IMG/VR virus record: IMGVR_UViG_3300025030_000053
Span: 1-64,000 of that record
DNA length: 64,000 nt
Reading direction: 5' to 3' (one strand)
Source of the DNA: a virus
A model generated the notes under the pieces. The model did not search any database and was not told the DNA's origin. It saw nothing but the letters and a program-made list of their open reading frames with translations. Positions 1 to 64,000 of the stretch are shown one piece after another. The position numbers and the translations under genes are program-made. Within the stretch, counting starts at the first letter, position 1. Each line of letters opens with the position of its first letter.

Positions 1-2
1 GG

Positions 3-332
3 GGGATTCACGAAGATCAAGACGAGCCGAAATCAATATATGACATAAGATCAAGGAGGCGCCCAGGTTGGAGTTATGAAGATATGGGATGGCGGCGAGC
101 GGACGAACAAATGTTGAGGGAGCATTTCACAGAGAGGTATCCAGGACTAAGGGCGTGGGAACATCCGCATTCGGTATGGTTTGGAGAAAATCCATCTGAA
201 ACAGCAGAAAATATAGAAAAGGGTGCCAGAAAATTATCAAAAATATACAAAATTCCGCAAGAAGAAATTGAGCGCAGGATTAGGAATCTGATGAGGAGAA
301 TTGGTGCCTATCCAGCATACTGGGACGAATAA
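3..332 (+). CDS. 3' end of an unknown plus-strand protein (5' end off the window)
   Basis: The reading frame is open from the left edge to the TAA at 330-332, so the gene probably starts upstream. The visible part gives about 109 residues. An ATG at 84 would give 82 residues, but the residues before it (rich in D, E, R and K, including SYEDMGWRRADE) read like normal coding sequence. The AAGGAGG-like run at 53-59 is therefore probably inside the gene. The C-terminal part is charged and helical (IEKGARKLSKIYKIPQEEIE), ending in AYPAYWDE. No family was recognised. It is one of only three plus-strand genes in the window and converges on the minus-strand block ending at 503. Confidence 0.6.
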   Translation, partial: GIHEDQDEPKSIYDIRSRRRPGWSYEDMGWRRADEQMLREHFTERYPGLRAWEHPHSVWFGENPSETAENIEKGARKLSKIYKIPQEEIERRIRNLMRRIGAYPAYWDE

Positions 333-502
333 ATGTTATTTTTAGCGCAAATCAATATATAGAAATATTTGAATTGCAAAGATTACTCAATTGTATAATC
401 AAATATTAGTAATCCATCTGAAAAAATAATTCTAAATATTCTTTCTTCAATCCTGAAAAACCATATGTTTCTATTTAGAACTCTACAAATAATCTGACAA
501 AA

Positions 503-907
503 TTATACTATTGATATAGATTTGTTGTTTATTTTATTATCAGATGACAGAGATATAGAATTCATTATAAAATCTGATTTTTCAAGATATTCAAATTTAC
601 CTTCATTGATTTTATCGTTCAGAACTAAAATTTTCTGTTTTCTTTTTGGATGATATGTCAATCCTAACAATCCACTTTCTAATAATTCTGCAATTTCAAT
701 TTCTATGATGATTCCTTCTTTGTGTTTTTTGGCTGGAGAAAGCAAGAAAAACGCTTCTTCTGGTTCTCTGTCATCATATTGGACCACTGATCTAAAACTT
801 GAAACTTCACCATCAAAATCCACACTTTTCACTTGGCAACCTTGATGAAGATATATCATTCCGTAATCTTTTTGTTTCCTTGATTTTCTTTTCCAAAACC
901 ATTTCAT
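503..907 (-). CDS. Hypothetical protein, 134 aa
   Basis: No family recognised. The protein starts with a very basic stretch (KWFWKRKSRKQK) and continues as an alternating hydrophobic/charged mixed alpha-beta sequence. The C-terminus is Asn/Ser-rich. Its ATG overlaps the stop of the upstream PurA-like gene (ATGA at 904-907), with GGAGAAATGA in front as ribosome binding site, so the two are translationally coupled. It is the last gene of the minus-strand operon. The 170 bases between it and the plus-strand gene ending at 332 are AT-rich and show no clear gene or strong hairpin. Confidence 0.6.
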   Translation of the reverse strand: MKWFWKRKSRKQKDYGMIYLHQGCQVKSVDFDGEVSSFRSVVQYDDREPEEAFFLLSPAKKHKEGIIIEIEIAELLESGLLGLTYHPKRKQKILVLNDKINEGKFEYLEKSDFIMNSISLSSDNKINNKSISIV

Positions 908-2202
908 TCATTTCTCCATAATATTTGCTTTCTTTCTGGTCCCACACAAACAGAAGAAATTGTAGTTCTTACTACTCGCTCAACAAAATAAACAAATTTC
1001 TTCAATTCAGATGGCAAATCTTCAAAATTTCTGCAATTATCAATTTTTTTACCACAACTCTTCATTTCAATAAAGTTGGGAACAACAGAATAGTATTGAG
1101 TTGAATCGGCTGGAATATAGTCAATTGGAAAACCATCCAGAGAATATCCAACACATGCCTTGAATGAATCAAGTTGCGACAAAATACCCAATCCTGTCAA
1201 ACAAATTGAATCAACACCGCTGAACCTGATTGCTTCTTTCAGAGCCACCAAATCCAACCAAGCAATTCTTCTGGGACGACCAGTAGTCGTTCCATACTCA
1301 TGTGCGATCTCTCTGATGTGGTCAGCCTGAGCACCAAAAAATTCAGTAGCAACAGGCCCGCCTCCCGAACGAGATACATATGCTTTGGCAACACCATAGA
1401 CGTGGTGGATTTTCTCTGTGAAACCAGTGCCAGAAGCAATTCCACCGCAGGCTGTTGTGTTGCTGGAAGTTGTATAAGGAAACACACCTTGATCGATGTC
1501 AAGCAAGGAAGCATTCGCTCCCTCAAACAAAATTCTCTTGCCATCAATATGTGCATTTTGCAACAATCTTCTTGTGTCTGCGATTTTGAATGGGAAGGAT
1601 TGTGTCAAGTCTTCTTCAATTTGTTTGGGATCAAATTCGCTGAAAGGCTCGTCAATCAGATCTGAAAGAGCTTTCAAATACGCATTCTTGATTGTCGCAG
1701 CAAATTTCAATTTCTTTGACAATTCTGTTTGGTTTTGAATATCGCACATTCTGATTGCAGTTGAGCGATGCATCTTGTCGGCATAGCAAGGACCTATCCC
1801 TTTTGCAGTAGTTCCAACAATTTGATTCTGCTCTCTCAATTGCACTCGAAGTTTTTCTTGAAGCTGATCTTCAAACTTGTGCCAGGAAAGAACTACGTGC
1901 GCTCTGTCAGAAACATAAACATTTGGTTCAATTCCGTCTTTTTGCAGATCTTCAATTTCTTGCTTCAATTGAATTGGATCAATCACCATTCCATTACCAA
2001 GGACATTGATTTTGTCTTCCCAAAAAACACCAGAAGGAAGAAGATGGACTGCATATTTTTTGTCGTTGAATTTTATTCCATGTCCAGCATTGGCTCCTGC
2101 ATTAAACCTAACAACCACGTCATGCTGTTCAGTCAAGATGTCTATCAACGAACCTTTGCCGCAATCACCATAGGACAATCCAGATACTACACTATGCATC
2201 AT
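904..2202 (-). CDS. purA: Adenylosuccinate synthetase-like enzyme (PurA/PurZ family)
   Basis: The family joins aspartate to IMP using GTP (PurA), or to dGMP in phages that make 2-aminoadenine (PurZ). Length (432 aa) matches cellular PurA. Visible motifs: the P-loop region GDCGKG at 12-17 (cellular consensus GDEGKG), so Asp13 is kept but Glu14 is Cys; NAGH with His41; TTAKGIGP at 131-138; SSNTTACGG near 246-254; and GTTTGRPRR at 304-312, the aspartate-binding loop. The start overlaps the upstream gene's stop (ATGATG after GGAGAAATGAA), and its own stop overlaps the next gene, so all three are coupled. No HD-type dATP phosphohydrolase, MazG-like enzyme or DNA polymerase of a Z-genome cluster lies in this window. 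Family membership is firm; whether it is PurA or PurZ is not settled by eye. Confidence 0.88.
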   Translation of the reverse strand: MMHSVVSGLSYGDCGKGSLIDILTEQHDVVVRFNAGANAGHGIKFNDKKYAVHLLPSGVFWEDKINVLGNGMVIDPIQLKQEIEDLQKDGIEPNVYVSDRAHVVLSWHKFEDQLQEKLRVQLREQNQIVGTTAKGIGPCYADKMHRSTAIRMCDIQNQTELSKKLKFAATIKNAYLKALSDLIDEPFSEFDPKQIEEDLTQSFPFKIADTRRLLQNAHIDGKRILFEGANASLLDIDQGVFPYTTSSNTTACGGIASGTGFTEKIHHVYGVAKAYVSRSGGGPVATEFFGAQADHIREIAHEYGTTTGRPRRIAWLDLVALKEAIRFSGVDSICLTGLGILSQLDSFKACVGYSLDGFPIDYIPADSTQYYSVVPNFIEMKSCGKKIDNCRNFEDLPSELKKFVYFVERVVRTTISSVCVGPERKQILWRNE

Positions 2203-3464
2203 TTCATTTCTCCGATCCTAGAAAAATATAAATTGCTTATCTCGTCCCATTTCATTTTATATTTAACATCTATAACAAGTAATTCTATATTGTTGTCTTT
2301 TGCCAATTTAACTTTGGTTTCAAAATCTTTGCAGTATTTCTCAAAATTCTCAATTGGTTGTTTTGGGAATCTTCTATTGTAATCTTCCCAAGAATAATGA
2401 CATGGCTCGTTAAGTTCAACAAGTAAATTTCTTTCTTTTGAATAATAATCATATCTTAATAATCTGTTTTTATCATTTTTATTGAATATATTTTCAAAAA
2501 TTAATCTTGATACAGAATATTCGCCCTCAAAGTCGTTAAATAATTCTTCAAAAACTAAATGATATATTGATTTATTATATCTAATAATTCGTTTTGCTTT
2601 ATTAATATTTCCATCGACACGCCGTGTAATAATGTGACAATTATGACATATGGGATTCCCATCTATTCGAGTACAAATTTTTCTAATTTTATTGCACAGA
2701 AAACATGCATCTGAATTAATTTTTGATTTACAAGATGGACATATTGAAAATCCTTCTTTATTCCTACTATCAACTCGTTTTATTTCATGACAAATTGAGC
2801 ATTCCTCTGTATTCATTCTTCCCTTGCAATTAGAACAAATAGGATTAAAATATATATCTCTGGTGTCGACTGATTTGACCATATTACAGACTGAACATGG
2901 TTCTTTTTTAAATTTTCTTAAACAATTAGAACATATTGGTTCTCCAACAAAATTTCTTGTTCCAATCTTTCCAATTCTGCCGCAAGAAGAACATTGATCT
3001 TTGTGATTTCTGACATAACATTTATGACAAATTGGTTGTTTATTCTCGTCCCTGGTGGCAACTTTTCGATTTTCATTGCATTTACAACATCTTTGTTTAT
3101 TAATATCTAATCTACAATCAGAACAAATAGCATTATTTTTATCATCTCTGGTAGAAACAGGCTTGAATCTATGACAAATGATACATTCTTCATTTGATTT
3201 ATTTTTCATATAACAAGTACTACAAATTGGGTTCTTACTGGCATCTCTGGCGTCAATTCGACCAATTTTTTCACATATTACGCATTTTTCTTTTTTCAAA
3301 TTTCTTCTACAATTATGACAAACTTTTAGTTTATTATCTACTATAAGTTTTAACTCTCTACAATTAGAACAAATTTCTTTATGATTTAATCTGCATTCTT
3401 TTGAACAGAATCTATGATTGTTTCGCCTCGATTTGAATTCTTTTTTACATTCTAAGCATTCCAT
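2199..3464 (-). CDS. Tandem zinc-knuckle repeat protein with C-terminal Vsr/EDxHD-like nuclease domain
   Basis: The 421-aa protein opens with a C4-type zinc site (CLEC...FCSKEC). Eight CxxC...CxxC repeats of about 32 residues follow up to about residue 290. Seven of them share a core of the form TRD/TRN-x-x-x-x-P-I-C-x-x-C. The last 115 residues carry LRYDYY, then LLVELNEPCHYSW, then LLVIDVKY. This matches the fold of phage nucleases whose consensus is RFDFYLP...IEYDGxQHY, known as the EDxHD or Vsr-like branch of the PD-(D/E)XK enzymes. The Glu and His are kept, but the usual Asp-Gly is Asn-Glu. Probably a freestanding homing-type endonuclease with a modular zinc DNA-binding array. GGAGG lies 5 nt before the ATG. 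It overlaps purA by 4 nt. Confidence 0.75.
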   Translation of the reverse strand: MECLECKKEFKSRRNNHRFCSKECRLNHKEICSNCRELKLIVDNKLKVCHNCRRNLKKEKCVICEKIGRIDARDASKNPICSTCYMKNKSNEECIICHRFKPVSTRDDKNNAICSDCRLDINKQRCCKCNENRKVATRDENKQPICHKCYVRNHKDQCSSCGRIGKIGTRNFVGEPICSNCLRKFKKEPCSVCNMVKSVDTRDIYFNPICSNCKGRMNTEECSICHEIKRVDSRNKEGFSICPSCKSKINSDACFLCNKIRKICTRIDGNPICHNCHIITRRVDGNINKAKRIIRYNKSIYHLVFEELFNDFEGEYSVSRLIFENIFNKNDKNRLLRYDYYSKERNLLVELNEPCHYSWEDYNRRFPKQPIENFEKYCKDFETKVKLAKDNNIELLVIDVKYKMKWDEISNLYFSRIGEMK

Positions 3465-3508
3465 TAGTCCTCCATATCGTATTCAAGTTTTAAAAACCTA
3501 TGTTTCAT
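3464..3508 (-). CDS. Possible 14-residue leader ORF
   Basis: Encodes MKHRFLKLEYDMED. It is preceded by GGAGAAATGAA and its TAA overlaps the ATG of the zinc-repeat nuclease gene (TAATG). The overlap and ribosome binding site suggest translational coupling, but a 14-codon frame can arise by chance, so this is a weak call. Confidence 0.3.
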   Translation of the reverse strand: MKHRFLKLEYDMED

Positions 3509-3533
3509 TTCATTTCTCCAATTCAAATATTTA

Positions 3534-4079
3534 TTAAATTTCAGATCCCAACTTTGACAGTTCATTATCTACTATTTCTCCCATATCAAATAAAATTTGT
3601 TTTGTTTTTAATAATTTTACCATTGAATCAAAAATATCATTTTCTATGCAATAAAATTTTAATCCATAGGCTCCAACCAAAAATTTGACCTCCATTTTTT
3701 CCGGAGGAGATTCTTTAAAAATTTCTTTTTTGAGTTGACACATCAAATCATCTATATCATTTTGTTTAGGAATATCAGTTGGAGAACCTAATGTAATTAT
3801 ATAACAATAATTTTTATCTATATTTTTCATATATTCTATGATATTTTCAGTATTCAATAGTTCTGAAAATTTTTCATAAATATTATTGTTTTCTTTAATA
3901 GAAATAGGTAAATAGTCATTAGGAACTACAAATGATTGTTTGCCAATATTTTGTTGGATTACTTCTAAATTGTCTTTTAGACCATCATAAGTAATTCTAA
4001 AAGGTTCTTCTCCTATTCCAACTAGCAAACTTTTATTTTTTATATCTTCAAAACTAATTTTTTGAATTTGTATTTTCAT
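3534..4079 (-). CDS. Hypothetical protein, paralogue of the upstream gene
   Basis: 181 aa, no family recognised. Its N-terminus (MKIQIQKISFEDIKNKSLL) aligns with that of the next gene upstream (MQIKVQKIPVENIKDKIII). Both are soluble, mixed alpha-beta proteins of similar length, so the pair looks like an old tandem duplication. The ATG overlaps the upstream stop by one base (TAATG), with GGAGAAAAATA as ribosome binding site. Confidence 0.6.
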   Translation of the reverse strand: MKIQIQKISFEDIKNKSLLVGIGEEPFRITYDGLKDNLEVIQQNIGKQSFVVPNDYLPISIKENNNIYEKFSELLNTENIIEYMKNIDKNYCYIITLGSPTDIPKQNDIDDLMCQLKKEIFKESPPEKMEVKFLVGAYGLKFYCIENDIFDSMVKLLKTKQILFDMGEIVDNELSKLGSEI

Positions 4080-4591
4080 TATTTTTCTCCTTTGATTACA
4101 ATCATTGAATTGTCTAATTGTTTAATCATCTGATTCAATAATTCTTTCATTCTGATGATTTGATTAAAATTGCTAAAATGATCAACACAATATATTTCTA
4201 TTGGCATAACCGCAATAAGTTTATTTATTTTATATTTATTAAAACTTATAATCAGTTTCAATAAATCATCATAGTATTGATCTAAATCTAACGAAATCTC
4301 AAATATATGAATGCAATCTGATGATATATCCGACATATATCGTCTCACAACCTCTGCACAATCGTCATAAGATTCACTATCTGTAATCAGGATTTCATCG
4401 GCATCGTCTCTGCACAGCAGAGACGATGCATATCCATCTGGAACTATTGCGACATTATCACTAAAATATTTGAAAGATTCTAATAGTGAATCTATTGTAT
4501 GTTGTTCAGTTGCATCTTGTCCTGATAATTCTAAAATAATAATTTTATCCTTGATGTTTTCAACTGGTATTTTTTGAACTTTGATTTGCAT
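4079..4591 (-). CDS. Hypothetical protein, paralogue of the downstream gene
   Basis: 170 aa, unknown function. After the shared N-terminus it contains VAIVPDGY, which matches FVVPNDY at the same place in its neighbour, followed by an acidic stretch (CRDDADEILITDSESYDD). No metal or nucleotide motif is obvious. AAGGAGAAAAATA precedes the ATG. It lies directly downstream of a frameshifted gene (4612-5025). Confidence 0.6.
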   Translation of the reverse strand: MQIKVQKIPVENIKDKIIILELSGQDATEQHTIDSLLESFKYFSDNVAIVPDGYASSLLCRDDADEILITDSESYDDCAEVVRRYMSDISSDCIHIFEISLDLDQYYDDLLKLIISFNKYKINKLIAVMPIEIYCVDHFSNFNQIIRMKELLNQMIKQLDNSMIVIKGEK

Positions 4592-4611
4592 TATTTTTCT
4601 CCTTATTCAAT

Positions 4612-5025
4612 TCACGAACGATCTACCGCTCCTTGTAAATGATCTCTGAATCCACCTTCCTGTGTCGATCTGTCTCTTAATATTTTGATCATAGAGTCTT
4701 TGTCCTTAATGTTTTCTGCCCATTCTCCGCAAAAGAAATTGATGGTCAATGGGAAATCATCCAATGGAATATAAGCTTCCAACAAAACATCCCTCCCATC
4801 CGGAATTATCTATGGCAAATATAGTAATCCTATGTTGAATTCCTGAATAAGTGTCCGTTCCTGTTTGAATTACAACTTTATGAGTATCGCCAACAATATC
4901 AGAAATAGCATCGGAAAATTCTTGCAGAACACGATATGGTTTGGAATAAGATTCGTATTGAGTTGGTTGAATAACTTTTTTGTTAAATAACTGCTTTGGA
5001 ATACAATCTGAAAAATATTATTCAT
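4612..5025 (-). pseudogene. Broken gene with two frameshifts
   Basis: Two out-of-phase open segments read like one protein. An ATG at 5025 gives MNNIF and runs into an ATTTTT tract. One extra T there joins it to a long frame (SDCIPKQLFNKK... to RITIFA, about 70 residues). A second shift near 4815 joins this to IIPDGRDVLLEAYIP and on to the TGA at 4612-4614, about 65 residues. The rebuilt protein would be about 138 aa. The ATG overlaps the end of the upstream gene (ATGATGAATAA), as expected for a real operon member. Either a decayed gene or sequencing errors, the first being at a homopolymer. Function unknown. Confidence 0.6.
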
Positions 5026-5617
5026 CATCTTTCCTTGTGTCAAACATATTTTCAATCAATGAATCAATTTCATTCTCTGAATTTTTTGATTCTTCCAGAG
5101 TGTCATGATTCTTGTTTTCCAACTGCTTGTGCATCTCAACACTATCTAATAGCAGATATTTGATCCACATTCCTGGCAAATAAACTAATGGCTCGCGATC
5201 AATAACAGGTTCTTTGCCCTTGTAGATACTGATCGTTGGTCCTTCATACAAATATTCCTGGTGAACAACTATCTGATATTCACAATTTTCTTTATTAGGG
5301 ACAAACGATGTATATCCTGAATATAAATCGAGTGACCAAATAGATAATCCGCATTCACGGAGTAGTTTTTCTGCCTCTTCGTGAGACATTCCTGATAATT
5401 TACAAAATTTTAGATAATCAAATTGGATTTTGTATAATCGTTTATCAAAAACATCCAATTTTCCATCAACCAAAATTTTATCCAACCAAATTGCCCATTT
5501 CTTCTCATATATATCAACAAGTCCATCCATGTAATCTTTTTTCAGTTTTTGGTCAATCTTTTCCAGTTTCTGTTCAAATTCAGTTTTTTGCTTTTCAGGT
5601 TTTTGCCTTCTTCTCAT
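5018..5617 (-). CDS. Hypothetical protein, 199 aa
   Basis: No family recognised. It has a lysine-rich coiled-coil-like N-terminus (EFEQKLEKIDQKLKKDYMDG), a middle alpha-beta section and an acidic, Glu/Asn-rich tail. I chose the ATG at 5617 because AGGAG sits six bases in front of it; the ATG two codons earlier abuts the AGGAG with no spacing. The start lies inside the 3' end of the upstream gene. The reading frame past its TAA is the frame of the broken gene at 4612-5025. Confidence 0.6.
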   Translation of the reverse strand: MRRRQKPEKQKTEFEQKLEKIDQKLKKDYMDGLVDIYEKKWAIWLDKILVDGKLDVFDKRLYKIQFDYLKFCKLSGMSHEEAEKLLRECGLSIWSLDLYSGYTSFVPNKENCEYQIVVHQEYLYEGPTISIYKGKEPVIDREPLVYLPGMWIKYLLLDSVEMHKQLENKNHDTLEESKNSENEIDSLIENMFDTRKDDE

Positions 5618-6260
5618 TTTCATCTCCTAAATTCCAGCTCAGCCAAGGCTTCTTCCAATGTGTGGTGCCAACTTCTCCGGTTTCAAAATTGAATGTAATT
5701 GGAGTCGCTATTTGAATGTATGGAAAATCTTTTTCTGCGACTATATGGATTGCATCTTTGAGAGAAATTCCTTCCGGAAGTTCCAAATATCCAAAAATCG
5801 GTTTTCTGACAACACCCCCTTTTTCCACTTCTGAAAGATCTAAAAATTGGATTTTCCAGGAACCATCATTACCCCACACACAACCAGAAACAAAACCTTT
5901 GTCTCCCTCGAACGGAGGCATATCCTCCTCCATATCATCTGCTTTCCACTCTTGTCTGTCATAAACTGGAACATAATATTCCACAGGACAAAAACCAAAT
6001 TGGTCTCGTTCTTCTCCACCTAAATCTTTGCAATCAGGCAGGGACATCACGCGAGTAGCTGTATAGTCTTTTGAGTAAAGTGCATATTCTTTTCCGTTCT
6101 TGGTGAAAGGATAGAACGGACACACTCCGTCATAGTTGCGAACATATTCTCCCACTTTGGTGTCATCAAGGAATATTTCCACCAACAATGAATCCCATTG
6201 ATTAGGTTTGTTCTTGATTGCAGTTTTTTTGATTTTATATTTTTCAGTTATATCTATCAT
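5595..6260 (-). CDS. Conserved-looking hypothetical protein, 221 aa
   Basis: Soluble and aromatic-rich. Features include KDYTATRVMSLPDC, a Cys pair in FGFCPVEYYVPVY, and an aromatic stretch KKPWLSWNLGDENEKKAKT at the end. The overall character (short beta strands, many W/Y/F) suggests a beta-rich fold, but I cannot name a family. GAGGTGAG precedes the ATG. Overlaps the next gene's start by about 23 nt. Confidence 0.6.
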   Translation of the reverse strand: MIDITEKYKIKKTAIKNKPNQWDSLLVEIFLDDTKVGEYVRNYDGVCPFYPFTKNGKEYALYSKDYTATRVMSLPDCKDLGGEERDQFGFCPVEYYVPVYDRQEWKADDMEEDMPPFEGDKGFVSGCVWGNDGSWKIQFLDLSEVEKGGVVRKPIFGYLELPEGISLKDAIHIVAEKDFPYIQIATPITFNFETGEVGTTHWKKPWLSWNLGDENEKKAKT

Positions 6261-6330
6261 TTCATCTCACCTCACATATCAAAGACTACTCATCGCAAGG
6301 TGAGTTTTTCAATCTTCGACTGGGAGAATT

Positions 6331-6558
6331 TCAGATCGCAAAATTTTTGTTCATAGCGCTGCCACTTGGTCTGATAGATTCCGCCATCAATAAATTTCTT
6401 TGAATAATTCTGATCATTTCTGCTTTCATCATTTGCAACTTGACTTCAACCATATCTATTTGTGTCAAATGATCTTTTTTCAGTTGTTTGAATCTAAATT
6501 CTAATTCTTCAAATTTTTGACGACACTCATCAAGTCTCATCACCTGCTCATCATTCAT
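6331..6558 (-). CDS. Small coiled-coil protein, 75 aa
   Basis: Starting at MNDEQVMRL, nearly the whole protein is a heptad-like helix (FEELEFRFKQLKKDHLTQ). An upstream ATG at 6693 would read through the helicase gene out of frame. I prefer 6558 because GAAGAAGAAA precedes it and it overlaps the helicase stop by 8 nt (ATGAATGA). Role unknown; it may be a helicase partner. Confidence 0.5.
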   Translation of the reverse strand: MNDEQVMRLDECRQKFEELEFRFKQLKKDHLTQIDMVEVKLQMMKAEMIRIIQRNLLMAESIRPSGSAMNKNFAI

Positions 6559-9115
6559 TTTCTTCTTCATTCTCCGGTGGCACAATTTCTGCCGTTGGTT
6601 CTTCCCAGATGGTTGCGTGTTCTCTTCCCAATTGGGTGTTTCGATATTTAGCCAAGGTTGATTGTAACCATCTAAATTCATTATCAGTGGCATTTTGGAT
6701 TGGATTCCAGTTGCCTGATTGCTGTTGTCGGTCTTCCACTCTTTGCATAAACACTCTAATCATATCAGCGTCAAGTTTGTTAAAACCACATGAATCAAGA
6801 TTCCTTGCCCCGTCGCATTGACTGAGCAAATATTCCAAAGCTCTCCAAATGGCAGATTTTCTTGACATGGTAAGTGGAACGTCATGCCCCGGCTTTGGTT
6901 TTTCTACTCTATCTACTGATTGTTGGGGGCGAACAGCAGTTGTTGATTCGGATCCAAGTTGTTGATAAACTGCTGCTCTGATTTCTTCTTCGGTGCAGTC
7001 TTCAATCTTTTTCATTTCTCCATTGACAAATATTTCAGGCTCTTCGCCGGATTCGTCTCCTTGCGCTAGAATCTCTTGCACTCGCCCATCAATTGAAGCA
7101 TCGATCCATTTCTGTTTCATATCTAAAAGTTTTACAATGTGGATATCAATTGGATGATTCACTAACAATCTTATTATATTGAGTCTATCTGCTTTTTGTC
7201 CAATTCTGTTGATTCTATCTTCTGCCTGTGCATTGTCGCCGGGAGTCCATGCCATATCGACAAACAGCACACTGGCAGCCCTGGTAAGTGTGTATCCGAC
7301 ACCTCCAGCACCAATAGTCAATGCCAAACCTTTAAGTTTGCCATTCTGGAAATCAGCCACTACTTGCGATCTTTCCTCGGTTTTAATTCCTCCGTGAATT
7401 TTTGCCCACCCGTCACGATCGCCAATGATGTTCACCGGCGCAACATGGGCAGAGAATACGATCAATGGCTGATTGCGACTTTCAAAATCTTCTACAATCT
7501 TCAAGGCAGCATCAATCTTGTAGGCTGCCAAATCAGCACGTATTTTTGAAAATTCTTCGAAGGGGGGCAAATCCCCAGGAGATTCTCCATATTCATCTTC
7601 GGTGATTTCCTGATTATCATCCTGCGCTTTGGCGATCCATTCTTGTAGAGCAACATTCATTTCTTCCATCAAAGCAGGATCGTCAATATCTACCAAAACA
7701 TTTGAATATTCCTTCGGTGGCAAAGTCAGTGTGTCACTTTTCTTTCGTCTAATCATCACTTTACCTAGAATTCCAGGGACTAATGGACTTGGGGTGCCCC
7801 AGCCGGTGATGATTCTGATTCGCCCTCTGCGATCAGGCGGCGCTTCTTTTTCGTCTTCTTCTTCGTCTGTCTTCGGTTGGACTTTTTTAGCCTTTGGCGT
7901 GACATCTCCCCATATAGCCCCCATCAATTTGTTGAAAAGATCATAAGAATTTATTGTTTCTGCATCTTTTGAAAGTTTTGTAGGGCGGAAGGTTTGCTTG
8001 ATCATATCACCAACAACAAGCAACCCATACAAATCTTGTGGACGATTAGCCAAAGGGGTCCCAGTCAACATCCAACTTGAAGCAGCATATTTGCAAAGAC
8101 TTCTAACTTTGACACTTCTTCTATTTTTTAATTTTTTCACATAATGTGCTTCATCAACAATTACGCTATATCTTGAAAATGCTCTTTGCAATTCTTCATC
8201 CAAAGCATTGAAATCTCTATATTTCACTTTCTCGCCTTTGATTTCTAATGTCGTCCACGGAGGTATAAATTCATCCGGCAGGCGCTCATAACTAACGATT
8301 ACAATTTCACCAGCCTGTGGGAACCTGAAATCTTTTTTGCTTTTGATGACAATTGGCTGGAATTCTGGAACCCAGTGTTTGATTTCGGCAACCCAGGCAC
8401 TTTCGACAATCGCCAATGGACACACAACAATCGCACCTCTATTTTTAGGAAGAGACAACAAAGAAATGGCAGTCTTACCTAATCCCATGTCGTGCGCAAG
8501 CAAAGCTCTGCTCTGTTGGGACAGCCATTCGATGTCCTCTGCTTGAAATTCAAGCATACCCTTCTTCAAGGCATTTTGATAAGCCTCTCCGTGTTCGGTT
8601 ACAACAGCCTCGGCTTTTGGATCTATAGCAAAACCCAAACCTTTTAATGTTTTGACAACATGTGTCGCATTTGTTTGACTAAATGGCAATAGCCAAACAT
8701 TCGCGTATCCCTCAAATTCTTTTCTGAATGAGGCACCATCAAAACAAATCTTGATCGCCATCACAATGTCAAAATTATATGGGAAAAGTATCATTGCCAT
8801 GTTCGGACTTGTTGCGGAGAGTTTTAGTTCTTTTCTGGCAGCAGAGATAGGTGATGACGCAGATCCGGTTTCAACACCTTTTCTCTGCAGTTCTCCACGG
8901 CCAGCTTGCCACTTTTGATAACAATCTTTGTGAAAACAAAGAAAACCAGGTCCATTAGGGTTTTTTTCACAAAGCCCTTCCTGCGCCCCTACTTGTCTTC
9001 CACATTCAGGAAGAGCACATGGTCCTCCATATCTATTTGTGAAGCCTGCTAAAACTTCCTTCAAGGTGCTGAATTTCCCAGGTTTGTTGATGCCCAATGC
9101 AAATTTTAGCCACAT
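6551..9115 (-). CDS. SNF2-family ATP-dependent DNA helicase/translocase
   Basis: 854 aa. An N-terminal Cys/His-rich region (C33, C38, C49, C60, H62, C65) could be a zinc finger. Then comes the RecA-like pair: motif I HDMGLGKTAIS (208-218), motif II VDEAHYV (DEAH 321-324), motif III LTGTP (350-354), motif V GAGGVGYTLTRA and motif VI DRINRIGQ. GIGQ-type RIGQ and the spacing are typical of SNF2 rather than recombination or replicative helicases. The pre-motif LPFSQTNATHVVKTL resembles the region before the ATPase in SMARCAL1-like proteins. A long acidic linker (KKVQPKTDEEEDEKEAPP) separates the lobes. It likely remodels protein-DNA complexes or branched DNA during replication or recombination. 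No strong ribosome binding site is visible. Confidence 0.9.
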   Translation of the reverse strand: MWLKFALGINKPGKFSTLKEVLAGFTNRYGGPCALPECGRQVGAQEGLCEKNPNGPGFLCFHKDCYQKWQAGRGELQRKGVETGSASSPISAARKELKLSATSPNMAMILFPYNFDIVMAIKICFDGASFRKEFEGYANVWLLPFSQTNATHVVKTLKGLGFAIDPKAEAVVTEHGEAYQNALKKGMLEFQAEDIEWLSQQSRALLAHDMGLGKTAISLLSLPKNRGAIVVCPLAIVESAWVAEIKHWVPEFQPIVIKSKKDFRFPQAGEIVIVSYERLPDEFIPPWTTLEIKGEKVKYRDFNALDEELQRAFSRYSVIVDEAHYVKKLKNRRSVKVRSLCKYAASSWMLTGTPLANRPQDLYGLLVVGDMIKQTFRPTKLSKDAETINSYDLFNKLMGAIWGDVTPKAKKVQPKTDEEEDEKEAPPDRRGRIRIITGWGTPSPLVPGILGKVMIRRKKSDTLTLPPKEYSNVLVDIDDPALMEEMNVALQEWIAKAQDDNQEITEDEYGESPGDLPPFEEFSKIRADLAAYKIDAALKIVEDFESRNQPLIVFSAHVAPVNIIGDRDGWAKIHGGIKTEERSQVVADFQNGKLKGLALTIGAGGVGYTLTRAASVLFVDMAWTPGDNAQAEDRINRIGQKADRLNIIRLLVNHPIDIHIVKLLDMKQKWIDASIDGRVQEILAQGDESGEEPEIFVNGEMKKIEDCTEEEIRAAVYQQLGSESTTAVRPQQSVDRVEKPKPGHDVPLTMSRKSAIWRALEYLLSQCDGARNLDSCGFNKLDADMIRVFMQRVEDRQQQSGNWNPIQNATDNEFRWLQSTLAKYRNTQLGREHATIWEEPTAEIVPPENEEENE

Positions 9116-9157
9116 AGTGCTTCAAACTTCTAAAAATCATATTTGAATTCCTGTTTT

Positions 9158-10150
9158 TCAATCTTTTATTTCAAATTTGGCTACACAATAATCATTGATC
9201 AGAGTCAAAGCAATATATTTGAAAATAACCATTCCATATCTGAGCTGCTTTGGATCATCTGCTTCTAATTCTTGATTGTCTATTTTGATTGTAGCCATTC
9301 CAAGAGATCCAGGTCCTGCGAGTGTATAGCAAGTATTTTTGGGGACCATATAACTTTGATTGATATTTATCTTTCCAGGAATGAAATCTGATGTGTCATT
9401 CACGACTAAATTGTCTTTTTCCAAATCAAAATACTCTTCAGCTCTCTCCCACACCGAAGGATGTATCAAAATGTTATGGCAACTAACTCCGTGAGCTTTC
9501 AATTTGGCAGTTGCACTTTTGTATCCTTTTTTAACATCTTCAATATCAAATGATCCCACAAAATGATCTTTGTGTATCCAAGTAGATTGTTGCGGTATGA
9601 ATGTCTCATCCCCTTTGTCTTTAGAACCTGACAATGATAGATCAGAAATTTGGTTGCCAAGGACTTGTTCCAACAACATAACAATATGCTGGTCTTCATT
9701 TCTGGCAAGGGTTTCTACGGCTTTTTGTCGAACGGATTCTTTTCGTCCAGGGCAATCTTCTACTATTTTCCAAGTAGGATTGGTGGCCAAAGTGAAAAAC
9801 TCTGGTGATATTTCTTCAGCTTGCACAATCATATCTGGAACAGAGCCTCGTTGCGGAATTCTATAGCTCACCACAGAAAACCCTCGTTTATATACTGGTT
9901 TATCATTTAGTCCCACGTAGTCAGGTTTGAATATTTTTCTTGAAAATGGGATGTATTGATCTTCCTCAATCTCAAAATCTATCTCTGATTTGACATCATC
10001 TCGCAGAACTTCTTTGTTCAAAGCCACACGAATCACATCAGACAAAGATATTTCGCAAGAAAATGTTTCTGACATCTCTTGTGCTTTGGTTCTCAAACTT
10101 TCCAAAAGTTCTTCATCTAATCTGACATTGATTTGTTTTGTTTCACCCAT
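9158..10150 (-). CDS. Ribbon-helix-helix DNA-binding domain fused to an HK97-type capsid-like protein
   Basis: 330 aa. Residues 5-47 (KQINVRLDEELLESLR then SLSDVIRVAL) match the ribbon-helix-helix fold of CopG/Arc regulators. Residues 90-330 align with the likely major capsid protein at 15118: SVVSYRIPQRGSVPDM versus AVVSYVIPKRGSVPDM, NPTWKI versus NPTIRL, MVPKNTCYTLAGPG versus MVPKNTVYVLAPGE, and DDPKQLRYGMVIF versus DDPKQLRLGWVIY. It is therefore a diverged capsid paralogue with an added DNA-binding head. It could be a minor capsid protein touching DNA, or a regulator that reuses a capsid fold. GGAGAG precedes the ATG and a TATAAT box lies about 50 bases upstream, so it may be transcribed on its own. 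Confidence 0.85.
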   Translation of the reverse strand: MGETKQINVRLDEELLESLRTKAQEMSETFSCEISLSDVIRVALNKEVLRDDVKSEIDFEIEEDQYIPFSRKIFKPDYVGLNDKPVYKRGFSVVSYRIPQRGSVPDMIVQAEEISPEFFTLATNPTWKIVEDCPGRKESVRQKAVETLARNEDQHIVMLLEQVLGNQISDLSLSGSKDKGDETFIPQQSTWIHKDHFVGSFDIEDVKKGYKSATAKLKAHGVSCHNILIHPSVWERAEEYFDLEKDNLVVNDTSDFIPGKININQSYMVPKNTCYTLAGPGSLGMATIKIDNQELEADDPKQLRYGMVIFKYIALTLINDYCVAKFEIKD

Positions 10151-10199
10151 AATATCTCTCCATTTCGTATAACAATGTAAAGCTTCGCTATACAGATAT

Positions 10200-10205
10200 A
10201 TTATA
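10200..10205 (-). promoter_or_regulatory. Possible -10 box for the RHH-capsid gene
   Basis: TATAAT on the minus strand, 50 bases before the ATG at 10150, overlapping the stop of the methyltransferase gene. Same context (TTGATATAATA) as before the gene starting at 27177. No convincing -35 box. Confidence 0.3.
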
Positions 10206-11331
10206 TCAATTTTTTTGAGAAAACAAACAAGTTCTCATTCTTTTTTTGCACAATTCCAGATTTTGCCTTACCAGAAAGATGACTCCTGGATGTGATCAAC
10301 GGAAATTGCTCAATCAATGTCATTCCCATCTTTTCGCACACAGAAACCATATCCTTTGCCAATTCACGAGAATCAACTTCGTTGACGGCAATCATCCCGA
10401 ATTTTGCATCATCAGCCATCACCTTCAAGCAATTTTCAATTGTCATTTTCCAATATCCATCCAGCCAATCTGAATAATTCCCAAACATCTGAACACTTTG
10501 CGAAGCATCAGAAGAATAGTTTTCAAGATTGAAATAGGGCGGACAAGAGAACACAAAATCGCACACAGGAACGTCAAAGGAGTCAGTTGAGGGTTGCTTC
10601 AGAACCTCACCAGTGCCTCCAAAACAAATCAAGAGGTCATTCAGGCTGTCAGCAGTCAAAGGATCCACGGCAAAATATTCTAGCCCCTCTGACAAGGCTC
10701 CCAGTGCCCTGGCACCCCAGCCGGCAGAATAGTCAAACACCCTTTTAGAAGCATATCTGTGATAGATCCACTTGGCGACTGCGGGTTTGAACTGAGACAC
10801 AGAATAGGACAAACCAGAAGATCTCATTCCTTGAATGAGCATAGGATTTGACATCGCAAACACATATGGTCTCTCGTGCCCATCTTCCTCCATTGAACAC
10901 CACCCCATCCGATTCTGGATGACCCTCATCAATTTGGAGTCATCGTTGAACACGTCAAAACAAGAAAAAGTTTTAGAATCGCCGCGAGCAGCATAGAAAT
11001 ATTGCCCACAGAAATGTTTGACAATATCCGTGGCACATGAATCTGAATTTTTGATGCAATCATTGACAAGCACGACTGATTCGTCCTTCTCTTTCAATTT
11101 TTCGAAGGATTTATGCAATTGTTTGTTGTTCAAAAATGGTAAAGGAAAGCCAGAAGATCGAAAATAATCAAAAACCCATTGAGCCAAATCAACTCTGTCC
11201 TGTCCTGACTTAGACCAGATGTATTCAGCAGTCAATGGATTTCCTGCTGGGTCAACCAAGGAAAATTTTGAATTGGTTTCAATCAAATATGGGTTTGACG
11301 AATTCAGACAATCAAATGGAACATCATTCAT
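10201..11331 (-). CDS. DNA amino-methyltransferase (N6A or N4C type)
   Basis: 376 aa. An N-terminal helical region of about 150 residues is followed by a Rossmann methyltransferase domain: motif I FDYSAGWGA at 199-207, an acidic strand end AVDPLTADSL, and motif IV SCPPYF at 262-267, the SPPY/DPPY class that methylates exocyclic amino groups. The late residues VNEVDSRELAKDM and LITSRSHLSGKAKSG complete the fold. ATGA overlap with the upstream GNAT gene couples translation. Its place in one operon with two GNAT-like genes suggests a joint role in DNA modification, but that is inference. Base specificity cannot be read by eye. Confidence 0.8.
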   Translation of the reverse strand: MNDVPFDCLNSSNPYLIETNSKFSLVDPAGNPLTAEYIWSKSGQDRVDLAQWVFDYFRSSGFPLPFLNNKQLHKSFEKLKEKDESVVLVNDCIKNSDSCATDIVKHFCGQYFYAARGDSKTFSCFDVFNDDSKLMRVIQNRMGWCSMEEDGHERPYVFAMSNPMLIQGMRSSGLSYSVSQFKPAVAKWIYHRYASKRVFDYSAGWGARALGALSEGLEYFAVDPLTADSLNDLLICFGGTGEVLKQPSTDSFDVPVCDFVFSCPPYFNLENYSSDASQSVQMFGNYSDWLDGYWKMTIENCLKVMADDAKFGMIAVNEVDSRELAKDMVSVCEKMGMTLIEQFPLITSRSHLSGKAKSGIVQKKNENLFVFSKKLI

Positions 11332-12080
11332 CTTTTTTCACTTCCAAAAAACACTTTTTTCTCCAAAAAAACTGGAAATTTTTTCTTGTATTTCAAAACA
11401 CCCCCAGAGGAAGCCCCCCAGTTGATCAGAAAAGGTTTCTGAATTTCTTTGAAAATTCTTTCAAAGGTATTGAAATCAATGAACAGGCACAGATTCCTCA
11501 ACGACACATCATTCTTCCGAATGACATATCTGAAACATCCATCGTCAGAAATTTTCGACACCACAGAATACCCCACCAACCTGCCATTCAGATAGAAGAA
11601 ATTTGACCACAAATCTTGTTTTTCAAATTCCCAGAATTTGCGGAAAAAATTGCGATCATATCCAGAATGACGCTGCCAGCCATATTTATCGCCAGACTGA
11701 TCATCCCACATATCGATCAATGACGAAACTTCGCCAAAAGAGATCGGATTGTCTTGGATGTCAATTTGTTGGTTGAAATGATTCCTGGTTTCTCTAATCT
11801 CAGAAAATTCCTTTCCTGACAAATTGAAAAATTCTTCATCAAATTCAGATAAAACAAGAATTGATGAATATGTCGAACATCTTTTGTCAAGATTTTCTTT
11901 GGACGGCAAATATCCCCAAGAAATTCTGTTAGACAATGGGAAATCTGACAAACTCACGGAATCATCGAACACAACAACTTGTTTGGAATTTTTCCAAAAA
12001 CCAGCCCAATCATCGAATGGTTTGGCGGTTTTTGACATCATTCCTTGAATTGTGTGGCGATTGATATAATCGTCAACCAT
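11328..12080 (-). CDS. GNAT-fold protein, copy A of a tandem pair
   Basis: 250 aa. The C-terminal half looks like a GNAT acyltransferase: FYLNGRLVGYSVVSKI matches the strand-turn-strand before the acyl-CoA site, followed by a helix LRNLCLFIDFNTFERI and a final strand INWGASSGG. The N-terminal half (DDWAGFWKNSKQ) aligns with copy B but has diverged. A 107-bp core is almost identical to copy B. GNAT proteins acetylate amines; in phages one branch (Mom-like) modifies DNA bases. Substrate unknown. Start overlaps the upstream stop by 8 nt. Confidence 0.65.
   Translation of the reverse strand: MVDDYINRHTIQGMMSKTAKPFDDWAGFWKNSKQVVVFDDSVSLSDFPLSNRISWGYLPSKENLDKRCSTYSSILVLSEFDEEFFNLSGKEFSEIRETRNHFNQQIDIQDNPISFGEVSSLIDMWDDQSGDKYGWQRHSGYDRNFFRKFWEFEKQDLWSNFFYLNGRLVGYSVVSKISDDGCFRYVIRKNDVSLRNLCLFIDFNTFERIFKEIQKPFLINWGASSGGVLKYKKKFPVFLEKKVFFGSEKR
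11551..11657. repeat. 107-bp near-identical direct repeat, copy A
   Basis: Matches 12308-12414 at 105 of 107 positions, while flanking parts of the two genes differ at many bases. It encodes the shared core from DRNFFRKFWE to VVSKI of the twin GNAT genes. This pattern suggests gene conversion. Confidence 0.9.
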
Positions 12081-12816
12081 TTAGTTTTTCCTTTATGATG
12101 CACAGATATACCTCTTCAACAGATTTCACCGGGAATTTGTTCTTGTATTCCAACAATTTCTTTCCGGAAGTTCCCCAATCAATCAAAAACGGCAGTTGAA
12201 TTTCATTGAAAATTCTTTCAAAGGTCTTGAAATCCAAAAACAAAGAAAGATCTTTCAAGGAGATGTCATTTTTGCCCATCAAATAGTTGTAGCAGTTGTC
12301 CTGTCCGATTTTCGACACCACAGAATACCCCACCAACCTGCCATTCAGATAGAAGAAATTGGACCACAAATCTTGTTTTTCAGATTCCCAGAATTTGCGG
12401 AAAAAATTGCGATCTCGACCGGAGCGAATCGACTGCCAGGCAAAAGTCTCAGAACGTTGTTCATCCCATATGTCAATCAAGGACATCACGTCATTCAATG
12501 AATCAAATTCATCTCGGATTTCCACTGATGAATATCTGTTCAGTGCAGCTCGGAATTTTCTCCATCTGTGCCCCGAAAGACTCAGGAACTCAGAGTCAAT
12601 CTCTGCGATTGATTTGAAAAGTTTGTATTTTGTTGAAACACCAGGAATGAGAGATGGGTCTTTGACATCGCGGATCTGAATTTGTTGAGCAGAAATTTTC
12701 GTTGGCTGCCAAACGACAAGAGTTTTTTTCTTAGAATTTGTCCAAAAACCAGACCAATCATCGAGGGGAATGCAATTTTTCGACATCAGTGATTGAATTT
12801 CGTGCCTGGGAACCAT
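12073..12816 (-). CDS. GNAT-fold protein, copy B of a tandem pair
   Basis: 247 aa, same architecture as copy A: an N-terminal DDWSGFWTNSKKK block, a helical middle (SLIDIWDEQRSE), the conserved DRNFFRKFWESEKQDLW helix and the GNAT-like FYLNGRLVGYSVVSKI hairpin. The C-terminus (LIDWGTSGKKLLEYKNKFP) parallels copy A (LINWGASSGGVLKYKKKFP). The start ATG follows the upstream stop directly (TAAATG) with GGAG upstream. Both copies have full-length open frames, so both are probably functional and may have different substrates or form a heterodimer. Confidence 0.65.
   Translation of the reverse strand: MVPRHEIQSLMSKNCIPLDDWSGFWTNSKKKTLVVWQPTKISAQQIQIRDVKDPSLIPGVSTKYKLFKSIAEIDSEFLSLSGHRWRKFRAALNRYSSVEIRDEFDSLNDVMSLIDIWDEQRSETFAWQSIRSGRDRNFFRKFWESEKQDLWSNFFYLNGRLVGYSVVSKIGQDNCYNYLMGKNDISLKDLSLFLDFKTFERIFNEIQLPFLIDWGTSGKKLLEYKNKFPVKSVEEVYLCIIKEKLNG
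12308..12414. repeat. 107-bp near-identical direct repeat, copy B
   Basis: Partner of 11551-11657; two mismatches, both single-base. Confidence 0.9.
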
Positions 12817-13980
12817 TTATTTCTCCATGTCGAACTTGTAGTACATCACCGGCGGCAATTGTTGCCAGGGAATCTGTTCTAGCAATGTGCGATATTCTGC
12901 TGCTCCGAACCAGAGCCAAAAATATTCAGAATCGTCAGAATTGTCAATCCTGGCGTCAACACCGAATTTGTCTTTGAAAAATTGAGACATCATCTTGTGA
13001 TCCTGCTCATCAAAATTGTGAGTGCAAAGTGTCAAACCAGTTCCATGACGACTTCCATCATCAGCAATCCAAATTGCGACGGACAATGGAGTGATCTTGT
13101 CCAGCCACCATTGAGAGATTACTCGCTTCTTGGAAGAAATATAGATCTTGTCGTAGATTTCCTTCCACAAGGAATGGTACGGCAAGTCGAATTTATAGAC
13201 TCGTTGAGAGATTTCTTCATCTGTCAACGAGGCTGCCATTTTCACGGAAACATGATGTCCTGACTGATCAGAAAGGTAAGTTTTTGGATGCCATCTGAGC
13301 ATTTTTTGGGATTTCCAAAAAGCATATTCTCGCTGCTTTGGACCATGCGATTCTCGAAAACAGAAATTGTTGTCTTTTTGTTTGCAGATGCAGCCATCGC
13401 CGAGCAAAGATCCAAAAATGACAGACTCCTCTTCTGGCGTGAGATCGTTTGGAAGATGTCGACGAAAAACATCCGATCTGCGTCGTTTTGTGATGACCAA
13501 TTCTTTGAGTTTGTCCCTTACGGAAAGATAGGTTTTCCCAGGAATTGATTGATTTATTTGTTTGACAGGAACCAATTCTGAATATTTTTCCAAAAGAATT
13601 TTTTCTTCATCAGGTGTCCATTGAATATTCTCCTCTATTTCTTCAAAAGATTGCTTTGTTCTGCATTGTTTGCAAAGACCATTCGAAGAATGTGGGATTT
13701 TAGATGTTCCACACTGAACGCAACAATCATGTTCTCTTGACCACATTCCTGATGGCAATTGGCTGTTGCTTCCCTTTTTTCCGCGCTTTGAATCTCCGCT
13801 TGCTTTGGCTATTTTTGCGACTCTGGGATCGGATTTGTCCTTTCCTTTCATCCAGGCTTCTCTCAATGGGTCATCTGGAAATTGCTTTTTGAATTCCCCA
13901 ACGGACAATTTGTGTGTTTGACGGACATGGGACAAAATCGATTTCTCAAAATCATTCTGGCAGATTGGACATTTCAGCAT
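12817..13980 (-). CDS. LAGLIDADG homing endonuclease with N-terminal zinc fingers
   Basis: 387 aa. It starts with a C2H2 finger (C4, C7, H18, H23: CPICQNDFEKSILSHVRQTH), the layout of MucR-like fingers. A second Cys cluster follows (DCCVQCG...GLCKQC), then a Myb/SANT-like helix block (WTPDEEKILLEKYSEL). The nuclease part has two LAGLIDADG motifs, IFGSLLGDGCI and VAIWIADDGSR, each with its catalytic acid. It is a freestanding mobile endonuclease with its own DNA-binding modules. The ATG comes just after the stop of the next LAGLIDADG gene. No intron or intein boundaries were found around it. Confidence 0.85.
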   Translation of the reverse strand: MLKCPICQNDFEKSILSHVRQTHKLSVGEFKKQFPDDPLREAWMKGKDKSDPRVAKIAKASGDSKRGKKGSNSQLPSGMWSREHDCCVQCGTSKIPHSSNGLCKQCRTKQSFEEIEENIQWTPDEEKILLEKYSELVPVKQINQSIPGKTYLSVRDKLKELVITKRRRSDVFRRHLPNDLTPEEESVIFGSLLGDGCICKQKDNNFCFRESHGPKQREYAFWKSQKMLRWHPKTYLSDQSGHHVSVKMAASLTDEEISQRVYKFDLPYHSLWKEIYDKIYISSKKRVISQWWLDKITPLSVAIWIADDGSRHGTGLTLCTHNFDEQDHKMMSQFFKDKFGVDARIDNSDDSEYFWLWFGAAEYRTLLEQIPWQQLPPVMYYKFDMEK

Positions 13981-13981
13981 T

Positions 13982-14977
13982 TTAGTTTCCTTTCAAATAG
14001 TGATCTATTTTCTTCTTTTTTCGAGTCAAAAAGATTGTTGCATTGGCATACATCTTTGGAATAATCTTTGACATTTGGTTATTTCCATTGTATCTCATCC
14101 TAAAAATAGTTTTGTCTTTGTTTCTTGGAGATATTTTGGTTCGATTGACATTGCATTCAGATATCAAAAATTCTTGACAACCAGACAGGACATCCATAGT
14201 TCCTGTGATATCAAGCGAATGGCAACCACCTTCAGAATCTTGAGAATAGAATCCGCCATCTCCATCATTCAATCCCCTTACCAAGTGCCATTGCAATTCT
14301 GTGTTTTCCAAATCAACCCATTTGGCAATAAAAGTTTTTCTAGGAACAATGTCATACTTTGCAAGATCTGAACAAAGTTTGTTGTTTCTGATTTCAAGTG
14401 AGCAATGACTGGGTTTGTCATTGATTTTGTGGTCAGAATCCAAACATTGCAGCAATTTGACAAGAATTTCACGATCCTGGTTGTGAATCGTGATTCTCAA
14501 TTTTTTGGCAGCCGTTCCATAATCTCCGATGGATCCATCGGCAAGGATGAAACCAAGAAAATAAGCCTTTGCTTCTGAATCTATCGTTTCAAAAAAGTTT
14601 TCATTGCAATGGTGTTTTTTGTGGGATTCGCTATTCGTTCGAAATGGAATGTTATTTTGTTTAAGTATTTTTCTGATTGGAATTGTTGAAGTGCCAAATT
14701 TATTTGCTATCTGAATCAAAGTCATTCCAGATTGGTAGTCTAAAATCACCCGTTGTTCATCTTCGTTTGACTGAATTTTTCTCAAATGTACCACTCCAAT
14801 TCTCGTTGCGTCAGATTTGTTCCTTCCTGGAATTTTGTTCAGCAACAAAATCTTGTCAATTCCTCCGGCTGTGAAATTGAATTGCGTGGCAAGTTCAAAA
14901 CAGGTTGTTTCTGTGTTTTGATAGTCATCGCAAATTTTCTGTTCATCTGCTTCTGAAATTTTCTTTTGAAAAGGCAT
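13982..14977 (-). CDS. LAGLIDADG homing endonuclease with helix-turn-helix modules
   Basis: 331 aa from the ATG at 14977 (GGAG 8 nt upstream); an earlier TTG at 15010 lacks a good site. Two helix-turn-helix units resemble resolvase-type HTH (ADEQKICDDYQNTETTCFEL and DEQRVILDYQSGMTLIQIA, each followed by an N-x-I-P segment). The endonuclease part has AYFLGFILADGSI and LVRGLNDGDGGF, two LAGLIDADG helices with acidic residues. It differs in type from its neighbour, so two unrelated homing enzymes sit side by side between the capsid paralogues. Confidence 0.85.
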   Translation of the reverse strand: MPFQKKISEADEQKICDDYQNTETTCFELATQFNFTAGGIDKILLLNKIPGRNKSDATRIGVVHLRKIQSNEDEQRVILDYQSGMTLIQIANKFGTSTIPIRKILKQNNIPFRTNSESHKKHHCNENFFETIDSEAKAYFLGFILADGSIGDYGTAAKKLRITIHNQDREILVKLLQCLDSDHKINDKPSHCSLEIRNNKLCSDLAKYDIVPRKTFIAKWVDLENTELQWHLVRGLNDGDGGFYSQDSEGGCHSLDITGTMDVLSGCQEFLISECNVNRTKISPRNKDKTIFRMRYNGNNQMSKIIPKMYANATIFLTRKKKKIDHYLKGN

Positions 14978-15051
14978 CGAAATTTCTCCTTCGTGAAAGA
15001 GATTACTCAATTTTCAAGCTGTTTTCAATGACTTTCAAGAGATTGCAAAAG

Positions 15052-15083
15052 AAAAACTTCCAGGGTTGAATCTGGAAGTTTTT
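15052..15083 (-). terminator. Intrinsic terminator after the capsid gene
   Basis: A perfect 12-bp inverted repeat (AAAAACTTCCAG / CTGGAAGTTTTT) with an 8-base loop, 35 bases past the capsid stop. The A/T ends give a U-tract in both directions, so it can work both ways. Confidence 0.85.
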
Positions 15084-15117
15084 CGGCAATTAGTTTCACT
15101 GATTTTTTAGGTCAGGA

Positions 15118-15978
15118 TTAGTTGTTCACGATTCTGATTTGCGCGGTTGCGTAATCGTTTATGACGGCTATTCCGAGCTCTTCGTAGATAACCCACCCAA
15201 GTCTTAGTTGTTTAGGATCATCTGATGGCAGAACTGTGATGTCCTGTCTGATAGGCATTGCACCTACAAATTCTCCCGGAGCCAACACATAGACTGTGTT
15301 CTTTGGAACCATCGTGGAAACATGTATGTCCGCGGTCCATAGGTGGCCGTAGAGACCTGACATGATGACGTCTCGTTGAGTTGCCTCATCGAAAAAGTCT
15401 TTGCCCCAAGCTCTCACGTCCTTGTATCGGAATGGATGGCAAACAACTTTTGCGCCAACCAATTCATGCTCTTCAATCAAGGCTAGTGCCAAGTTGATGT
15501 GATCAGGAGCAAGATTTCCAGCTACGGTGACAGTATGAGCGGCAGGGATGCCAGCTTGAAGAATTCGGAATACTTCCCGATCTTCCTGTCTTTGTAGAGA
15601 ATCTTTTGCTCTGATTTGAGCACGATCCACAATATAGAATCTTCGTGCGCGAATTTCTTGCAGTCTGATTGTTGGGTTACAAGCAAGTTCCCAAGTAGGA
15701 ACAAGCAGTTCTTCAGCTTCGACGAGCATGTCAGGCACGGATCCACGTTTTGGAATTACGTAAGACACGACAGCAACGTCTCTTTCGTATCTTGGAAGAG
15801 CGCCTTGGGGAAGTTCGTCAACCATCAAAAGTTTTCTACCAATTGCTTGGTATTCCAACGCAATTTTGATTGGTTCTACCATGGCCTGGGCAAGAGACAC
15901 GCGACCTTCTGGCGTATCTAGTGCTTGAGCGATGATTTCTTCTTTTTGCTCATTCACATTTCGTTTGATTAGACTCAT
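15118..15978 (-). CDS. Probable major capsid protein (HK97-type)
   Basis: 286 aa. I call it by position (after decoration and scaffold genes, portal-protease-capsid order), its own strong ribosome binding site (AGGAGGACTATAATG), a terminator right after it, and sequence character. The N-terminus is a charged helix (VNEQKEEIIAQAL), then EYQAIGRKLLMVDELPQGA, the usual start of the folded core in this group. The core block AVVSYVIPKRGSVPDM and the C-terminal DDPKQLRLGWVIYEELGIAVIND recur in the RHH-fused paralogue at 9158. Codons and GC content look higher than in nearby AT-rich genes, as expected for a highly expressed protein. Cleavage by the prohead protease is likely but the site is not known. 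Confidence 0.75.
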   Translation of the reverse strand: MSLIKRNVNEQKEEIIAQALDTPEGRVSLAQAMVEPIKIALEYQAIGRKLLMVDELPQGALPRYERDVAVVSYVIPKRGSVPDMLVEAEELLVPTWELACNPTIRLQEIRARRFYIVDRAQIRAKDSLQRQEDREVFRILQAGIPAAHTVTVAGNLAPDHINLALALIEEHELVGAKVVCHPFRYKDVRAWGKDFFDEATQRDVIMSGLYGHLWTADIHVSTMVPKNTVYVLAPGEFVGAMPIRQDITVLPSDDPKQLRLGWVIYEELGIAVINDYATAQIRIVNN

Positions 15979-16001
15979 TATAGTCCTCCTATTAGATTAG
16001 A

Positions 16002-16667
16002 TTAGCTCAACAGATTTTCACTCAAACCAGTAAGTCTGACGTGAAGGAATCCAGTAGTTACGGCTGGATCAATGATTCTTGCTACGACTGGACCATCAGT
16101 CCCGACAGCGTCGACAAAAACGAATTTACCGGCGTTGGTGAGGCTGTTAGCAGTTGCACCGAAAGTCAAAGGACTATCGATCGCAAATGTTGGAGCCACT
16201 GCTTGATCTTGAACGGCTGTATCAGTTGTTGAATCTGATGCATATTGATCTGTCTTCAGTCTGCTTTGTCCGCTGACCACTGCGATAGGTCTGCGAGCGG
16301 CTCTGGTAGAACCAGCAGTCCAATTTTGAACGACTGACCCAAGAGACTCATCATACAGATCTCTCAATGCTCTTTTTGGTCTAGCATAGGCTTCTGGTCC
16401 ACTAAAATCAGAGACGCTCAGCCCGGTTGTTGAATCATGTGAATAGTTGCCAGGGTTAACTGGATCAACTACTGCCATAGTATTTCCTGAAGTTGCAGTA
16501 TCATCATAGGCTACGCCCAAGAATCTAACCGTTGTATCAGCTCTATCCGATGGAACTACCACAGGACTTCCAGAACTATCATCAAGGCTCACCGCCATGC
16601 CGGAATAGATGCTGTCTGCACCTTCATAGTTGTCAATTAGAACATGTTGCAGTACGAATACTCCCAT
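16002..16667 (-). CDS. Probable head decoration/stabilisation protein
   Basis: 221 aa, rich in Ser, Thr, Val, Asp and Gly with few charged helices, so beta-rich. Directly upstream of the capsid gene in the same transcript, with AGGAGG before the ATG. The N-terminal layout (AVSLDDSSGSPVVVPSD then RFLGVAYDDTATSGNTMAV) resembles DUF2190-like decoration proteins, where small beta-barrels sit on the capsid. The assignment is by context and composition. Confidence 0.55.
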   Translation of the reverse strand: MGVFVLQHVLIDNYEGADSIYSGMAVSLDDSSGSPVVVPSDRADTTVRFLGVAYDDTATSGNTMAVVDPVNPGNYSHDSTTGLSVSDFSGPEAYARPKRALRDLYDESLGSVVQNWTAGSTRAARRPIAVVSGQSRLKTDQYASDSTTDTAVQDQAVAPTFAIDSPLTFGATANSLTNAGKFVFVDAVGTDGPVVARIIDPAVTTGFLHVRLTGLSENLLS

Positions 16668-16672
16668 GTTAT

Positions 16673-18775
16673 TTACCTCCTATAAACTCTTCTGCCTTTG
16701 TCGTCGAAATCATCGACTGATGGGGCAGTGAAGAGATTTCTCAATTGATCTCCAAATGTTGCCGGACCCTCATTGACCATTGAGAAGTTTCGGGCTAACC
16801 CGGAACTTGCTGTTTTGGTCATCGATGTTGAGTGTGCGGCAACAACCGATTTTCTTTCTCTTTGTGCCAATTTGACTGCATGGTCGCAGAATGATTTCAT
16901 TGCTTCTACAGACATATTGTCATCCAAGAGTGTTTCAGCTTGTTCTTCCACGTCGGAAGAATCGATCAGACCAGCGCCGACCATTCTGGCGGCGGTTCGA
17001 TAGGCTTCAGTTTTACGTGCAGCATTTCGACTGGTCTCGGCAAGAGTTCTTTTTAGTGCTTCATTTTCGGCTTCTTTTTCGAATTCTCCAGCATTTAGTT
17101 CCATGTCGTGAGCGTTTTTATCTTTAGGCGCTCCACCTTTCTTGCCTTGTGTCTTGAACCCGCCGTCCCCATTGGGATCTCGGGTCACAGAATTGCCTTC
17201 AGCTTCACAAAGTTCCTCACCCCAATCTTCAGACCATTGCTGTCGATTGACTTCAGATTCTTTGACTAGTTGAACGGCTTTTGCGATAGTTGCTTGGCAT
17301 CCTGGGCAATACTCATCTTGAATAGCGCTTCGTGAAAGAACAAATCTTCCTTTGCAATCTTCACATTCTACAATGTGAACTTCTTCATTATTTTCTTCGT
17401 ATGCATCGCATTCTTTGTTAGCAACTTTTTGTCTCAATTTGTCTTCGTTTTGATTCTCTTTGAATCTTCTCAATGCATTTGAGGCATATTTCTTTGAGGT
17501 CAAATATTCAAATGCTGCTCTCAATTGTCCATCACTTCTGACTTCATCAAGTGTCAATTCAAGACCTTCTTCATCTTCACTTGAAGCCACGGTGACTTTT
17601 CTTTGTTTGGTTGTGTCAAGTTGTGTTGGAGTTTCAAACTCCCCAAAACTTTTCTCACCACCCTCAGATGGGACTGGAGCATTAGCAAATGTGACTGATT
17701 GTTTTGCCAGATCGCCATATTCGCCTTCAAATTTCATTTTGCCTCTTGCATTTTCTTGTTGCAAAAGTGTCCCTGCCATATCGGTGGGAGCATCGAAATA
17801 GAGATAGTTTGGATCTTTCTTGAGGCTATTGCCTTCGGATCCTTGAAGAGTCATAGTTTTTCCATCTTCACCAGGTCCGGCCACACCATGCTCTTGGCTT
17901 TGTTCCATTCTGAATGACTTCAGAGATGGGGACTCTCGTCCATCGCCAGATCTAGCGGTGTCATCACCGAGATGTCTGTCGTTAAGTTTATCGGTCTTAT
18001 ACAGCTCTTCTGCTGTGACCTTTCTCTTGCCAACAGAAGCAAGGATTTTTTGTCTTTCGGCTTCTCTTCGAGCCAACAATGCCTTTCTATCTCTTGGCAT
18101 TTCCTCTTCTCCTATTTCTCCTCTGTCCTCAGTGAGTGGCTCTCCCAATGGTTCCTCGTCTAAACCTTCTTCATCGCTTCTGAATTCATCTTCTGCGAAT
18201 TCTTCATCATCTCCGAAAGGTTCTTCCAAAGAACTAACATCTTCTACCTCTTCTCCACTTGAGGGTTCAAATACAACTCTAAGTTTTCCACCTGGAACAT
18301 CGATTTCTTCGATGAGTTCGCCTTCTTCTCCAGGTAATTCATTAACGTCTTCTAGTACGGGTTCTTCTGAATCAAGATCTAGTCCTTCTCCTCCAAAGTC
18401 TGGTTCTTCAACTTCTTCAGCATCTTCTTCAATGCCTTCAAGTCTATCATCATCCAAATCTTCTTCGAGTTCGACATGATCGTCTTCGGGTTCTTCAACT
18501 GCTGCATCGGCGTCGTCTTTGCCGGCCATTGGTAGGACTTCCTCTTTTAGATCTTCAAGTCCAGCTTCTTTTGCAAGTTGTCTTTTTAGTTCAGCATAGT
18601 ATTTGTCTCTGAGAACAGAGGCAGCAATCTTTGCGTCTTTTTCGCTGTAGTTCATTTGTTTGAAGATTTCAACGGCATCGTTGTAATCTTTTTCTTTTGT
18701 AGCTTCAGCGAGAGCCAACTTTGAAGCATATTTCTTTCTAGCTTCGGAGTTCCTTTGGCCTTTTGTAGTTGCCAT
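16673..18775 (-). CDS. Acidic scaffold-like virion protein with zinc ribbon
   Basis: 700 aa. Residues about 75-250 are extremely rich in Glu and Asp, typical of internal scaffolds that are degraded or expelled. The N-terminus is basic and helical (KGQRNSEARKKYASKLALAE). A four-Cys ribbon (CEDCKGRFVLS...YCPGC) lies in the middle. The C-terminal 200 residues are helical with an Arg-rich end. It sits between the protease and capsid genes, the usual place for a scaffold. GGAGGG precedes the ATG. A large Ser-rich frame on the other strand is only a shadow of the Glu/Asp codons. Confidence 0.6.
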   Translation of the reverse strand: MATTKGQRNSEARKKYASKLALAEATKEKDYNDAVEIFKQMNYSEKDAKIAASVLRDKYYAELKRQLAKEAGLEDLKEEVLPMAGKDDADAAVEEPEDDHVELEEDLDDDRLEGIEEDAEEVEEPDFGGEGLDLDSEEPVLEDVNELPGEEGELIEEIDVPGGKLRVVFEPSSGEEVEDVSSLEEPFGDDEEFAEDEFRSDEEGLDEEPLGEPLTEDRGEIGEEEMPRDRKALLARREAERQKILASVGKRKVTAEELYKTDKLNDRHLGDDTARSGDGRESPSLKSFRMEQSQEHGVAGPGEDGKTMTLQGSEGNSLKKDPNYLYFDAPTDMAGTLLQQENARGKMKFEGEYGDLAKQSVTFANAPVPSEGGEKSFGEFETPTQLDTTKQRKVTVASSEDEEGLELTLDEVRSDGQLRAAFEYLTSKKYASNALRRFKENQNEDKLRQKVANKECDAYEENNEEVHIVECEDCKGRFVLSRSAIQDEYCPGCQATIAKAVQLVKESEVNRQQWSEDWGEELCEAEGNSVTRDPNGDGGFKTQGKKGGAPKDKNAHDMELNAGEFEKEAENEALKRTLAETSRNAARKTEAYRTAARMVGAGLIDSSDVEEQAETLLDDNMSVEAMKSFCDHAVKLAQRERKSVVAAHSTSMTKTASSGLARNFSMVNEGPATFGDQLRNLFTAPSVDDFDDKGRRVYRR

Positions 18776-18807
18776 GTAAACACCCTCCTATCAGGTTTTG
18801 CAGTTTT

Positions 18808-18823
18808 GACACTTTTTGGTGTC
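18808..18823. other. Small hairpin in the intergenic gap 18776-18889
   Basis: GACAC/GTGTC stem with a T-rich loop, 33 bases upstream of the scaffold-like gene. The gap (114 bases) is AT-rich and may hold a promoter or a weak terminator; I see no clear -35/-10 pair. Confidence 0.3.
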
Positions 18824-18889
18824 TTGTTTTTGACTATTATCTAACAAAAACAATAATTCCTTCTTTTATTGAAAATATTTTCAATATTC

Positions 18890-19384
18890 TTAATATTCTC
18901 CATATCCACCGCGACCTTCGGCTCTATCGGCACATCTGTCGCATTGATAACCTCTTGATTTGTCTATTTTTGTAAGTGTATTTGGCGTGCCGCATGTAGG
19001 ACATGGATAGATTCTTGGATTGCTTGAAGTTTCGGCACGAAGGGAAGATCGTCCACCTGGATCGGCAAAACCAACTCCATCAATTAAATCATCTTCGTCT
19101 TGATCATACTGATGTGCTTCCTCTTCTCGTTCATTTATTAATTCGCCATTCCCCATCCCATCATCTATTTTGTCGCACCAGTCACATAAATCATCAACGC
19201 TCAGTCGATCTCCGCAATATGAACAAAATTTTTCATCGCGAATATCATCATAATCATCATAGTCATCATCCTCATATTGTGCGATTTTCTTCATCGCCAG
19301 ATTGATCAATCTTCCTGCTTCAAGATTTCCAGATTTTTCAAAAGATCTTGCCACATTTGCCAAAGCAATCAATTGTTTTTTCAT
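18890..19384 (-). CDS. Small protein with two zinc ribbons
   Basis: 164 aa. The N-terminus (MKKQLIALANVARSFEKSG...LINLAMKKIAQ) matches that of the plus-strand gene at 47698 (MLKQLIKIANSLDG...VIYKLAY), an N-terminal helix module seen in several virion-type proteins here. Two zinc sites follow: FCSYCGDR...LCDWCDK and YPCPTCGTPNT...YQCDRC. An Asp-rich stretch (DDDYDDYDDIRDE) precedes them. Start overlaps the upstream stop (ATGA). Role unknown; probably a virion or assembly component. Confidence 0.65.
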   Translation of the reverse strand: MKKQLIALANVARSFEKSGNLEAGRLINLAMKKIAQYEDDDYDDYDDIRDEKFCSYCGDRLSVDDLCDWCDKIDDGMGNGELINEREEEAHQYDQDEDDLIDGVGFADPGGRSSLRAETSSNPRIYPCPTCGTPNTLTKIDKSRGYQCDRCADRAEGRGGYGEY

Positions 19385-19608
19385 AGTTTCTCCAATCGAT
19401 CAGAAACTGATTGTTGAACTTTTTCTTTTGCACGATCAAGTTCAACAATCAGTTTTCTTTTCTTTTTATCCATATTTGCCAAAGCAATTTTTCTTCTGTC
19501 TATCGACATCAAATATTCCAAATCATCAAGATCGCTTTTAATATTTCCAAGAGATCTTGGTTGCCTGGATGTTATATTGTCAAACAAATATTGGATGTCA
19601 TGTGCCAT
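19381..19608 (-). CDS. Small coiled-coil protein, 75 aa
   Basis: No family recognised. Mostly helical and charged (ALANMDKKKRKLIVELDRAK then EKVQQSVSDRLEKL). AAGGAAATCCA precedes the ATG. It lies directly after the protease gene and overlaps the zinc-ribbon gene by 4 nt, so it belongs to the head operon. Confidence 0.5.
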   Translation of the reverse strand: MAHDIQYLFDNITSRQPRSLGNIKSDLDDLEYLMSIDRRKIALANMDKKKRKLIVELDRAKEKVQQSVSDRLEKL

Positions 19609-19617
19609 TGGATTTCC

Positions 19618-22600
19618 TTAGATGCACCAAGTGATGTCGTTTCTGATCTTTCCATCAGAAGTCTTTGCTAATTTGACAACAGAAATAGTTGAACAAGAAT
19701 CGCAATATACATTAGTCTTGTCTACCGATGCGACTCTGACAACTCTCTCTATTTCACCGCAAGCCGGACAGACATGTCCTGCCGCCTGGGTCCCAGATTT
19801 TTCAATCTCACCTCTGTGGGTATAGGCAGTTCTCAGGAACACATCTGGATCGTCAACCCAAGAAAGTCTGGCAATCAATGGGACATCAGATGAAGCAGTC
19901 ACCACGCGGTTGAAGATGCTTCTGGCCATTGGCGTGCCTGGCATACCAGTCGGCATAGGAGCACCTTGTCCTCCCACTGCTGCTGTTCCTGCCGCAGCTC
20001 CTGCACCAGGTTGCTCAAGAGGATTCACTTCTTCTCCTGGGATCTCTTCGCCCATCTCCATTGGTTCTTCTTCACCAAGGTTTGTACCTTCTGAGAATCC
20101 TTCTGGGTTGACGATTTGAATTTGCATCGTCACCTCAAATTCAGTCGCGCAATCATTGCACTTGCCGTGACCTTCTGCAAGATCAACATCAGTTGAACCG
20201 CAAGCTGGACAAATAGAGCCTGGAGGAGCAATTTGCCCCGGAGTTGGCAATGATTCTTCTGGAGATTTTTCATCACCCATTTCATCAGATGCACCTGGTT
20301 CTCCGCCGCCTGTGATTGCTGCAATTCCAGGATCTGCGCCAGTAGCTGCGGCAGCAGGATCTGCACCGGGGTTGCCAGCCAGTCCTTCTCCCATTCCTCC
20401 AGCGCCCATTGCCTGGGCTGCCTTGACTAATGCTTCTCGCTCATCTTTTCTTGCTTGAATCACCTTGTCTGACAAAACAGAATTGGCAACTACACCGATT
20501 GCGACTGGAGCAGATTCTCTTGCCTCATTGGCAGAGAAAGTTCTCACCACTGAAGACTTGATTGTACCGCAAACATGTCCATTATCGTTGATATCCAACG
20601 AAGTGAAACTCAATGATTCAGGATCTGACAGCTCATATCCTCTGTCACCGAACAATCTAACAACATATTCTCGAATTCTTGATTCAACTTCTGGATCGTT
20701 TTTGTCACAACCGGCTTCGCTTAGATCGAATTGAACTGTGAATTCTCTTTCTGATCTGTCGGTCACCGATGCAGAAGTTTTCAACAATTTGTCAACAGCC
20801 ATGTTGATGGCTTTTTTCGTTGCTTCTGGTTTATCTTTCAAAAGATCGATGGTGTCAACTGCGCTTCGAGTGGAAACATTGTTGTCGGAGATGTTGTCAG
20901 CAATCATATTGATCAATCTTTGGGAAATATCTTCTGAGTTGAGTTCAATATTTGCTTTCTTTCCTAACCAATAATTTTTTCTTGAATTAGTTATTTTTCT
21001 TTGATTGACTAATTCTTTATCTTTTGCAAGTTCAATCTCTGAATATACTTCATTTCTGTCAAATGAATTCAGCAATCCAGTCATTTCTTCATCAGATGCT
21101 TGTTTTTCAATCAATGTTTTAGCCAGAGCAGTAATCACTGCTTTCACAGATTCTTTGGAAACTTGTGATTCTCCAGAATCTTGAGATGCCATTGCTTTCA
21201 AGAATTGCTTTCTGATTTCAGATTGTTTCACCAAATCTGGTTCAAATGATTCAATATAACTTGAAGAATTTCCAGTTCTATCAATTTCATCTTTTGCCAT
21301 TTGCCCAATCAAAGAAGCATATTTTTCTTGATTTTGTGCTTGAAGTTCTTTCAACCCGTGAACTAAATCCAAAGGCAAAACTTCTTGTGAGGCGACATCA
21401 GAAAGGTTGCCAATCAAATAAGAATCTAAATTAGTATTTTCCGAAAGAACTACTTTTCTGCCATAGAATCTCGATCGCTTGCGCAAAACTTCTCTTGCAT
21501 CTTTGTGCTCTTTGGCGGAATATTCTGAAATCACATCTGCTAAATCATCTCCACTTGAAGCGAGTTTGATCGCAGAAGAAACAACTTCTTCTGGGCTTAC
21601 CATCGCCTCAACAACTGATTTTGCTAAAGCTGCATTCACAGATTCAACAATTTTAGCAGCATCTCCTCGTGCTCGTCTTGGGCTCAGTCTATTTTCTTCA
21701 ACTTGGACATCTACACCTTCGCGTACATCTTCAAGTTGATGTTCTTTGACTCGCGGATCAACTTCTCCTCGTCCCAGATGTCCATCAGCTACACTTCTGT
21801 CTCCAAGCTGGTGTTCTTTGACTCGTGGGTCAACGCCTTGGCGAACTTCTGCAAGATCATTTTCGCGATTACTATTCAATCCCTTTCTCGCATTTTCAAC
21901 ATAATTTTCTTCTGGATATCCTGGATTGCCCAATCTTCCAACAGGCCAGGTTGCATCTTTAGACTGGAAACGTCTTTCAGTCCCCTCTGCTGGCGTTTCT
22001 GCATCTACGCTGGCAACTCTTTGGATTCTGCGATTGTCTGAATAGGCCACAACAAATTGATTTAGAAGTTCGGAGGTGACATTTGCGATTTGTCCTTCGT
22101 CGATTCTGTCAATCAAATCATCAGAAATTTCTGGTTTCCAATCAACCTGCATGCCCCTATATGACGCTTTGATGTCGCCATTAGATGCAACAGAAATTTT
22201 ATAACCACCAATTTCTTGCTCATAGGTCTCTGTTTTTTCAGCACTTTTTTGCTCTCGTAGAGTTGCGGCAAGTTTTCTGAATTCACTCATAATGCCACTT
22301 TCCTCCTTATTTGGATGTGTATTGCAAATATATTTACAAGTTTTTTCTAACTTTTCCTTTAATTTTGCTAATTTTATTATTTTTTGTTCTGTAGATGCAC
22401 CAACCTGCATACCTACTCCCTCCGGCGGAGTCGCATATTCAGGATTCCCAGTCGGAGGAGTTTGCACTGGCGCTCCCATTTGTGGAGATTGTCCAGGTGT
22501 GATAGGTACACTACCACTGATGTCAATAGATCCAGAATCAATCATGTCCTCAATTGTATCTTGAATGTCTGCCACGCTCTTGGATAAATCTCTGACATGT

Positions 22601-23841
22601 TCAAGATTGATTCCTCTAGTGTTCAGAAGGGTGACGATCACCGTGTTGATGTGCTGGATAACACCCTTCAGTGCATCAAGTGTATTGATTCCTACACCTT
22701 CTCCTGTCGATGGTGCTGTTCCATCAGGAACTGGCGGGGCAAGAGCAGCCGCAGGGTCAGCCATAGGAACTACTTGTTCTTGTTGCCCTGGTCCTGCTAA
22801 TTGATTCACCTGGCTGGCAGGATCGGCAATATCTCTTGGTGATTCTGGAAAAATTTGTGAGGATTTCAGGAATTTTGTTTCTTCTCGTTCTGCCACTTTG
22901 ACTATTTTATCTGTCAAATTCGCAACAGCAACAAACAACTCTCTTGTTTCGTCTGATTCCAAAATTTCATCTCTTTCAAGACATAATTTGATGTTTTCAT
23001 TGACATTTTTAGATTCTTTCTTGATACTTTCTGTCATTGATTTGATCATTTTTTCGTGCGGAAGAGTCAATTCAATTTCACAATTTTCATAAGCCCCATC
23101 TGACACACAAGAAAGTTCGATGAATTTCACTCCGTAGTTCTTTTCAAACACTGGTTCATCGGTGACTCTCTTGCCTTTGTTTGGTCCTTTGTCAACTACT
23201 CCACTGAATTTTCTACCCTTGAATTGTTTGATGTGACTGCAAAATTCTGATTCTTTCACTGCTTTGTTGTCGCAGATTGAGCATCGGCTATGGTCAACCG
23301 ATGCACCCATTGACACATCTTTGATATATCCTTCCTGTATGCCCCTTGCTAATTGCGGATAAGCTTCTGCATCAATATAGAATGTGCAATATACACATTT
23401 TTCATTTTTGTCCCACTCTGCGTGGACTACTTTTCCTTTGGCTTGCTCAATATCATCGTTCTTGTGATTGGTGTATATTGGAACACCTTCAAATGTTTTA
23501 TAAGTAGGAATCTTGCCCTTGTTGCCGGCATCTACTTCTTTGAGCAATTCTTCTTCGGAGAAAGAATCTCCATTTTCATTGGCTTGGTCAGCATCAATTG
23601 CCCTAGCCCTAGCCCATAAAAATGTATCCGGGCGCATTTTCATTTCTTCAAGGACTGGGGTGTCTGCGTATTTTTTGATCAATTCATCAACATCGTCTAA
23701 ATCTTTATCGGTCAATTCACCGGTGTGAGCAACCTTTACCATTTTCATTGAACCATCTGATTTTGCTATTTTGATAGTCCAAACAAAATCGAGTGGTATT
23801 TTGCCACCATATATAGTTTTTTTGAGCACTGGAATCCTCAC
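19618..23841 (-). CDS. Prohead protease fused to a very long scaffold-like C-terminus
   Basis: 1407 aa. Residues 1-260 look like a phage prohead serine protease: PDTFLWARARAIDADQANEN, then His126 in YTNHK and Ser177 in DVSMGAS, the His/Ser pair of the T4 gp21-like family. A zinc knuckle follows (CSIC 187-190, CSH 201-203). The rest (over 1000 residues) is helical and charged. It has a Gly/Pro/Ala/Met linker, a repeat block around VDPRVKEHQL, and two ribbons near the C-terminus (CPACG...CNDC; CPACG...CDSC). Normal gp21-like proteases have 200-250 residues, so protease, scaffold and possibly other head functions appear fused. The start is GTG; a second GTG at 23829 has a better site (GAGGA, 5 nt). 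It probably cleaves itself and the capsid during maturation. Confidence 0.75.
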   Translation of the reverse strand: MRIPVLKKTIYGGKIPLDFVWTIKIAKSDGSMKMVKVAHTGELTDKDLDDVDELIKKYADTPVLEEMKMRPDTFLWARARAIDADQANENGDSFSEEELLKEVDAGNKGKIPTYKTFEGVPIYTNHKNDDIEQAKGKVVHAEWDKNEKCVYCTFYIDAEAYPQLARGIQEGYIKDVSMGASVDHSRCSICDNKAVKESEFCSHIKQFKGRKFSGVVDKGPNKGKRVTDEPVFEKNYGVKFIELSCVSDGAYENCEIELTLPHEKMIKSMTESIKKESKNVNENIKLCLERDEILESDETRELFVAVANLTDKIVKVAEREETKFLKSSQIFPESPRDIADPASQVNQLAGPGQQEQVVPMADPAAALAPPVPDGTAPSTGEGVGINTLDALKGVIQHINTVIVTLLNTRGINLEHVRDLSKSVADIQDTIEDMIDSGSIDISGSVPITPGQSPQMGAPVQTPPTGNPEYATPPEGVGMQVGASTEQKIIKLAKLKEKLEKTCKYICNTHPNKEESGIMSEFRKLAATLREQKSAEKTETYEQEIGGYKISVASNGDIKASYRGMQVDWKPEISDDLIDRIDEGQIANVTSELLNQFVVAYSDNRRIQRVASVDAETPAEGTERRFQSKDATWPVGRLGNPGYPEENYVENARKGLNSNRENDLAEVRQGVDPRVKEHQLGDRSVADGHLGRGEVDPRVKEHQLEDVREGVDVQVEENRLSPRRARGDAAKIVESVNAALAKSVVEAMVSPEEVVSSAIKLASSGDDLADVISEYSAKEHKDAREVLRKRSRFYGRKVVLSENTNLDSYLIGNLSDVASQEVLPLDLVHGLKELQAQNQEKYASLIGQMAKDEIDRTGNSSSYIESFEPDLVKQSEIRKQFLKAMASQDSGESQVSKESVKAVITALAKTLIEKQASDEEMTGLLNSFDRNEVYSEIELAKDKELVNQRKITNSRKNYWLGKKANIELNSEDISQRLINMIADNISDNNVSTRSAVDTIDLLKDKPEATKKAINMAVDKLLKTSASVTDRSEREFTVQFDLSEAGCDKNDPEVESRIREYVVRLFGDRGYELSDPESLSFTSLDINDNGHVCGTIKSSVVRTFSANEARESAPVAIGVVANSVLSDKVIQARKDEREALVKAAQAMGAGGMGEGLAGNPGADPAAAATGADPGIAAITGGGEPGASDEMGDEKSPEESLPTPGQIAPPGSICPACGSTDVDLAEGHGKCNDCATEFEVTMQIQIVNPEGFSEGTNLGEEEPMEMGEEIPGEEVNPLEQPGAGAAAGTAAVGGQGAPMPTGMPGTPMARSIFNRVVTASSDVPLIARLSWVDDPDVFLRTAYTHRGEIEKSGTQAAGHVCPACGEIERVVRVASVDKTNVYCDSCSTISVVKLAKTSDGKIRNDITWCI
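21732..21834. repeat. Imperfect 31-bp direct repeat inside the protease-scaffold gene
   Basis: Units 21732-21762 and 21804-21834 match at 27 of 31 bases, 72 bases apart. They encode the repeated peptide VDPRVKEHQL; a third, weaker copy (VDVQVEENRL) lies just downstream. Probably in-frame repeat expansion of a helical segment. Confidence 0.8.
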
Positions 23842-23919
23842 TTTTCTTGTGCTTATAATATTCTAAGAAAAAACAAAAAATCCTGCTTTATTTTGTATTT
23901 GTATGATTTTTATTTAGAA

Positions 23920-26900
23920 CTATTCTGATTGATTTTTACCTTGGTGTCTTTCCATTGCAGTTCTTGTGATCACCTTCATCACCTGATCTATCTTTTCTTT
24001 CACCTCATCTTCCGTGAATCTCAAAACTATCCATCCCATTGACCAAAGGGTTTGGTCCTTTTTCTTGTCTCTCTCAACCTGCTCAATAGACTGATGCCAA
24101 GTTTTCCCATCCACCTCGATGGCTATCTTGAGGCCAGGGAAAGCAAGATCAACCGAAAGATTATTTTGAGAGTAGGGGTAATATTGTGCAACAGAGGCAA
24201 ATGGGAGTTGCCCTGATTGATTTGCTTTCATGATTGCTTCAAACAATGCCATTTCTGCTTTGTTGAACCATTTGTGATAAGCATTGTCCTGTTTTTTATT
24301 GTCTTTACCGGCAAATCTTGCCATTTGGAAAATATCTCTCCCCACAGACACAAATGGCTGCCAGTCTGGATCAAAATCAATCATTTCCAAGTCATCTGGA
24401 ATTTCTCTGATAGATTCCTCTAATGACAAATCAGAACCAGCAACAAATTTCTTTGCCTGCGATACGGCCTCTCTGTGCATTCGAATACGATCCAAAACAG
24501 AAGCAACAGGAGGAGGTGCCCCACCAGGAACGCCCATGTCCATGGCCCCTGGCATACCTGGTGCTGGTGCCGGAGCACCTTCCCCCATAGCACCTGGCAT
24601 CTCTGTCGGCATTGCTCCGCCGACCATTGGTGGCATCCCTCCTCCTGCGCCTATCTCTCCCCCTTCTTGTACTCCCAAACCTAAATCTGGAGATGTCAGC
24701 ATATTGCCCATTTCTTCTTGCTTCAGCAATTCTACTTCAGTATCATAGTCAATGTCGAACTTGGAAAGGAGTGTCTGCAAAGAAATCTCATTCCTTTGTC
24801 GCAATTGAAGAAGATTTGCAATTTCTTGATTGTTTTCTTTCAGTCCAAGGTCATTGAAAACAATTTCTGGATAGATAATTTCTTCAATACCCTTGGGGCT
24901 GACAGATGTAAAATTATTCCATTCAGATACTGGCTTGAATATCTTTTGCTCAATCCAATGTTTGAGTTGATTTCTAAAAGTGTTCAATCTTGCAGCGAGG
25001 GCATCCAACCCTACCTGAGCAGAAGCATAATTCGGTCCTTCACCATGAACCAGCGCTTTGTTCATCTGAAAACCGGAGAGGATGTCTTCATTGATCATTT
25101 CATATTCATCTGTCAGCATCAACACTTTTCCAGCGCTGCCTTCGAATGAATTTCCTTGAATTGTTATTTTCCCATTTCTTCTGGTAACGAAAAATCCTGT
25201 TTCTGTCTCAAAACACCAAACAAAATCATTTCTTTCCACATAATTTTTATGTTCAGATTTAACTTTGGGATATTTACCCCTATTAGATTGCTCAGACCAA
25301 CTTACTCTATATTGTTGATTACCACATTCATTAGTAAATTCTGATATAAGCGGTGCATAACCTAATTTAAAAACTATTTCTTGTACATCATTGGCTAATT
25401 GTTTGGATACTGTATGATATATTCTATATCTAACTTTATATCCTTGATTATCAATTTGAGTTCTTCCATCTCCCTTCATCATAGATTCTAAAATAGTTTT
25501 TAATTTATTTTTTGGTAAATTTTTAATCCAAGATGGTATATTTTTCTCAAAACACCCAGATCCAAAATTATTTTTAAAATATATTGCTAATTTTTTATTT
25601 AGAATATCCCATGAAACTACTTTTTTATTTTCATATTCATATTTGTGATATTTAATTCCAAATTTTAACATCATATTATTAATTTCAGAATAATATTGTG
25701 AATATTTACTTTGACTAATACTAACACGATATTGTCTTGTTTCTTTTTTATATGTAGTATATCCCTCTGATAAATACCATCCTACATATTCCAAATATTT
25801 ATTTATTTCTATTTCTAAATTATCATATATACATACTGAGTCAATATCATTTCCTGGTGATTCCTTCCATTCAGACACCGCCCTGAAATGGTCCCCCGAT
25901 TTAACATTGTCAGCTATGTCAGTATGCCATTCTCCAGAACATCCTTTTTTAATTAACATCTTATGATGTTTGGTGACACATACATCCATTTTAGATGATT
26001 TAAAATTTATCATCTCTCTGTTCTTTGCTTCAAATTTAAATCTATTTTTAAAATTAGAATAATACATTTTTTCTGTATCAGTGTCAAAAATCATTATTTT
26101 TTCAAAATCTGAAACATCATCGTAAAATTTCCATCCATTTTCAGTTAAAACTTCTGTGTCAGAAGAATAGCAAAGATCAAAAGCATGATGCACAACCAAA
26201 GTCAACAACGGATCATTGGCCACTTGAGACAACTGCTCTTGCACTGCTGCCAGATCATCTTCGCTCGCTGGTCTCTGATCTGATCCTACTTTGACAATTT
26301 TGATTGGCAAAATATGTCTGTCAACAACCATCCATTGTGCCTGCCGAAGTTTGTCTCGGTAAGCCAGTGTTGGAAAAAGCCTACGAATCAAAGATGTCCC
26401 ATATGTTTCATAAGGACTTGCTGCGAATTTGAGATGTGTGGCAGCAATAGGATTTAATTTGATTTTTTGTTTAGTTTTGATTCGTTCGCGAATTTCAGGA
26501 GGAATTTGGTTATATATTTCTTCTGGCTTGCCTTTGATGCAAACATCAACCAGTTGATCATTCGGAATCCACTCAATAACAGGATCCTGAGTGCCAAGTG
26601 CTTGAGCAGAAACTTCAATGGTATTTGGGTCAAAAATTGACAACCCTCCCCAAGTAGCACCCTCATGCTCACACGGGCGACCATTATCTGGAATGTTGCC
26701 TGTTCCATGACATGTTGGGCAATCCATTTCAAGCAAAACGAAACAATCTCCATAGGCATAATATTCGTAGGCTATTTGTGGAAGCCATTTGTCTAATTGA
26801 ATTTTTTCTCTGCAAAGTTTTTCAAAATATTCTTTTACTGCTCCATTGGGACATTCTAACTTGTATCCATTCATAGAAAATGAAGAATAAAAATCTAACC

Positions 26901-27177
26901 CAGTAGCCACCAGGGCTTCATTTCGAAGCCAGTATTTTGACCATGCATACACTTCTTTGCGATTGGTTGGAATTTGCCAAGCAGATGCAGTATGCTGCGG
27001 GGCATAGAATCCTGGAGGAGTAGTTGTAATGTTGTACGAATTAGATGTTGACTGGGCAGAAACTTCTAACCCAAAAACAGGTCTCCTGGAGGCTACTACA
27101 TTGGGATTAGCGTATTGAGATTTTTGTGGAGGACCAGAATATTTGACAACTCTGGTATTGGTTTTGTTTTCAGTCAT
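23920..27177 (-). CDS. Portal protein with an intein and a C-terminal Vsr/DUF559-like nuclease domain
   Basis: 1085 aa; 744 after splicing. The N-terminal extein (1-335) has portal features: SAWQIPTNRKEVYAWSKYW, LDFYSSFSMNGY, a four-ligand zinc insertion (C153, C156, C169, H171) and SPYETYGTSLIRRLFP. An intein occupies 336-676. The second extein part carries FEGSAGKVLMLTDEYEM and the usual portal end, a Pro/Gly/Met linker (about 840-890), then residues 974-1070 with VDLAFPGLKIAIEVDGKTWH and MGWIVLRFTEDEV. That tail matches the DUF559/Vsr branch of PD-(D/E)XK nucleases (Asp1010, Glu1021, Asp1023, Lys1025). Fusion of a nuclease to a portal is unexpected. AAGGA precedes the ATG. It sits upstream of the protease gene, the usual head order. 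Confidence 0.8.
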   Translation of the reverse strand: MTENKTNTRVVKYSGPPQKSQYANPNVVASRRPVFGLEVSAQSTSNSYNITTTPPGFYAPQHTASAWQIPTNRKEVYAWSKYWLRNEALVATGLDFYSSFSMNGYKLECPNGAVKEYFEKLCREKIQLDKWLPQIAYEYYAYGDCFVLLEMDCPTCHGTGNIPDNGRPCEHEGATWGGLSIFDPNTIEVSAQALGTQDPVIEWIPNDQLVDVCIKGKPEEIYNQIPPEIRERIKTKQKIKLNPIAATHLKFAASPYETYGTSLIRRLFPTLAYRDKLRQAQWMVVDRHILPIKIVKVGSDQRPASEDDLAAVQEQLSQVANDPLLTLVVHHAFDLCYSSDTEVLTENGWKFYDDVSDFEKIMIFDTDTEKMYYSNFKNRFKFEAKNREMINFKSSKMDVCVTKHHKMLIKKGCSGEWHTDIADNVKSGDHFRAVSEWKESPGNDIDSVCIYDNLEIEINKYLEYVGWYLSEGYTTYKKETRQYRVSISQSKYSQYYSEINNMMLKFGIKYHKYEYENKKVVSWDILNKKLAIYFKNNFGSGCFEKNIPSWIKNLPKNKLKTILESMMKGDGRTQIDNQGYKVRYRIYHTVSKQLANDVQEIVFKLGYAPLISEFTNECGNQQYRVSWSEQSNRGKYPKVKSEHKNYVERNDFVWCFETETGFFVTRRNGKITIQGNSFEGSAGKVLMLTDEYEMINEDILSGFQMNKALVHGEGPNYASAQVGLDALAARLNTFRNQLKHWIEQKIFKPVSEWNNFTSVSPKGIEEIIYPEIVFNDLGLKENNQEIANLLQLRQRNEISLQTLLSKFDIDYDTEVELLKQEEMGNMLTSPDLGLGVQEGGEIGAGGGMPPMVGGAMPTEMPGAMGEGAPAPAPGMPGAMDMGVPGGAPPPVASVLDRIRMHREAVSQAKKFVAGSDLSLEESIREIPDDLEMIDFDPDWQPFVSVGRDIFQMARFAGKDNKKQDNAYHKWFNKAEMALFEAIMKANQSGQLPFASVAQYYPYSQNNLSVDLAFPGLKIAIEVDGKTWHQSIEQVERDKKKDQTLWSMGWIVLRFTEDEVKEKIDQVMKVITRTAMERHQGKNQSE
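25150..26172 (-). other. Intein in the portal gene with LAGLIDADG endonuclease
   Basis: 341 residues, from Cys336 (CYSSDTEVLTENGWK, block A) to Asn676 (GKITIQGN, block G), followed by extein Ser677. Block B is CVTKHHKML. The two endonuclease helices are YVGWYLSEGY and ILESMMKGDG. The penultimate residue is Gly rather than His. The intein DNA is clearly more AT-rich than the exteins, which points to a separate origin. Confidence 0.88.
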
Positions 27178-27196
27178 ATTTCATCCTTCACAAACT

Positions 27197-27202
27197 ATTA
27201 TA
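27197..27202 (-). promoter_or_regulatory. Possible -10 box before the portal gene
   Basis: TATAAT within TTGATATAATAG, 20 bases before the ATG at 27177. The same TTGATATAATA string lies before the RHH-capsid gene. No clear -35 box. Confidence 0.3.
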
Positions 27203-27214
27203 TCAATTAATTGT

Positions 27215-28816
27215 CTAAATATTAAACATTTCTCTTGGATGCATAAAACTTCTTGTATTGTTGTTTATTCGAGAATCGCCCTTGGATTTTTGAGCCAAAT
27301 CTACATCTTCACCCCATATTTGTTCACCAGTGGCGTGTGGTGCCAAACCTTCAGGTGGAGCAACAATTGCTGATCCATTATTCTCCTGCATATGCTGTGT
27401 GGGTTGACTATCTTCGAAATCAATTTCATCACGAAGGCGATCTTCATGGCTCCTCCACGTATCAGGACTCAACTGGTGTTCAGTGCTTGAAAATAATCTT
27501 GGATCCCTATCTTGTCCATTATTTTCTTCTAAAAAACCTTCTTCTGGACCCTCTTTATGCGGAATCAGTCCGAGATCTGTTTCTTTACCCTTGATTCCAC
27601 CGCCAATCGCAGCAGTTTTCAAGGTTTTTTCATCATTCCTATCTTTTTCAAGAATAACTTCATATACTCTATCAAAAAATTCATCTTTATGCCGATCATC
27701 ATCTGCAAGTCTTGATTCTGTATTTTTCAATCTTATTTTTTCATCGCGTTTTTCAGAAAGTCTACTTTCTGAATTACTTTCTAATTTGGTGTCTGAATCT
27801 TCCCGCAGCAAGGCTTCGATAGATTTCCCCTCTTTGATTTCTCTTCTGCCAGCTAATTTCTTTTCAAGGGCATCTAATCTTGTTTCTATGTTGTCGAGCA
27901 CTGAATGTGTCGTATGATTAGCATCTTTCTCAATCATTCTTGTTTCTGATGATTTTAGAACTTCTCTTGTTGGATTAGATCTCTCACCATCTGGAATTCG
28001 AAGTTTCATCAATTCATTGTCTGGGCTTTTGTGTTCCTCAAGGCGATTCATAGCCTGAACGTGAGATTCTCCAACCTGTTTGAGCCATTTTTGGTAATTA
28101 TAAGGAGCAGGCCCATTTTCCCGAACTCTATCATCTTGTGTCAATTGTCCTTCGTGATCATCATCAGTGATGTAATAAGCCGTTCTGATGAATTGATCAA
28201 GTTTTGAAGAAATTTTATCTATATTTTCTTCTGATGAAATATCTACATACACATCTTCCAAGGATTCAAGTTCTTGATCTGGCAGTGTATATTTTGTAGG
28301 TTCAATCAAAGTCAATATGTGGTCTTGACTATATTGTGATGTTTTAGCCATTCTTCGAGCCAAATCTAAATCTGCTCTCACACGATGCCAATCTTCACCA
28401 CCAGAAACTTGCGTTGGAACTAAAATCTGTTTGTTAGGCATAAAACTTTCCTCCTCATCGAATGCACTAACTTCACCACATTGACAATGTTCCTGCCCAC
28501 AGCCAGGACACAATGATTCACCAAAATCTTCCTCAATTGCCTCATCCAAATCGTCCACGCTTTCATCAAGGTCGCCGACTACTCTGTCCAATAGGTCTCC
28601 TGGATTGTCAAACATATCACCCATCGCATCAAAAATATCATCAAAATTTGTGTCAATTTCCTCTGGTCTCAATTCTCTTGATTCGATATGAACATCTGGA
28701 CCATGTTTTTCAATTTTCTGCTCAAACCCCCTAGCGAAAGATTGTGCATCATCATGCATTTGTCCTTTGATGTTGTCTAACAAATTTGCAGTTGTTTTTT
28801 TAAGATTGAACATCAT
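27215..28816 (-). CDS. Virion-type hypothetical protein with zinc site and charged repeats
   Basis: 533 aa from the ATG at 28816, chosen because GAGG lies five bases upstream; the longer frame from 28840 has no site. It starts MMFNLKKTTANLL, like the next gene upstream (MFNLFKASQ). An acidic region holds a Cys cluster (CPGCGQEHCQCG). The middle and C-terminus are helical with repeated ESRL elements (SESRLSEKRDE, NTESRLADDD). Located between the portal and other virion genes. Function unknown. Confidence 0.6.
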   Translation of the reverse strand: MMFNLKKTTANLLDNIKGQMHDDAQSFARGFEQKIEKHGPDVHIESRELRPEEIDTNFDDIFDAMGDMFDNPGDLLDRVVGDLDESVDDLDEAIEEDFGESLCPGCGQEHCQCGEVSAFDEEESFMPNKQILVPTQVSGGEDWHRVRADLDLARRMAKTSQYSQDHILTLIEPTKYTLPDQELESLEDVYVDISSEENIDKISSKLDQFIRTAYYITDDDHEGQLTQDDRVRENGPAPYNYQKWLKQVGESHVQAMNRLEEHKSPDNELMKLRIPDGERSNPTREVLKSSETRMIEKDANHTTHSVLDNIETRLDALEKKLAGRREIKEGKSIEALLREDSDTKLESNSESRLSEKRDEKIRLKNTESRLADDDRHKDEFFDRVYEVILEKDRNDEKTLKTAAIGGGIKGKETDLGLIPHKEGPEEGFLEENNGQDRDPRLFSSTEHQLSPDTWRSHEDRLRDEIDFEDSQPTQHMQENNGSAIVAPPEGLAPHATGEQIWGEDVDLAQKSKGDSRINNNTRSFMHPREMFNI

Positions 28817-29960
28817 AATCCTCTTCGTCTTCCTCAACATTGGTTTCGAATGGATAGTATCTATCTGATTTGACTATTTTCTTGGCGTCTTCTACATCTT
28901 TATCTGACCAACCTCTGTTTTTCAATGCAGAAACTACCTTCGTGATTTCTTCTGAAACCGAAGATAAATTCCCCTTCGGACCATTTGTTCGAGTATCATT
29001 ATCTGAAGCTTCATCGAAGTTGCTGGCACATTCAAGATAGTATAACCTTGATTGTAGTTCCCTGGTTGATTTTTTCTGAAAATCTTGTTCAATGTCATAT
29101 ATCCCACCTAATTCAACTTTTCTTTCTGCTCGTTCTATGGCAGTAGCTGCAAATACTTCTTTTAGATTGAAAGATCTAGATTTTTTTTCTATTCTATCTC
29201 TTTCTTTCTTCTTGTTATATTGTTTCATTATTTTGACGCATTCTTTTATCGTTTTGGCTTGAAATTTAGTATGCCTTTTGACGTGCCTCACGACATCTTG
29301 CTGATTCCATCCTTTATCAAGAAGTTTTCCAACAATTCCCATCAACACACGGAAAGGATTTCCACCCTTGCCTTTTCTTTTTTCTTTTTCAGTTTGCTCT
29401 TTTTCATATGAAGTTTTGGGACCTTTTGCTTCCTCTTCATCTTTTTCAGCAGAAAACTTTTTGAAATTATATTTTTCAGATGCCATCTTTGAATCTCCGT
29501 TTATATATTTTAATAATGCCTGTCTATATATTTCTGCTTGTTCTTGATTTTTACCTTTATCTCCAAACAATACTGGTGAGTTATTTTGTATTTTTGCGAG
29601 TATAAAATTATAGAATGCAGTGAGATCTCCCTCATTCCCAATCATAGCGCTCAATTTAGCAAATTCTGGACCATTTGATGTCAATAATTGATCCATTTCT
29701 TCTTTCAATTGTGGATCTATTCTGGTAGAATCTAATAATTGCCCTGTATGTGCAATTTCTCCCAGGGCACGAAGAATTGTGTTCATCTTCAATGGCTCAA
29801 AACCTTGGTCATCGTTCAAGGTTATTGGAGTGCCTACACCATCACCGACATTTTGTTGTGGTGCTCCCTTGCCATTTTTGATGACTGCCCCCGGTTCCTT
29901 TTCAAAACGTTGTTGGTAAGGATCCCCGGGGGTTTGTGATGCTTTAAACAAATTGAACAT
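28800..29960 (-). CDS. Virion-type hypothetical protein, 386 aa
   Basis: No family recognised. N-terminus MFNLFKASQTPGDPY; a helical domain (LRALGEIAHTGQLLDSTRID), a very basic middle (KEQTEKEKRKGKGGNPFRV) and an acidic tail (NVEEDEEDYDVQS). The two helical units GKLLDKGWNQQDVVRHVKR and SALKNRGWSDKDVEDAKKI look alike, perhaps a duplicated small helical domain. Start overlaps the upstream stop (TAATG). Confidence 0.6.
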   Translation of the reverse strand: MFNLFKASQTPGDPYQQRFEKEPGAVIKNGKGAPQQNVGDGVGTPITLNDDQGFEPLKMNTILRALGEIAHTGQLLDSTRIDPQLKEEMDQLLTSNGPEFAKLSAMIGNEGDLTAFYNFILAKIQNNSPVLFGDKGKNQEQAEIYRQALLKYINGDSKMASEKYNFKKFSAEKDEEEAKGPKTSYEKEQTEKEKRKGKGGNPFRVLMGIVGKLLDKGWNQQDVVRHVKRHTKFQAKTIKECVKIMKQYNKKKERDRIEKKSRSFNLKEVFAATAIERAERKVELGGIYDIEQDFQKKSTRELQSRLYYLECASNFDEASDNDTRTNGPKGNLSSVSEEITKVVSALKNRGWSDKDVEDAKKIVKSDRYYPFETNVEEDEEDYDVQS

Positions 29961-30832
29961 TATTTTCTCATTGCTGATTGAAGTCCATTTATGATAGGAG
30001 AATTGCTATACTTGTCTTGAATCGATACGCCGCGCTGGAGGTCATAATCTTCCCAAGCATCTCTTTTTTCTTCTTCGGATATAGATGCTCTTTTAATTCC
30101 CTTTGATCTATCTATTTTGGCTTCTTTGCCGATATTTCTAAGTCGTTCTTTTCTTTCCATCTGTTCTTGGTCAAAAATTCCGAATTTATTGCCCACCTTG
30201 GCTTCATTAGCTGTTTTTCTGATTTTAGAGGCAGATAAGTCTGCGAAATTCAAACCCTCAAAGGCAGAATCTTCACCAAAAGTAGATTCTCTAACTCTGT
30301 CTTGTCTGGATTCCATCTCCCCTCTTCTAGCCATTGCCATTTCTTCTTTTCTTTGAGATGCAGTCGCAACAGCTTGTTTTTTGAGTTCTTTTTCAAGAAG
30401 AATTTCACTGAGAAGTTCTGGATCATAGAGCACACCAGTAGCTCCTTGTGTGAAATATCTCTGAGACAAATTTTGAAGACTATCTTCCGAGTTTTCATAT
30501 CCGCTTCTTTTGATACTTCTTTGGTTGGAAGCATACATATTCATATTCTCGAAGTCTTCTTCGTCTCTCACCTCTGAGAATTCAGACTCATGTCCAGCAT
30601 GTTTAGTTGAATGCATTCGAGATTCAAAATCATACTCAGATTCTTTCTTGGAGGAAAATCTTTGTTGCTCTTGTTTATATTGAGCCTGAGCAGATTTTTT
30701 CTTTGCTTCCATAGCATCCAACACACGTTGGGCTTTGTCAATTCTTGAATCAGAGACACTGGCAATTCTATTAGTTGCCATATCTTCTCCTGACTCCCAA
30801 GTATCGATATTCGATAGTTTAAATTTAGCCAT
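29960..30832 (-). CDS. Hypothetical protein, 290 aa, highly charged
   Basis: Mostly charged helix (KAQRVLDAMEAKKKSAQAQY and ILLEKELKKQAVATASQRK). No cysteines and no recognisable fold. AGGAGTCAATA before the ATG. In the head operon next to similar long helical proteins, so probably virion or assembly. Overlaps the next gene by one base. Confidence 0.55.
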   Translation of the reverse strand: MAKFKLSNIDTWESGEDMATNRIASVSDSRIDKAQRVLDAMEAKKKSAQAQYKQEQQRFSSKKESEYDFESRMHSTKHAGHESEFSEVRDEEDFENMNMYASNQRSIKRSGYENSEDSLQNLSQRYFTQGATGVLYDPELLSEILLEKELKKQAVATASQRKEEMAMARRGEMESRQDRVRESTFGEDSAFEGLNFADLSASKIRKTANEAKVGNKFGIFDQEQMERKERLRNIGKEAKIDRSKGIKRASISEEEKRDAWEDYDLQRGVSIQDKYSNSPIINGLQSAMRK

Positions 30833-30841
30833 TATTGACTC

Positions 30842-31036
30842 CTATTTTCCTTTTAGATATGCCAAGTTAATTCCTTGACTTGCAGAAACAATAACAGGCA
30901 TTGCTCTTTCATCATCTGGATTGAATGATGCGACATTCCTTTTGATATCTGCTGAAGCCTTTTTTTGAAATTCTTCAATATTTTCCAAATATCTATCCAA
31001 AACTTTTTGCCGTCCATCGATCCTTGACACTCTCAT
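30842..31036 (-). CDS. Small hypothetical protein, 64 aa
   Basis: MRVSRIDGRQKVLDRYLENI and onward; a basic N-terminal helix and a hydrophobic end (VIVSASQGINLAYLKGK). Only a weak GGGA site 8 nt upstream. It fits neatly between two operon genes with gaps of 3 and 9 bases, which supports it being real. Confidence 0.5.
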   Translation of the reverse strand: MRVSRIDGRQKVLDRYLENIEEFQKKASADIKRNVASFNPDDERAMPVIVSASQGINLAYLKGK

Positions 31037-31039
31037 ATT

Positions 31040-31993
31040 TTAATTCCCATCTTTATCGTAATTTGTCACCAAATCATCAACCCATTCCTTGTCCTGGTAT
31101 CCAAGCTCATTAGCCCAGTAATCTCGCAATCTGCTGCGATCAGCTTCGTCGAGTTTAGCTTCCTTAATCCAAGAATTAAAAAGAGCAGTTTTATTTACTT
31201 TTGGCATTTTAGTTTTAGCAAGTTTATCAACAAATTCTGGAACTTTTTCTTCATTTGAGGTATTCAATGCGTATTTAGTATATAGATTTGCCATTTGAGG
31301 ATCTAATCCTGCTTTGACTAATCTTTTTCTAACTATTTCTTTGGTCAATGAATTCATATCTTTTGCTCCTACAAAATCTGAAATTTCTTTTCTTGCCGGA
31401 ACTGTTTTTGTATTTTTAATACTTTTTGCAAGAATTGCATTTCTTTTCTGCTTTCTTTCTTCAACTTCTCTCTTCGTGACTGAAGCAATAATTTCTTGTC
31501 TTTCATTTTGACGAGAAGCGATCACTTCTTGTCGATCCTCTTCTGCATCAACGACGGCAGCCAGCTTGGACAGATAATTCTTTCGGAAAGCAGATCGGAC
31601 TTTCAAAGCCTCTTCTTTGGCTTTCCAATCACCTCTTGCCTCAGCTTCACGAATATATTTCGCGCTTGGGATTGCAAAACCCTTGGGAGATGATGCTTTC
31701 TTGCTTGGCATTCCACATTTGCATCCATCGGCGCACTTGCATTCACCTTCACATTTGCAACCATCTGCACAGCGGCAACCATGCCCAGATTTTTTGTCCA
31801 TTTTTTCTTCTACTGATTTTTTCTTTTTCTCAAAAGGCACAAAGCCTTTCCTTTTTTCTTCTTGTGGCTCTTTTTCGTCCACTTTTGCAGTTTTGCCTAA
31901 TGTTGCTGCAACTTTGTCCAAGTCGATCAGTGCGATGTTATTGTCATTTTCCACAGCACTATTGACAGATCCTGGCATAATCCTACTTGTCAT
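31040..31993 (-). CDS. Virion-type protein with a metallothionein-like CxC cluster
   Basis: 317 aa. Residues 73-93 carry eight cysteines as four CxC pairs (C73/75, C79/81, C85/87, C91/93) separated by Gly, Asp, Lys and Glu, the layout of metallothionein-type metal clusters. A Lys-rich stretch precedes it. Then comes a long helical part (FAIPSAKYIREAEARGDWK) and a folded C-terminus (FNSWIKEAKLDEADRSRLRD). Nothing else in the protein resembles a metallothionein, so the cluster is an inserted module. GGAGGAAAATCTA before the ATG. Function unknown. Confidence 0.6.
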   Translation of the reverse strand: MTSRIMPGSVNSAVENDNNIALIDLDKVAATLGKTAKVDEKEPQEEKRKGFVPFEKKKKSVEEKMDKKSGHGCRCADGCKCEGECKCADGCKCGMPSKKASSPKGFAIPSAKYIREAEARGDWKAKEEALKVRSAFRKNYLSKLAAVVDAEEDRQEVIASRQNERQEIIASVTKREVEERKQKRNAILAKSIKNTKTVPARKEISDFVGAKDMNSLTKEIVRKRLVKAGLDPQMANLYTKYALNTSNEEKVPEFVDKLAKTKMPKVNKTALFNSWIKEAKLDEADRSRLRDYWANELGYQDKEWVDDLVTNYDKDGN

Positions 31994-32387
31994 TAGATTT
32001 TCCTCCTAAATGATGCTTGACGACCAGAGAATCCGATTCTGGATCGAAATCTATGTAATCATCTATATCTACAAAATTATTTTCTATTATTCCTGCTTCT
32101 TTTTTTATTTCTATAACATATTTAATTTCCCTGCTTTTTGGGTATATTGGATTTTCAGAATTTGCTTCCATTTCTCCGAAATCTACCACCTTGAAGTGAT
32201 CATTCAAAAAAATCAAAGAAAGATCGAAACCAACATTTTTGTTCCAAAATCCGTGGCATCCAGCAGATGGAAATATGAAAAAAGCACATTGATTGTTGGC
32301 GATTTGTCTGTTCATCAAACCCTTTTTTCTTTTTTCATCAGTATCGCACAAATATTTTATATTAATTTTTAAATCTTTTTTGCTCAT
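31983..32387 (-). CDS. DUF192-family protein
   Basis: 134 aa. It matches the DUF192 pattern: KRKKGLMNRQIANNQCAFFI, then a GFWNKNVGFDLSLIFLND strand (usual form F-W-M-K-N-T...L-D-I-I-F-I-D) and YVIEIKKEAG. DUF192 proteins are small beta-rich proteins of unknown function in bacteria, archaea and cyanophages. Usual length is 110-150 aa. ATGA overlap with the upstream gene and a 5' overlap with the next, so it is an integral member of the operon. Confidence 0.75.
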   Translation of the reverse strand: MSKKDLKINIKYLCDTDEKRKKGLMNRQIANNQCAFFIFPSAGCHGFWNKNVGFDLSLIFLNDHFKVVDFGEMEANSENPIYPKSREIKYVIEIKKEAGIIENNFVDIDDYIDFDPESDSLVVKHHLGGKSNDK

Positions 32388-34465
32388 TTAAGCACTCTGA
32401 ATTTAGATTTTAAAGAAATTTCTGCAAATTTTTGTTTTTTGGATGATTGTGAAAGATTTATGCTATTAAATCCCTGATTGATTGCCGGTCCTTCAGATTG
32501 GCTGTCAAAATATCCTTCATTCTCTAATTCCTCTATAGCTAATTTATGAAAATCTAATGGTTCGCCCGTCTCTAAATCTAAGAAGATGTATCCGGGAGGA
32601 AATGAAAAACTAGCCAGTTTGACTCGTCGAGAAGAAGATGAAGTAGTCTCTTGGTCTTCATCCTCCTCCAATGGTTCTTCTAGTAATCCTTCTGGCAAGG
32701 AACGACCTAATCTTCTTGCCTGTTCTCTCATCCAATCTTCACCTGTCTGTTTTTGCCTTGTTTGCCTTGGTGGAGTAGCTGAAACTATTTCGGACTTAAC
32801 CTCTGCGGTGTTGGATTGGACAGCATTATATCTATTAGATAAGTAAGTATCGATTTCATCTGGAGTGACCAATGAAATCCCATTGACTTCTTGTTCTTTA
32901 ACTAGTGCTAAGTAGCTTTTTTGAGTTGGCTCTAAGAATATACCTGGATAAACTTTATGTAAATCACCAGTAGGAATCCAAATATAATTATTTGATGACG
33001 GATCAAAATTATTAAGTACTTTTGGTTCCCCAGCATACCCAGCATAAGCGGTTTCAATCACCCAAGAATCACCATACCCAGCATGACCTTCTTGTAATTT
33101 TTCCAAATTTCCTAATAAGTAAGCATTTTCATCCCTTGATGTCATTTGCACAGATGCTAAACCATCTCTCATCTCCAAAGAATGTCTTGTTATATATCTT
33201 GACTCATTTAATTTTTTAACATTAACTAACCTTACAGAAGAACTATCCGTATTTGCACCTATTTTTTCTTTATATATAGATAAAGTTTTTTGTTGTATTT
33301 CATTAGCATATTCATCAGGATCTTTTCCTTCATTTTCGTATTGTTCTGCAACAATACTTTTATATATATTGTTAACAACATATAATTGTAGTATTTCTGA
33401 TATCTGAAAAGGAACAGCAGCACTATAAAAATTTTTTGACTTTGGATCAATATCTTTATTTTGATTCTCTAATTTTTCTACCACCAGATCTCTCAAAACT
33501 TGAGGATTGTAATTTCTGTTTTTTGTGGCTCTTCTTCCACGAGATTCATGTACTGGATTGATATCTTCTACCGATCCCCAAAAAAGCATCATAGCGTATT
33601 TTAATGTATATAAATATTGCGGCCTTCCACCTCTCGATATATCATCTGTATATTTCATATAGGCTTTGATATATATTGATTTAATATATTCTTGAGCATA
33701 ATTTGCCATATCTAAAGATTGTATTAAACTAATTAATTTTATTCTATTATCTTGAGATTCTTCCATATCTCTGACACCAATATCCATATATCCATCATTT
33801 TTAGATTCATATATTTTTTTTAGTTCATCAAATGGAAATTGATTATAATCTTCTTCATTTTTATATAAAGCTGACAACAGACTATAGTCATCTACCTCAC
33901 TGGGGTTGACCGCAGTGTCATCTCTGATCTGATCACCTATCGTGGCAGACCCTTCTTCTGTTCCTATTGGCTGATCAGCAGAAGTTTCATGCTTATGTCT
34001 GCTAGATAATTCGTTAATCATGTCTACAACATCAGTACTTACTACCTGATTGATAAATGATATTGGAGATGCTACTTCTTTTCCTGAAATCCTAGATTTA
34101 AATAATTTAGAAAATACAATTACTTTTTTTATTGATGTTTTGTTAAATGGATTATATTTAGATAATATGTCTTTTAATGTTTTATCTACTATAGTTCCTA
34201 TATCATCTTCATTTGCCACAGACCCTTTAGATTGCTTCCTTACTGATCTTTCTATTGAAGATCTTACTTCTCTGAATGATGAGTCACCAGCTAAATTAAT
34301 ATCCTCTGTAGTCAAAAATCCCTGCTGCATCGCATAAATACTAATGGACATCTTTGCTTCTTCTGAATTTTCTGAATTTTCCATATCAGACATAAAATCA
34401 CCAATGTCATATGGTCTTTCCTGTGCTATTTTTAAAAAATTATCTGATACTAAATTTAGTTTCAT
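32384..34465 (-). CDS. Large virion-operon protein with a possible sigma-70 region 2-like segment
   Basis: 693 aa from ATG 34465 (GGGAG in front); a longer frame from 34489 has no site. Residues about 60-180 resemble sigma-70 region 2 and the start of region 3. DDIGTIVDKTLKDILSKYNP looks like the 'DLxQETxLxxxxKYNP' helix, SPISFINQVVSTDVVDMINEL like the 'SWLYRIARNxxID' helix, and DQPIGTEEGSATIGDQI like the region 3 linker. No region 4 HTH is evident. The rest is mixed, with an acidic Ser-rich linker and a C-terminus containing RRVKLASFSFPPGYIF. It could be a virion protein with a borrowed fold or a divergent late sigma factor. Confidence 0.5.
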   Translation of the reverse strand: MKLNLVSDNFLKIAQERPYDIGDFMSDMENSENSEEAKMSISIYAMQQGFLTTEDINLAGDSSFREVRSSIERSVRKQSKGSVANEDDIGTIVDKTLKDILSKYNPFNKTSIKKVIVFSKLFKSRISGKEVASPISFINQVVSTDVVDMINELSSRHKHETSADQPIGTEEGSATIGDQIRDDTAVNPSEVDDYSLLSALYKNEEDYNQFPFDELKKIYESKNDGYMDIGVRDMEESQDNRIKLISLIQSLDMANYAQEYIKSIYIKAYMKYTDDISRGGRPQYLYTLKYAMMLFWGSVEDINPVHESRGRRATKNRNYNPQVLRDLVVEKLENQNKDIDPKSKNFYSAAVPFQISEILQLYVVNNIYKSIVAEQYENEGKDPDEYANEIQQKTLSIYKEKIGANTDSSSVRLVNVKKLNESRYITRHSLEMRDGLASVQMTSRDENAYLLGNLEKLQEGHAGYGDSWVIETAYAGYAGEPKVLNNFDPSSNNYIWIPTGDLHKVYPGIFLEPTQKSYLALVKEQEVNGISLVTPDEIDTYLSNRYNAVQSNTAEVKSEIVSATPPRQTRQKQTGEDWMREQARRLGRSLPEGLLEEPLEEDEDQETTSSSSRRVKLASFSFPPGYIFLDLETGEPLDFHKLAIEELENEGYFDSQSEGPAINQGFNSINLSQSSKKQKFAEISLKSKFRVLK

Positions 34466-34485
34466 TATATCTCTCCCAAGAATCA

Positions 34486-35163
34486 TCAAGAAATCATTTC
34501 TTCCAAGTCAAGATCTTCATCAGAATATTGAGGTTCTGCTGTTTCTAGTCCAAGTAGTTGAAGAATTTCAGGAGTCAATTCTTCAACTTGGTTGAAATCT
34601 TCCATATCTGCATCAATGGCTTCTTCTCTATCTTCAATTCCAGATTGCATTTCTTCTAATTGAGGAATTTTGTCCTGAAGATCATCCTGCGGAAGCCCGG
34701 TTCTTGGTCCTTTTCTGATCCCACCAACTGCTTGCGAAAAAACAAATTTTTGTTTTGTTTTGTTTTTTTCAAATTCAGATTGCTGCTCCATTATTTCTAT
34801 TCCCAAAGCCATTTTTCCCGAATTAGTAAAAGCAACATGGCGATTTCCCTTGTTTGTGATCAATCCATCTGTCACCAATTTCACAACATCATAATTTGAC
34901 ACATCTTCTGGCAAAGGATAAACTATATCAGAAACTTTCAAAACTTTTTGTGCTTCTATGTTTTTAGAATTTTTATTATTCCATATAGTCATCAGAATTT
35001 CTTTGCTTTTTTTATCGAAAACTTTTTTCTTTGCTTCCCTAACAATTCCCTCGTCGAATCTGTTCTGAATGACAGATTTTGGCAGCATCAATGAAAGCGG
35101 ATTTGAAAACAAAGCCGGAATATTATCAGATGTCTCGCGAACTGGTCTAATTTGGTATGGCAT
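34486..35163 (-). CDS. Hypothetical protein with a winged-helix-like segment, 225 aa
   Basis: Residues about 70-120 (VLKVSDIVYPLPEDVSNYDV then KLVTDGLITNKGNRHVAFT) look like a winged helix: helix, recognition helix, then a beta wing. The C-terminus is very acidic (SDEDLDLEEMIS). Possibly a transcriptional adaptor for the neighbouring sigma-like protein, but this is guesswork from adjacency. AGGAGAATTTTAA before the ATG; stop overlaps the start region of the next gene. Confidence 0.5.
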   Translation of the reverse strand: MPYQIRPVRETSDNIPALFSNPLSLMLPKSVIQNRFDEGIVREAKKKVFDKKSKEILMTIWNNKNSKNIEAQKVLKVSDIVYPLPEDVSNYDVVKLVTDGLITNKGNRHVAFTNSGKMALGIEIMEQQSEFEKNKTKQKFVFSQAVGGIRKGPRTGLPQDDLQDKIPQLEEMQSGIEDREEAIDADMEDFNQVEELTPEILQLLGLETAEPQYSDEDLDLEEMIS

Positions 35164-35201
35164 TTAAAATTCTCCTGAGTTATATTTTCAAAAATTATTC
35201 T

Positions 35202-35984
35202 CTATTCCTCTTTTGAGAATATAATTATTTCTTTAGATTTCTTTTCATAAGTGTGTTTCATAGAGTAATTTATATTAATTTCTATAATTTTATATTCTGA
35301 ATATAATTTTTTAATTTTTTCACTATTATTATATGACATCATCCAATTTGATTTATTTTTTAATATTTTATATAATTTATGATGATCAAAATATCTGTGA
35401 GCATGTCCTTTATTTCCATACAAATAATTACCTCCAGTATTACCATTTTCTAGCATATATGGAGGATCTAAATATATAAATTCATTTTTAATATTATACA
35501 AAGATTCCTCAAAATCACTAATATTAACTTTTAAGTTTGTACATTGAAATATTTTTACAAAATCTATAGAAGATTTGGTAAATGATGGATGATTTTTAAT
35601 CATTCCAGCAGCTAGTCCTCCACCACCAAAAGAACTACGATTCAAGGCAAAAAAATAAGCTGCATTTTCAAGAGTATTTGAATGATGATTTCTTAATATT
35701 TCTCTAATTTCATAATATTTTTCTTTAGATAGAGGAAAATATTTCATTATTTCATCATAGAGTCTGACTGAATCATTTAAGATATATTTCCAGAAATTTA
35801 TCAATGGCTCAATGATATCAAATGCTTGAACAGAATAACCTTTATTAGCAAGATAAATTTCAAATGACCCTCCACCTAAAAATGGAGAAATAATATTTCT
35901 AGTCCCATTTGGAATATATTTTTCTAATTCATTAATCAATTTCAATTTACTGCCTGGGTATTGTAGCGGAGAAATTCCTTGCAT
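35202..35984 (-). CDS. Dam-type DNA adenine methyltransferase
   Basis: 260 aa. Class alpha adenine methylase (D12 family). PLQYPGSKLKL is the N-terminal FxxPGxK motif. Motif I is SPFLGGGSFE (33-42) and motif IV DPPY (173-176), with SSFGGGG at 117-123 as the family's middle motif. The C-terminus (SMKHTYEKKSKEIIIFSKEE) is usual. It transfers methyl from S-adenosylmethionine to adenine N6, most likely in a short palindrome. More AT-rich than its neighbours, so it may be a recent arrival. AGGAG precedes the ATG. Confidence 0.9.
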   Translation of the reverse strand: MQGISPLQYPGSKLKLINELEKYIPNGTRNIISPFLGGGSFEIYLANKGYSVQAFDIIEPLINFWKYILNDSVRLYDEIMKYFPLSKEKYYEIREILRNHHSNTLENAAYFFALNRSSFGGGGLAAGMIKNHPSFTKSSIDFVKIFQCTNLKVNISDFEESLYNIKNEFIYLDPPYMLENGNTGGNYLYGNKGHAHRYFDHHKLYKILKNKSNWMMSYNNSEKIKKLYSEYKIIEININYSMKHTYEKKSKEIIIFSKEE

Positions 35985-35985
35985 T

Positions 35986-36708
35986 TCATCTCCTATCTTG
36001 AAATTTTTTTGCTCGATTCATCCACGAAAAAGACATCACATTTTTTTGTCTTTTCTTGATTGGAACCTTGATCACTTCGTCAAAGGAAGAATCGTCTCCT
36101 CCCGCAACCGGAGGGTTCTCTCTCAATCTCAATGATGCCTCATTCATTTGTTGCAAAACCGGGACGGGTGTGAATCTACCTCTGGGTTTTCCAGTCAAAG
36201 AATCAATTGAGTGTCGTTCTTCATTGTTCCGAATCAATTGTTGCATCAATTCGTCATCATTCTCAAACTCATCTGGTGTCATCCAGAGTGCTTTCACCGA
36301 CGCACCAGCTTTGCGTCCAATCTCAACCAATGGACGCCATCGTTTAGCAGAAAGAGTAGTTGCATCAAAAATAACATCTTTTCCAGATTTCAACAATTCA
36401 TTCAATCTTTGAAAGGCAAATTTGAAAATTGCTGAATCCAAATTTGAACTATTCCTCAAAATATCTTCTGGCACTATTTGCTTTGCTAATTCAAAGATCT
36501 CTGGATCGTTTTGCTCTAATTCTGATGGTTTTGAGCCAAATATCCTAGCATAATCAAATATGTGATTCGGTCCTGATATAGAATAATCCTGTGAAATTGC
36601 CTCACGATAATTATCAGGACTGACAACTATGTGATCTGGAAACATTTTCTTGATTGCCGTTGATTTTCCTGAGCCTGAAGACCCTATGGTAATGATTATT
36701 TCTGACAT
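35986..36708 (-). CDS. P-loop kinase (polynucleotide kinase/zeta-toxin-like)
   Basis: 240 aa from ATG 36708, chosen because GAAGGAAG lies 6 nt upstream and the P-loop is then near the N-terminus. Walker A is GSSGSGKST. The middle has DVIFDATTLSAKRW, the strand-turn of the AAA_33/PNK kinase fold, and RNNEERHSIDSLTGKPRG provides the Arg-rich lid. In phages such enzymes phosphorylate 5'-OH ends, nucleosides or sugars; the substrate here is not clear. The C-terminus is basic (PIKKRQKNVMSFSW). Confidence 0.7.
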   Translation of the reverse strand: MSEIIITIGSSGSGKSTAIKKMFPDHIVVSPDNYREAISQDYSISGPNHIFDYARIFGSKPSELEQNDPEIFELAKQIVPEDILRNSSNLDSAIFKFAFQRLNELLKSGKDVIFDATTLSAKRWRPLVEIGRKAGASVKALWMTPDEFENDDELMQQLIRNNEERHSIDSLTGKPRGRFTPVPVLQQMNEASLRLRENPPVAGGDDSSFDEVIKVPIKKRQKNVMSFSWMNRAKKFQDRR

Positions 36709-37328
36709 AATTCTTCCTTCAACAATATTCCTCCCCATTGGATCGCCATAGCCTTTGCAATGCCAGGAAATGTTTTTGATCTTGCTCTAGATCTTTCTTT
36801 TGGAGGCAGCCCAGCAGTATCATATGTCCATTTTGGCATTGGAAATTTATTGCCGCCCTTGATCACTTCTCCTTGATCAACTATGTTGGTTGGAATCAAC
36901 GCCGGAAGCCCTTTCAACCATATACATGTTGTCTTCCTTGCTGAATCTCCAAACTGATATGGTTGAATGATCTGGTCTGGTTTTCTCCAAATTGTGCTCA
37001 TGATGCCGACTGGATTCTCAATAGCAACTTTTGGACACCTCAAATTAGTAAATTCCATAAAAAAATCAATACCTTGTTGTTGTCTTCCATCGGCACACTT
37101 CTTGGCAAAATGCCTAGCCCCACTCGTGGCAATGTGCGTGCAGGGTGGGAAAGCAAGAATCATGTCCCAGTCGTCATTTAGTAATGGCAATACATCTGTC
37201 TGCAAATGCCATTCTGGGTGCCCGCCTGAACAAGGTTCAATATCACAAGAAAATGATTCAATGCCGATGTGGCGCAATTCTTTGACAACTGCTTGACTTT
37301 CTTCGCAAGCAACTAATACTTTTTTCAT
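36696..37328 (-). CDS. DNA C5-cytosine methyltransferase-like protein
   Basis: 210 aa from ATG 37328 (GAGGTGA upstream). KVLVACEESQAVVKEL corresponds to motif I, FPPCTHIATSGARHF to the PC-containing motif IV with the catalytic Cys, and AIENPVGIMST to the ENPxG motif VI. The later GDSARKTTCIWLKGLP is typical of short phage C5 methylase-like proteins, which lack a full target-recognition domain. Likely methylates cytosine in phage DNA. Overlaps the kinase gene by 13 bases. Confidence 0.75.
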   Translation of the reverse strand: MKKVLVACEESQAVVKELRHIGIESFSCDIEPCSGGHPEWHLQTDVLPLLNDDWDMILAFPPCTHIATSGARHFAKKCADGRQQQGIDFFMEFTNLRCPKVAIENPVGIMSTIWRKPDQIIQPYQFGDSARKTTCIWLKGLPALIPTNIVDQGEVIKGGNKFPMPKWTYDTAGLPPKERSRARSKTFPGIAKAMAIQWGGILLKEELCQK

Positions 37329-37335
37329 TTTCACC

Positions 37336-37983
37336 TCACATTCCAGGTTGTCCACCTTCATTCCTCCATCTGTTCCACTCGAAAGATGATAGATCTCCGT
37401 GCAATTGATCGCTCGGGTTTGGCACTCGTTCTGATTGGAAGATATAATAAAACCCAGGAACTGAGTGTCCGCGATTCACCTCAAAAATTCCTTTTTTGTT
37501 TCCTCCTGAATTTATTTCTTTACCAACTATTCTTGATTTTCCTTCTTGATCTACAAGAATCTTGAATTCCCAATTTTTCAATTGTTTGACTATGTCTTCT
37601 GCTTCAAATGGCAGATCTTCAACTCTGAATTCGCCATTTTGCTCATCAATCAACAGAAGAACTGCTTTTTCTTTGCTGTCTCCATCTTGGACAGCCATCA
37701 CGTTGATGTTATATGGATCTTTGTCGATAAAGAAATTACCTTGTTTTATTGTTTCCCATCCTTCGTCTGGAATTTCTGCCGCTTCTCCGATGATATGAAT
37801 AAATTCTGGGTGATATCGGACTTGTGATCGGATAAAGTCATCCATTCCGTTATCTCCAGAAAACGGCCACCATCTAGGGCCTCCGTATCTCGTAGACAAA
37901 GAAAAACCCTGAGTGGCAGGTCCACCGGGTGGACCCAAGCCTGCTGCCAAAACTATTTTTTTGCTCGCAAATTCCATCCACAT
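37336..37983 (-). CDS. Hypothetical protein, 215 aa
   Basis: Not recognised. N-terminus MWMEFASKKIVLAAG resembles that of the genes at 39724 (MWMKLAKN) and 9115 (MWLKFALG). A Gly/Pro-rich start (AAGLGPPGGPATQGFSLSTR) leads to a soluble alpha-beta body. It is the first minus-strand gene before the plus-strand HNH gene, so its promoter should lie in 37984-38060. Confidence 0.5.
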   Translation of the reverse strand: MWMEFASKKIVLAAGLGPPGGPATQGFSLSTRYGGPRWWPFSGDNGMDDFIRSQVRYHPEFIHIIGEAAEIPDEGWETIKQGNFFIDKDPYNINVMAVQDGDSKEKAVLLLIDEQNGEFRVEDLPFEAEDIVKQLKNWEFKILVDQEGKSRIVGKEINSGGNKKGIFEVNRGHSVPGFYYIFQSERVPNPSDQLHGDLSSFEWNRWRNEGGQPGM

Positions 37984-38003
37984 ATATGTATATTCTCTAA
38001 AAT

Positions 38004-38027
38004 AAATCTATTTCCTGCAATAGATTT
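38004..38027 (+). other. AT-rich hairpin between divergent genes
   Basis: AAATCTATT / AATAGATTT, 9-bp stem with a 6-base loop, in the gap between the minus-strand gene starting at 37983 and the plus-strand HNH gene. It could insulate the HNH gene or be a regulatory site. Nothing else is clear in the gap. Confidence 0.3.
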
Positions 38028-38067
38028 TGGTTTATGATTTGAGTAATATCTTATGAAGGAGTTTGTA

Positions 38068-39084
38068 ATGGAAGAATGGCTAAAAATTGATCCACCCTTT
38101 TCAAGATATTCTGTATCTTCTGGAGGAATGGTCAGGAACGATGAAACTGACTATATATTTTCGAAACAAAAAAATATTATTGATTATCCACAAATAAATA
38201 TAATACAAGATAATGGAAAAGGAAAACAAAAATTTGTTCATGTTCTTGTGGCACAACAATTTCTTGGATACACTCCTGAAATGCAAAAAAATAGACAAAT
38301 AGTCTGTCATCATAAAGATAATGATAAACAAAATTCAAGATTATCAAATCTTGAAATAATATCTGTAAGTGAAAATAATAAATATTGTAATAATCTTAGA
38401 AAAAATTCTAAAACTATACAACAATTTAATTTAAATGGAGATTTTATAAAAGAATACAAACCTAATGATAAAATCAATAATGAATGGAAAAGAATAAATA
38501 TTAATAATTGTTGTAATAATCAACAAAAAACTGCATATGGATTTATTTGGAAATACATATCAGAAGAAAATTTAGATGGTGAAATTTGGAAAGAAATAGA
38601 ATTTAATAATAAAATAATAAAAGTTTCCAATCTTGGAAGAATAAAAATTTCTTATGATGTAATTACATCAGGATATAAAAAACAAAGTGGATATAGATCC
38701 ATAGGGATCAATGGAAAAAGAATGCAAGTCCATCGACTTGTTTGTCAGACATTCCACCCGATTGACAATCCAGAAGATTTTGTTGTGAATCACATCAACC
38801 ACGTCAAAGATGACAATCGGGCAGAAAACTTGGAATGGACTACTCAAAGGGAAAATTGCAAAAAATATTTGGAAAAGAATCCGAATCAAACATATAGAAA
38901 TGTTAGGAAATGCCCTGTTGTTGGAATTAAAAATAATGAAATTATATATTTTAAAACATCTGAGGATGCTTGCATATGGAGCAGATCAAAACACATCTCA
39001 GATGTTTGCAAGGGAAAAAGAAAATCTGCCGGTGGCTTCAAATGGATGTATCTTGAAGATTATGAAAAACTCAAATCATCTTGA
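38068..39084 (+). CDS. NUMOD4/HNH homing endonuclease
   Basis: 338 aa from ATG 38068, with AAGGAG 6 nt upstream; an earlier ATG at 38053 has no site. Two NUMOD4-like units (EEWLKIDPPFSRYSVSSGG and IWKEIEFNNKIIKVSNLG), each followed by an HNH-type core: HVLVAQQFLGY...VCHHKDNDKQN and VHRLVCQTFHPID...[24 protein letters not shown]1-like DNA-contact segments end the protein. Freestanding mobile endonuclease, opposite in strand to its neighbours. Codon composition changes sharply inside it: 38731-38838 is GC-richer than the flanks and about 87% identical to a block in the HNH gene at 55438. Confidence 0.85.
   Translation: MEEWLKIDPPFSRYSVSSGGMVRNDETDYIFSKQKNIIDYPQINIIQDNGKGKQKFVHVLVAQQFLGYTPEMQKNRQIVCHHKDNDKQNSRLSNLEIISVSENNKYCNNLRKNSKTIQQFNLNGDFIKEYKPNDKINNEWKRININNCCNNQQKTAYGFIWKYISEENLDGEIWKEIEFNNKIIKVSNLGRIKISYDVITSGYKKQSGYRSIGINGKRMQVHRLVCQTFHPIDNPEDFVVNHINHVKDDNRAENLEWTTQRENCKKYLEKNPNQTYRNVRKCPVVGIKNNEIIYFKTSEDACIWSRSKHISDVCKGKRKSAGGFKWMYLEDYEKLKSS
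38731..38838. repeat. HNH-core block shared with 55759-55866 (inverted)
   Basis: 108 bp, about 87% identical to the reverse complement of 55759-55866, encoding the HNH core from HRLVCQ to NLEW. Flanking sequences differ and are more AT-rich. Confidence 0.75.
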
Positions 39085-39231
39085 ATTCAAAAGTTTTTGA
39101 ATTTCCTCATAATAATAACTTTCAGCAGAATTAGGGATGCCAAAAGGAATTCTTTTGAGCCTGATGGCATTCAAAAATGATTGATGAACCCCTGGAAGAA
39201 TAATTCCATCTTTATAGATGAGTCTCTCATT
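39076..39231 (-). pseudogene. Small gene remnant, minus strand
   Basis: A minus-strand frame ending at TGA 39076-39078 reads RLIYKDGIILPGVHQSFLNA and continues to YYYEEIQKLLNSR, about 50 residues with normal amino acid use. It has no in-frame start: an ATG at about 39221 is one frame off, so a single-base shift would restore it. Its 3' end overlaps the end of the HNH gene by 9 bases. Probably a remnant left where the HNH gene was inserted. Function unknown. Confidence 0.4.
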
Positions 39232-39241
39232 ATATAATTAT

Positions 39242-39724
39242 CTATTCCGGAATTTCAGATATATCTAATTTTCTGAACAACGATCCAGGAATATTTCCAG
39301 GTTCTTTTTCATATATCCATCCCGAACCATAACTATCAGACAAGAGATCTCTAAAATCAGGAGATTCCTGGAATTCGACTATTCCAGGATCCATATCTAA
39401 AAATTCTGTATTAGGATAATCTGTTGCCCACAGCAAGTTAGCGTTTGGATGCTCCTCAAACCATAACTCTGCTAATCTCTCAGTGGCAGCTTCAAATTCT
39501 TTCCCCTCAAAATCAGTTGAGCTATACAAAAATTTTTCATAGTTTTCTTCAAATTTTCTTTTTGACTCATCAGAAAGATCCTCATAAAATTCATAAAAAT
39601 GTTCTTGAAAATGGTCACCAAACCAACTTCCGTCAAATCCCTCTTGTATAATTTTGTATGCCCTATCCCTAGAAGTAGAATGATATGGGAAAGAGATGAC
39701 ATTTTTTGCCAATTTCATCCACAT
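39242..39724 (-). CDS. Hypothetical protein, possible ADP-ribosyltransferase-like N-terminus
   Basis: 160 aa from ATG 39724 (TGATG overlap with the upstream stop). After MWMKLAKNVISF comes PYHSTSRDRAYKIIQEGF, which resembles the H-x-T/S...Il..Gf start of ART-fold enzymes. The C-terminal half is acidic. The other ART signature residues (Tyr, Glu) cannot be placed with certainty, so the fold is only a possibility. Confidence 0.5.
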   Translation of the reverse strand: MWMKLAKNVISFPYHSTSRDRAYKIIQEGFDGSWFGDHFQEHFYEFYEDLSDESKRKFEENYEKFLYSSTDFEGKEFEAATERLAELWFEEHPNANLLWATDYPNTEFLDMDPGIVEFQESPDFRDLLSDSYGSGWIYEKEPGNIPGSLFRKLDISEIPE

Positions 39725-41181
39725 CACATCCCGCCCTTTGATGGTCCAACTCTCAATTGATCTGGGTTTTCGGTCATGTGCCAATTTTCTGTTGTGTTTT
39801 CCGCACCTTCGTGCATATCAGTTGGATCTAATCCTCGCTCTTGTTCTCTGACTCTTCTCAAAGCCTCTTCAATGGTCATTGTTTGGAAATCAAACATTGG
39901 CAGCTTGTCTGTTGGAGACATTCCCTGAGAATTGTTTTCTTCGTTTGGCGTCTCCTTCCAGTTGAACAACCCAAGATGTTCTTTGTTGATAGGATATTGT
40001 TCCAGATAATCTTTGTTGCCACCAAATGGCTCATTTTCTGTGGTCTCTCTTCGGTCAACAATCTGATCCATATATCTGCTCTCTGCACCGAAAGCCCCCG
40101 TTCCGCCGCCGTGATAGTTAGGATCTAAATTGTTTGGATCATTCGGATCACCACGTCGAGAAGGGGCAGATCCAGATTCAAAATTATACACCGCTTGTTT
40201 GTCTAGGCTCGAATATCTCCTCAATGTGTCCCATCTGACTTTATTGGGACGTTTAGTCAACAAGTTTGGACCAACAGGAGGTAGTTTCCCGTGCCATTGC
40301 GGAGTATTTTCTAGAATAGCCTGGAAACGATAATCTCTTCCTTTATCTTCTCCTTCTCTTCTGGCATTCAAAGCAGTTTCTGGTGAAGTATAATGTGATG
40401 GGTCTATGACTGCTTGTGTTCTGAGCCATTCTGGTGATCTTTGCCGATCTCTTTCCTTTTCTTCTGCTCGTTGTTGAAACATCCTTCTCAGTCTTTGAAG
40501 ATTTTTTTGTTTGATTCTTTCTCCCCAGGCAAGATTGTATTTCATTGCATTTTCATCAGCATATTTATGATTATAAAAGCCAACATTTTCCAATTTCTTT
40601 TCTGTTGATGTTCCGCCAGCAACCTTGTCATTTTTCCTGGCCATATCCAACACAGAATCAAACATTGTTTGGGATTTCCAGCCATTTCCATAGAATTGAT
40701 CTATGTCTCCGCCTTTCTGGAATGAGAAGTTTGAAAAAGATCCACCTTCACTTCCAGACATCCCACCTTGTCCACCCCATTGAGCGAATTTCAAAGTCAA
40801 AATTCCAGGATGATTCCCGTTCAACATTGACGCAAGGCTGAACATAGAATTTACATCTGGCAATGGTTCTTTTTTAGAGGCGAGATATACCAACGCTTTT
40901 TGAACATTTTCTTCAACAGACTTTCCATTTTTAAATTTCAAAGAAAGTTTTTCTAATTCATTTTTAGAATATTTTTTAGAAATAGCAGATGGAATCACTA
41001 AATTCAATTTTTCTGATTTACTTGCTATTTTTATTTCTGGCTTCAAAATGTTGATCAAAGATGAGTTATCATCAGCAGAAATTATTGACACAGACGAAGA
41101 TATTTTGATCATAATCTTGTCATCATAATGATATATACCATCTTCTGCATTCAGCAATGTCAAAATTTGCTCTATTCTCAT
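39724..41181 (-). CDS. Virion-type hypothetical protein, 485 aa
   Basis: N-terminal 130 residues form an alpha-beta domain (DDKIMIKISSSVSIISADD). A Gly/Ser/Phe-rich middle follows (GGQGGMSGSEGGSFSNF), then a basic helical stretch (QRLRRMFQQRAEEKERDRQR) and a Pro/Asn-rich C-terminus. No family recognised. The mosaic composition and position between virion genes suggest a structural or assembly role. Follows a strong terminator (41233-41278), so it may start a new transcript. Confidence 0.55.
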   Translation of the reverse strand: MRIEQILTLLNAEDGIYHYDDKIMIKISSSVSIISADDNSSLINILKPEIKIASKSEKLNLVIPSAISKKYSKNELEKLSLKFKNGKSVEENVQKALVYLASKKEPLPDVNSMFSLASMLNGNHPGILTLKFAQWGGQGGMSGSEGGSFSNFSFQKGGDIDQFYGNGWKSQTMFDSVLDMARKNDKVAGGTSTEKKLENVGFYNHKYADENAMKYNLAWGERIKQKNLQRLRRMFQQRAEEKERDRQRSPEWLRTQAVIDPSHYTSPETALNARREGEDKGRDYRFQAILENTPQWHGKLPPVGPNLLTKRPNKVRWDTLRRYSSLDKQAVYNFESGSAPSRRGDPNDPNNLDPNYHGGGTGAFGAESRYMDQIVDRRETTENEPFGGNKDYLEQYPINKEHLGLFNWKETPNEENNSQGMSPTDKLPMFDFQTMTIEEALRRVREQERGLDPTDMHEGAENTTENWHMTENPDQLRVGPSKGGM

Positions 41182-41232
41182 TTTATATTAGCCTCTTGGT
41201 TGATATTTATAATATTTATGATCAAAACCTTC

Positions 41233-41278
41233 ATTCAAACAAAAAAGGATGGGATATCCCATCCTTTTTTGTTTGAAT
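41233..41278. terminator. Perfect 46-bp palindromic terminator
   Basis: A perfect inverted repeat of 23 bp per arm with no loop, centred on GGGATATCCC, with A6/T6 runs on each arm. It lies 17 bases past the stop at 41295. It can terminate in both directions; the length and perfection are unusual. Confidence 0.85.
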
Positions 41279-41294
41279 TTGAATCAAGACTATT

Positions 41295-42908
41295 TTAGAT
41301 GTCCATACCGACAAATTCCAAAGAAACTCCTGCGAGTGAACTCTGATATACTTCATCTTCTGCTAGATAAATATTGACTTTATCTGATGGTTGAAGATCT
41401 GTATTCTCTGGAATATTAACCTCGACTGGCACAGAGAGCGCTCCAACGATATACAATTGATGGATATCAAAGAGATTCGTTACAGCACCATCCACGGTAA
41501 CCCTTACCCAATACAATTCTTCCGTAGAAGTAGTAGCAGGTGGAGTGGCTGTCAACAGCGTAGAATCTGCTGCATATTTTCTCCAATCACTTGGGATACC
41601 AGGGGCATCCCAGATAATTGTTCCATCTTGAGCGAATGAAGTCCCACCGGGACTATCAGTGCTGTCAGCAGCAGATGCCAGATTGACCCATTCAACGCCA
41701 TTCCAATAATCAGCAGAAGCAGCAACGGCATTGGCGTTGACGGTCGCACCGATGATGAAACCTATACCACCAAATGGCTGCGTATATCCTACATAAAGCT
41801 GATCAGTAGCTGCTGCCTGCATAGTCCAATTCACCAAAATTGGCGCAGCGACCGCTGAAACCTCTGTCAGAACACCACCGTCCTGCTGCACTACTGATGT
41901 GAATTTATCTGGCTGCTCGTTGCCACCACCAACAAATGTTGGCAAGCTGACTTCGGCTAAAACCTCATCACCTGGAACATATACTCTCTCAATCTCAACA
42001 TCAGCATCCAAATCATAAGAATTGACTGCTGATGTCAATGTAATTGCCACCCAGTAGACGTTATCTGTTAGTTTTGTTCCAGAATTGACGGTAGAGTGCG
42101 CAGAAGCCGTCGCATTGTATCTATCCCAATTTTCTGGTTTTTCAAACCAAGCAATTCTTCCGTTCCCTCCGAGGGAAACACCCGACCTCGAAGTTGTATC
42201 AGATACATTTTCGAATGATGTCCAACTGGACCCATTCCAATATTTGACAACATTGATTTTAGCTTGATCTACGTTAGTAGATGCAGTCATATCAATATAT
42301 ACATTATCGAATTTGAAAGTATGTCCGATGTAGATTGTATCTTGTGCATACACCATACTATCTACGGCAGTCCCGGTATCTGGAAGTCCCAAAGATGTCA
42401 ACGTTCCGTTGTCATCGATATAGGCATTGGTTGTCACTTGGGTTCCACTTCCAAAATCACCTTTGGTAACCAACAGGCTTCCTCTGTTATGGATGTAAAG
42501 GAATCCGGCGTTATTGTCTGGGGCAGCTCTTTGCCCAACTTTGGCAACAATTTTATCCAAGGACATTTTCTTTTTAGGTTGAAATTCGCCCATTACCAGA
42601 GAATCCACTGGGAAGTCCCAGGCAGCATTTGCGACATTTACATTGAATGTAGAAACTGGCATATAATTTCTTTTTGTAGTTCCTGCTATCCCTTCTAAAT
42701 AGCCTACAAAGTTTGAAGAAAGTGCAACACCATTCTCGTCAACCTCACCTAATGGTTCTACAAAACCCTGTTCAAGATAAGTCTGTGAAACAAGTCTGTT
42801 TGCTTCATTTGCTGGAACAACGAATTCATTGCCATAGGCATATGTATTGCCTCCGACACCTAGTCTTCCTGGACCTCTAAATGTGCATCTATATTTGAAG
42901 TAATTCAT
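41295..42908 (-). CDS. Beta-rich virion protein, paralogue of the upstream gene
   Basis: 537 aa, aligning over its full length with the 538-aa protein at 42981. N-terminus YFKYRCTFRGPGRLGVGG parallels FHAYRCTYRGPGFFAVGD. Each contains repeated beta modules of the form YWNGxxWxxxxNVxDTT...GGNGRIAWxxPxNW (copies near 220 and 390) and ends in SGVxLxxVGxDI. Such modules are seen in phage adhesin, fibre or decoration proteins. AAGGAGAAAAAT before the ATG; own terminator at both ends, so it may be transcribed as a single gene at a high level. Confidence 0.65.
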   Translation of the reverse strand: MNYFKYRCTFRGPGRLGVGGNTYAYGNEFVVPANEANRLVSQTYLEQGFVEPLGEVDENGVALSSNFVGYLEGIAGTTKRNYMPVSTFNVNVANAAWDFPVDSLVMGEFQPKKKMSLDKIVAKVGQRAAPDNNAGFLYIHNRGSLLVTKGDFGSGTQVTTNAYIDDNGTLTSLGLPDTGTAVDSMVYAQDTIYIGHTFKFDNVYIDMTASTNVDQAKINVVKYWNGSSWTSFENVSDTTSRSGVSLGGNGRIAWFEKPENWDRYNATASAHSTVNSGTKLTDNVYWVAITLTSAVNSYDLDADVEIERVYVPGDEVLAEVSLPTFVGGGNEQPDKFTSVVQQDGGVLTEVSAVAAPILVNWTMQAAATDQLYVGYTQPFGGIGFIIGATVNANAVAASADYWNGVEWVNLASAADSTDSPGGTSFAQDGTIIWDAPGIPSDWRKYAADSTLLTATPPATTSTEELYWVRVTVDGAVTNLFDIHQLYIVGALSVPVEVNIPENTDLQPSDKVNIYLAEDEVYQSSLAGVSLEFVGMDI

Positions 42909-42939
42909 ATTTTTCTCCTTCTAAATTTCACTTCTTCAT

Positions 42940-42974
42940 CCTGATGGGGGAATTCAAAGAATTCCCCCATCAGG
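42940..42974 (-). terminator. Hairpin terminator between the twin virion genes
   Basis: 16-bp stem (CCTGATGGGGGAATTC / GAATTCCCCCATCAGG) with a 3-base loop, 6 bases past the stop at 42981. Very stable but with only a weak U-run after it. Confidence 0.75.
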
Positions 42975-42980
42975 CAGAAA

Positions 42981-44597
42981 TTAGATGTCCGCTCCGACGA
43001 GTTGAAGTGTAACGCCACTTAGCGCGTCAGTTTCACCTTCTATTTCTCCAACATAAACATTCAAGAAATCGCTCGGTGCAACCTCAACGTTAGTTGGGAC
43101 ATTGAATTCGATAGGGACTGTAGCAGATCTTATTGGATACACTCTGTTGATATCGAACAAGTTAGTTAAGTTTCCGTCCCACGTCAGTCTGACCCAGAAC
43201 AAAACACTAGTTGTTGTATCTGTGTCAAGTGTTTGACTATCCATCAATGCGGATGTAGCCGCTGTGGATCTCCAATCAGCAGGTATATTCCAAGTGACGG
43301 CACCATCAACTTTCAAGGTATCTGCAACAGAATTTGTTCCGTCGGTAGCGCCCAATGATACCCACTCTGCCCCATTCCAATAGCTCGCGGTAAGAGTAGA
43401 TACAGCATCATTGACCGTGGTCCCAACATCAACAAGAACTCCGCCAAAGATATCTGCATAACCGAGATAGAGTGCATCATCAGCGGCATTAGGTGTCGGC
43501 CAATCTGTAATCATTGCCGATGTAGACGCATAAACATCATTTAATGTAGTATCATCTTGCTGAACTACAGAATCGAATGTTTCCCTGCTCGCAATTACCT
43601 TTTCACCATCTTTGACGGCAATCATATTGATTTCAGCTAGTGGCTCATCGCCAGGCACCCAAATTCTATTGAGTTCTGTATCAGCATCAAAAGTGGTTGC
43701 TGAACCGTCGGTCAAATACTGAACGGCGACCCAATAAACATCATTTGCTAATGCTGTTCCGGAATTAACTCCTGAAACACGATGTGCAGAAGCAGTAGCA
43801 CCATCTGGATCCCAGTTTACTGGTTGTTCATACCAGGCAATCCAACCATCTCCACCGAGAGGGGCGCCGGCACGAACTGTAGTATCTGTGACATTCTCAA
43901 ATGCTGTCCAACCAGTGCCATTCCAATAGCTTACTGAATAAATGTATCCACCATTACCATTGACTGAGCCGGCGACCACATCAACATAAACACCAGAGAA
44001 TTTAGCTGTATGCCCAATATAAATTGTATCTTGAAGATATGTAAAGCTGTCAAGAACTGTAGTAGTCAAAGGAAGTCCTAGTGTTTCCAGTGTCCCGTTA
44101 TCATCAGTCCAGCCATTTGTCGTGATTTGAGTAGCTTCTCCAGAATCACCCTTGGTCAAGAGCATATGAACTCGGTTGTCTAGATTCAATGTGCCAGAAC
44201 CATCGTCAGTAGCAGGAAGTACCGCTTGATAAGATACAACTTTGTCAAGCATCAGCCTTCTTTGAACATTATAATCAGACACAACTTTTACACCAGCAGT
44301 GTCAAAAGCAGTATCTGGCAATGGTATGTCAATTGTGACAGCCGGCAGAACATTTTTGCTCAACGTCCATTGTTTACCATCAAGCAAACTTTGAATATTC
44401 GGTGAAAAATATCCGCCAGCAGTATCTACCTCGCCGAGATATTCAAGATGTTTTCCTGTTAAATCTGCTGTTTTAACTTTTCTAGCGGCTTGTTCGTCAC
44501 TGAGAACGATTACCTGTCCATATGTTGCTGGAATATCACCAACAGCAAAGAAACCAGGCCCTCTATATGTGCATCTATATGCATGAAAATTAGCCAT
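42981..44597 (-). CDS. Beta-rich virion protein, paralogue of the downstream gene
   Basis: 538 aa. Same architecture as its twin at 41295: YRCTYRGPG start, a middle TGDSGEATQITTNGWTDDNG matching TKGDFGSGTQVTTNAYIDDNG, two YWNGxxW modules, and a SGVTLQLVGADI end. Ser, Thr, Val, Asp and Gly dominate. AGGAGGAAAATTAT before the ATG. It is the first of the pair after the terminase genes. The 135-base gap before it (44598-44732) holds a small ATCCTC/GAGGAT hairpin and an AT-rich run but no gene. Confidence 0.65.
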   Translation of the reverse strand: MANFHAYRCTYRGPGFFAVGDIPATYGQVIVLSDEQAARKVKTADLTGKHLEYLGEVDTAGGYFSPNIQSLLDGKQWTLSKNVLPAVTIDIPLPDTAFDTAGVKVVSDYNVQRRLMLDKVVSYQAVLPATDDGSGTLNLDNRVHMLLTKGDSGEATQITTNGWTDDNGTLETLGLPLTTTVLDSFTYLQDTIYIGHTAKFSGVYVDVVAGSVNGNGGYIYSVSYWNGTGWTAFENVTDTTVRAGAPLGGDGWIAWYEQPVNWDPDGATASAHRVSGVNSGTALANDVYWVAVQYLTDGSATTFDADTELNRIWVPGDEPLAEINMIAVKDGEKVIASRETFDSVVQQDDTTLNDVYASTSAMITDWPTPNAADDALYLGYADIFGGVLVDVGTTVNDAVSTLTASYWNGAEWVSLGATDGTNSVADTLKVDGAVTWNIPADWRSTAATSALMDSQTLDTDTTTSVLFWVRLTWDGNLTNLFDINRVYPIRSATVPIEFNVPTNVEVAPSDFLNVYVGEIEGETDALSGVTLQLVGADI

Positions 44598-44732
44598 ATA
44601 ATTTTCCTCCTAAATCCTCACAGCGAGGATGAAATTTATCCTTATTGGATTATATTTGTTTATTCTTTAAAAATTTAGATATTCCTTCTTTTTCAAAAAT
44701 TTTTTTGGTTATTTTTTGTGGTTAGTTTTGTT

Positions 44733-46889
44733 TCACCATCCAGACTTTCCAGTACGTCGACTCCCAATAGAACCATACATCCTTTCCGCAGAGTCAATGT
44801 TCAATCTGTAAGCCCTAATTCTTGGCAAAGATGCCATAATAGTGTTTTGAAGAGACATATAGGCAGCAGCCGCTATGCAATCAGGAATGTCATCGTTATG
44901 TCCATCGGTGGCTTGAACACGGAAACCTCTCCGTCCATATTTTTTTTGCAGAAACATAAATTGATCTTTAATATCTGGCACCCAAGGACCAGATCCATAT
45001 ATTTCCAATCTCTCATCTTGCATAAGATGCAAAAGAGTTTCATATATTTTTTCTTTGAAACTTTGATTGAAAGTAGTTTGAACTGATTTGATGCCTTTTT
45101 TGTGCATTTTTTGAATGGAAGTAATAGAATTCATTTGATCATAGCTAAGAGATACTACATTAAATTTCTTTTTGCATATTTCAATAATATAATCATCAAC
45201 TTCATCAATCATTATTGCTTCAAGTTTGTTTTTTGCTTTCCACATTTCCACATGATCAACAATAACATATTTCATCAATTCATTAGTTCCGGGCATTATC
45301 CTGTCTTCTGTATGGACAACAGCCAAAGCGTAATTATCGCTAGTAGTAGCCGGATCGGCATGAGCGTAGTAATTGATTCCTGGTGTCCCGTATGGGGCCC
45401 GACGTCGTTCGGGTTTAATTGCCAAATCAATCAAAATAGGAGAAAACATAGGCTCGGAAGCACCTTCTGAGAATTTAGCCATATATTGCATTTCATAAAG
45501 TGCGGGATCTTCATTTTTCTGTTCTTGAAGCCATTGTTTATCAACGCTAGGATTACATGTCTCGGTTGCTAACTGAAACATCAATGGGTTTCTATCGTTT
45601 CTTAAGGAATTATTGTATAATTTCCATAAAATTCCTTCTTGGGCCAAAGGATTAGAAATTACGCAAATTTTTCCATACTTTCCGAATGTTGCCAATGAAG
45701 GTTTTAATTTTTTATATAATTCAGAATCACTAGTCTTTGAATCTTCCTTTTTGATCATTTCGGCAACTTCGTCGATAATAATAACTGCACATGTTTTGCC
45801 TACCTGACCACTGGCTTTTGAAGTCCCAGATTTAATTTCTATTGATCCTGGCAATGTAGGAATTCCATCCATTCTTCTTTCTTCATTTTTTCTAAGATCT
45901 TTTGGTGAAAGAAGAATCATTGATTGGTCGCTAGTTCTGTCTTTGTTTATATGTTTTTTAAAGAATGGAGAATTTATAGCCATAGATTTAATTTTGCTAA
46001 ATACAGAATCTTTTCCCTGATCTTCATTTCCGGCAACATTCATAATGGTAATCATATCATCATCAAGAAGTCCAAAATAATTTTGTGGATCATCAAGTTT
46101 GATCAGTCTGTATGCTTCATATAATGCTATTATTGCGACTAATAAGCTTTTTCCACTCCGGCGCCCAAGCACCAAAACTAAGTCTGTAAATGGCAATCCA
46201 ATCTTTCTGATTATCTGATTTCTAACTAATTCTGTATCACTCAAACTTCCTCTGGAATCTTCTATAAGATAATTTAATATTTCATCATCTAAATTCTCAT
46301 TATCTTCTATTTCACTATTCGTATTATTCTGATTATTCTGATAATGTTCTATTAGGATGTATTTGGCTTGATCATACACCATATCAGGAGGCAATCTATT
46401 GCCCTCTGGTGTCAAGTCTTGAAAAATCATCTGCATTTCACTCAAAAAATTAGATTTCAACTCTGTATTCAATTCCCATTTTTTTATCTGTGATTCAGAA
46501 AATTTTCCTATATTTATTTGTCTTTGCAGATATTCTTTTTTTAAATTTTGATCGTATAATTTGCAAGACAAACAAGGAGAATCTAATTCCTGAAGTCTAT
46601 TTTTGTTCCAAACACAATTATAGCAAGCTTCTTCTACTGGATCAAAACTGATAGATAATTTTTCATTTCCGTGCGATCCCATATAGAAAACTTTAAGAAT
46701 TAACATTTGCCAAGGATATAATTTTTGATGTAGATATCTGTCATCTTCGACAAATTTGACTATATCTACAAATTGATATTGATTTTCGTCAAAATCTATT
46801 GGGGCATCTTCCTCCATCTGCCCCAATAGTAAGTCCAACTTGTCAAAGATGACACTATTTATATTGTCTTCAAAATTGGTCTTTATCAT
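44733..46889 (-). CDS. terL: Terminase large subunit
   Basis: 718 aa, in the usual 450-750 range. ATPase: Walker A LGRRSGKSLL (GRRSGKS at 242-248) and Walker B VIIIDE (369-374) with the catalytic Glu. Nuclease: first acidic motif YAHADPATT (Asp512) with later Asp-rich ends (DGHNDDIPDCIAAAA) completing an RNase-H-type site. It packages DNA into the prohead through the portal. An N-terminal Cys pair-pair (C89, C92, C106, C109) could bind zinc, which is not standard for TerL. ATGA overlap with the upstream gene. Confidence 0.93.
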   Translation of the reverse strand: MIKTNFEDNINSVIFDKLDLLLGQMEEDAPIDFDENQYQFVDIVKFVEDDRYLHQKLYPWQMLILKVFYMGSHGNEKLSISFDPVEEACYNCVWNKNRLQELDSPCLSCKLYDQNLKKEYLQRQINIGKFSESQIKKWELNTELKSNFLSEMQMIFQDLTPEGNRLPPDMVYDQAKYILIEHYQNNQNNTNSEIEDNENLDDEILNYLIEDSRGSLSDTELVRNQIIRKIGLPFTDLVLVLGRRSGKSLLVAIIALYEAYRLIKLDDPQNYFGLLDDDMITIMNVAGNEDQGKDSVFSKIKSMAINSPFFKKHINKDRTSDQSMILLSPKDLRKNEERRMDGIPTLPGSIEIKSGTSKASGQVGKTCAVIIIDEVAEMIKKEDSKTSDSELYKKLKPSLATFGKYGKICVISNPLAQEGILWKLYNNSLRNDRNPLMFQLATETCNPSVDKQWLQEQKNEDPALYEMQYMAKFSEGASEPMFSPILIDLAIKPERRRAPYGTPGINYYAHADPATTSDNYALAVVHTEDRIMPGTNELMKYVIVDHVEMWKAKNKLEAIMIDEVDDYIIEICKKKFNVVSLSYDQMNSITSIQKMHKKGIKSVQTTFNQSFKEKIYETLLHLMQDERLEIYGSGPWVPDIKDQFMFLQKKYGRRGFRVQATDGHNDDIPDCIAAAAYMSLQNTIMASLPRIRAYRLNIDSAERMYGSIGSRRTGKSGW

Positions 46890-47617
46890 TTAGATTTTCT
46901 TTCTAATTTAGATTTCAAAAAATCTTGAAAATCTTTAATTCCATCTTTTATATATTCTTTGTTGTCGATTCCTGTTATTTTCTGCATTAAATCTGCCATT
47001 ACTTCTGTAAATTTGTCTGCCATTTCCATAACTGCCGATTCTGCCTCATCTCTCAGTCCAGAAATTTCATATTCCAATGTGGTAAAATTTTTGTATGTTC
47101 CAAGCAAACTATTTACTACCTGATTCACTTTTATCAACTGATCAAGATTCTTGCTTAGATCAATTGATTTCATTTCTGCAATCATGTCTATCAACATTCT
47201 TTTTCCATATCCTATTGGTTCTCTCTCGATTACAGAATATTCCTCCTTGGTATCTTGAATCCTTTGCATAAAATCAATAGAGATAGGAGTAAAATCAACA
47301 TGCTCCCTCATGTGTGTGTCCACGGTGGCCCACGACCACGATGGATTGCTGACTCCTCTCTCTTTGTCTTTTTCAATAAGCAACTTTCTGACTGGGTCTA
47401 TCTTCCTGATTTCAAGATATAATTTCTCTGCCTCATCTCTATATATTGATTGACACAGGCTACATCTATTCTCATTAAATTTTGCATATTGTGTATATTC
47501 GCCATTGTCAAGAACAACTGCTTTCAAAATTGGATTCAATTTTTTTGTTTTTTCTTTGTATTCTTCTATTTGTTGAAGAACCTTTTCATTTGACAATCTC
47601 AAATCTTCTGCTGGCAT
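46886..47617 (-). CDS. Probable terminase small subunit or TerL partner
   Basis: 243 aa, directly upstream of terL with a 4-base overlap, the usual TerS position. NENRCSLCQSIYRDEAEKLY then SWATVDTHMREHVDF looks like a zinc-linked DNA-binding unit (CxxC...H...H). The rest is helical with a basic tail (DFLKSKLERKSK), in line with DNA-binding TerS oligomers. No direct family match, so context carries most of the weight. GAGGAGCAAATT before the ATG. Confidence 0.5.
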   Translation of the reverse strand: MPAEDLRLSNEKVLQQIEEYKEKTKKLNPILKAVVLDNGEYTQYAKFNENRCSLCQSIYRDEAEKLYLEIRKIDPVRKLLIEKDKERGVSNPSWSWATVDTHMREHVDFTPISIDFMQRIQDTKEEYSVIEREPIGYGKRMLIDMIAEMKSIDLSKNLDQLIKVNQVVNSLLGTYKNFTTLEYEISGLRDEAESAVMEMADKFTEVMADLMQKITGIDNKEYIKDGIKDFQDFLKSKLERKSK

Positions 47618-47627
47618 AATTTGCTCC

Positions 47628-47667
47628 TCTCAACTTAATTCATCATTCTCAACTTAAAGTTGAGAAT
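47628..47667. promoter_or_regulatory. Repeat and hairpin region between divergent genes
   Basis: TCTCAACTTAA occurs at 47628-47638 and 47647-47657, and the second copy forms a perfect hairpin (ATTCTCAACTT / AAGTTGAGAAT, 47645-47667) followed by a T-run on the plus strand. It lies between the minus-strand gene starting at 47617 and the plus-strand gene at 47698. It could be an operator for a regulator or an attenuator for the plus-strand gene. Confidence 0.5.
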
Positions 47668-47697
47668 CCTTTTTTTATTTTTGAAGGAGGATTTTTT

Positions 47698-48435
47698 ATG
47701 ATTTTATATAAAACAACGATGAGGGAAATAAAAATGCTGAAACAATTAATAAAAATTGCAAATTCATTAGATGGTCATAATATGCTCAATGAATCTGAAA
47801 TTTTAGATTCTGTGATATATAAACTTGCCTACACATCTGAAATGCAAGGCACAGCATCAGAAATGGCAGCGATTGATCCAGAAAAAGCGCAATTTGAGCA
47901 TTTAGGATTGTTCAAGAAAATTTCACAACAACCAATCAATTTAGTCAGCCGACTCAGTCGTCCAGAAATAGCAATTGAATCTTTTCTAGGTGGTGCAAAT
48001 ATACAAGACATGGTGAGCAGAGCAGTAATGGAATTGAACATCCTTGCTCAACGACTCGGAGGATATGAAAAAGAAATGGGTATGCCTCGATTGCAGCAAA
48101 TGGGATCTGTTAAGGTGCTGGAAATGATGAATCATCCAGAAATAGAGGCAATATACTATTCCGACCCAGAATCCCTAGAACACGAACGAAGACACCAGCG
48201 GGGAGAAACCAAGACTCCAGAGCAAGTCAAACAGGACATTGCTTCACAATTGCAATCAGTGTTTCCGCAGGAAGTTCCGCCAGAAGAAAGACAAAGAATC
48301 ATCAGTGAATGGATGGATAATTATATTTCCAACCTTGGGAGATATTACGCACAAGGCGAAATTCCAGGAGAATTAGCTGCTGATCTTCCTACAATCACAG
48401 ATAAGGCAAAGAAAGATTTGAGTCAGATGTTTTGA
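47698..48435 (+). CDS. Plus-strand hypothetical protein, virion-type N-terminus
   Basis: 245 aa. AAGGAGG lies 7 nt before ATG 47698; a second start at 47734 (MLKQLIKIANSLDG) has GAGGG in front and aligns with the N-terminus of the gene at 18890, so the mature protein may begin there. The module LIKIANSLDG...VIYKLAY is shared with other proteins here. The C-terminal half has Pro/Glu-rich QSVFPQEVPPEERQRIISEW. Unlike neighbours it is on the plus strand with its own control region, and it ends tail to tail with the next gene (13-base overlap). Confidence 0.6.
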   Translation: MILYKTTMREIKMLKQLIKIANSLDGHNMLNESEILDSVIYKLAYTSEMQGTASEMAAIDPEKAQFEHLGLFKKISQQPINLVSRLSRPEIAIESFLGGANIQDMVSRAVMELNILAQRLGGYEKEMGMPRLQQMGSVKVLEMMNHPEIEAIYYSDPESLEHERRHQRGETKTPEQVKQDIASQLQSVFPQEVPPEERQRIISEWMDNYISNLGRYYAQGEIPGELAADLPTITDKAKKDLSQMF

Positions 48436-48635
48436 TTGTTTTCAATTACGTCATCAACACTAAAACCAAAAAAATCAGCCAATTCTTCGATAGATGGCTG
48501 ATTCAAGTCTCGATGAATAGTATCCAAAAAAAGTCCTTGTAATCCACGATTCCCCCTGGTCATATCATTAGGATTTTGAATTAAAATTTCATCCGATGAA
48601 AAGACAGATGATTGTTTTTTATTCTTCTGTTTCAT
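48423..48635 (-). CDS. Small hypothetical protein, 70 aa
   Basis: A basic, Ser/Asn-rich start followed by a helical, HTH-like end (SIEELADFFGFSVDDVIENN). It overlaps the upstream gene by 17 bases and the plus-strand gene tail by 13. No clear ribosome binding site. Could be a small DNA-binding protein but the evidence is thin. Confidence 0.45.
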   Translation of the reverse strand: MKQKNKKQSSVFSSDEILIQNPNDMTRGNRGLQGLFLDTIHRDLNQPSIEELADFFGFSVDDVIENNQNI

Positions 48636-49443
48636 TTAAACTCGCTAGAATATTCTTTTGCATATTTTTAATGACATGTTCTCTATCAGTAGATTGAAGT
48701 GTAGAAATGATGTGCTCACACGGAATCTCAAAAGTTCTAAAATTACCTTCTACATATCTTGAACAAGTGCAGACTCTATTTTTTGAATCTACGCCTACCA
48801 ATTCCTTGTCATCTCTAACCGCAAAAACATTCTTTCTTTCAGTTCTTGAAATTTTGATAACTGGATATTTCACCTCTGCCAGCAAATAACTCTTCTGAAT
48901 TTCCCGATCAACGTGAGGAGACATTGCTTTGTGGAATGCATTTATAGCAGTAGGCTCATTTTTGCGATAATCAACATATCTCAATATTTCTTCAAAATTT
49001 GCTTCTTCATCTTTTGAGGAAAAAACAATCAAAGAATTTTTATATGTGTGGTCATTGGTTGCTAATTTCAAGAATTCCTTTGGGGACATAGACAATACCA
49101 ATGATTCTAGATGATCTTTAAGATCATCATATTTCTCTGGAATTTCATTTTTGACTTGTGCATATACTTCATTTGTAATTCTTTTCACATCTCCAACACT
49201 AGACCCTTCTGAAATTAACACATCCTGAGTATCGCTTTCGAAAAATCCAAGATCTTTGTATTTTTTTGCTTCCTTGAACAAATTTTCAATTTTTGTCATA
49301 GGATTGACAGAACTTTGCTTTGTCCAATTCAAATAGACATCAGATCTAACTTTTGGAAGTTTCGGCTCAACATAAACTTCTCGATTATCTTGGTTGGATT
49401 TTTTGATGAAATCCAGAATTGTGTTGTCAGTTTTTACGCTCAT
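48619..49443 (-). CDS. SWIM-type zinc-finger protein
   Basis: 274 aa. Residues 225-244 have the CxC...CxH spacing of a SWIM zinc finger (CTCSRYVEGNFRTFEIPCEH: C225, C227, C242, H244). SWIM modules bind DNA or proteins in transposases, SNF2 ATPases and recombination factors. The remainder is helical and charged, and residues 185-210 (YLLAEVKYPVIKISRTERKN) form a strand-rich lead-in to the finger. TTAGGAGAG before the ATG. It lies next to a RuvC-like resolvase, so a recombination or replication role is plausible. Confidence 0.65.
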   Translation of the reverse strand: MSVKTDNTILDFIKKSNQDNREVYVEPKLPKVRSDVYLNWTKQSSVNPMTKIENLFKEAKKYKDLGFFESDTQDVLISEGSSVGDVKRITNEVYAQVKNEIPEKYDDLKDHLESLVLSMSPKEFLKLATNDHTYKNSLIVFSSKDEEANFEEILRYVDYRKNEPTAINAFHKAMSPHVDREIQKSYLLAEVKYPVIKISRTERKNVFAVRDDKELVGVDSKNRVCTCSRYVEGNFRTFEIPCEHIISTLQSTDREHVIKNMQKNILASLNETEE

Positions 49444-49469
49444 TGAAAACTCTCCTAATTAACTTTTTG

Positions 49470-49691
49470 TTATTTTCTATACTTCTGTGGGAGATTCCTT
49501 TCTTTTTTTAAATCTTTCCACCAAGTAGTTCCACAAAATGGACATTCAATTTCCCAGGAAATAACATCGCCAGATTTATCTTTGATTGCCCTAATTTCAA
49601 AAAGTCTTGAATTCATATTCGTACAAGGCTTTCCTCTTACCTCTTTTGATCTACAAGAAGTTATAACCGGTTGTTGTGGACTATTTCTCAT
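49470..49691 (-). CDS. Small zinc-binding hypothetical protein, 73 aa
   Basis: Four cysteines in CRSKE...GKPCTN and IECPFCGTTWW could bind one zinc. GGAGGAGAACA precedes the ATG, which lies in the 3' end of the resolvase gene. No family recognised. Confidence 0.5.
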   Translation of the reverse strand: MRNSPQQPVITSCRSKEVRGKPCTNMNSRLFEIRAIKDKSGDVISWEIECPFCGTTWWKDLKKERNLPQKYRK

Positions 49692-50331
49692 TGTTCTCCT
49701 CCTTAAATTCTACCATCAATTCCTCCTTGGCAATCTCAATGCTGTTGGAAGTGAAAAATGCCACACAAAAACCAATAGCATCAGCTCGGTGGGTAAAAAT
49801 TCCAGTTTGTGTAATTCTACAATCTTTGAGAGAATTTGGAAAATATTCTTTTGCCTTTTTTTGAGTAGCAGTTTTCTTGTCTTTTCTAGCCATTCCTCCG
49901 GTGTTCGCAAAAACACATCCCATTGAAATTGTGTGAATGGGTTTGACCTCGGCTCCGACCATCAATGATGCAAATTTGATTATTCCGGTATTTTCCCCAA
50001 GTTTTTCTCTGGCGGGAGCATTGCCAAACCCGATAGATCTTTCCATCAATGAGGCTATAACAGGATTATATTTATTTTTTAGATCGTTTACAAAATTATA
50101 TATCGTGATCAATCTCTCTAAATCATCAGGTGGCATCAATTCTAACCCTGAGTCGATATATCTACCTTTTCCGTCTTTGTATTGCATTACTGCCCAGCCG
50201 AGATTTTTTGTTGTAGGCGGGTCAAAACCAAAAACAAAGCCTCCATCAATCAACTTGTCTTTGTTGATGATGAAGGCTGCTTGTTTATTAACTGGTGGAA
50301 TATCTCTGCTTCTGAATCTTTTCTTTCTCAT
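49681..50331 (-). CDS. RuvC-like Holliday junction resolvase
   Basis: 216 aa. RNase-H-fold resolvase: first Asp in VFGFDPPTTKNLGWAV (Asp37), Glu97 in SLMERSIG, and the last acidic pair in HRADAIGFCVAF (Asp184). This is the RuvC layout, like resolvases in large phages, and it should cut branched DNA before or during packaging. N-terminus basic (MRKKRFRSRDIPP). There is no ribosome binding site; a TATAAT box ends only 9 bases before the ATG, so a leaderless mRNA is likely. Confidence 0.82.
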   Translation of the reverse strand: MRKKRFRSRDIPPVNKQAAFIINKDKLIDGGFVFGFDPPTTKNLGWAVMQYKDGKGRYIDSGLELMPPDDLERLITIYNFVNDLKNKYNPVIASLMERSIGFGNAPAREKLGENTGIIKFASLMVGAEVKPIHTISMGCVFANTGGMARKDKKTATQKKAKEYFPNSLKDCRITQTGIFTHRADAIGFCVAFFTSNSIEIAKEELMVEFKEENNEK

Positions 50332-50340
50332 AGCAAAGAT

Positions 50341-50346
50341 ATTATA
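50341..50346 (-). promoter_or_regulatory. Promoter -10 box for a leaderless resolvase mRNA
   Basis: TATAAT within TTCTATATAATAT, 9 bases before the resolvase ATG. Transcription would start 2-3 bases before the start codon. The same TTCTATATAATAT string lies before the gene starting at 59718. Confidence 0.45.
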
Positions 50347-50385
50347 TAGAAAATATCAAAATATTATTGGATATATTGTATATTT

Positions 50386-51363
50386 TTAACTCAGGTCTAC
50401 TATCAGAGAATAGATTAAAAATTGATATGGAATATCTTCCCTAATTTTTTCATTATATTTTTCACATTTTTTCAAAATCTGGACGCATCTATTCAAATAT
50501 TTAGGATTTTTAAGTTTTTCGATAGTTTTATATATTCTATATGGATGAACTGAAAGTTTTGATTTTTTTTCTTCATCACCCTCTATCAAATATCCGAAAT
50601 TATTTTGCATTTGATAAACTTTTTGGAGAATCGCAGTAGGATTTTTGTTTTTCATAGAAGCTACAAGCATTCCCAACCTAGCTTCTGAAATCAGCAAACC
50701 AATGAACATCATCACATGGGTCAGATCGATCACAGTTCCATCAACTAGCGGAACGGCATCAAGAATACGCCCTTCAAAAACACAATCTATTAATTCCCAA
50801 GAATTCGCAATTTTAGATTTACATACAATTTTTTCTGCTATTTTTTCATCAATATCGTGCATCAATTTCAATTTTTCAATTTCTTGTTTAATTTTTTCTA
50901 TGTTTAATACTTTTGTTGCAACTTTGTTTCCTTTGTTGTTCTCAATATCTGCAAGGATGTATCCAGTTTTTCTGTATATTATCTGACAGATTTCATCTTC
51001 AAATCCAGATAGATTTTTGATTATATTGATGCATTTGTTTTCGTTTGATTGTTCTATATACCCACATTTAACAATTTCTTTGTTTTTGAAAAATGACAAT
51101 CTTTTGTCAATAGATTCAGAACAAATTGCTACATAATTGTTTTTAATTATATTTTTTTCAATAATTTCCAAATTAGAAATCATATCTTTGTTTGGATTTT
51201 TGATTATGTATATATTTTTTTCAAAACTAAATGGATTGATCAAATCTTCAATATCAGAAGACCGGTGCAAGAGTTTTATTTCTGCACCGGTCTCTGCCCC
51301 CCATTTTACTATTGCCGAATTTGCAATCGCAAAATCTCCTACGAAAAGTTTAATTTGACTCAT
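50386..51363 (-). CDS. Candidate clamp-loader delta-like subunit
   Basis: 325 aa. Directly after the sliding clamp and near DnaX, with a 14-base overlap, so context suggests a HolA-type delta subunit that opens the clamp. The sequence fits loosely: an N-terminal alpha-beta domain (IKLFVGDFAIANSAIVKWG) without Walker motifs, as in delta, then an all-helical C-terminus (PYRIYKTIEKLKN...VQILKKCEKYNEKIRED), similar to delta's oligomerisation domain. I found no conserved signature, so treat it as a context call. Confidence 0.5.
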   Translation of the reverse strand: MSQIKLFVGDFAIANSAIVKWGAETGAEIKLLHRSSDIEDLINPFSFEKNIYIIKNPNKDMISNLEIIEKNIIKNNYVAICSESIDKRLSFFKNKEIVKCGYIEQSNENKCINIIKNLSGFEDEICQIIYRKTGYILADIENNKGNKVATKVLNIEKIKQEIEKLKLMHDIDEKIAEKIVCKSKIANSWELIDCVFEGRILDAVPLVDGTVIDLTHVMMFIGLLISEARLGMLVASMKNKNPTAILQKVYQMQNNFGYLIEGDEEKKSKLSVHPYRIYKTIEKLKNPKYLNRCVQILKKCEKYNEKIREDIPYQFLIYSLIVDLS

Positions 51364-52507
51364 CTTCGTCTTTCGCCAGTGTCAATATCAAATATCTCCA
51401 ATTGTCAGTTTCAAACATTACAAATAAATTCACAGATTGAATTCCAGATGGTGGTGTGATCAGACTAAATTTTACTTCCATCTCATCATATATTTTAATT
51501 CCTTCTATGATTCTGTGGAATGGGATAATTACTTTTAGATTTTCATCTTTCAATATTTCTACATCATCACAATTGATGACATCTTCCACCGAAGTTTTAG
51601 ATCCAACTGACTTGAATGCTAAATGATCTTTTTCCATAGAAAGCATCATTCTTTTCTTCAATCTATCTTCACTTCGAGTCAAAGCATCAGAAAGAGAAAG
51701 TTTATCAGTTATTTCTTTCAATGATATTGTAGCAGATGCAACCACCTCATCTGTAAAAAATACATCAAGATTGGGGAATTTTTCTCCATCTGACTCTTGG
51801 GCGCCGACATATACAAAATTGTCTTCACTTGAAAACTCCATCAGTTTGTCATCGCATCTTATTTTGACCTCGGCACCATAAGGCAACGACATAAGGTTGT
51901 CTAAACATTGTTTCGGAATGAAGCAAACAATCTCATCAAAATCACATTTGACATCAAAGTCTGTTTGAAACTTAGAAATTCTTCCAGTGTCTGTTGAATA
52001 TGTTTTCAACGATTTGTTGTCAATTGACAATCTGACACTTGTGATTGGAGATTTGTTTTTTGATGGATGAACCGAAAATGATGTTTTTTGAAGAGATTCA
52101 AGAAAATCAACAGAATTAATCTCCGCACCTTTTTCGCACATAGATGATGTATCTGGAATTTTTGGACAATGAAGGTTGTATCTACTAAATGAATATCTCC
52201 CTTTTTCTCCAGAAATACCGCACACAATTTTATCATCTTTGACAACAAATAAAATTGTATCTGATCGTATATTAGAAATAAATGCCTGAATTTCATTATA
52301 TGGCAAACACAGGATAATCTCATTGTCAGTTTTAGCTTTGTCTAGTGGATTAATCTGGCAAAAATTATTTCCATCACTAGCTACGAACTTGACTTGTCCG
52401 TCAGCAGAGATTTGCATCCAAAATACCTTGCTTTCAGATGCCCCAACAATTTTAGCAAGAGCAGATAAAGCCTCAGATATTGGGTCTTTTTCATAAGAGA
52501 ATTTCAT
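51350..52507 (-). CDS. dnaN: DNA polymerase III beta-type sliding clamp
   Basis: 385 aa, the usual length of bacterial beta (about 370). Three tandem domains of like fold: FVASDGNNFCQINPL (domain 1), SVRLSIDNKSLKTYSTDTGR (domain 2, matching 'GVLLEVxGxxLxLVATDGHR'), and LSDALTRSEDRLKKRMMLSM (domain 3, the 'ASILSxEKxRGVRLxL' region). It encircles DNA and holds the polymerase. The C-terminal end (NWRYLILTLAKDE) replaces the usual Y-V-V-M-P-M-R-L. AAGGAAAATGAA before the ATG. Confidence 0.85.
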   Translation of the reverse strand: MKFSYEKDPISEALSALAKIVGASESKVFWMQISADGQVKFVASDGNNFCQINPLDKAKTDNEIILCLPYNEIQAFISNIRSDTILFVVKDDKIVCGISGEKGRYSFSRYNLHCPKIPDTSSMCEKGAEINSVDFLESLQKTSFSVHPSKNKSPITSVRLSIDNKSLKTYSTDTGRISKFQTDFDVKCDFDEIVCFIPKQCLDNLMSLPYGAEVKIRCDDKLMEFSSEDNFVYVGAQESDGEKFPNLDVFFTDEVVASATISLKEITDKLSLSDALTRSEDRLKKRMMLSMEKDHLAFKSVGSKTSVEDVINCDDVEILKDENLKVIIPFHRIIEGIKIYDEMEVKFSLITPPSGIQSVNLFVMFETDNWRYLILTLAKDEDESN

Positions 52508-52518
52508 TTCATTTTCCT

Positions 52519-53382
52519 TTATTGTCTTTTTTTAGAACGATATATAATCGTAGATATAGATGTCGGATCAATTTCACTAAAAATTTTACTTGCTTTTTTT
52601 CTAATTCTTCCAAGACTATTATCAACACATTTTACGGATATTTCAAGTTTTTCTGCAATTTCTCTGTATGGGTCGCCACGGTCATACCCATCGAGCACCG
52701 CGCATTCCAATTGCGTCAATTCTGAGTCTAAAAAGTGTCTAATTTTATATTTTTCTTCATTTTCTATAATCATTTGCAATGGATCCATATCAGAAGATTC
52801 TATTAGATCGCCAATAGTTTGAGAAGAATTTTCTTCCTGGCTGGATACTACTTGAACGTCAAGAGATGTAGCAGTATTTAATGGAATAGATTTTTGTCTT
52901 TTTATAGACCTATCAAGTTGAGTTAATATTCCTCTTTTGACACATAATCTTATTGCGAAATTTTCAAACGAAATATTTTTGTCATATAAATAGTCTCTTG
53001 CCGCATTATATAATATTATTCTTGATTCCTGAAATAAATCTTCTTGATCTTTACCTTGAACATAATATTTTTTGCAGATAGATTTGATGTATTGCTCCAT
53101 ATATTTTATTAATTGATCAAATGAATCTTCATCATATCCTGATATAATTTTTTCTGATTTATATTTTCCAACTATTTTTGATACTACAAATTTATCTTTG
53201 TTGTTTGATTCTTCAAATCTGTGTTTGATATCGGAATCAATAATATATACTATTTTCCGTCCTGATTTATATTCTACGCATAAAACATCATTGACTATTG
53301 AATATTTAGATATTCGAGATCCTTGTTTAATGTTTTCAACAAGTTTCAAAATTTTATCACTGGAATATTTGCGAAATGCCAT
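52519..53382 (-). CDS. Sigma-70 family RNA polymerase sigma factor (SigH-like)
   Basis: 287 aa. Region 2: YYVQGKDQEDLFQESRIILY, then FAIRLCVKRGILTQLDRSIK and QKSIPLNTATSLD (85-175), very like B. subtilis SigH and phage sigma factors. Region 4 HTH: LTQLECAVLDGYDRGDPYRE then EKLEISVKCVDNSLGRIRKK (215-268). An N-terminal extension of about 80 residues is not part of the sigma core. It probably directs host RNA polymerase to phage middle or late promoters. Start codon follows the dnaX stop directly; GGAGGACTGA is the site. Confidence 0.9.
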   Translation of the reverse strand: MAFRKYSSDKILKLVENIKQGSRISKYSIVNDVLCVEYKSGRKIVYIIDSDIKHRFEESNNKDKFVVSKIVGKYKSEKIISGYDEDSFDQLIKYMEQYIKSICKKYYVQGKDQEDLFQESRIILYNAARDYLYDKNISFENFAIRLCVKRGILTQLDRSIKRQKSIPLNTATSLDVQVVSSQEENSSQTIGDLIESSDMDPLQMIIENEEKYKIRHFLDSELTQLECAVLDGYDRGDPYREIAEKLEISVKCVDNSLGRIRKKASKIFSEIDPTSISTIIYRSKKRQ

Positions 53383-54489
53383 TCAGTCCTCCAAAAATTC
53401 ATCATCTCTCAAAGCTAATGAGAGATCTATCAAACCATTTGTGAGTACAAGATCCTTGGCAACATTTCTATAATTAATTGCCTCAAACAAGGATATAATA
53501 ACCTTCGAAGCTTTGCGAATCCTCTTTTTCAAAGATTTTTGTGGAATATTTTTCAAAATCGATTCCATTTTAGATATAGAAACTGGATCAACATCTAATT
53601 TTACCCCAGCGATGAACCGAATCAGATTCGACACATCCAAACTCAATTGTTTCAAAACTAAAATCAAATTTTTCCCTTGGGAATTCAGGATGTCGACAAT
53701 GTTGATCAGATATTCTATATTCCCACTTGAAGCCCCTAAAAGAATGTCCAAACTCAAAGCCCTGGGTGTAATTTTCAAAATAGTTTCTACATTATCTACA
53801 TTGATTTCGTCGCTGCATATCTGCTCCAACAACTTTATTGATTTTCTTGGAGAGCCATCAGAGACCATCGCAATCATTTTCAATGCTTCTGCTGAATATT
53901 CAAAATTTTCTTGCTGACATATCTTTTCAAGATTTTCTGTCAATACTTCTTCGGAAACTCTGTCAAATGACCACTCTTGAGCCCGGCAGGAAATTGTGTC
54001 AATGATCTTGTCTACCTCTGTTGTGCAAAGAATGAAAACTACATGATCTGGCGCTTCTTCGAGCGGTTTCAAAAGGGCATTTTGTCCTTGTGATGAAAGA
54101 CAATGTGCCTCATCGAGCAGGAATACTCTGTACTTTCCCAATACTGGCATCAAATGATATTTTTCATCAATCATTCTTCGTACATCATCAATTCCTGTTT
54201 TTTCTGCAACATTGATCTCTTCGACATCCATAGAAGTAGATTGTGCTATTCTCTTGCAGCTTTCGCACGATCCGCAAGGCTCTTGATCATCTGATAAATT
54301 CTGACAATTCAAAGCCATCGCATATAGCCTCGCCAAAGACGTTTTACCAATTCCAGTCCAACCTGTGAATATCAATGTATTTGGAATTCTTTGATATTTG
54401 ATTGAATTTTTCAATGCTTTGACAATGTGTGGTTGAAACATATCGTCAAATTTTTTAGGACGATATTTCAAATCAAGTGGAACGTTCAA
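53383..54489 (-). CDS. dnaX: DNA polymerase III gamma/tau-like clamp loader ATPase
   Basis: 368 aa. Walker A GWTGIGKTS (43-51), a four-Cys zinc module (C62, C72, C75, C78), DEAH (126-129), sensor-type SCRAQEWSF and helical lid and collar domains. This matches bacterial DnaX without the tau C-terminus (gamma-length). With the clamp and the delta-like gene it forms a loader set. Start is a TTG with AGGAG 9 nt upstream; the nearby ATG is out of frame. Confidence 0.9.
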   Translation of the reverse strand: MNVPLDLKYRPKKFDDMFQPHIVKALKNSIKYQRIPNTLIFTGWTGIGKTSLARLYAMALNCQNLSDDQEPCGSCESCKRIAQSTSMDVEEINVAEKTGIDDVRRMIDEKYHLMPVLGKYRVFLLDEAHCLSSQGQNALLKPLEEAPDHVVFILCTTEVDKIIDTISCRAQEWSFDRVSEEVLTENLEKICQQENFEYSAEALKMIAMVSDGSPRKSIKLLEQICSDEINVDNVETILKITPRALSLDILLGASSGNIEYLINIVDILNSQGKNLILVLKQLSLDVSNLIRFIAGVKLDVDPVSISKMESILKNIPQKSLKKRIRKASKVIISLFEAINYRNVAKDLVLTNGLIDLSLALRDDEFLED

Positions 54490-54500
54490 TTCATTTTCTC

Positions 54501-54743
54501 CTAATTAATCGGATGTTCGTGCATATATTTTGTAATTTTATAGGAATATTCTGGAATATCAAAAATTAATTCTTCAGGTACTCCTATGTCTATCAATCCA
54601 TCTTTGAAAGATTGATTTGCAGAATAATAATCATAATTATTTTTAGATATAAAATATTTAATTAAATATATATCAATCAGGGATTCTCTTCCGGATTGTG
54701 TCGGAAGAGCATTAAGCACGACACTCTTCAAATCACTCATCAT
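54501..54743 (-). CDS. Small hypothetical protein, 80 aa
   Basis: MMSDLKSVVLNALPTQSGRE and onward, ending in YSYKITKYMHEHPIN. Start chosen at 54743, where GGAG lies upstream and the ATGA overlaps the previous stop. Aromatic and hydrophobic in its second half. No family recognised. Confidence 0.5.
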   Translation of the reverse strand: MMSDLKSVVLNALPTQSGRESLIDIYLIKYFISKNNYDYYSANQSFKDGLIDIGVPEELIFDIPEYSYKITKYMHEHPIN

Positions 54744-54925
54744 TTTCTCCTTTGATTCTCTTCTCTGGCAATGTCTTTGAATTCTTTCCAAGCTCTATCA
54801 CTCAATTCTGGCAGTTTTTCTTTGACTTTATTCAAAAATTTTTTTTCAGATGGGAGGGCTCCCCCGGCATATTTTACTGCTTGCAGCACACCAGATTCAA
54901 GTCCCCAGTCGAAATTCTCTTCCAT
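54740..54925 (-). CDS. Small hypothetical protein, 61 aa
   Basis: MEENFDWGLESGVLQAVKYA and onward, helical and Lys/Glu-rich at the end (KEFKDIAREENQRRK). GGAGGCAATT precedes the ATG. Coupled to the next gene by a 4-base overlap. Confidence 0.5.
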   Translation of the reverse strand: MEENFDWGLESGVLQAVKYAGGALPSEKKFLNKVKEKLPELSDRAWKEFKDIAREENQRRK

Positions 54926-54957
54926 AATTGCCTCCGAATAGATATTCTACTCAATTA

Positions 54958-55437
54958 TTAAGGAATTTTAAATGATGAAAATTTAGTCTCATTTCCGTCA
55001 TTTTTGAAAATAACTATTGCCAAAGGTTGCGGTAATCCATGTGTGGCACTACAAAATTTAGGACGGCCTTCAATAAATCTTACTTCTGACGCCCTCATGC
55101 AATAATTATGCCACCATTTGGTATTTGTTCTGGATGGAATTAACATCACAACGACACAATCTAATCTTCTAGATTCATCATATGATTTTTTGACCCATTT
55201 CTGTAAAGAATGTTTTCCATAATTTCCATAAGGAGGATTCAACCATCCTATTCCAGCCCATGACTGCGACATCGCATCTTTCTTCTCGTCAAAAAATACT
55301 CCACATTTAGAATTATTTTCATCAGCAGCTAAATCTATATCAAATTTAAATTCTTGATCAAGAAGAAAATAAATATTATTAGGAGTTATCCAATCTTGTT
55401 TTTTACTATTGAATCTTCCATTTTTAAAGTCAGCCAT
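54958..55437 (-). CDS. Phage N6-adenine methyltransferase (Dam_phage type)
   Basis: 159 aa, the usual 150-180 length. DWITPNNIYFLL (15-26) is the N-terminal DWxTP motif, LAADENNSKC the S-adenosylmethionine-side acid, and LNPPYG (66-71) the catalytic NPPY motif. RPKFCSATHGLPQPLAIVIF near the end is also typical. A second adenine methylase of a different family from the Dam at 35202. AAGGAATTTGA before the ATG. Confidence 0.9.
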   Translation of the reverse strand: MADFKNGRFNSKKQDWITPNNIYFLLDQEFKFDIDLAADENNSKCGVFFDEKKDAMSQSWAGIGWLNPPYGNYGKHSLQKWVKKSYDESRRLDCVVVMLIPSRTNTKWWHNYCMRASEVRFIEGRPKFCSATHGLPQPLAIVIFKNDGNETKFSSFKIP

Positions 55438-56565
55438 TCAAATTCCTTTTCTTCCTGTTAATTTCTCTTGTTCCAATGATTTCTCAATTTTTATTTTCGC
55501 CTCATCAATCATTGGCTGGTTTCCCCAAATCCATCTAAAATTTTTGTAAATTTTACCAGAATTACAAGCTGATGTAATTCTGCCACATGCATTCGATGGT
55601 TTTAGTCCTATTTCTTGACCCGCATCTGTCATAGATTTATATTCTTTTTTATTTCCATTTTGATCTATTCTTAGAACAGATTTTTTGTATTGATTTCTTA
55701 ATTTATTAATACCAGGATTCATTGCAAAAAATGCTTTGCAATTTTCCTTTTGAGTCATCCATTCCAAGTTCTCTGCTCGATTGTCATATTTGATGTGATT
55801 GATGTGATTCACGACGAAATCTTCTGGATTGTCAATTGGGTGGAAGGCTTGACAAACGAGACGATGACATTTTATTCTTAAATGTTTTTGAGAAAACATC
55901 ATATATCCATTTTTACATTTAGACCCAAATGTTCTAGATAATTTTTTATTTTCATATCTTCCCATATTAGATATTTTCCATATGTATTCTCTATAAAATA
56001 TTTCTTTCCAAATTTCCCCATCTAAATCTTCATCAATTTTATATTTCCAAATAAATCCATATGCAGTTTTTTCTCGCCCACTAGCGGCGGCAGAAATTAA
56101 GGATACTGCACGTTTTGAATGTGGACGAACTGCCATCGTAGCCTCTTTAATAGAGGAATATTCTTTGATAAATATATAATGAAGATCATATTGCATGACA
56201 CTTCTGATATATTTATCTTTTTTATTTTTAATACTTAATTGTGAATTTTCTCTTTTAGTAGTTATTTTTAAATTATAAAATTCACAATTACTTCTGTTAG
56301 AATCTATATGATGAATAACTAAATTATCATCTTTTATTTGTTCATCAGTATAATTTAAAAAATATTTTGCTACTAAAATATGTGTCTGTTTAAAATAATA
56401 TTTTTTATCAGATCCGTATAGAGAATTTACTATATATCCTAATGAATTTTTGCTTTTGATATGAATATAATTATTGTTATTACTTCTTATATATCCATTA
56501 TTAGAAATAGAATATTTCTCAAATGGATATTCCATATTTTTCCATTCTATTTTTTGCCCTTCCAT
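55438..56565 (-). CDS. NUMOD4/HNH homing endonuclease
   Basis: 375 aa from ATG 56565 (GGAGGATTCTA upstream). Two NUMOD4-like units ([19 protein letters not shown] and [19 protein letters not shown]), two HNH-type cores ([11 protein letters not shown]...[11 protein letters not shown] and [13 protein letters not shown]...[19 protein letters not shown]), and a NUMOD1-like end ([20 protein letters not shown]). It overlaps the 3' end of the HTH gene by 47 bases and ends one base before the Dam_phage gene. About 87% identical to the plus-strand HNH gene within a 108-bp core. Confidence 0.85.
55759..55866. repeat. HNH-core block shared with 38731-38838 (inverted)
   Basis: Partner of 38731-38838 in the other HNH gene; GC-richer than its surroundings. 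Confidence 0.75.
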
Positions 56566-56737
56566 TAGAATCCTCCAAAAATCGTTCAATTTCGGAGATT
56601 CTATATCTGCGATGCCCACCAGCAGTTCTTAATGCTATAAATTTACCAGAATTATCCCATTTTAATAATGTATCAGGATGTACCCCTAGTAATTTTGCTG
56701 CTTTGCTTACTGATATCAGTATTGAATCATTTTCCAT
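56519..56737 (-). CDS. MerR/excisionase-type helix-turn-helix protein
   Basis: 72 aa. [20 protein letters not shown] then [20 protein letters not shown] is the MerR-type winged HTH used by excisionases and IS607-type resolvases. The last 15 residues are read from bases that also encode the HNH start in another frame, so its original C-terminus may have been replaced. GGAG precedes the ATG, and a TATAAT box lies about 20 bases upstream. Possibly a regulator of its own cassette. Confidence 0.75.
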
Positions 56738-56754
56738 ACTTAATCTCCGTATAT

Positions 56755-56760
56755 ATTATA
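56755..56760 (-). promoter_or_regulatory. -10 box for the HTH/HNH cassette
   Basis: TATAAT on the minus strand, 18 bases before the HTH ATG, located just after the truncated thyA-like gene. It would give the cassette its own promoter. No clear -35. Confidence 0.4.
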
Positions 56761-56795
56761 CTATGATTTTCAGAGAAATACCTACTTTTAATATT

Positions 56796-57095
56796 TTATA
56801 TTAGAATCCCATCTACAACTTCTTGCCTATAAACTTCTAAATCTTCTATGCCGCCGGGAAAATCTCGATGAATCCTTGGTTCTGCAAGAGGGTCCTTGAT
56901 AGTCATCATCAAACAAACATCTTTTGAGGGAGGATCTTCTGGTTTGTCGTATTGGGTTTTGATTTCTGCACCATTCTTCCAAGTTTGCACTACTGCTGTC
57001 TCCCACGCTTCAGGCAATGTATCTGCCACAACGTGTAGGACTGGCAACGTCAAACCAGGTACGCAAAAATATACTGCTTCATTTTTTGTTTTCAT
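56796..57095 (-). CDS. Truncated thymidylate-synthase-like protein (N-terminal part only)
   Basis: 99 aa. VVADTLPEAWETAVVQTW, IKTQYDKPEDPPSKD, LAEPRIHRDFPGGIEDL and YRQEVVDGI read like the N-terminus of the ThyA-like branch found in some bacteria and archaea. There the next residues would be a DHW/Y-type segment and then the catalytic core. Here the frame stops right after VVDGILI. No catalytic Cys or C-terminal half is present anywhere nearby, so it is probably inactive or an N-terminal fragment. Immediately downstream lies the HTH/HNH cassette. Family assignment is from memory of the motif. Confidence 0.65.
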   Translation of the reverse strand: MKTKNEAVYFCVPGLTLPVLHVVADTLPEAWETAVVQTWKNGAEIKTQYDKPEDPPSKDVCLMMTIKDPLAEPRIHRDFPGGIEDLEVYRQEVVDGILI

Positions 57096-57432
57096 TGTAT
57101 TTTTCTGTCAGCCAAATATCGTGTTCTTGGTCAAATTTTTTACATTTAATTTCATCAGCATATATAGTATGCATCAATGTATCTATAAATTCTGATGACA
57201 TAAGATATTCTTTTAATTCTTCTTCTGTACTCAAATATTTAATATCCATAGATACTATCCAACTTTTACATTTTGGATCGTATTTGGCTATCGCCATTCC
57301 AGGAGCGATTCCACCAGTGAAATATTTATTAATCATTCTAACAATATATTCTCTGCACTTATATGGTTTATTGGTATCAACTAATTTATTATCTTTTCTG
57401 CTCGAAACTCTATATTCTTCAAATACATTCAT
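57079..57432 (-). CDS. Hypothetical protein, 117 aa
   Basis: MNVFEEYRVSSRKDNKLVDT and onward. Contains a small alpha-beta body (YIVRMINKYFTGGIAPGM, SWIVSMDIKYLSTEEELKEY). No known motif. TTAGGAGAAATGAA before the ATG; overlaps the next gene by 17 bases. Confidence 0.55.
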   Translation of the reverse strand: MNVFEEYRVSSRKDNKLVDTNKPYKCREYIVRMINKYFTGGIAPGMAIAKYDPKCKSWIVSMDIKYLSTEEELKEYLMSSEFIDTLMHTIYADEIKCKKFDQEHDIWLTEKYNENKK

Positions 57433-57442
57433 TTCATTTCTC

Positions 57443-57961
57443 CTAATTCTGTTTCAAAAGTTTCACTTTTGGCTGCTCTCTAATTTCCTCAACTTCTTCT
57501 TCCTCCTCAGTTTCCTGTCCTGGAAGAGCCATCTTTTCAGAAACCTCATCTGAAAGCAATTCTGGAAGAACATTCCCAATGTCTGCTTCTAATTCCCAAT
57601 TCCATCCAAGCAACTCAAACACACAGGAATGCCCAACAATGTCTGGTTTTATTTTTGCTATTTGTAGCAATGATTCAAAAACTTTCCATTCTTTCTTCTG
57701 TTTTGACCAGGAATCCCATTTTTCATCCCACACTGCTAAACAAAACAACTTCTTGGTGTGTTTTTGCACCCATTGTTTGGAATTTTTGTCAATATACACA
57801 TCTTGTGAATTTTTCGGTTTATTTCCAGCAATCAACGCACACCATATATCACTAGGATCCACATATTCTTCACCCATAGAACTTCCATATTTTTGAGTGA
57901 TTTCTTCAAGGATGTCAGCCATTTCAGTACATTCGTAAAATTGTCTTTGTTGTCGAGCCAT
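57443..57961 (-). CDS. Hypothetical protein, perhaps a degenerate phage metallopeptidase relative
   Basis: 172 aa. The line LAVWDEKWDSWSKQKKEW...KPDIVGHSCVFELLGWNWE resembles the layout of small phage metallopeptidase-like proteins, where 'W..L...QR.ALL.HEL.H' precedes such an end, but the HExxH is absent. It could be an inactive relative or unrelated. The tail is very acidic (ETEEEEEVEEI). AGGG before the ATG. Confidence 0.4.
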   Translation of the reverse strand: MARQQRQFYECTEMADILEEITQKYGSSMGEEYVDPSDIWCALIAGNKPKNSQDVYIDKNSKQWVQKHTKKLFCLAVWDEKWDSWSKQKKEWKVFESLLQIAKIKPDIVGHSCVFELLGWNWELEADIGNVLPELLSDEVSEKMALPGQETEEEEEVEEIREQPKVKLLKQN

Positions 57962-58027
57962 TTCATTTCCCTTTCGTCAATTCAAAATCTCAATGCTGTT
58001 ATAGATTACTGGGGACTGATGGCAAAA

Positions 58028-58921
58028 TCAAGAGCGTTTTCTTGTTGGATCGCCAACCCGGATGTCGTGCTGTCCTCTGGCTTGCATGACTTTGTTCACG
58101 GATTTGAAAAATCTTTCAAAAATAGGTTTCAAAACATCTCTTTGCCATTCTTTAATTTTTTCATTTAATTCTAATAATCTTTTTTTCTCTGATTGTTCAA
58201 CATATCTTCTACGAACCTGACCATGCTCTTGAAAAGTCTTTTTATAATCAGGACTCAATTCTGACAAGTCTAATAATCTTTTTTGCTGATCTGGACTCAT
58301 TCTGATATGCTCTGCTGAACTTTCCTGAAGTTTCCTTAGCCTATCCAATTTGTCTTGGCGCCCCCGGAGTGGATACAAAGATGATTCTTCCTGTTGTCTT
58401 AGTACATCATCAATTGGTTTTTTCCATTTCCAAATCTGAGCAGTTTTCAAAAATTCATTGAAACTTGAAGATTCTTTATGAATCACTCGTTCCTTTGCAA
58501 AATCTATTGCCTTGTTCTTGTTATGAAGAATATTTCTTATTAATTTTGCATATATCTCTTTTTCATTATTTCTTTCAGTTTTTTTAAACATTTCATAAAG
58601 TCTATCTGTGATAAATTTTAATTCTCTATTGAATTGTGATATTACAGCATCTAAATAAGACTCTGCTCCTTTTCCTTTGACACCACTGATCCCAGAAACA
58701 CCAGAAATCCAATCTTGTCCACCAATATATCCCAGTCCTTCAAGTCCTTTTCTTTTCAACCTTTGAAATAAATTTTGAGCAATCTTTTCCATAAAATCAT
58801 CAGATTGCTCAAAATTGGAATCAAAATCTAATTGTTCAGAAAATATTATATCTTTTTGCATAGCAACTAATATTTTATTTAAATCAAATAATATTCCTAC
58901 AATTAATCCAAAATTTTCCAA
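58028..58921 (-). CDS. Hypothetical protein, 297 aa, helical
   Basis: No family recognised. Mostly helix with a Gly-rich loop (GGQDWISGVSGISGVKGKG) and a basic C-terminus (ARGQHDIRVGDPTRKRS). The start is uncertain: the frame opens with TTG at 58921 inside the upstream gene and the first ATG is at 58861, neither with a good site. It may contribute to the virion or DNA binding. Confidence 0.5.
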   Translation of the reverse strand: MENFGLIVGILFDLNKILVAMQKDIIFSEQLDFDSNFEQSDDFMEKIAQNLFQRLKRKGLEGLGYIGGQDWISGVSGISGVKGKGAESYLDAVISQFNRELKFITDRLYEMFKKTERNNEKEIYAKLIRNILHNKNKAIDFAKERVIHKESSSFNEFLKTAQIWKWKKPIDDVLRQQEESSLYPLRGRQDKLDRLRKLQESSAEHIRMSPDQQKRLLDLSELSPDYKKTFQEHGQVRRRYVEQSEKKRLLELNEKIKEWQRDVLKPIFERFFKSVNKVMQARGQHDIRVGDPTRKRS

Positions 58922-59718
58922 AGAATATCAACAGATTTAACCAGCAACAATCTGGCTACTTCTTCCCCAGCACTTATCTGCTGGGTTGTCGTCCCAGATC
59001 CTTTACCAAAATGATAGACATGTACAACCAATTCTTCATCATCACTGGACAGCACCAATTGTGGAGCGCTGACTATTGTAATGTTCTTGTCTTTTACAAT
59101 ACGTGGATTTGGTACTACCATTCCTACATATCCATCAGGAATTCTAACAGACAATCCGGTTGAGACAACTGAAGAAACTCCAGGACGAAGCATCACATTA
59201 ATCACAGATTTCAAAGAAACTACCCCAGAATCAATTTGCGGATAAACTGATAAAGGATCTAAAAGTAATATTTCACCAAAATGCTGACTTGAATCTGTTT
59301 TATTATCCAAAGATGCTTGTGATGGTTTAGTTTCTATTTCAACATTATTTTTTGTCATATTTATATCCTCTCTGAGATACGCCTTTCCATATTTCTTTTC
59401 CCAATACGGTTTCAAAATTGCGGAAACTTTGCTCATGCGAAATTGAGTCAGTATGGCTACTGAAGCCATATCATGATCAAAACTTTCACCTTGGGAATGA
59501 TCGTTAAAAACTTGCAGCATATTATGCTGATCAGTTTGTCTTATTTCTCTATCTCTTGATTTATATATTTCTTTACCACTATCATCTTTCTTGCGAAGAT
59601 GGTATCTGACGCTCTCATCTGAGCCTAATTCGAAAAATTCTGCAATTTCTGAAATAGTTTTCTCTTGAACATAATATTTGATCAACAAATCAGATTTTTG
59701 TATTTTTGATTTTGACAT
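58903..59718 (-). CDS. HTH domain fused to a dUTPase/dCTP-deaminase-fold domain
   Basis: 271 aa. Residues 8-45 (SDLLIKYYVQEKTISEIAEF) form a helix-turn-helix-like start. Residues 155-262 follow the trimeric dUTPase pattern: RPGVSSVVSTGLSVRIPDGY (usual 'PG....V.TGI.V.IP.G'), then GMVVPNPRIVKDKNITIVSA (usual 'G.I..RSG....G.....G'), then QQISAGEEVARLLLV (usual 'G.RIAQ'). The Ser of the SS motif is Pro-Asn here and no clear catalytic Asp is seen, so enzyme activity is doubtful. A DNA-binding dUTPase-fold regulator is plausible. GGAGGATATGAA before the ATG. Confidence 0.7.
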   Translation of the reverse strand: MSKSKIQKSDLLIKYYVQEKTISEIAEFFELGSDESVRYHLRKKDDSGKEIYKSRDREIRQTDQHNMLQVFNDHSQGESFDHDMASVAILTQFRMSKVSAILKPYWEKKYGKAYLREDINMTKNNVEIETKPSQASLDNKTDSSQHFGEILLLDPLSVYPQIDSGVVSLKSVINVMLRPGVSSVVSTGLSVRIPDGYVGMVVPNPRIVKDKNITIVSAPQLVLSSDDEELVVHVYHFGKGSGTTTQQISAGEEVARLLLVKSVDILWKILD

Positions 59719-59742
59719 TTCATATCCTCCAGACTTAATTAT

Positions 59743-59748
59743 ATTATA
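59743..59748 (-). promoter_or_regulatory. -10 box before the HTH-dUTPase gene
   Basis: TATAAT within TTCTATATAATATA, 24 bases before the ATG at 59718. Same string as before the resolvase gene at 50331, so it may be a phage middle promoter. No -35 seen. Confidence 0.4.
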
Positions 59749-59783
59749 TAGAATATATGACTACTTTTACTATTTTGACTATT

Positions 59784-62700
59784 TTATTGACCACACGACC
59801 CACTTGAAAAATTACATCGCTTGCATCTCAAAACACAACTTTTCTCTTTGACCATATCGAGGCTTCCGCAGGCAGGACACTGCTCTAATGAAGGTTTTTC
59901 TTTAGACGAAATTCTTATAATTTCATTTGAAACAGAAAAATCTACTGATTCTATTTCTTCTGCATATATTTTTTTAACCTGTTCTATTTTCTCAACAGAA
60001 GATACTTCAACAGCATTGACGTCATTGTCGTATTCATAGGATCCAATTTTTCCTATCACATCATAGATTGATTTAGCTATTTTTACGTTCGGATGCAACA
60101 CCTGCCCGCTTGGATCTTGGGCTATAGATCTCAACATAGAGAAATATTCCTCTTGGGGGACTCCGTGTTGCAATCCAATTGACACAGAACGCCCCAGTGC
60201 TCCTAGCGCAGTCCTTGTTGCTGCATCTTCTTCGGCATAATCAATGAATATTTCACCAAGAGTCCCATCTTCATATTCGCCCGTTCTCAAGAATATTTTA
60301 TGATACGGGCCACCAAAAGGACCAATTTGAAATTCATGTGTCTGTCCGAACCTCTTGTTCGGAAGTTTCCTTCGCTGAGCAACAAAGATATTTTTCTCTT
60401 CAACTTCAATTGACTGATTCAAATCGGTCAAAAATTCTACTGACTTGGAGAGTGTATTCAATGGTTGTGAAAGTTTACAACCATCGCGATAGAGTGCCAC
60501 ACATTTAACACCCAAATCGTGTGCCAGCCAATAACAATTTTCTACATCTTCAATAGTCGCATCTTCGAAGAGATTAATTGTTTTGCTTGATGCCCCACTT
60601 AGAAAAGATTGAGCAGCAGCCAATGCTTTGATGTGAGCATTATGATGAATATATCTGTTCCCATTTCCTGCTGGGACAGCACAATCAAACACTGGATAAT
60701 GCTCTTCTTTCACATGCGGTGCCCCTTCAATTGTTTGGTTGCCACAAATATAAATATTAGCTTGTTCTACTTCTTTATCTGTAAATCCCATCGATTTCAA
60801 TATTTGTTTTCCTATATCCATAGAATATAATTGTTCTTCTGGAATCCCAATCTCGATGCAATATTCTCGCCCGAGGGTGTGAGTGTTAAACGATTGGGAA
60901 ATATGAGAGAGTGATGGCAAAGAATCTTCAATATTTGCTAATTGTTCTTCGGACATAAGCTCCAATAAACTTTCCTCATCTAATCCGAAGTCTGGTAATT
61001 GTCCATGTCCTACAATATATTTTTCAATATCATCTATTTGCTCTGAAGTGTATCCAAGTTTTAGCAGTGCTTTAGACACCATTCTATTGACTATCTTGAT
61101 ATATCCTCCACCGGCCAATTTTTTGTGTTTCACTAGCGAAAAATCTGGTTCTATGCCGGTTGTATCACATGACATCAAAAGACCAATGGTGCCACAAGGG
61201 GCCAAAAGTGTCGTCTGGGCATTTCTAAAACCATATTTTTCACCTTCAGAAAGTACTTTGTCCCATACTTTTTGCGCATAGTTTAAAAGATATTCAGGAC
61301 AAAAATTAGGATCAATACCCATCGGTGGGACATTCAACATCTCATATTCATCTATCTTAGAATTATATGTTGCTCGTCTATGATTTCTAATAATTCTAAT
61401 CATGTGTTCTTGATTAGCTTCATATCGGTTGAATGGTATTTTTTCTTTTGCCATTTCTATTGAAGTCATATAAGATTCTCCTGTCAAAATAGCAGTCAAT
61501 ACGCCGATCCAAGCCCTAGACCTGTCAGAATCATATGGAATTCCTTGAAGCATCATCAAAGCTCCAATATCAGTATATCCCAATCCAAGTGTTCGGTAAT
61601 CCTCTACGCCTTTGGCGATAGCTGGTGTTGGAAGCAAAGCAGATTCTATTGTCATCTCTAATACAGAAGTCATCAAATGAACTACATGTCTGAATTGTTT
61701 AAGATCAAATTTGCCATTCTTTTCATCAAAGAATTTAGTTAGCCTGATAGACGCCAAATTGCACGCCGAAGAATCGAGCCATACAAATTCCGAGCATTGC
61801 GAAATTAAAATACCATTTGCATATACCAAATTATTTATAGGTTCTGTAAGATTATATGTATCTTCTTTACCACTATACTCAATTGATTGAATTACTATTT
61901 GATTATTAAAATTTCTTAATTTATATTTATTATTTTCTTTAATTATAATTGTTTTTTTATTAAAACAATCTATAATTTTTTGTGCTAATCTACATTCTTT
62001 TTCATCATCGAAATCTATTATTTCATATTCATTATTTAAATTAAAATATTTAGAATCCAATTGTATATTATTTTGTAAATTATCTATTAATTTAGATTTA
62101 TTATCTTTAATTGATATATCACTAAATAATGAAATAGGCATCCCTATTTTTAGATTTTTAGTTTGAATTTTTTCTCCATTAATATACCAATTATGATTTT
62201 CTGTACATTTAATTTCTCTACCATCAGAAAGAGTAATTTTATAAACATCATTCACTCCCGTGTACATATACGCCACTGGTCGACTAACAACGCCACCTTT
62301 GGTATATACCTCAGTCATAATTCCTAAATAAGACTTTTTTACTAACTCCTCAATTGTAATTAAACCATCTGGTGTAGCAATGCGTGTATCACCAGTAAAG
62401 CATGGATTGGTTGCGTGTATTTCACCATCATTCAAACAAGTATTCCAAGAGTTCATCGTATCTTTGTAATGAACTCCCGGATCAGCGCTCAACCATGCAG
62501 AGTAGCACAGCTTGTTCCACAACAAATTAGCGTCAATTGTTTTATAAATTTTTCCATCTGTTCTATTAGTCAGATTCCATTCTGAATTCTTTTTTACAGA
62601 ATTTAGAAAATTATCTGTTATGCAGATAGAATTATTAGAATTTTGTCCAGATATTGTATGATATGCCTCATCATTGAAATCATTAGTTAATTGAATAAAT

Positions 62701-64000
62701 TCCATTTTATTTTTACCTTGTTTGGCTATGTCTATGGCTCTTTTTATATAATTTATTTCAATATTATGAGATAATGCAAGGTTTATTAGATTTTTAATTT
62801 TTTTATGTTTATAAGAAGCATTTTTGCCCAATTCTTGCCAACATCTAATTATTTCGTTCAGAATTTGATCATTAGATTTAGACCCGGACAGCATTGACGC
62901 CACTTTCTGTTCCTCATTCACTTTCCAATCGATGAATTCTTCAATTTCTGGATGATCAATGTCCAAACTTACCATCTTCGCAGATCTTCTCGTATTAAAT
63001 ACAGCTATGCCAGATCCAGATATCTCAGAGGTAGACCAGATTACGAAATTATGCCCACTTTGTGGACTTTTGTCATCTGGCGTTTCGCACTCAACCTCAA
63101 TATCATATACCGGCATAATTCCTATATTTTCTACAGAAATTACTTTATGATTATTTTTATATACTTCTTTGACAAAATTATTATAATTTCCAAAATTATT
63201 ATTTATTTTCTCTTTTAATTGTTTAATAGATCCTATTCTTCCAATAACTATTTTTCGTCCATAAACATATTCTTCAAATTCATTAATAGAATATCCACTA
63301 TTTATTATTTTATATGCAAGATTCATCATTTTAAACTTTATAGATTCTTTTTGCATATCCGTGGATCTACAGGAAGATATTAAAATTTTAGATTGTTTTT
63401 CTTTAAATTTATGAACTCTATTAGTATCTTTCCAAAATTTTGAAGATTTATGCATTCCATTATTTTCACCACTATGGTCAAATTTAATCATTTGAAATGT
63501 ATGTTTACCCTCTTTAGATAAGCCCAATCCGTGCAATCGTGCATGCTGAGATTGTGTCATAATTTCAAAATTAGACGGATGATTATTGTATATGTTGCCA
63601 TCTTTATGGTGAATAATTTTTCCATCAAGTTCAATACCCATAAGATCTCTGGCAACCATTCGGTGCCAATCTTCTTTACCAGAAAATCCATCTCTTCTTT
63701 CTATCCTAGCATATCCATCTTTGCGTTTGTTCATATGGCAAGCAAATAAAGAATTTCCAGGAATCAAATTACCAGCTAATACCATTTTCCCATCAGACAA
63801 TTTTACCGGATGATCAAATGATAATTCGAATTGACCTTTATCTGTAATAATTCTGACTACTTCTTTTTCTCCCGAGTACCATGCTTCAGCCCATTTGGCC
63901 TTATATCGTTTTGCTGGAGGATCATAACTAATGACAACAAATTTATTTTTTTGATCAGATAATGTTTTAATCGGAATTGGACCTTTTTCAGTATAAACCA
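59784..64000 (-). CDS. nrdJ: Class II (adenosylcobalamin-dependent) ribonucleotide reductase with two inteins, 5' end off the window
   Basis: Frame open from the right edge; the visible part is about 1405 residues. Exteins show NrdJ features: RRSAKMVSLDIDHPEIEEF, a Cys site rebuilt by splicing (HATNP joined to CSEFVWLDSSACNLASIRL), TTLLAPCGTIGLLMSCDTTG then EPDFSL, SSKTINLFEDATIEDV, KCVALYRDGCKLSQPL, and a C-terminal four-Cys tail (CPACG...LRCKRC) seen in class II enzymes. It makes dNTPs from ribonucleotides without oxygen dependence. Inteins lie at 62994-64000 (partial) and 61797-62402. The TTG at 63800 is not the start; the frame runs further upstream. Confidence 0.9.
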   Translation of the reverse strand, partial: VYTEKGPIPIKTLSDQKNKFVVISYDPPAKRYKAKWAEAWYSGEKEVVRIITDKGQFELSFDHPVKLSDGKMVLAGNLIPGNSLFACHMNKRKDGYARIERRDGFSGKEDWHRMVARDLMGIELDGKIIHHKDGNIYNNHPSNFEIMTQSQHARLHGLGLSKEGKHTFQMIKFDHSGENNGMHKSSKFWKDTNRVHKFKEKQSKILISSCRSTDMQKESIKFKMMNLAYKIINSGYSINEFEEYVYGRKIVIGRIGSIKQLKEKINNNFGNYNNFVKEVYKNNHKVISVENIGIMPVYDIEVECETPDDKSPQSGHNFVIWSTSEISGSGIAVFNTRRSAKMVSLDIDHPEIEEFIDWKVNEEQKVASMLSGSKSNDQILNEIIRCWQELGKNASYKHKKIKNLINLALSHNIEINYIKRAIDIAKQGKNKMEFIQLTNDFNDEAYHTISGQNSNNSICITDNFLNSVKKNSEWNLTNRTDGKIYKTIDANLLWNKLCYSAWLSADPGVHYKDTMNSWNTCLNDGEIHATNPCFTGDTRIATPDGLITIEELVKKSYLGIMTEVYTKGGVVSRPVAYMYTGVNDVYKITLSDGREIKCTENHNWYINGEKIQTKNLKIGMPISLFSDISIKDNKSKLIDNLQNNIQLDSKYFNLNNEYEIIDFDDEKECRLAQKIIDCFNKKTIIIKENNKYKLRNFNNQIVIQSIEYSGKEDTYNLTEPINNLVYANGILISQCSEFVWLDSSACNLASIRLTKFFDEKNGKFDLKQFRHVVHLMTSVLEMTIESALLPTPAIAKGVEDYRTLGLGYTDIGALMMLQGIPYDSDRSRAWIGVLTAILTGESYMTSIEMAKEKIPFNRYEANQEHMIRIIRNHRRATYNSKIDEYEMLNVPPMGIDPNFCPEYLLNYAQKVWDKVLSEGEKYGFRNAQTTLLAPCGTIGLLMSCDTTGIEPDFSLVKHKKLAGGGYIKIVNRMVSKALLKLGYTSEQIDDIEKYIVGHGQLPDFGLDEESLLELMSEEQLANIEDSLPSLSHISQSFNTHTLGREYCIEIGIPEEQLYSMDIGKQILKSMGFTDKEVEQANIYICGNQTIEGAPHVKEEHYPVFDCAVPAGNGNRYIHHNAHIKALAAAQSFLSGASSKTINLFEDATIEDVENCYWLAHDLGVKCVALYRDGCKLSQPLNTLSKSVEFLTDLNQSIEVEEKNIFVAQRRKLPNKRFGQTHEFQIGPFGGPYHKIFLRTGEYEDGTLGEIFIDYAEEDAATRTALGALGRSVSIGLQHGVPQEEYFSMLRSIAQDPSGQVLHPNVKIAKSIYDVIGKIGSYEYDNDVNAVEVSSVEKIEQVKKIYAEEIESVDFSVSNEIIRISSKEKPSLEQCPACGSLDMVKEKSCVLRCKRCNFSSGSCGQ
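61797..62402 (-). other. Mini-intein in nrdJ ending in Gln
   Basis: 202 residues, from Cys467 of the visible frame from 63800 (CFTGDTRIATPDGLITIEEL, block A) to Gln668 (NLVYANGILISQ), followed by extein Cys. Block B is IKCTENHNWYI. No LAGLIDADG or HNH motif, so it is a mini-intein without a homing nuclease. Gln in place of the usual terminal Asn is rare but known in some RNR inteins. More AT-rich than the exteins. Confidence 0.85.
62994..64000 (-). other. Intein in nrdJ with HNH endonuclease (N-terminus off the window)
   Basis: The frame at the right edge begins VYTEKGPIPIKTLSDQKNK, the normal first strand of an intein, so only a few residues are missing. Block B is LSFDHPVKL. An HNH core follows (WHRMVARDLMG...IIHHKDGNIYNNHPSNFEI). 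It ends GSGIAVFN before extein Thr-Arg-Arg. Block F is SGHNFVIWS. Confidence 0.85.

What the first reader, a model, noticed from the sequence alone, without database searches (positions are those of the whole stretch)
9158..10150. Ribbon-helix-helix DNA-binding domain fused to a capsid-protein paralogue
Seen: residues 5-47 match the RHH fold, and residues 90-330 align along their whole length with the likely major capsid protein (for example SVVSYRIPQRGSVPDM and DDPKQLR). Joining a sequence-specific DNA-binding domain to a capsid shell fold is not something I know from described phages. It may be a minor capsid protein that holds DNA at one vertex, or a capsid-derived regulator.
Basis: partly seen in the sequence, partly recalled or inferred. 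Interest (0 to 1): 0.85.

Follow-up and report, generated by a model that had tools for sequence, protein, structure and literature searches.

The report
DNA-binding domain fused to capsid paralogue
In two distantly related phage-G-like viruses, a second, altered copy of the main shell protein has swapped its N-terminal arm for a small DNA-gripping domain, so a building block of the virus shell seems to have become a DNA-binding protein whose job (genetic switch or DNA tether) can now be tested.

Summary
Window 9158-10150 (minus strand) encodes 330 aa, P0001. Residues 65-328 are homologous to the major capsid protein (MCP) at 15118-15978 (29% identity, E 2e-30) and to the solved phage G capsid protein gp27 (6wkk, E 8e-14); the predicted fold matches HK97-fold capsids. 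The first ~50 residues pass the Pfam RHH_1 cut-off as an isolated domain and carry Arc's DNA-reading triad (Q-x-N-x-R). A syntenic orthologue (P0003, 317 aa) in a deeply diverged phage-G-like record has the same architecture and triad, so the fusion is old and retained. The 47 other phage-G-like records searched, including phage G, lack it. Both fusions lose the MCP N-arm and capsomere-centre loop. The orthologue is its own transcription unit, with seven 12-bp direct repeats between a TATAAT box and the start codon, the kind of array RHH proteins bind; in the window the comparable signal is only suggestive. I favour a capsid-derived, DNA-binding (auto)regulator that uses the capsid fold to multimerise or bind MCP (about 0.48). 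A minor capsid subunit with an inward-facing DNA-binding domain is the main rival (0.3). DNA binding, virion location and function are untested. I found no described precedent for an RHH-capsid fusion.

The parts
9158..10150 (-). RHH-capsid fusion gene, 330 aa (P0001)
10001..10141 (-). Ribbon-helix-helix domain (residues 4-50): predicted helices 13-30 and 36-49, expected beta strand at residues 5-11
   Evidence: Pfam RHH_1 21.6 bits, above cut-off 20.5 for the isolated domain; helices predicted at low confidence; match to P22 Arc 0/500 shuffles
10121..10135 (-). QINVR (residues 6-10): same Q-x-N-x-R as Arc Gln9/Asn11/Arg13, the DNA-contacting strand
   Evidence: Arc contacts from PMC12645479
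9161..9958 (-). HK97-fold capsid domain (residues 65-330), paralogous to the MCP; N-arm and A-loop GLxGH motif lost
10151..10205 (-). Leader: TATAAT (10205-10200), TGTATAG (10194-10188), GTTATAC (10173-10167), SD GGAGAG (10161-10156); possible operator, unproven
15118..15978 (-). Major capsid protein, 286 aa (P0002), phage G gp27 family (phrog_2522)
16002..16667 (-). Gene just upstream of the MCP, 221 aa; candidate head decoration protein by position only (45% identical, syntenic in G001)
   Evidence: function is inference
12817..13980 (-). LAGLIDADG endonuclease gene between MCP and RHH-capsid gene; 36% identical counterpart in the same place in G001

Best explanation
Shown by sequence: a duplicated phage-G-type major capsid gene whose product lost the N-arm and capsomere-centre loop and carries an Arc/CopG-type ribbon-helix-helix domain in place of the N-arm. 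The fusion is retained in two syntenic, deeply diverged genomes. Inferred mechanism: the RHH domains dimerise and bind short direct repeats next to the gene's own promoter, which at least in the orthologue is a stand-alone transcription unit. The HK97-fold part no longer builds ordinary capsomeres but is kept as a self-association or MCP-binding module. The protein is therefore a capsid-derived DNA-binding (auto)regulator, possibly one whose activity depends on free capsid protein, which would couple gene expression to head assembly. The steps 'binds DNA', 'represses' and 'contacts MCP' are not shown.
For: Paralogy and fold. RHH domain and Arc triad in both orthologues. Synteny of the two genomes, 57 orthologous pairs with median 36% identity. 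No start codon with a plausible ribosome site between the domains, so the product is a fusion. In L004/G001 an 18-bp-stem terminator lies upstream and a GC-rich stem lies downstream. Seven 12-bp direct repeats, TRF score 145/115 against a maximum of 88 in 40 shuffles of the 183-kb record, are the strongest non-coding array of the record and sit between TATAAT and the ATG. RHH proteins of the ParR type bind 10-20-bp direct repeats next to promoters (PMC9426499). N-arm and A-loop positions conserved in MCPs are lost.
Against: The array is seen in one genome only. The window leader scores in the top 0.3% of windows with the heptamer core but not with the full 12-bp unit, and the leader-leader similarity is not significant (p about 0.18). 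No DNA binding has been tested. Retention of the HK97 fold and nearness to the MCP gene also fit a structural role. A repeat array could serve another protein.
Confidence: 0.48

Rival explanations
1. Minor capsid protein: the paralogue co-assembles into the MCP shell (for example at vertices, like T4 gp24 or SaPI Ccm) and its N-terminal RHH domain hangs inside, gripping the packaged or incoming genome.
For: HK97 fold retained. MCP paralogues at about 20% identity do form vertices (gp24, PMC9958956), and a CP homologue, Ccm, enters the shell with its N-arm pointing inwards (PMC8569155). N-terminal fusions to HK97-fold encapsulins end up inside the shell (PMC8346489). The gene lies near the head genes on the same strand.
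Against: The N-arm and the near-invariant A-loop motif are lost, and in P0003 the A-loop is deleted. The MCP is 86% conserved between the two genomes while this protein is about 26% identical, so tight shell packing is unlikely. Phage G and 46 other records do without it. An obligate RHH dimer fits a pentamer poorly. The orthologue is a separate transcription unit.
Confidence: 0.3
2. Assembly modulator or interference factor: the degenerate capsid subunit poisons or redirects capsid assembly of competing phages or satellites, and the RHH domain only autoregulates it.
For: Ccm precedent; independent unit with RHH plus array, the layout of antitoxin-type regulation.
Against: No direct evidence; no linked satellite genes seen; the capsid part is still fold-competent.
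Confidence: 0.12
3. Partition-like or genome-organising adaptor: RHH binds a centromere-like array and the capsid fold polymerises, marking the genome for packaging or segregation.
For: Array form and spacing resemble parC bound by RHH ParR (PMC9426499); the neighbouring RHH-Hsp20 protein of L004 hits ParG weakly.
Against: Array in one genome only; no partition ATPase or filament gene was looked for systematically.
Confidence: 0.05
4. Decaying duplicate or chance N-terminal resemblance; no function.
For: RHH scores are modest in the full-length proteins; the capsid part diverges fast.
Against: Intact ORFs, the same domain order, the same triad and synteny in two genomes with median 36% protein identity.
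Confidence: 0.05

Closest known systems
Bacillus phage G gp27 major capsid protein (PDB 6wkk; PHROG 2522)
   Same: Homologous HK97-fold capsid domain
   Different: Phage G has one copy only and no RHH domain
P22 Arc / CopG-type ribbon-helix-helix repressors (Pfam RHH_1, RHH_3)
   Same: Domain pattern and the Q-x-N-x-R DNA-reading strand
   Different: Here the domain is fused to a capsid protein; DNA binding untested
T4 gp24 vertex protein
   Same: Diverged paralogue of the MCP with the HK97 fold (PMC9958956)
   Different: gp24 has no DNA-binding domain (own knowledge) and is essential at vertices; this gene is absent from most relatives
SaPIbov5 Ccm
   Same: Capsid-protein homologue with altered N-arm (PMC8569155)
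   Different: Ccm is satellite-encoded, has a cleaved delta domain and builds pentamers; no RHH domain is described
Fusion encapsulins (Flp-fused Family 1; cNMP-domain Family 2B)
   Same: An extra functional domain fused to an HK97 shell protein (PMC8346489)
   Different: Enzyme or ligand-binding domains of cellular compartments, not a DNA-binding domain on a phage capsid paralogue
ParR/parC
   Same: RHH protein next to an array of short direct repeats (PMC9426499)
   Different: ParR has no capsid fold and works with the ParM filament

Membership tests
Ribbon-helix-helix (RHH_1/CopG) DNA-binding domain | Profile match above the curated cut-off | tested here: met
   Isolated P0001 N-terminus 21.6 bits against 20.5; the full-length protein is below. 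The orthologue's N-terminus is just below the RHH_3 cut-off
Ribbon-helix-helix (RHH_1/CopG) DNA-binding domain | Strand-helix-helix order | tested here: inconclusive
   Helices 13-30 and 36-49 predicted, strand region not resolved in the monomer, pLDDT 40-70
Ribbon-helix-helix (RHH_1/CopG) DNA-binding domain | Dimerisation and DNA binding | not testable with these tools
   Only the contact triad Q-x-N-x-R is seen
HK97-fold phage-G-type capsid protein | Sequence homology to the gp27 family | tested here: met
   E 8e-14 to 6wkk, E 2e-30 to the window MCP
HK97-fold phage-G-type capsid protein | HK97 fold | tested here: met
   Foldseek E 1.7e-9 to HK97 prohead, 6.7e-23 to gp27; the model is MCP-guided and of medium confidence
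HK97-fold phage-G-type capsid protein | Conserved N-arm and A-loop used for shell building | tested here: not met
   N-arm 5 of 18 and A-loop 1 of 8 near-invariant MCP positions kept in P0001; 3 and 0 in P0003
T4 gp24-type vertex protein | Present in the virion at the pentamers | not testable with these tools
   No virion data
T4 gp24-type vertex protein | Present throughout the phage group that uses it | tested here: not met
   2 of 49 phage-G-like records have it; many records are partial, but the 497.5-kb phage G record is held whole
ParR-like array-binding RHH protein | Direct-repeat array next to the gene | tested here: inconclusive
   Clear in L004, not clear in the window

The most novel reading that the evidence does not exclude
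A phage has turned a duplicate of its major capsid protein into a DNA-binding switch or tether: an RHH head reads an iteron-like operator while the capsid fold senses or joins the growing shell, directly linking head assembly to transcription or to the genome.
Probability: 0.3. Interest if true: 0.88.

Novelty: new variant of a known kind. Interest (0 to 1): 0.68.

Why it matters
Capsid proteins of tailed phages are regarded as structural only. A conserved fusion of a sequence-reading DNA-binding domain to a capsid paralogue suggests that the HK97 fold can be recruited as a regulatory or genome-tethering module. It gives a directly testable case: one gel shift and one virion mass-spectrometry run would separate the two main readings.

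Tried and rejected
More relatives: degenerate-pattern scans of viral and bacterial genome collections with P0001, P0003, P0001+P0003, P0001+MCP and two DNA patterns found only L004 again, plus plain MCP relatives and chance matches; tblastn in phages and plasmids found none. Leader-leader similarity between the two genomes (TATAAT...TGTATAG): not significant, p 0.18. G001 operator matrix on G000: the heptamer core puts the window leader at 122 of 42,284 windows, the 12-bp unit fails; reported as suggestive only. sigma-70 scan: no hit in the window leader, no excess over shuffles. Tree: the two RHH-capsids group together (100/99), but their branches are saturated (length 10), so the timing of duplication is unsure. 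PDB sequence search with the isolated RHH sequences gave no RHH hit. RHH-Hsp20 relatives: none. Chance fusion and pseudogene: disfavoured by the syntenic orthologue.

Full report
What is there. The ORF at 9158-10150 reads on the minus strand and encodes 330 aa. The window is part of a 105,766-base virus record. The MCP is at 15118-15978 on the same strand. It belongs to the phage G gp27 family (PHROG 2522, E 3e-66; 52% identical to phage G).

Capsid part. P0001 residues 65-328 align with the MCP (29% identity, E 2e-30) and with solved phage G gp27, 6wkk (E 8e-14). An AlphaFold model (mean pLDDT 63, built on an alignment of mostly MCPs, so partly guided by them) matches HK97 proheads, encapsulins and phage G gp27. 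P0003, the orthologue, also matches HK97-fold capsids.

RHH part. The first ~50 residues score below Pfam cut-offs in the full protein but above the RHH_1 cut-off as a separate domain (21.6 bits, E 2e-4). They are the only RHH_1 match in the record at E<=1. They align with P22 Arc better than all 500 shuffles, including Q-x-N-x-R, Arc's base-contacting Gln9/Asn11/Arg13 (PMC12645479; the Arc sequence was checked against the PDB). There is no start codon with a convincing ribosome site in the linker, so the product is a real fusion.

Conservation. Record G001 (locus L004, 183 kb) is collinear with the window's record: 57 orthologous ORF pairs, median identity 36%, MCP 86%. In the same place, after the MCP and a LAGLIDADG endonuclease gene, it carries P0003 (317 aa): RHH N-terminus (best RHH_3 hit of that record; QYNFR) plus a diverged capsid part (26% identical in the alignment). 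47 other phage-G-like records, including phage G's own 497.5-kb genome, contain only the MCP. Many of those records are fragments. The fusion is therefore restricted, but old enough to persist through deep divergence.

What was lost. Among positions identical in at least 20 of 21 MCPs, P0001 keeps 5/18 in the N-arm and 1/8 in the A-loop at the capsomere centre; P0003 keeps 3/18 and 0/8 (the region borders were set by me from the HK97 layout). The RHH domain stands where the N-arm was. P0003's A-loop is deleted and its E-loop has an insertion.

Regulatory surroundings. In L004 the gene is a separate unit: an 18-bp-stem terminator precedes it, a GC-rich stem follows. Between a TATAAT box and the ATG lie seven 12-bp direct repeats with the core GTTATAG. 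This is the strongest non-coding tandem array of the 183-kb record. Its score, 145, exceeds the maximum of 88 in 40 dinucleotide-preserving shuffles. RHH proteins of the ParR type bind direct repeats of 10-20 bp beside promoters (PMC9426499). In the window the 50-bp leader has TATAAT, TGTATAG and GTTATAC. It ranks 122nd of 42,284 windows for the heptamer core, but fails with the 12-bp unit, and the leader similarity is not significant. An operator in the window is a hypothesis.

Mechanism. I commit to a capsid-derived DNA-binding (auto)regulator that uses the HK97 fold to self-associate or bind MCP. Shown: fusion, folds by prediction, conservation, array in the orthologue. Inferred: DNA binding, autoregulation, MCP contact. 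The main rival is a minor capsid subunit with an inward-facing RHH. Precedents for paralogous or fused HK97 proteins entering shells are gp24 (PMC9958956), Ccm (PMC8569155) and Flp-fusion encapsulins (PMC8346489). Against it stand the lost shell-building elements, the sporadic distribution, and the contrast between a near-frozen MCP (86%) and a fast-changing paralogue (26%).

Novelty. Text searches found no described RHH-capsid fusion, within an open-access library only. Each half is a known kind; the combination is new to my knowledge.

Noticed in passing
L004:13204-13800 (minus): The next gene after the RHH-capsid orthologue encodes an Hsp20 small heat-shock protein with its own RHH-like N-terminus (weak ParG/RHH_9 hits; RHH part resembles that of P0003, 0/500 shuffles). 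No relative found in viral contigs.
   Followed up: partly
L004:12078-12159: Non-coding array of seven 12-bp direct repeats (36-bp higher-order repeat) in front of the RHH-capsid gene; unique in that record.
   Followed up: yes
15118-15978: The MCP is 86% identical between two genomes whose other proteins have a median of 36% identity: strikingly frozen for a capsid protein.
   Followed up: partly
10201-12816: Two tandem paralogous genes with weak similarity to phosphatidylglycerol lysyltransferase C-terminal (FemAB/GNAT-like) domains, beside a possible DNA methyltransferase (10201-11331, no Pfam hit), lie between the endonuclease gene and the RHH-capsid gene.
   Followed up: no
23920-27177: Portal protein gene apparently interrupted by an intein-like insert and ending in a nuclease-like domain (phrog_503).
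   Followed up: no
59784-63800: Ribonucleotide-reductase-like protein with intein/homing-endonuclease-like segments (read from the translation only).
   Followed up: no
12817-15010: Two LAGLIDADG endonuclease genes directly behind the MCP gene; one is conserved in place in G001.
   Followed up: partly
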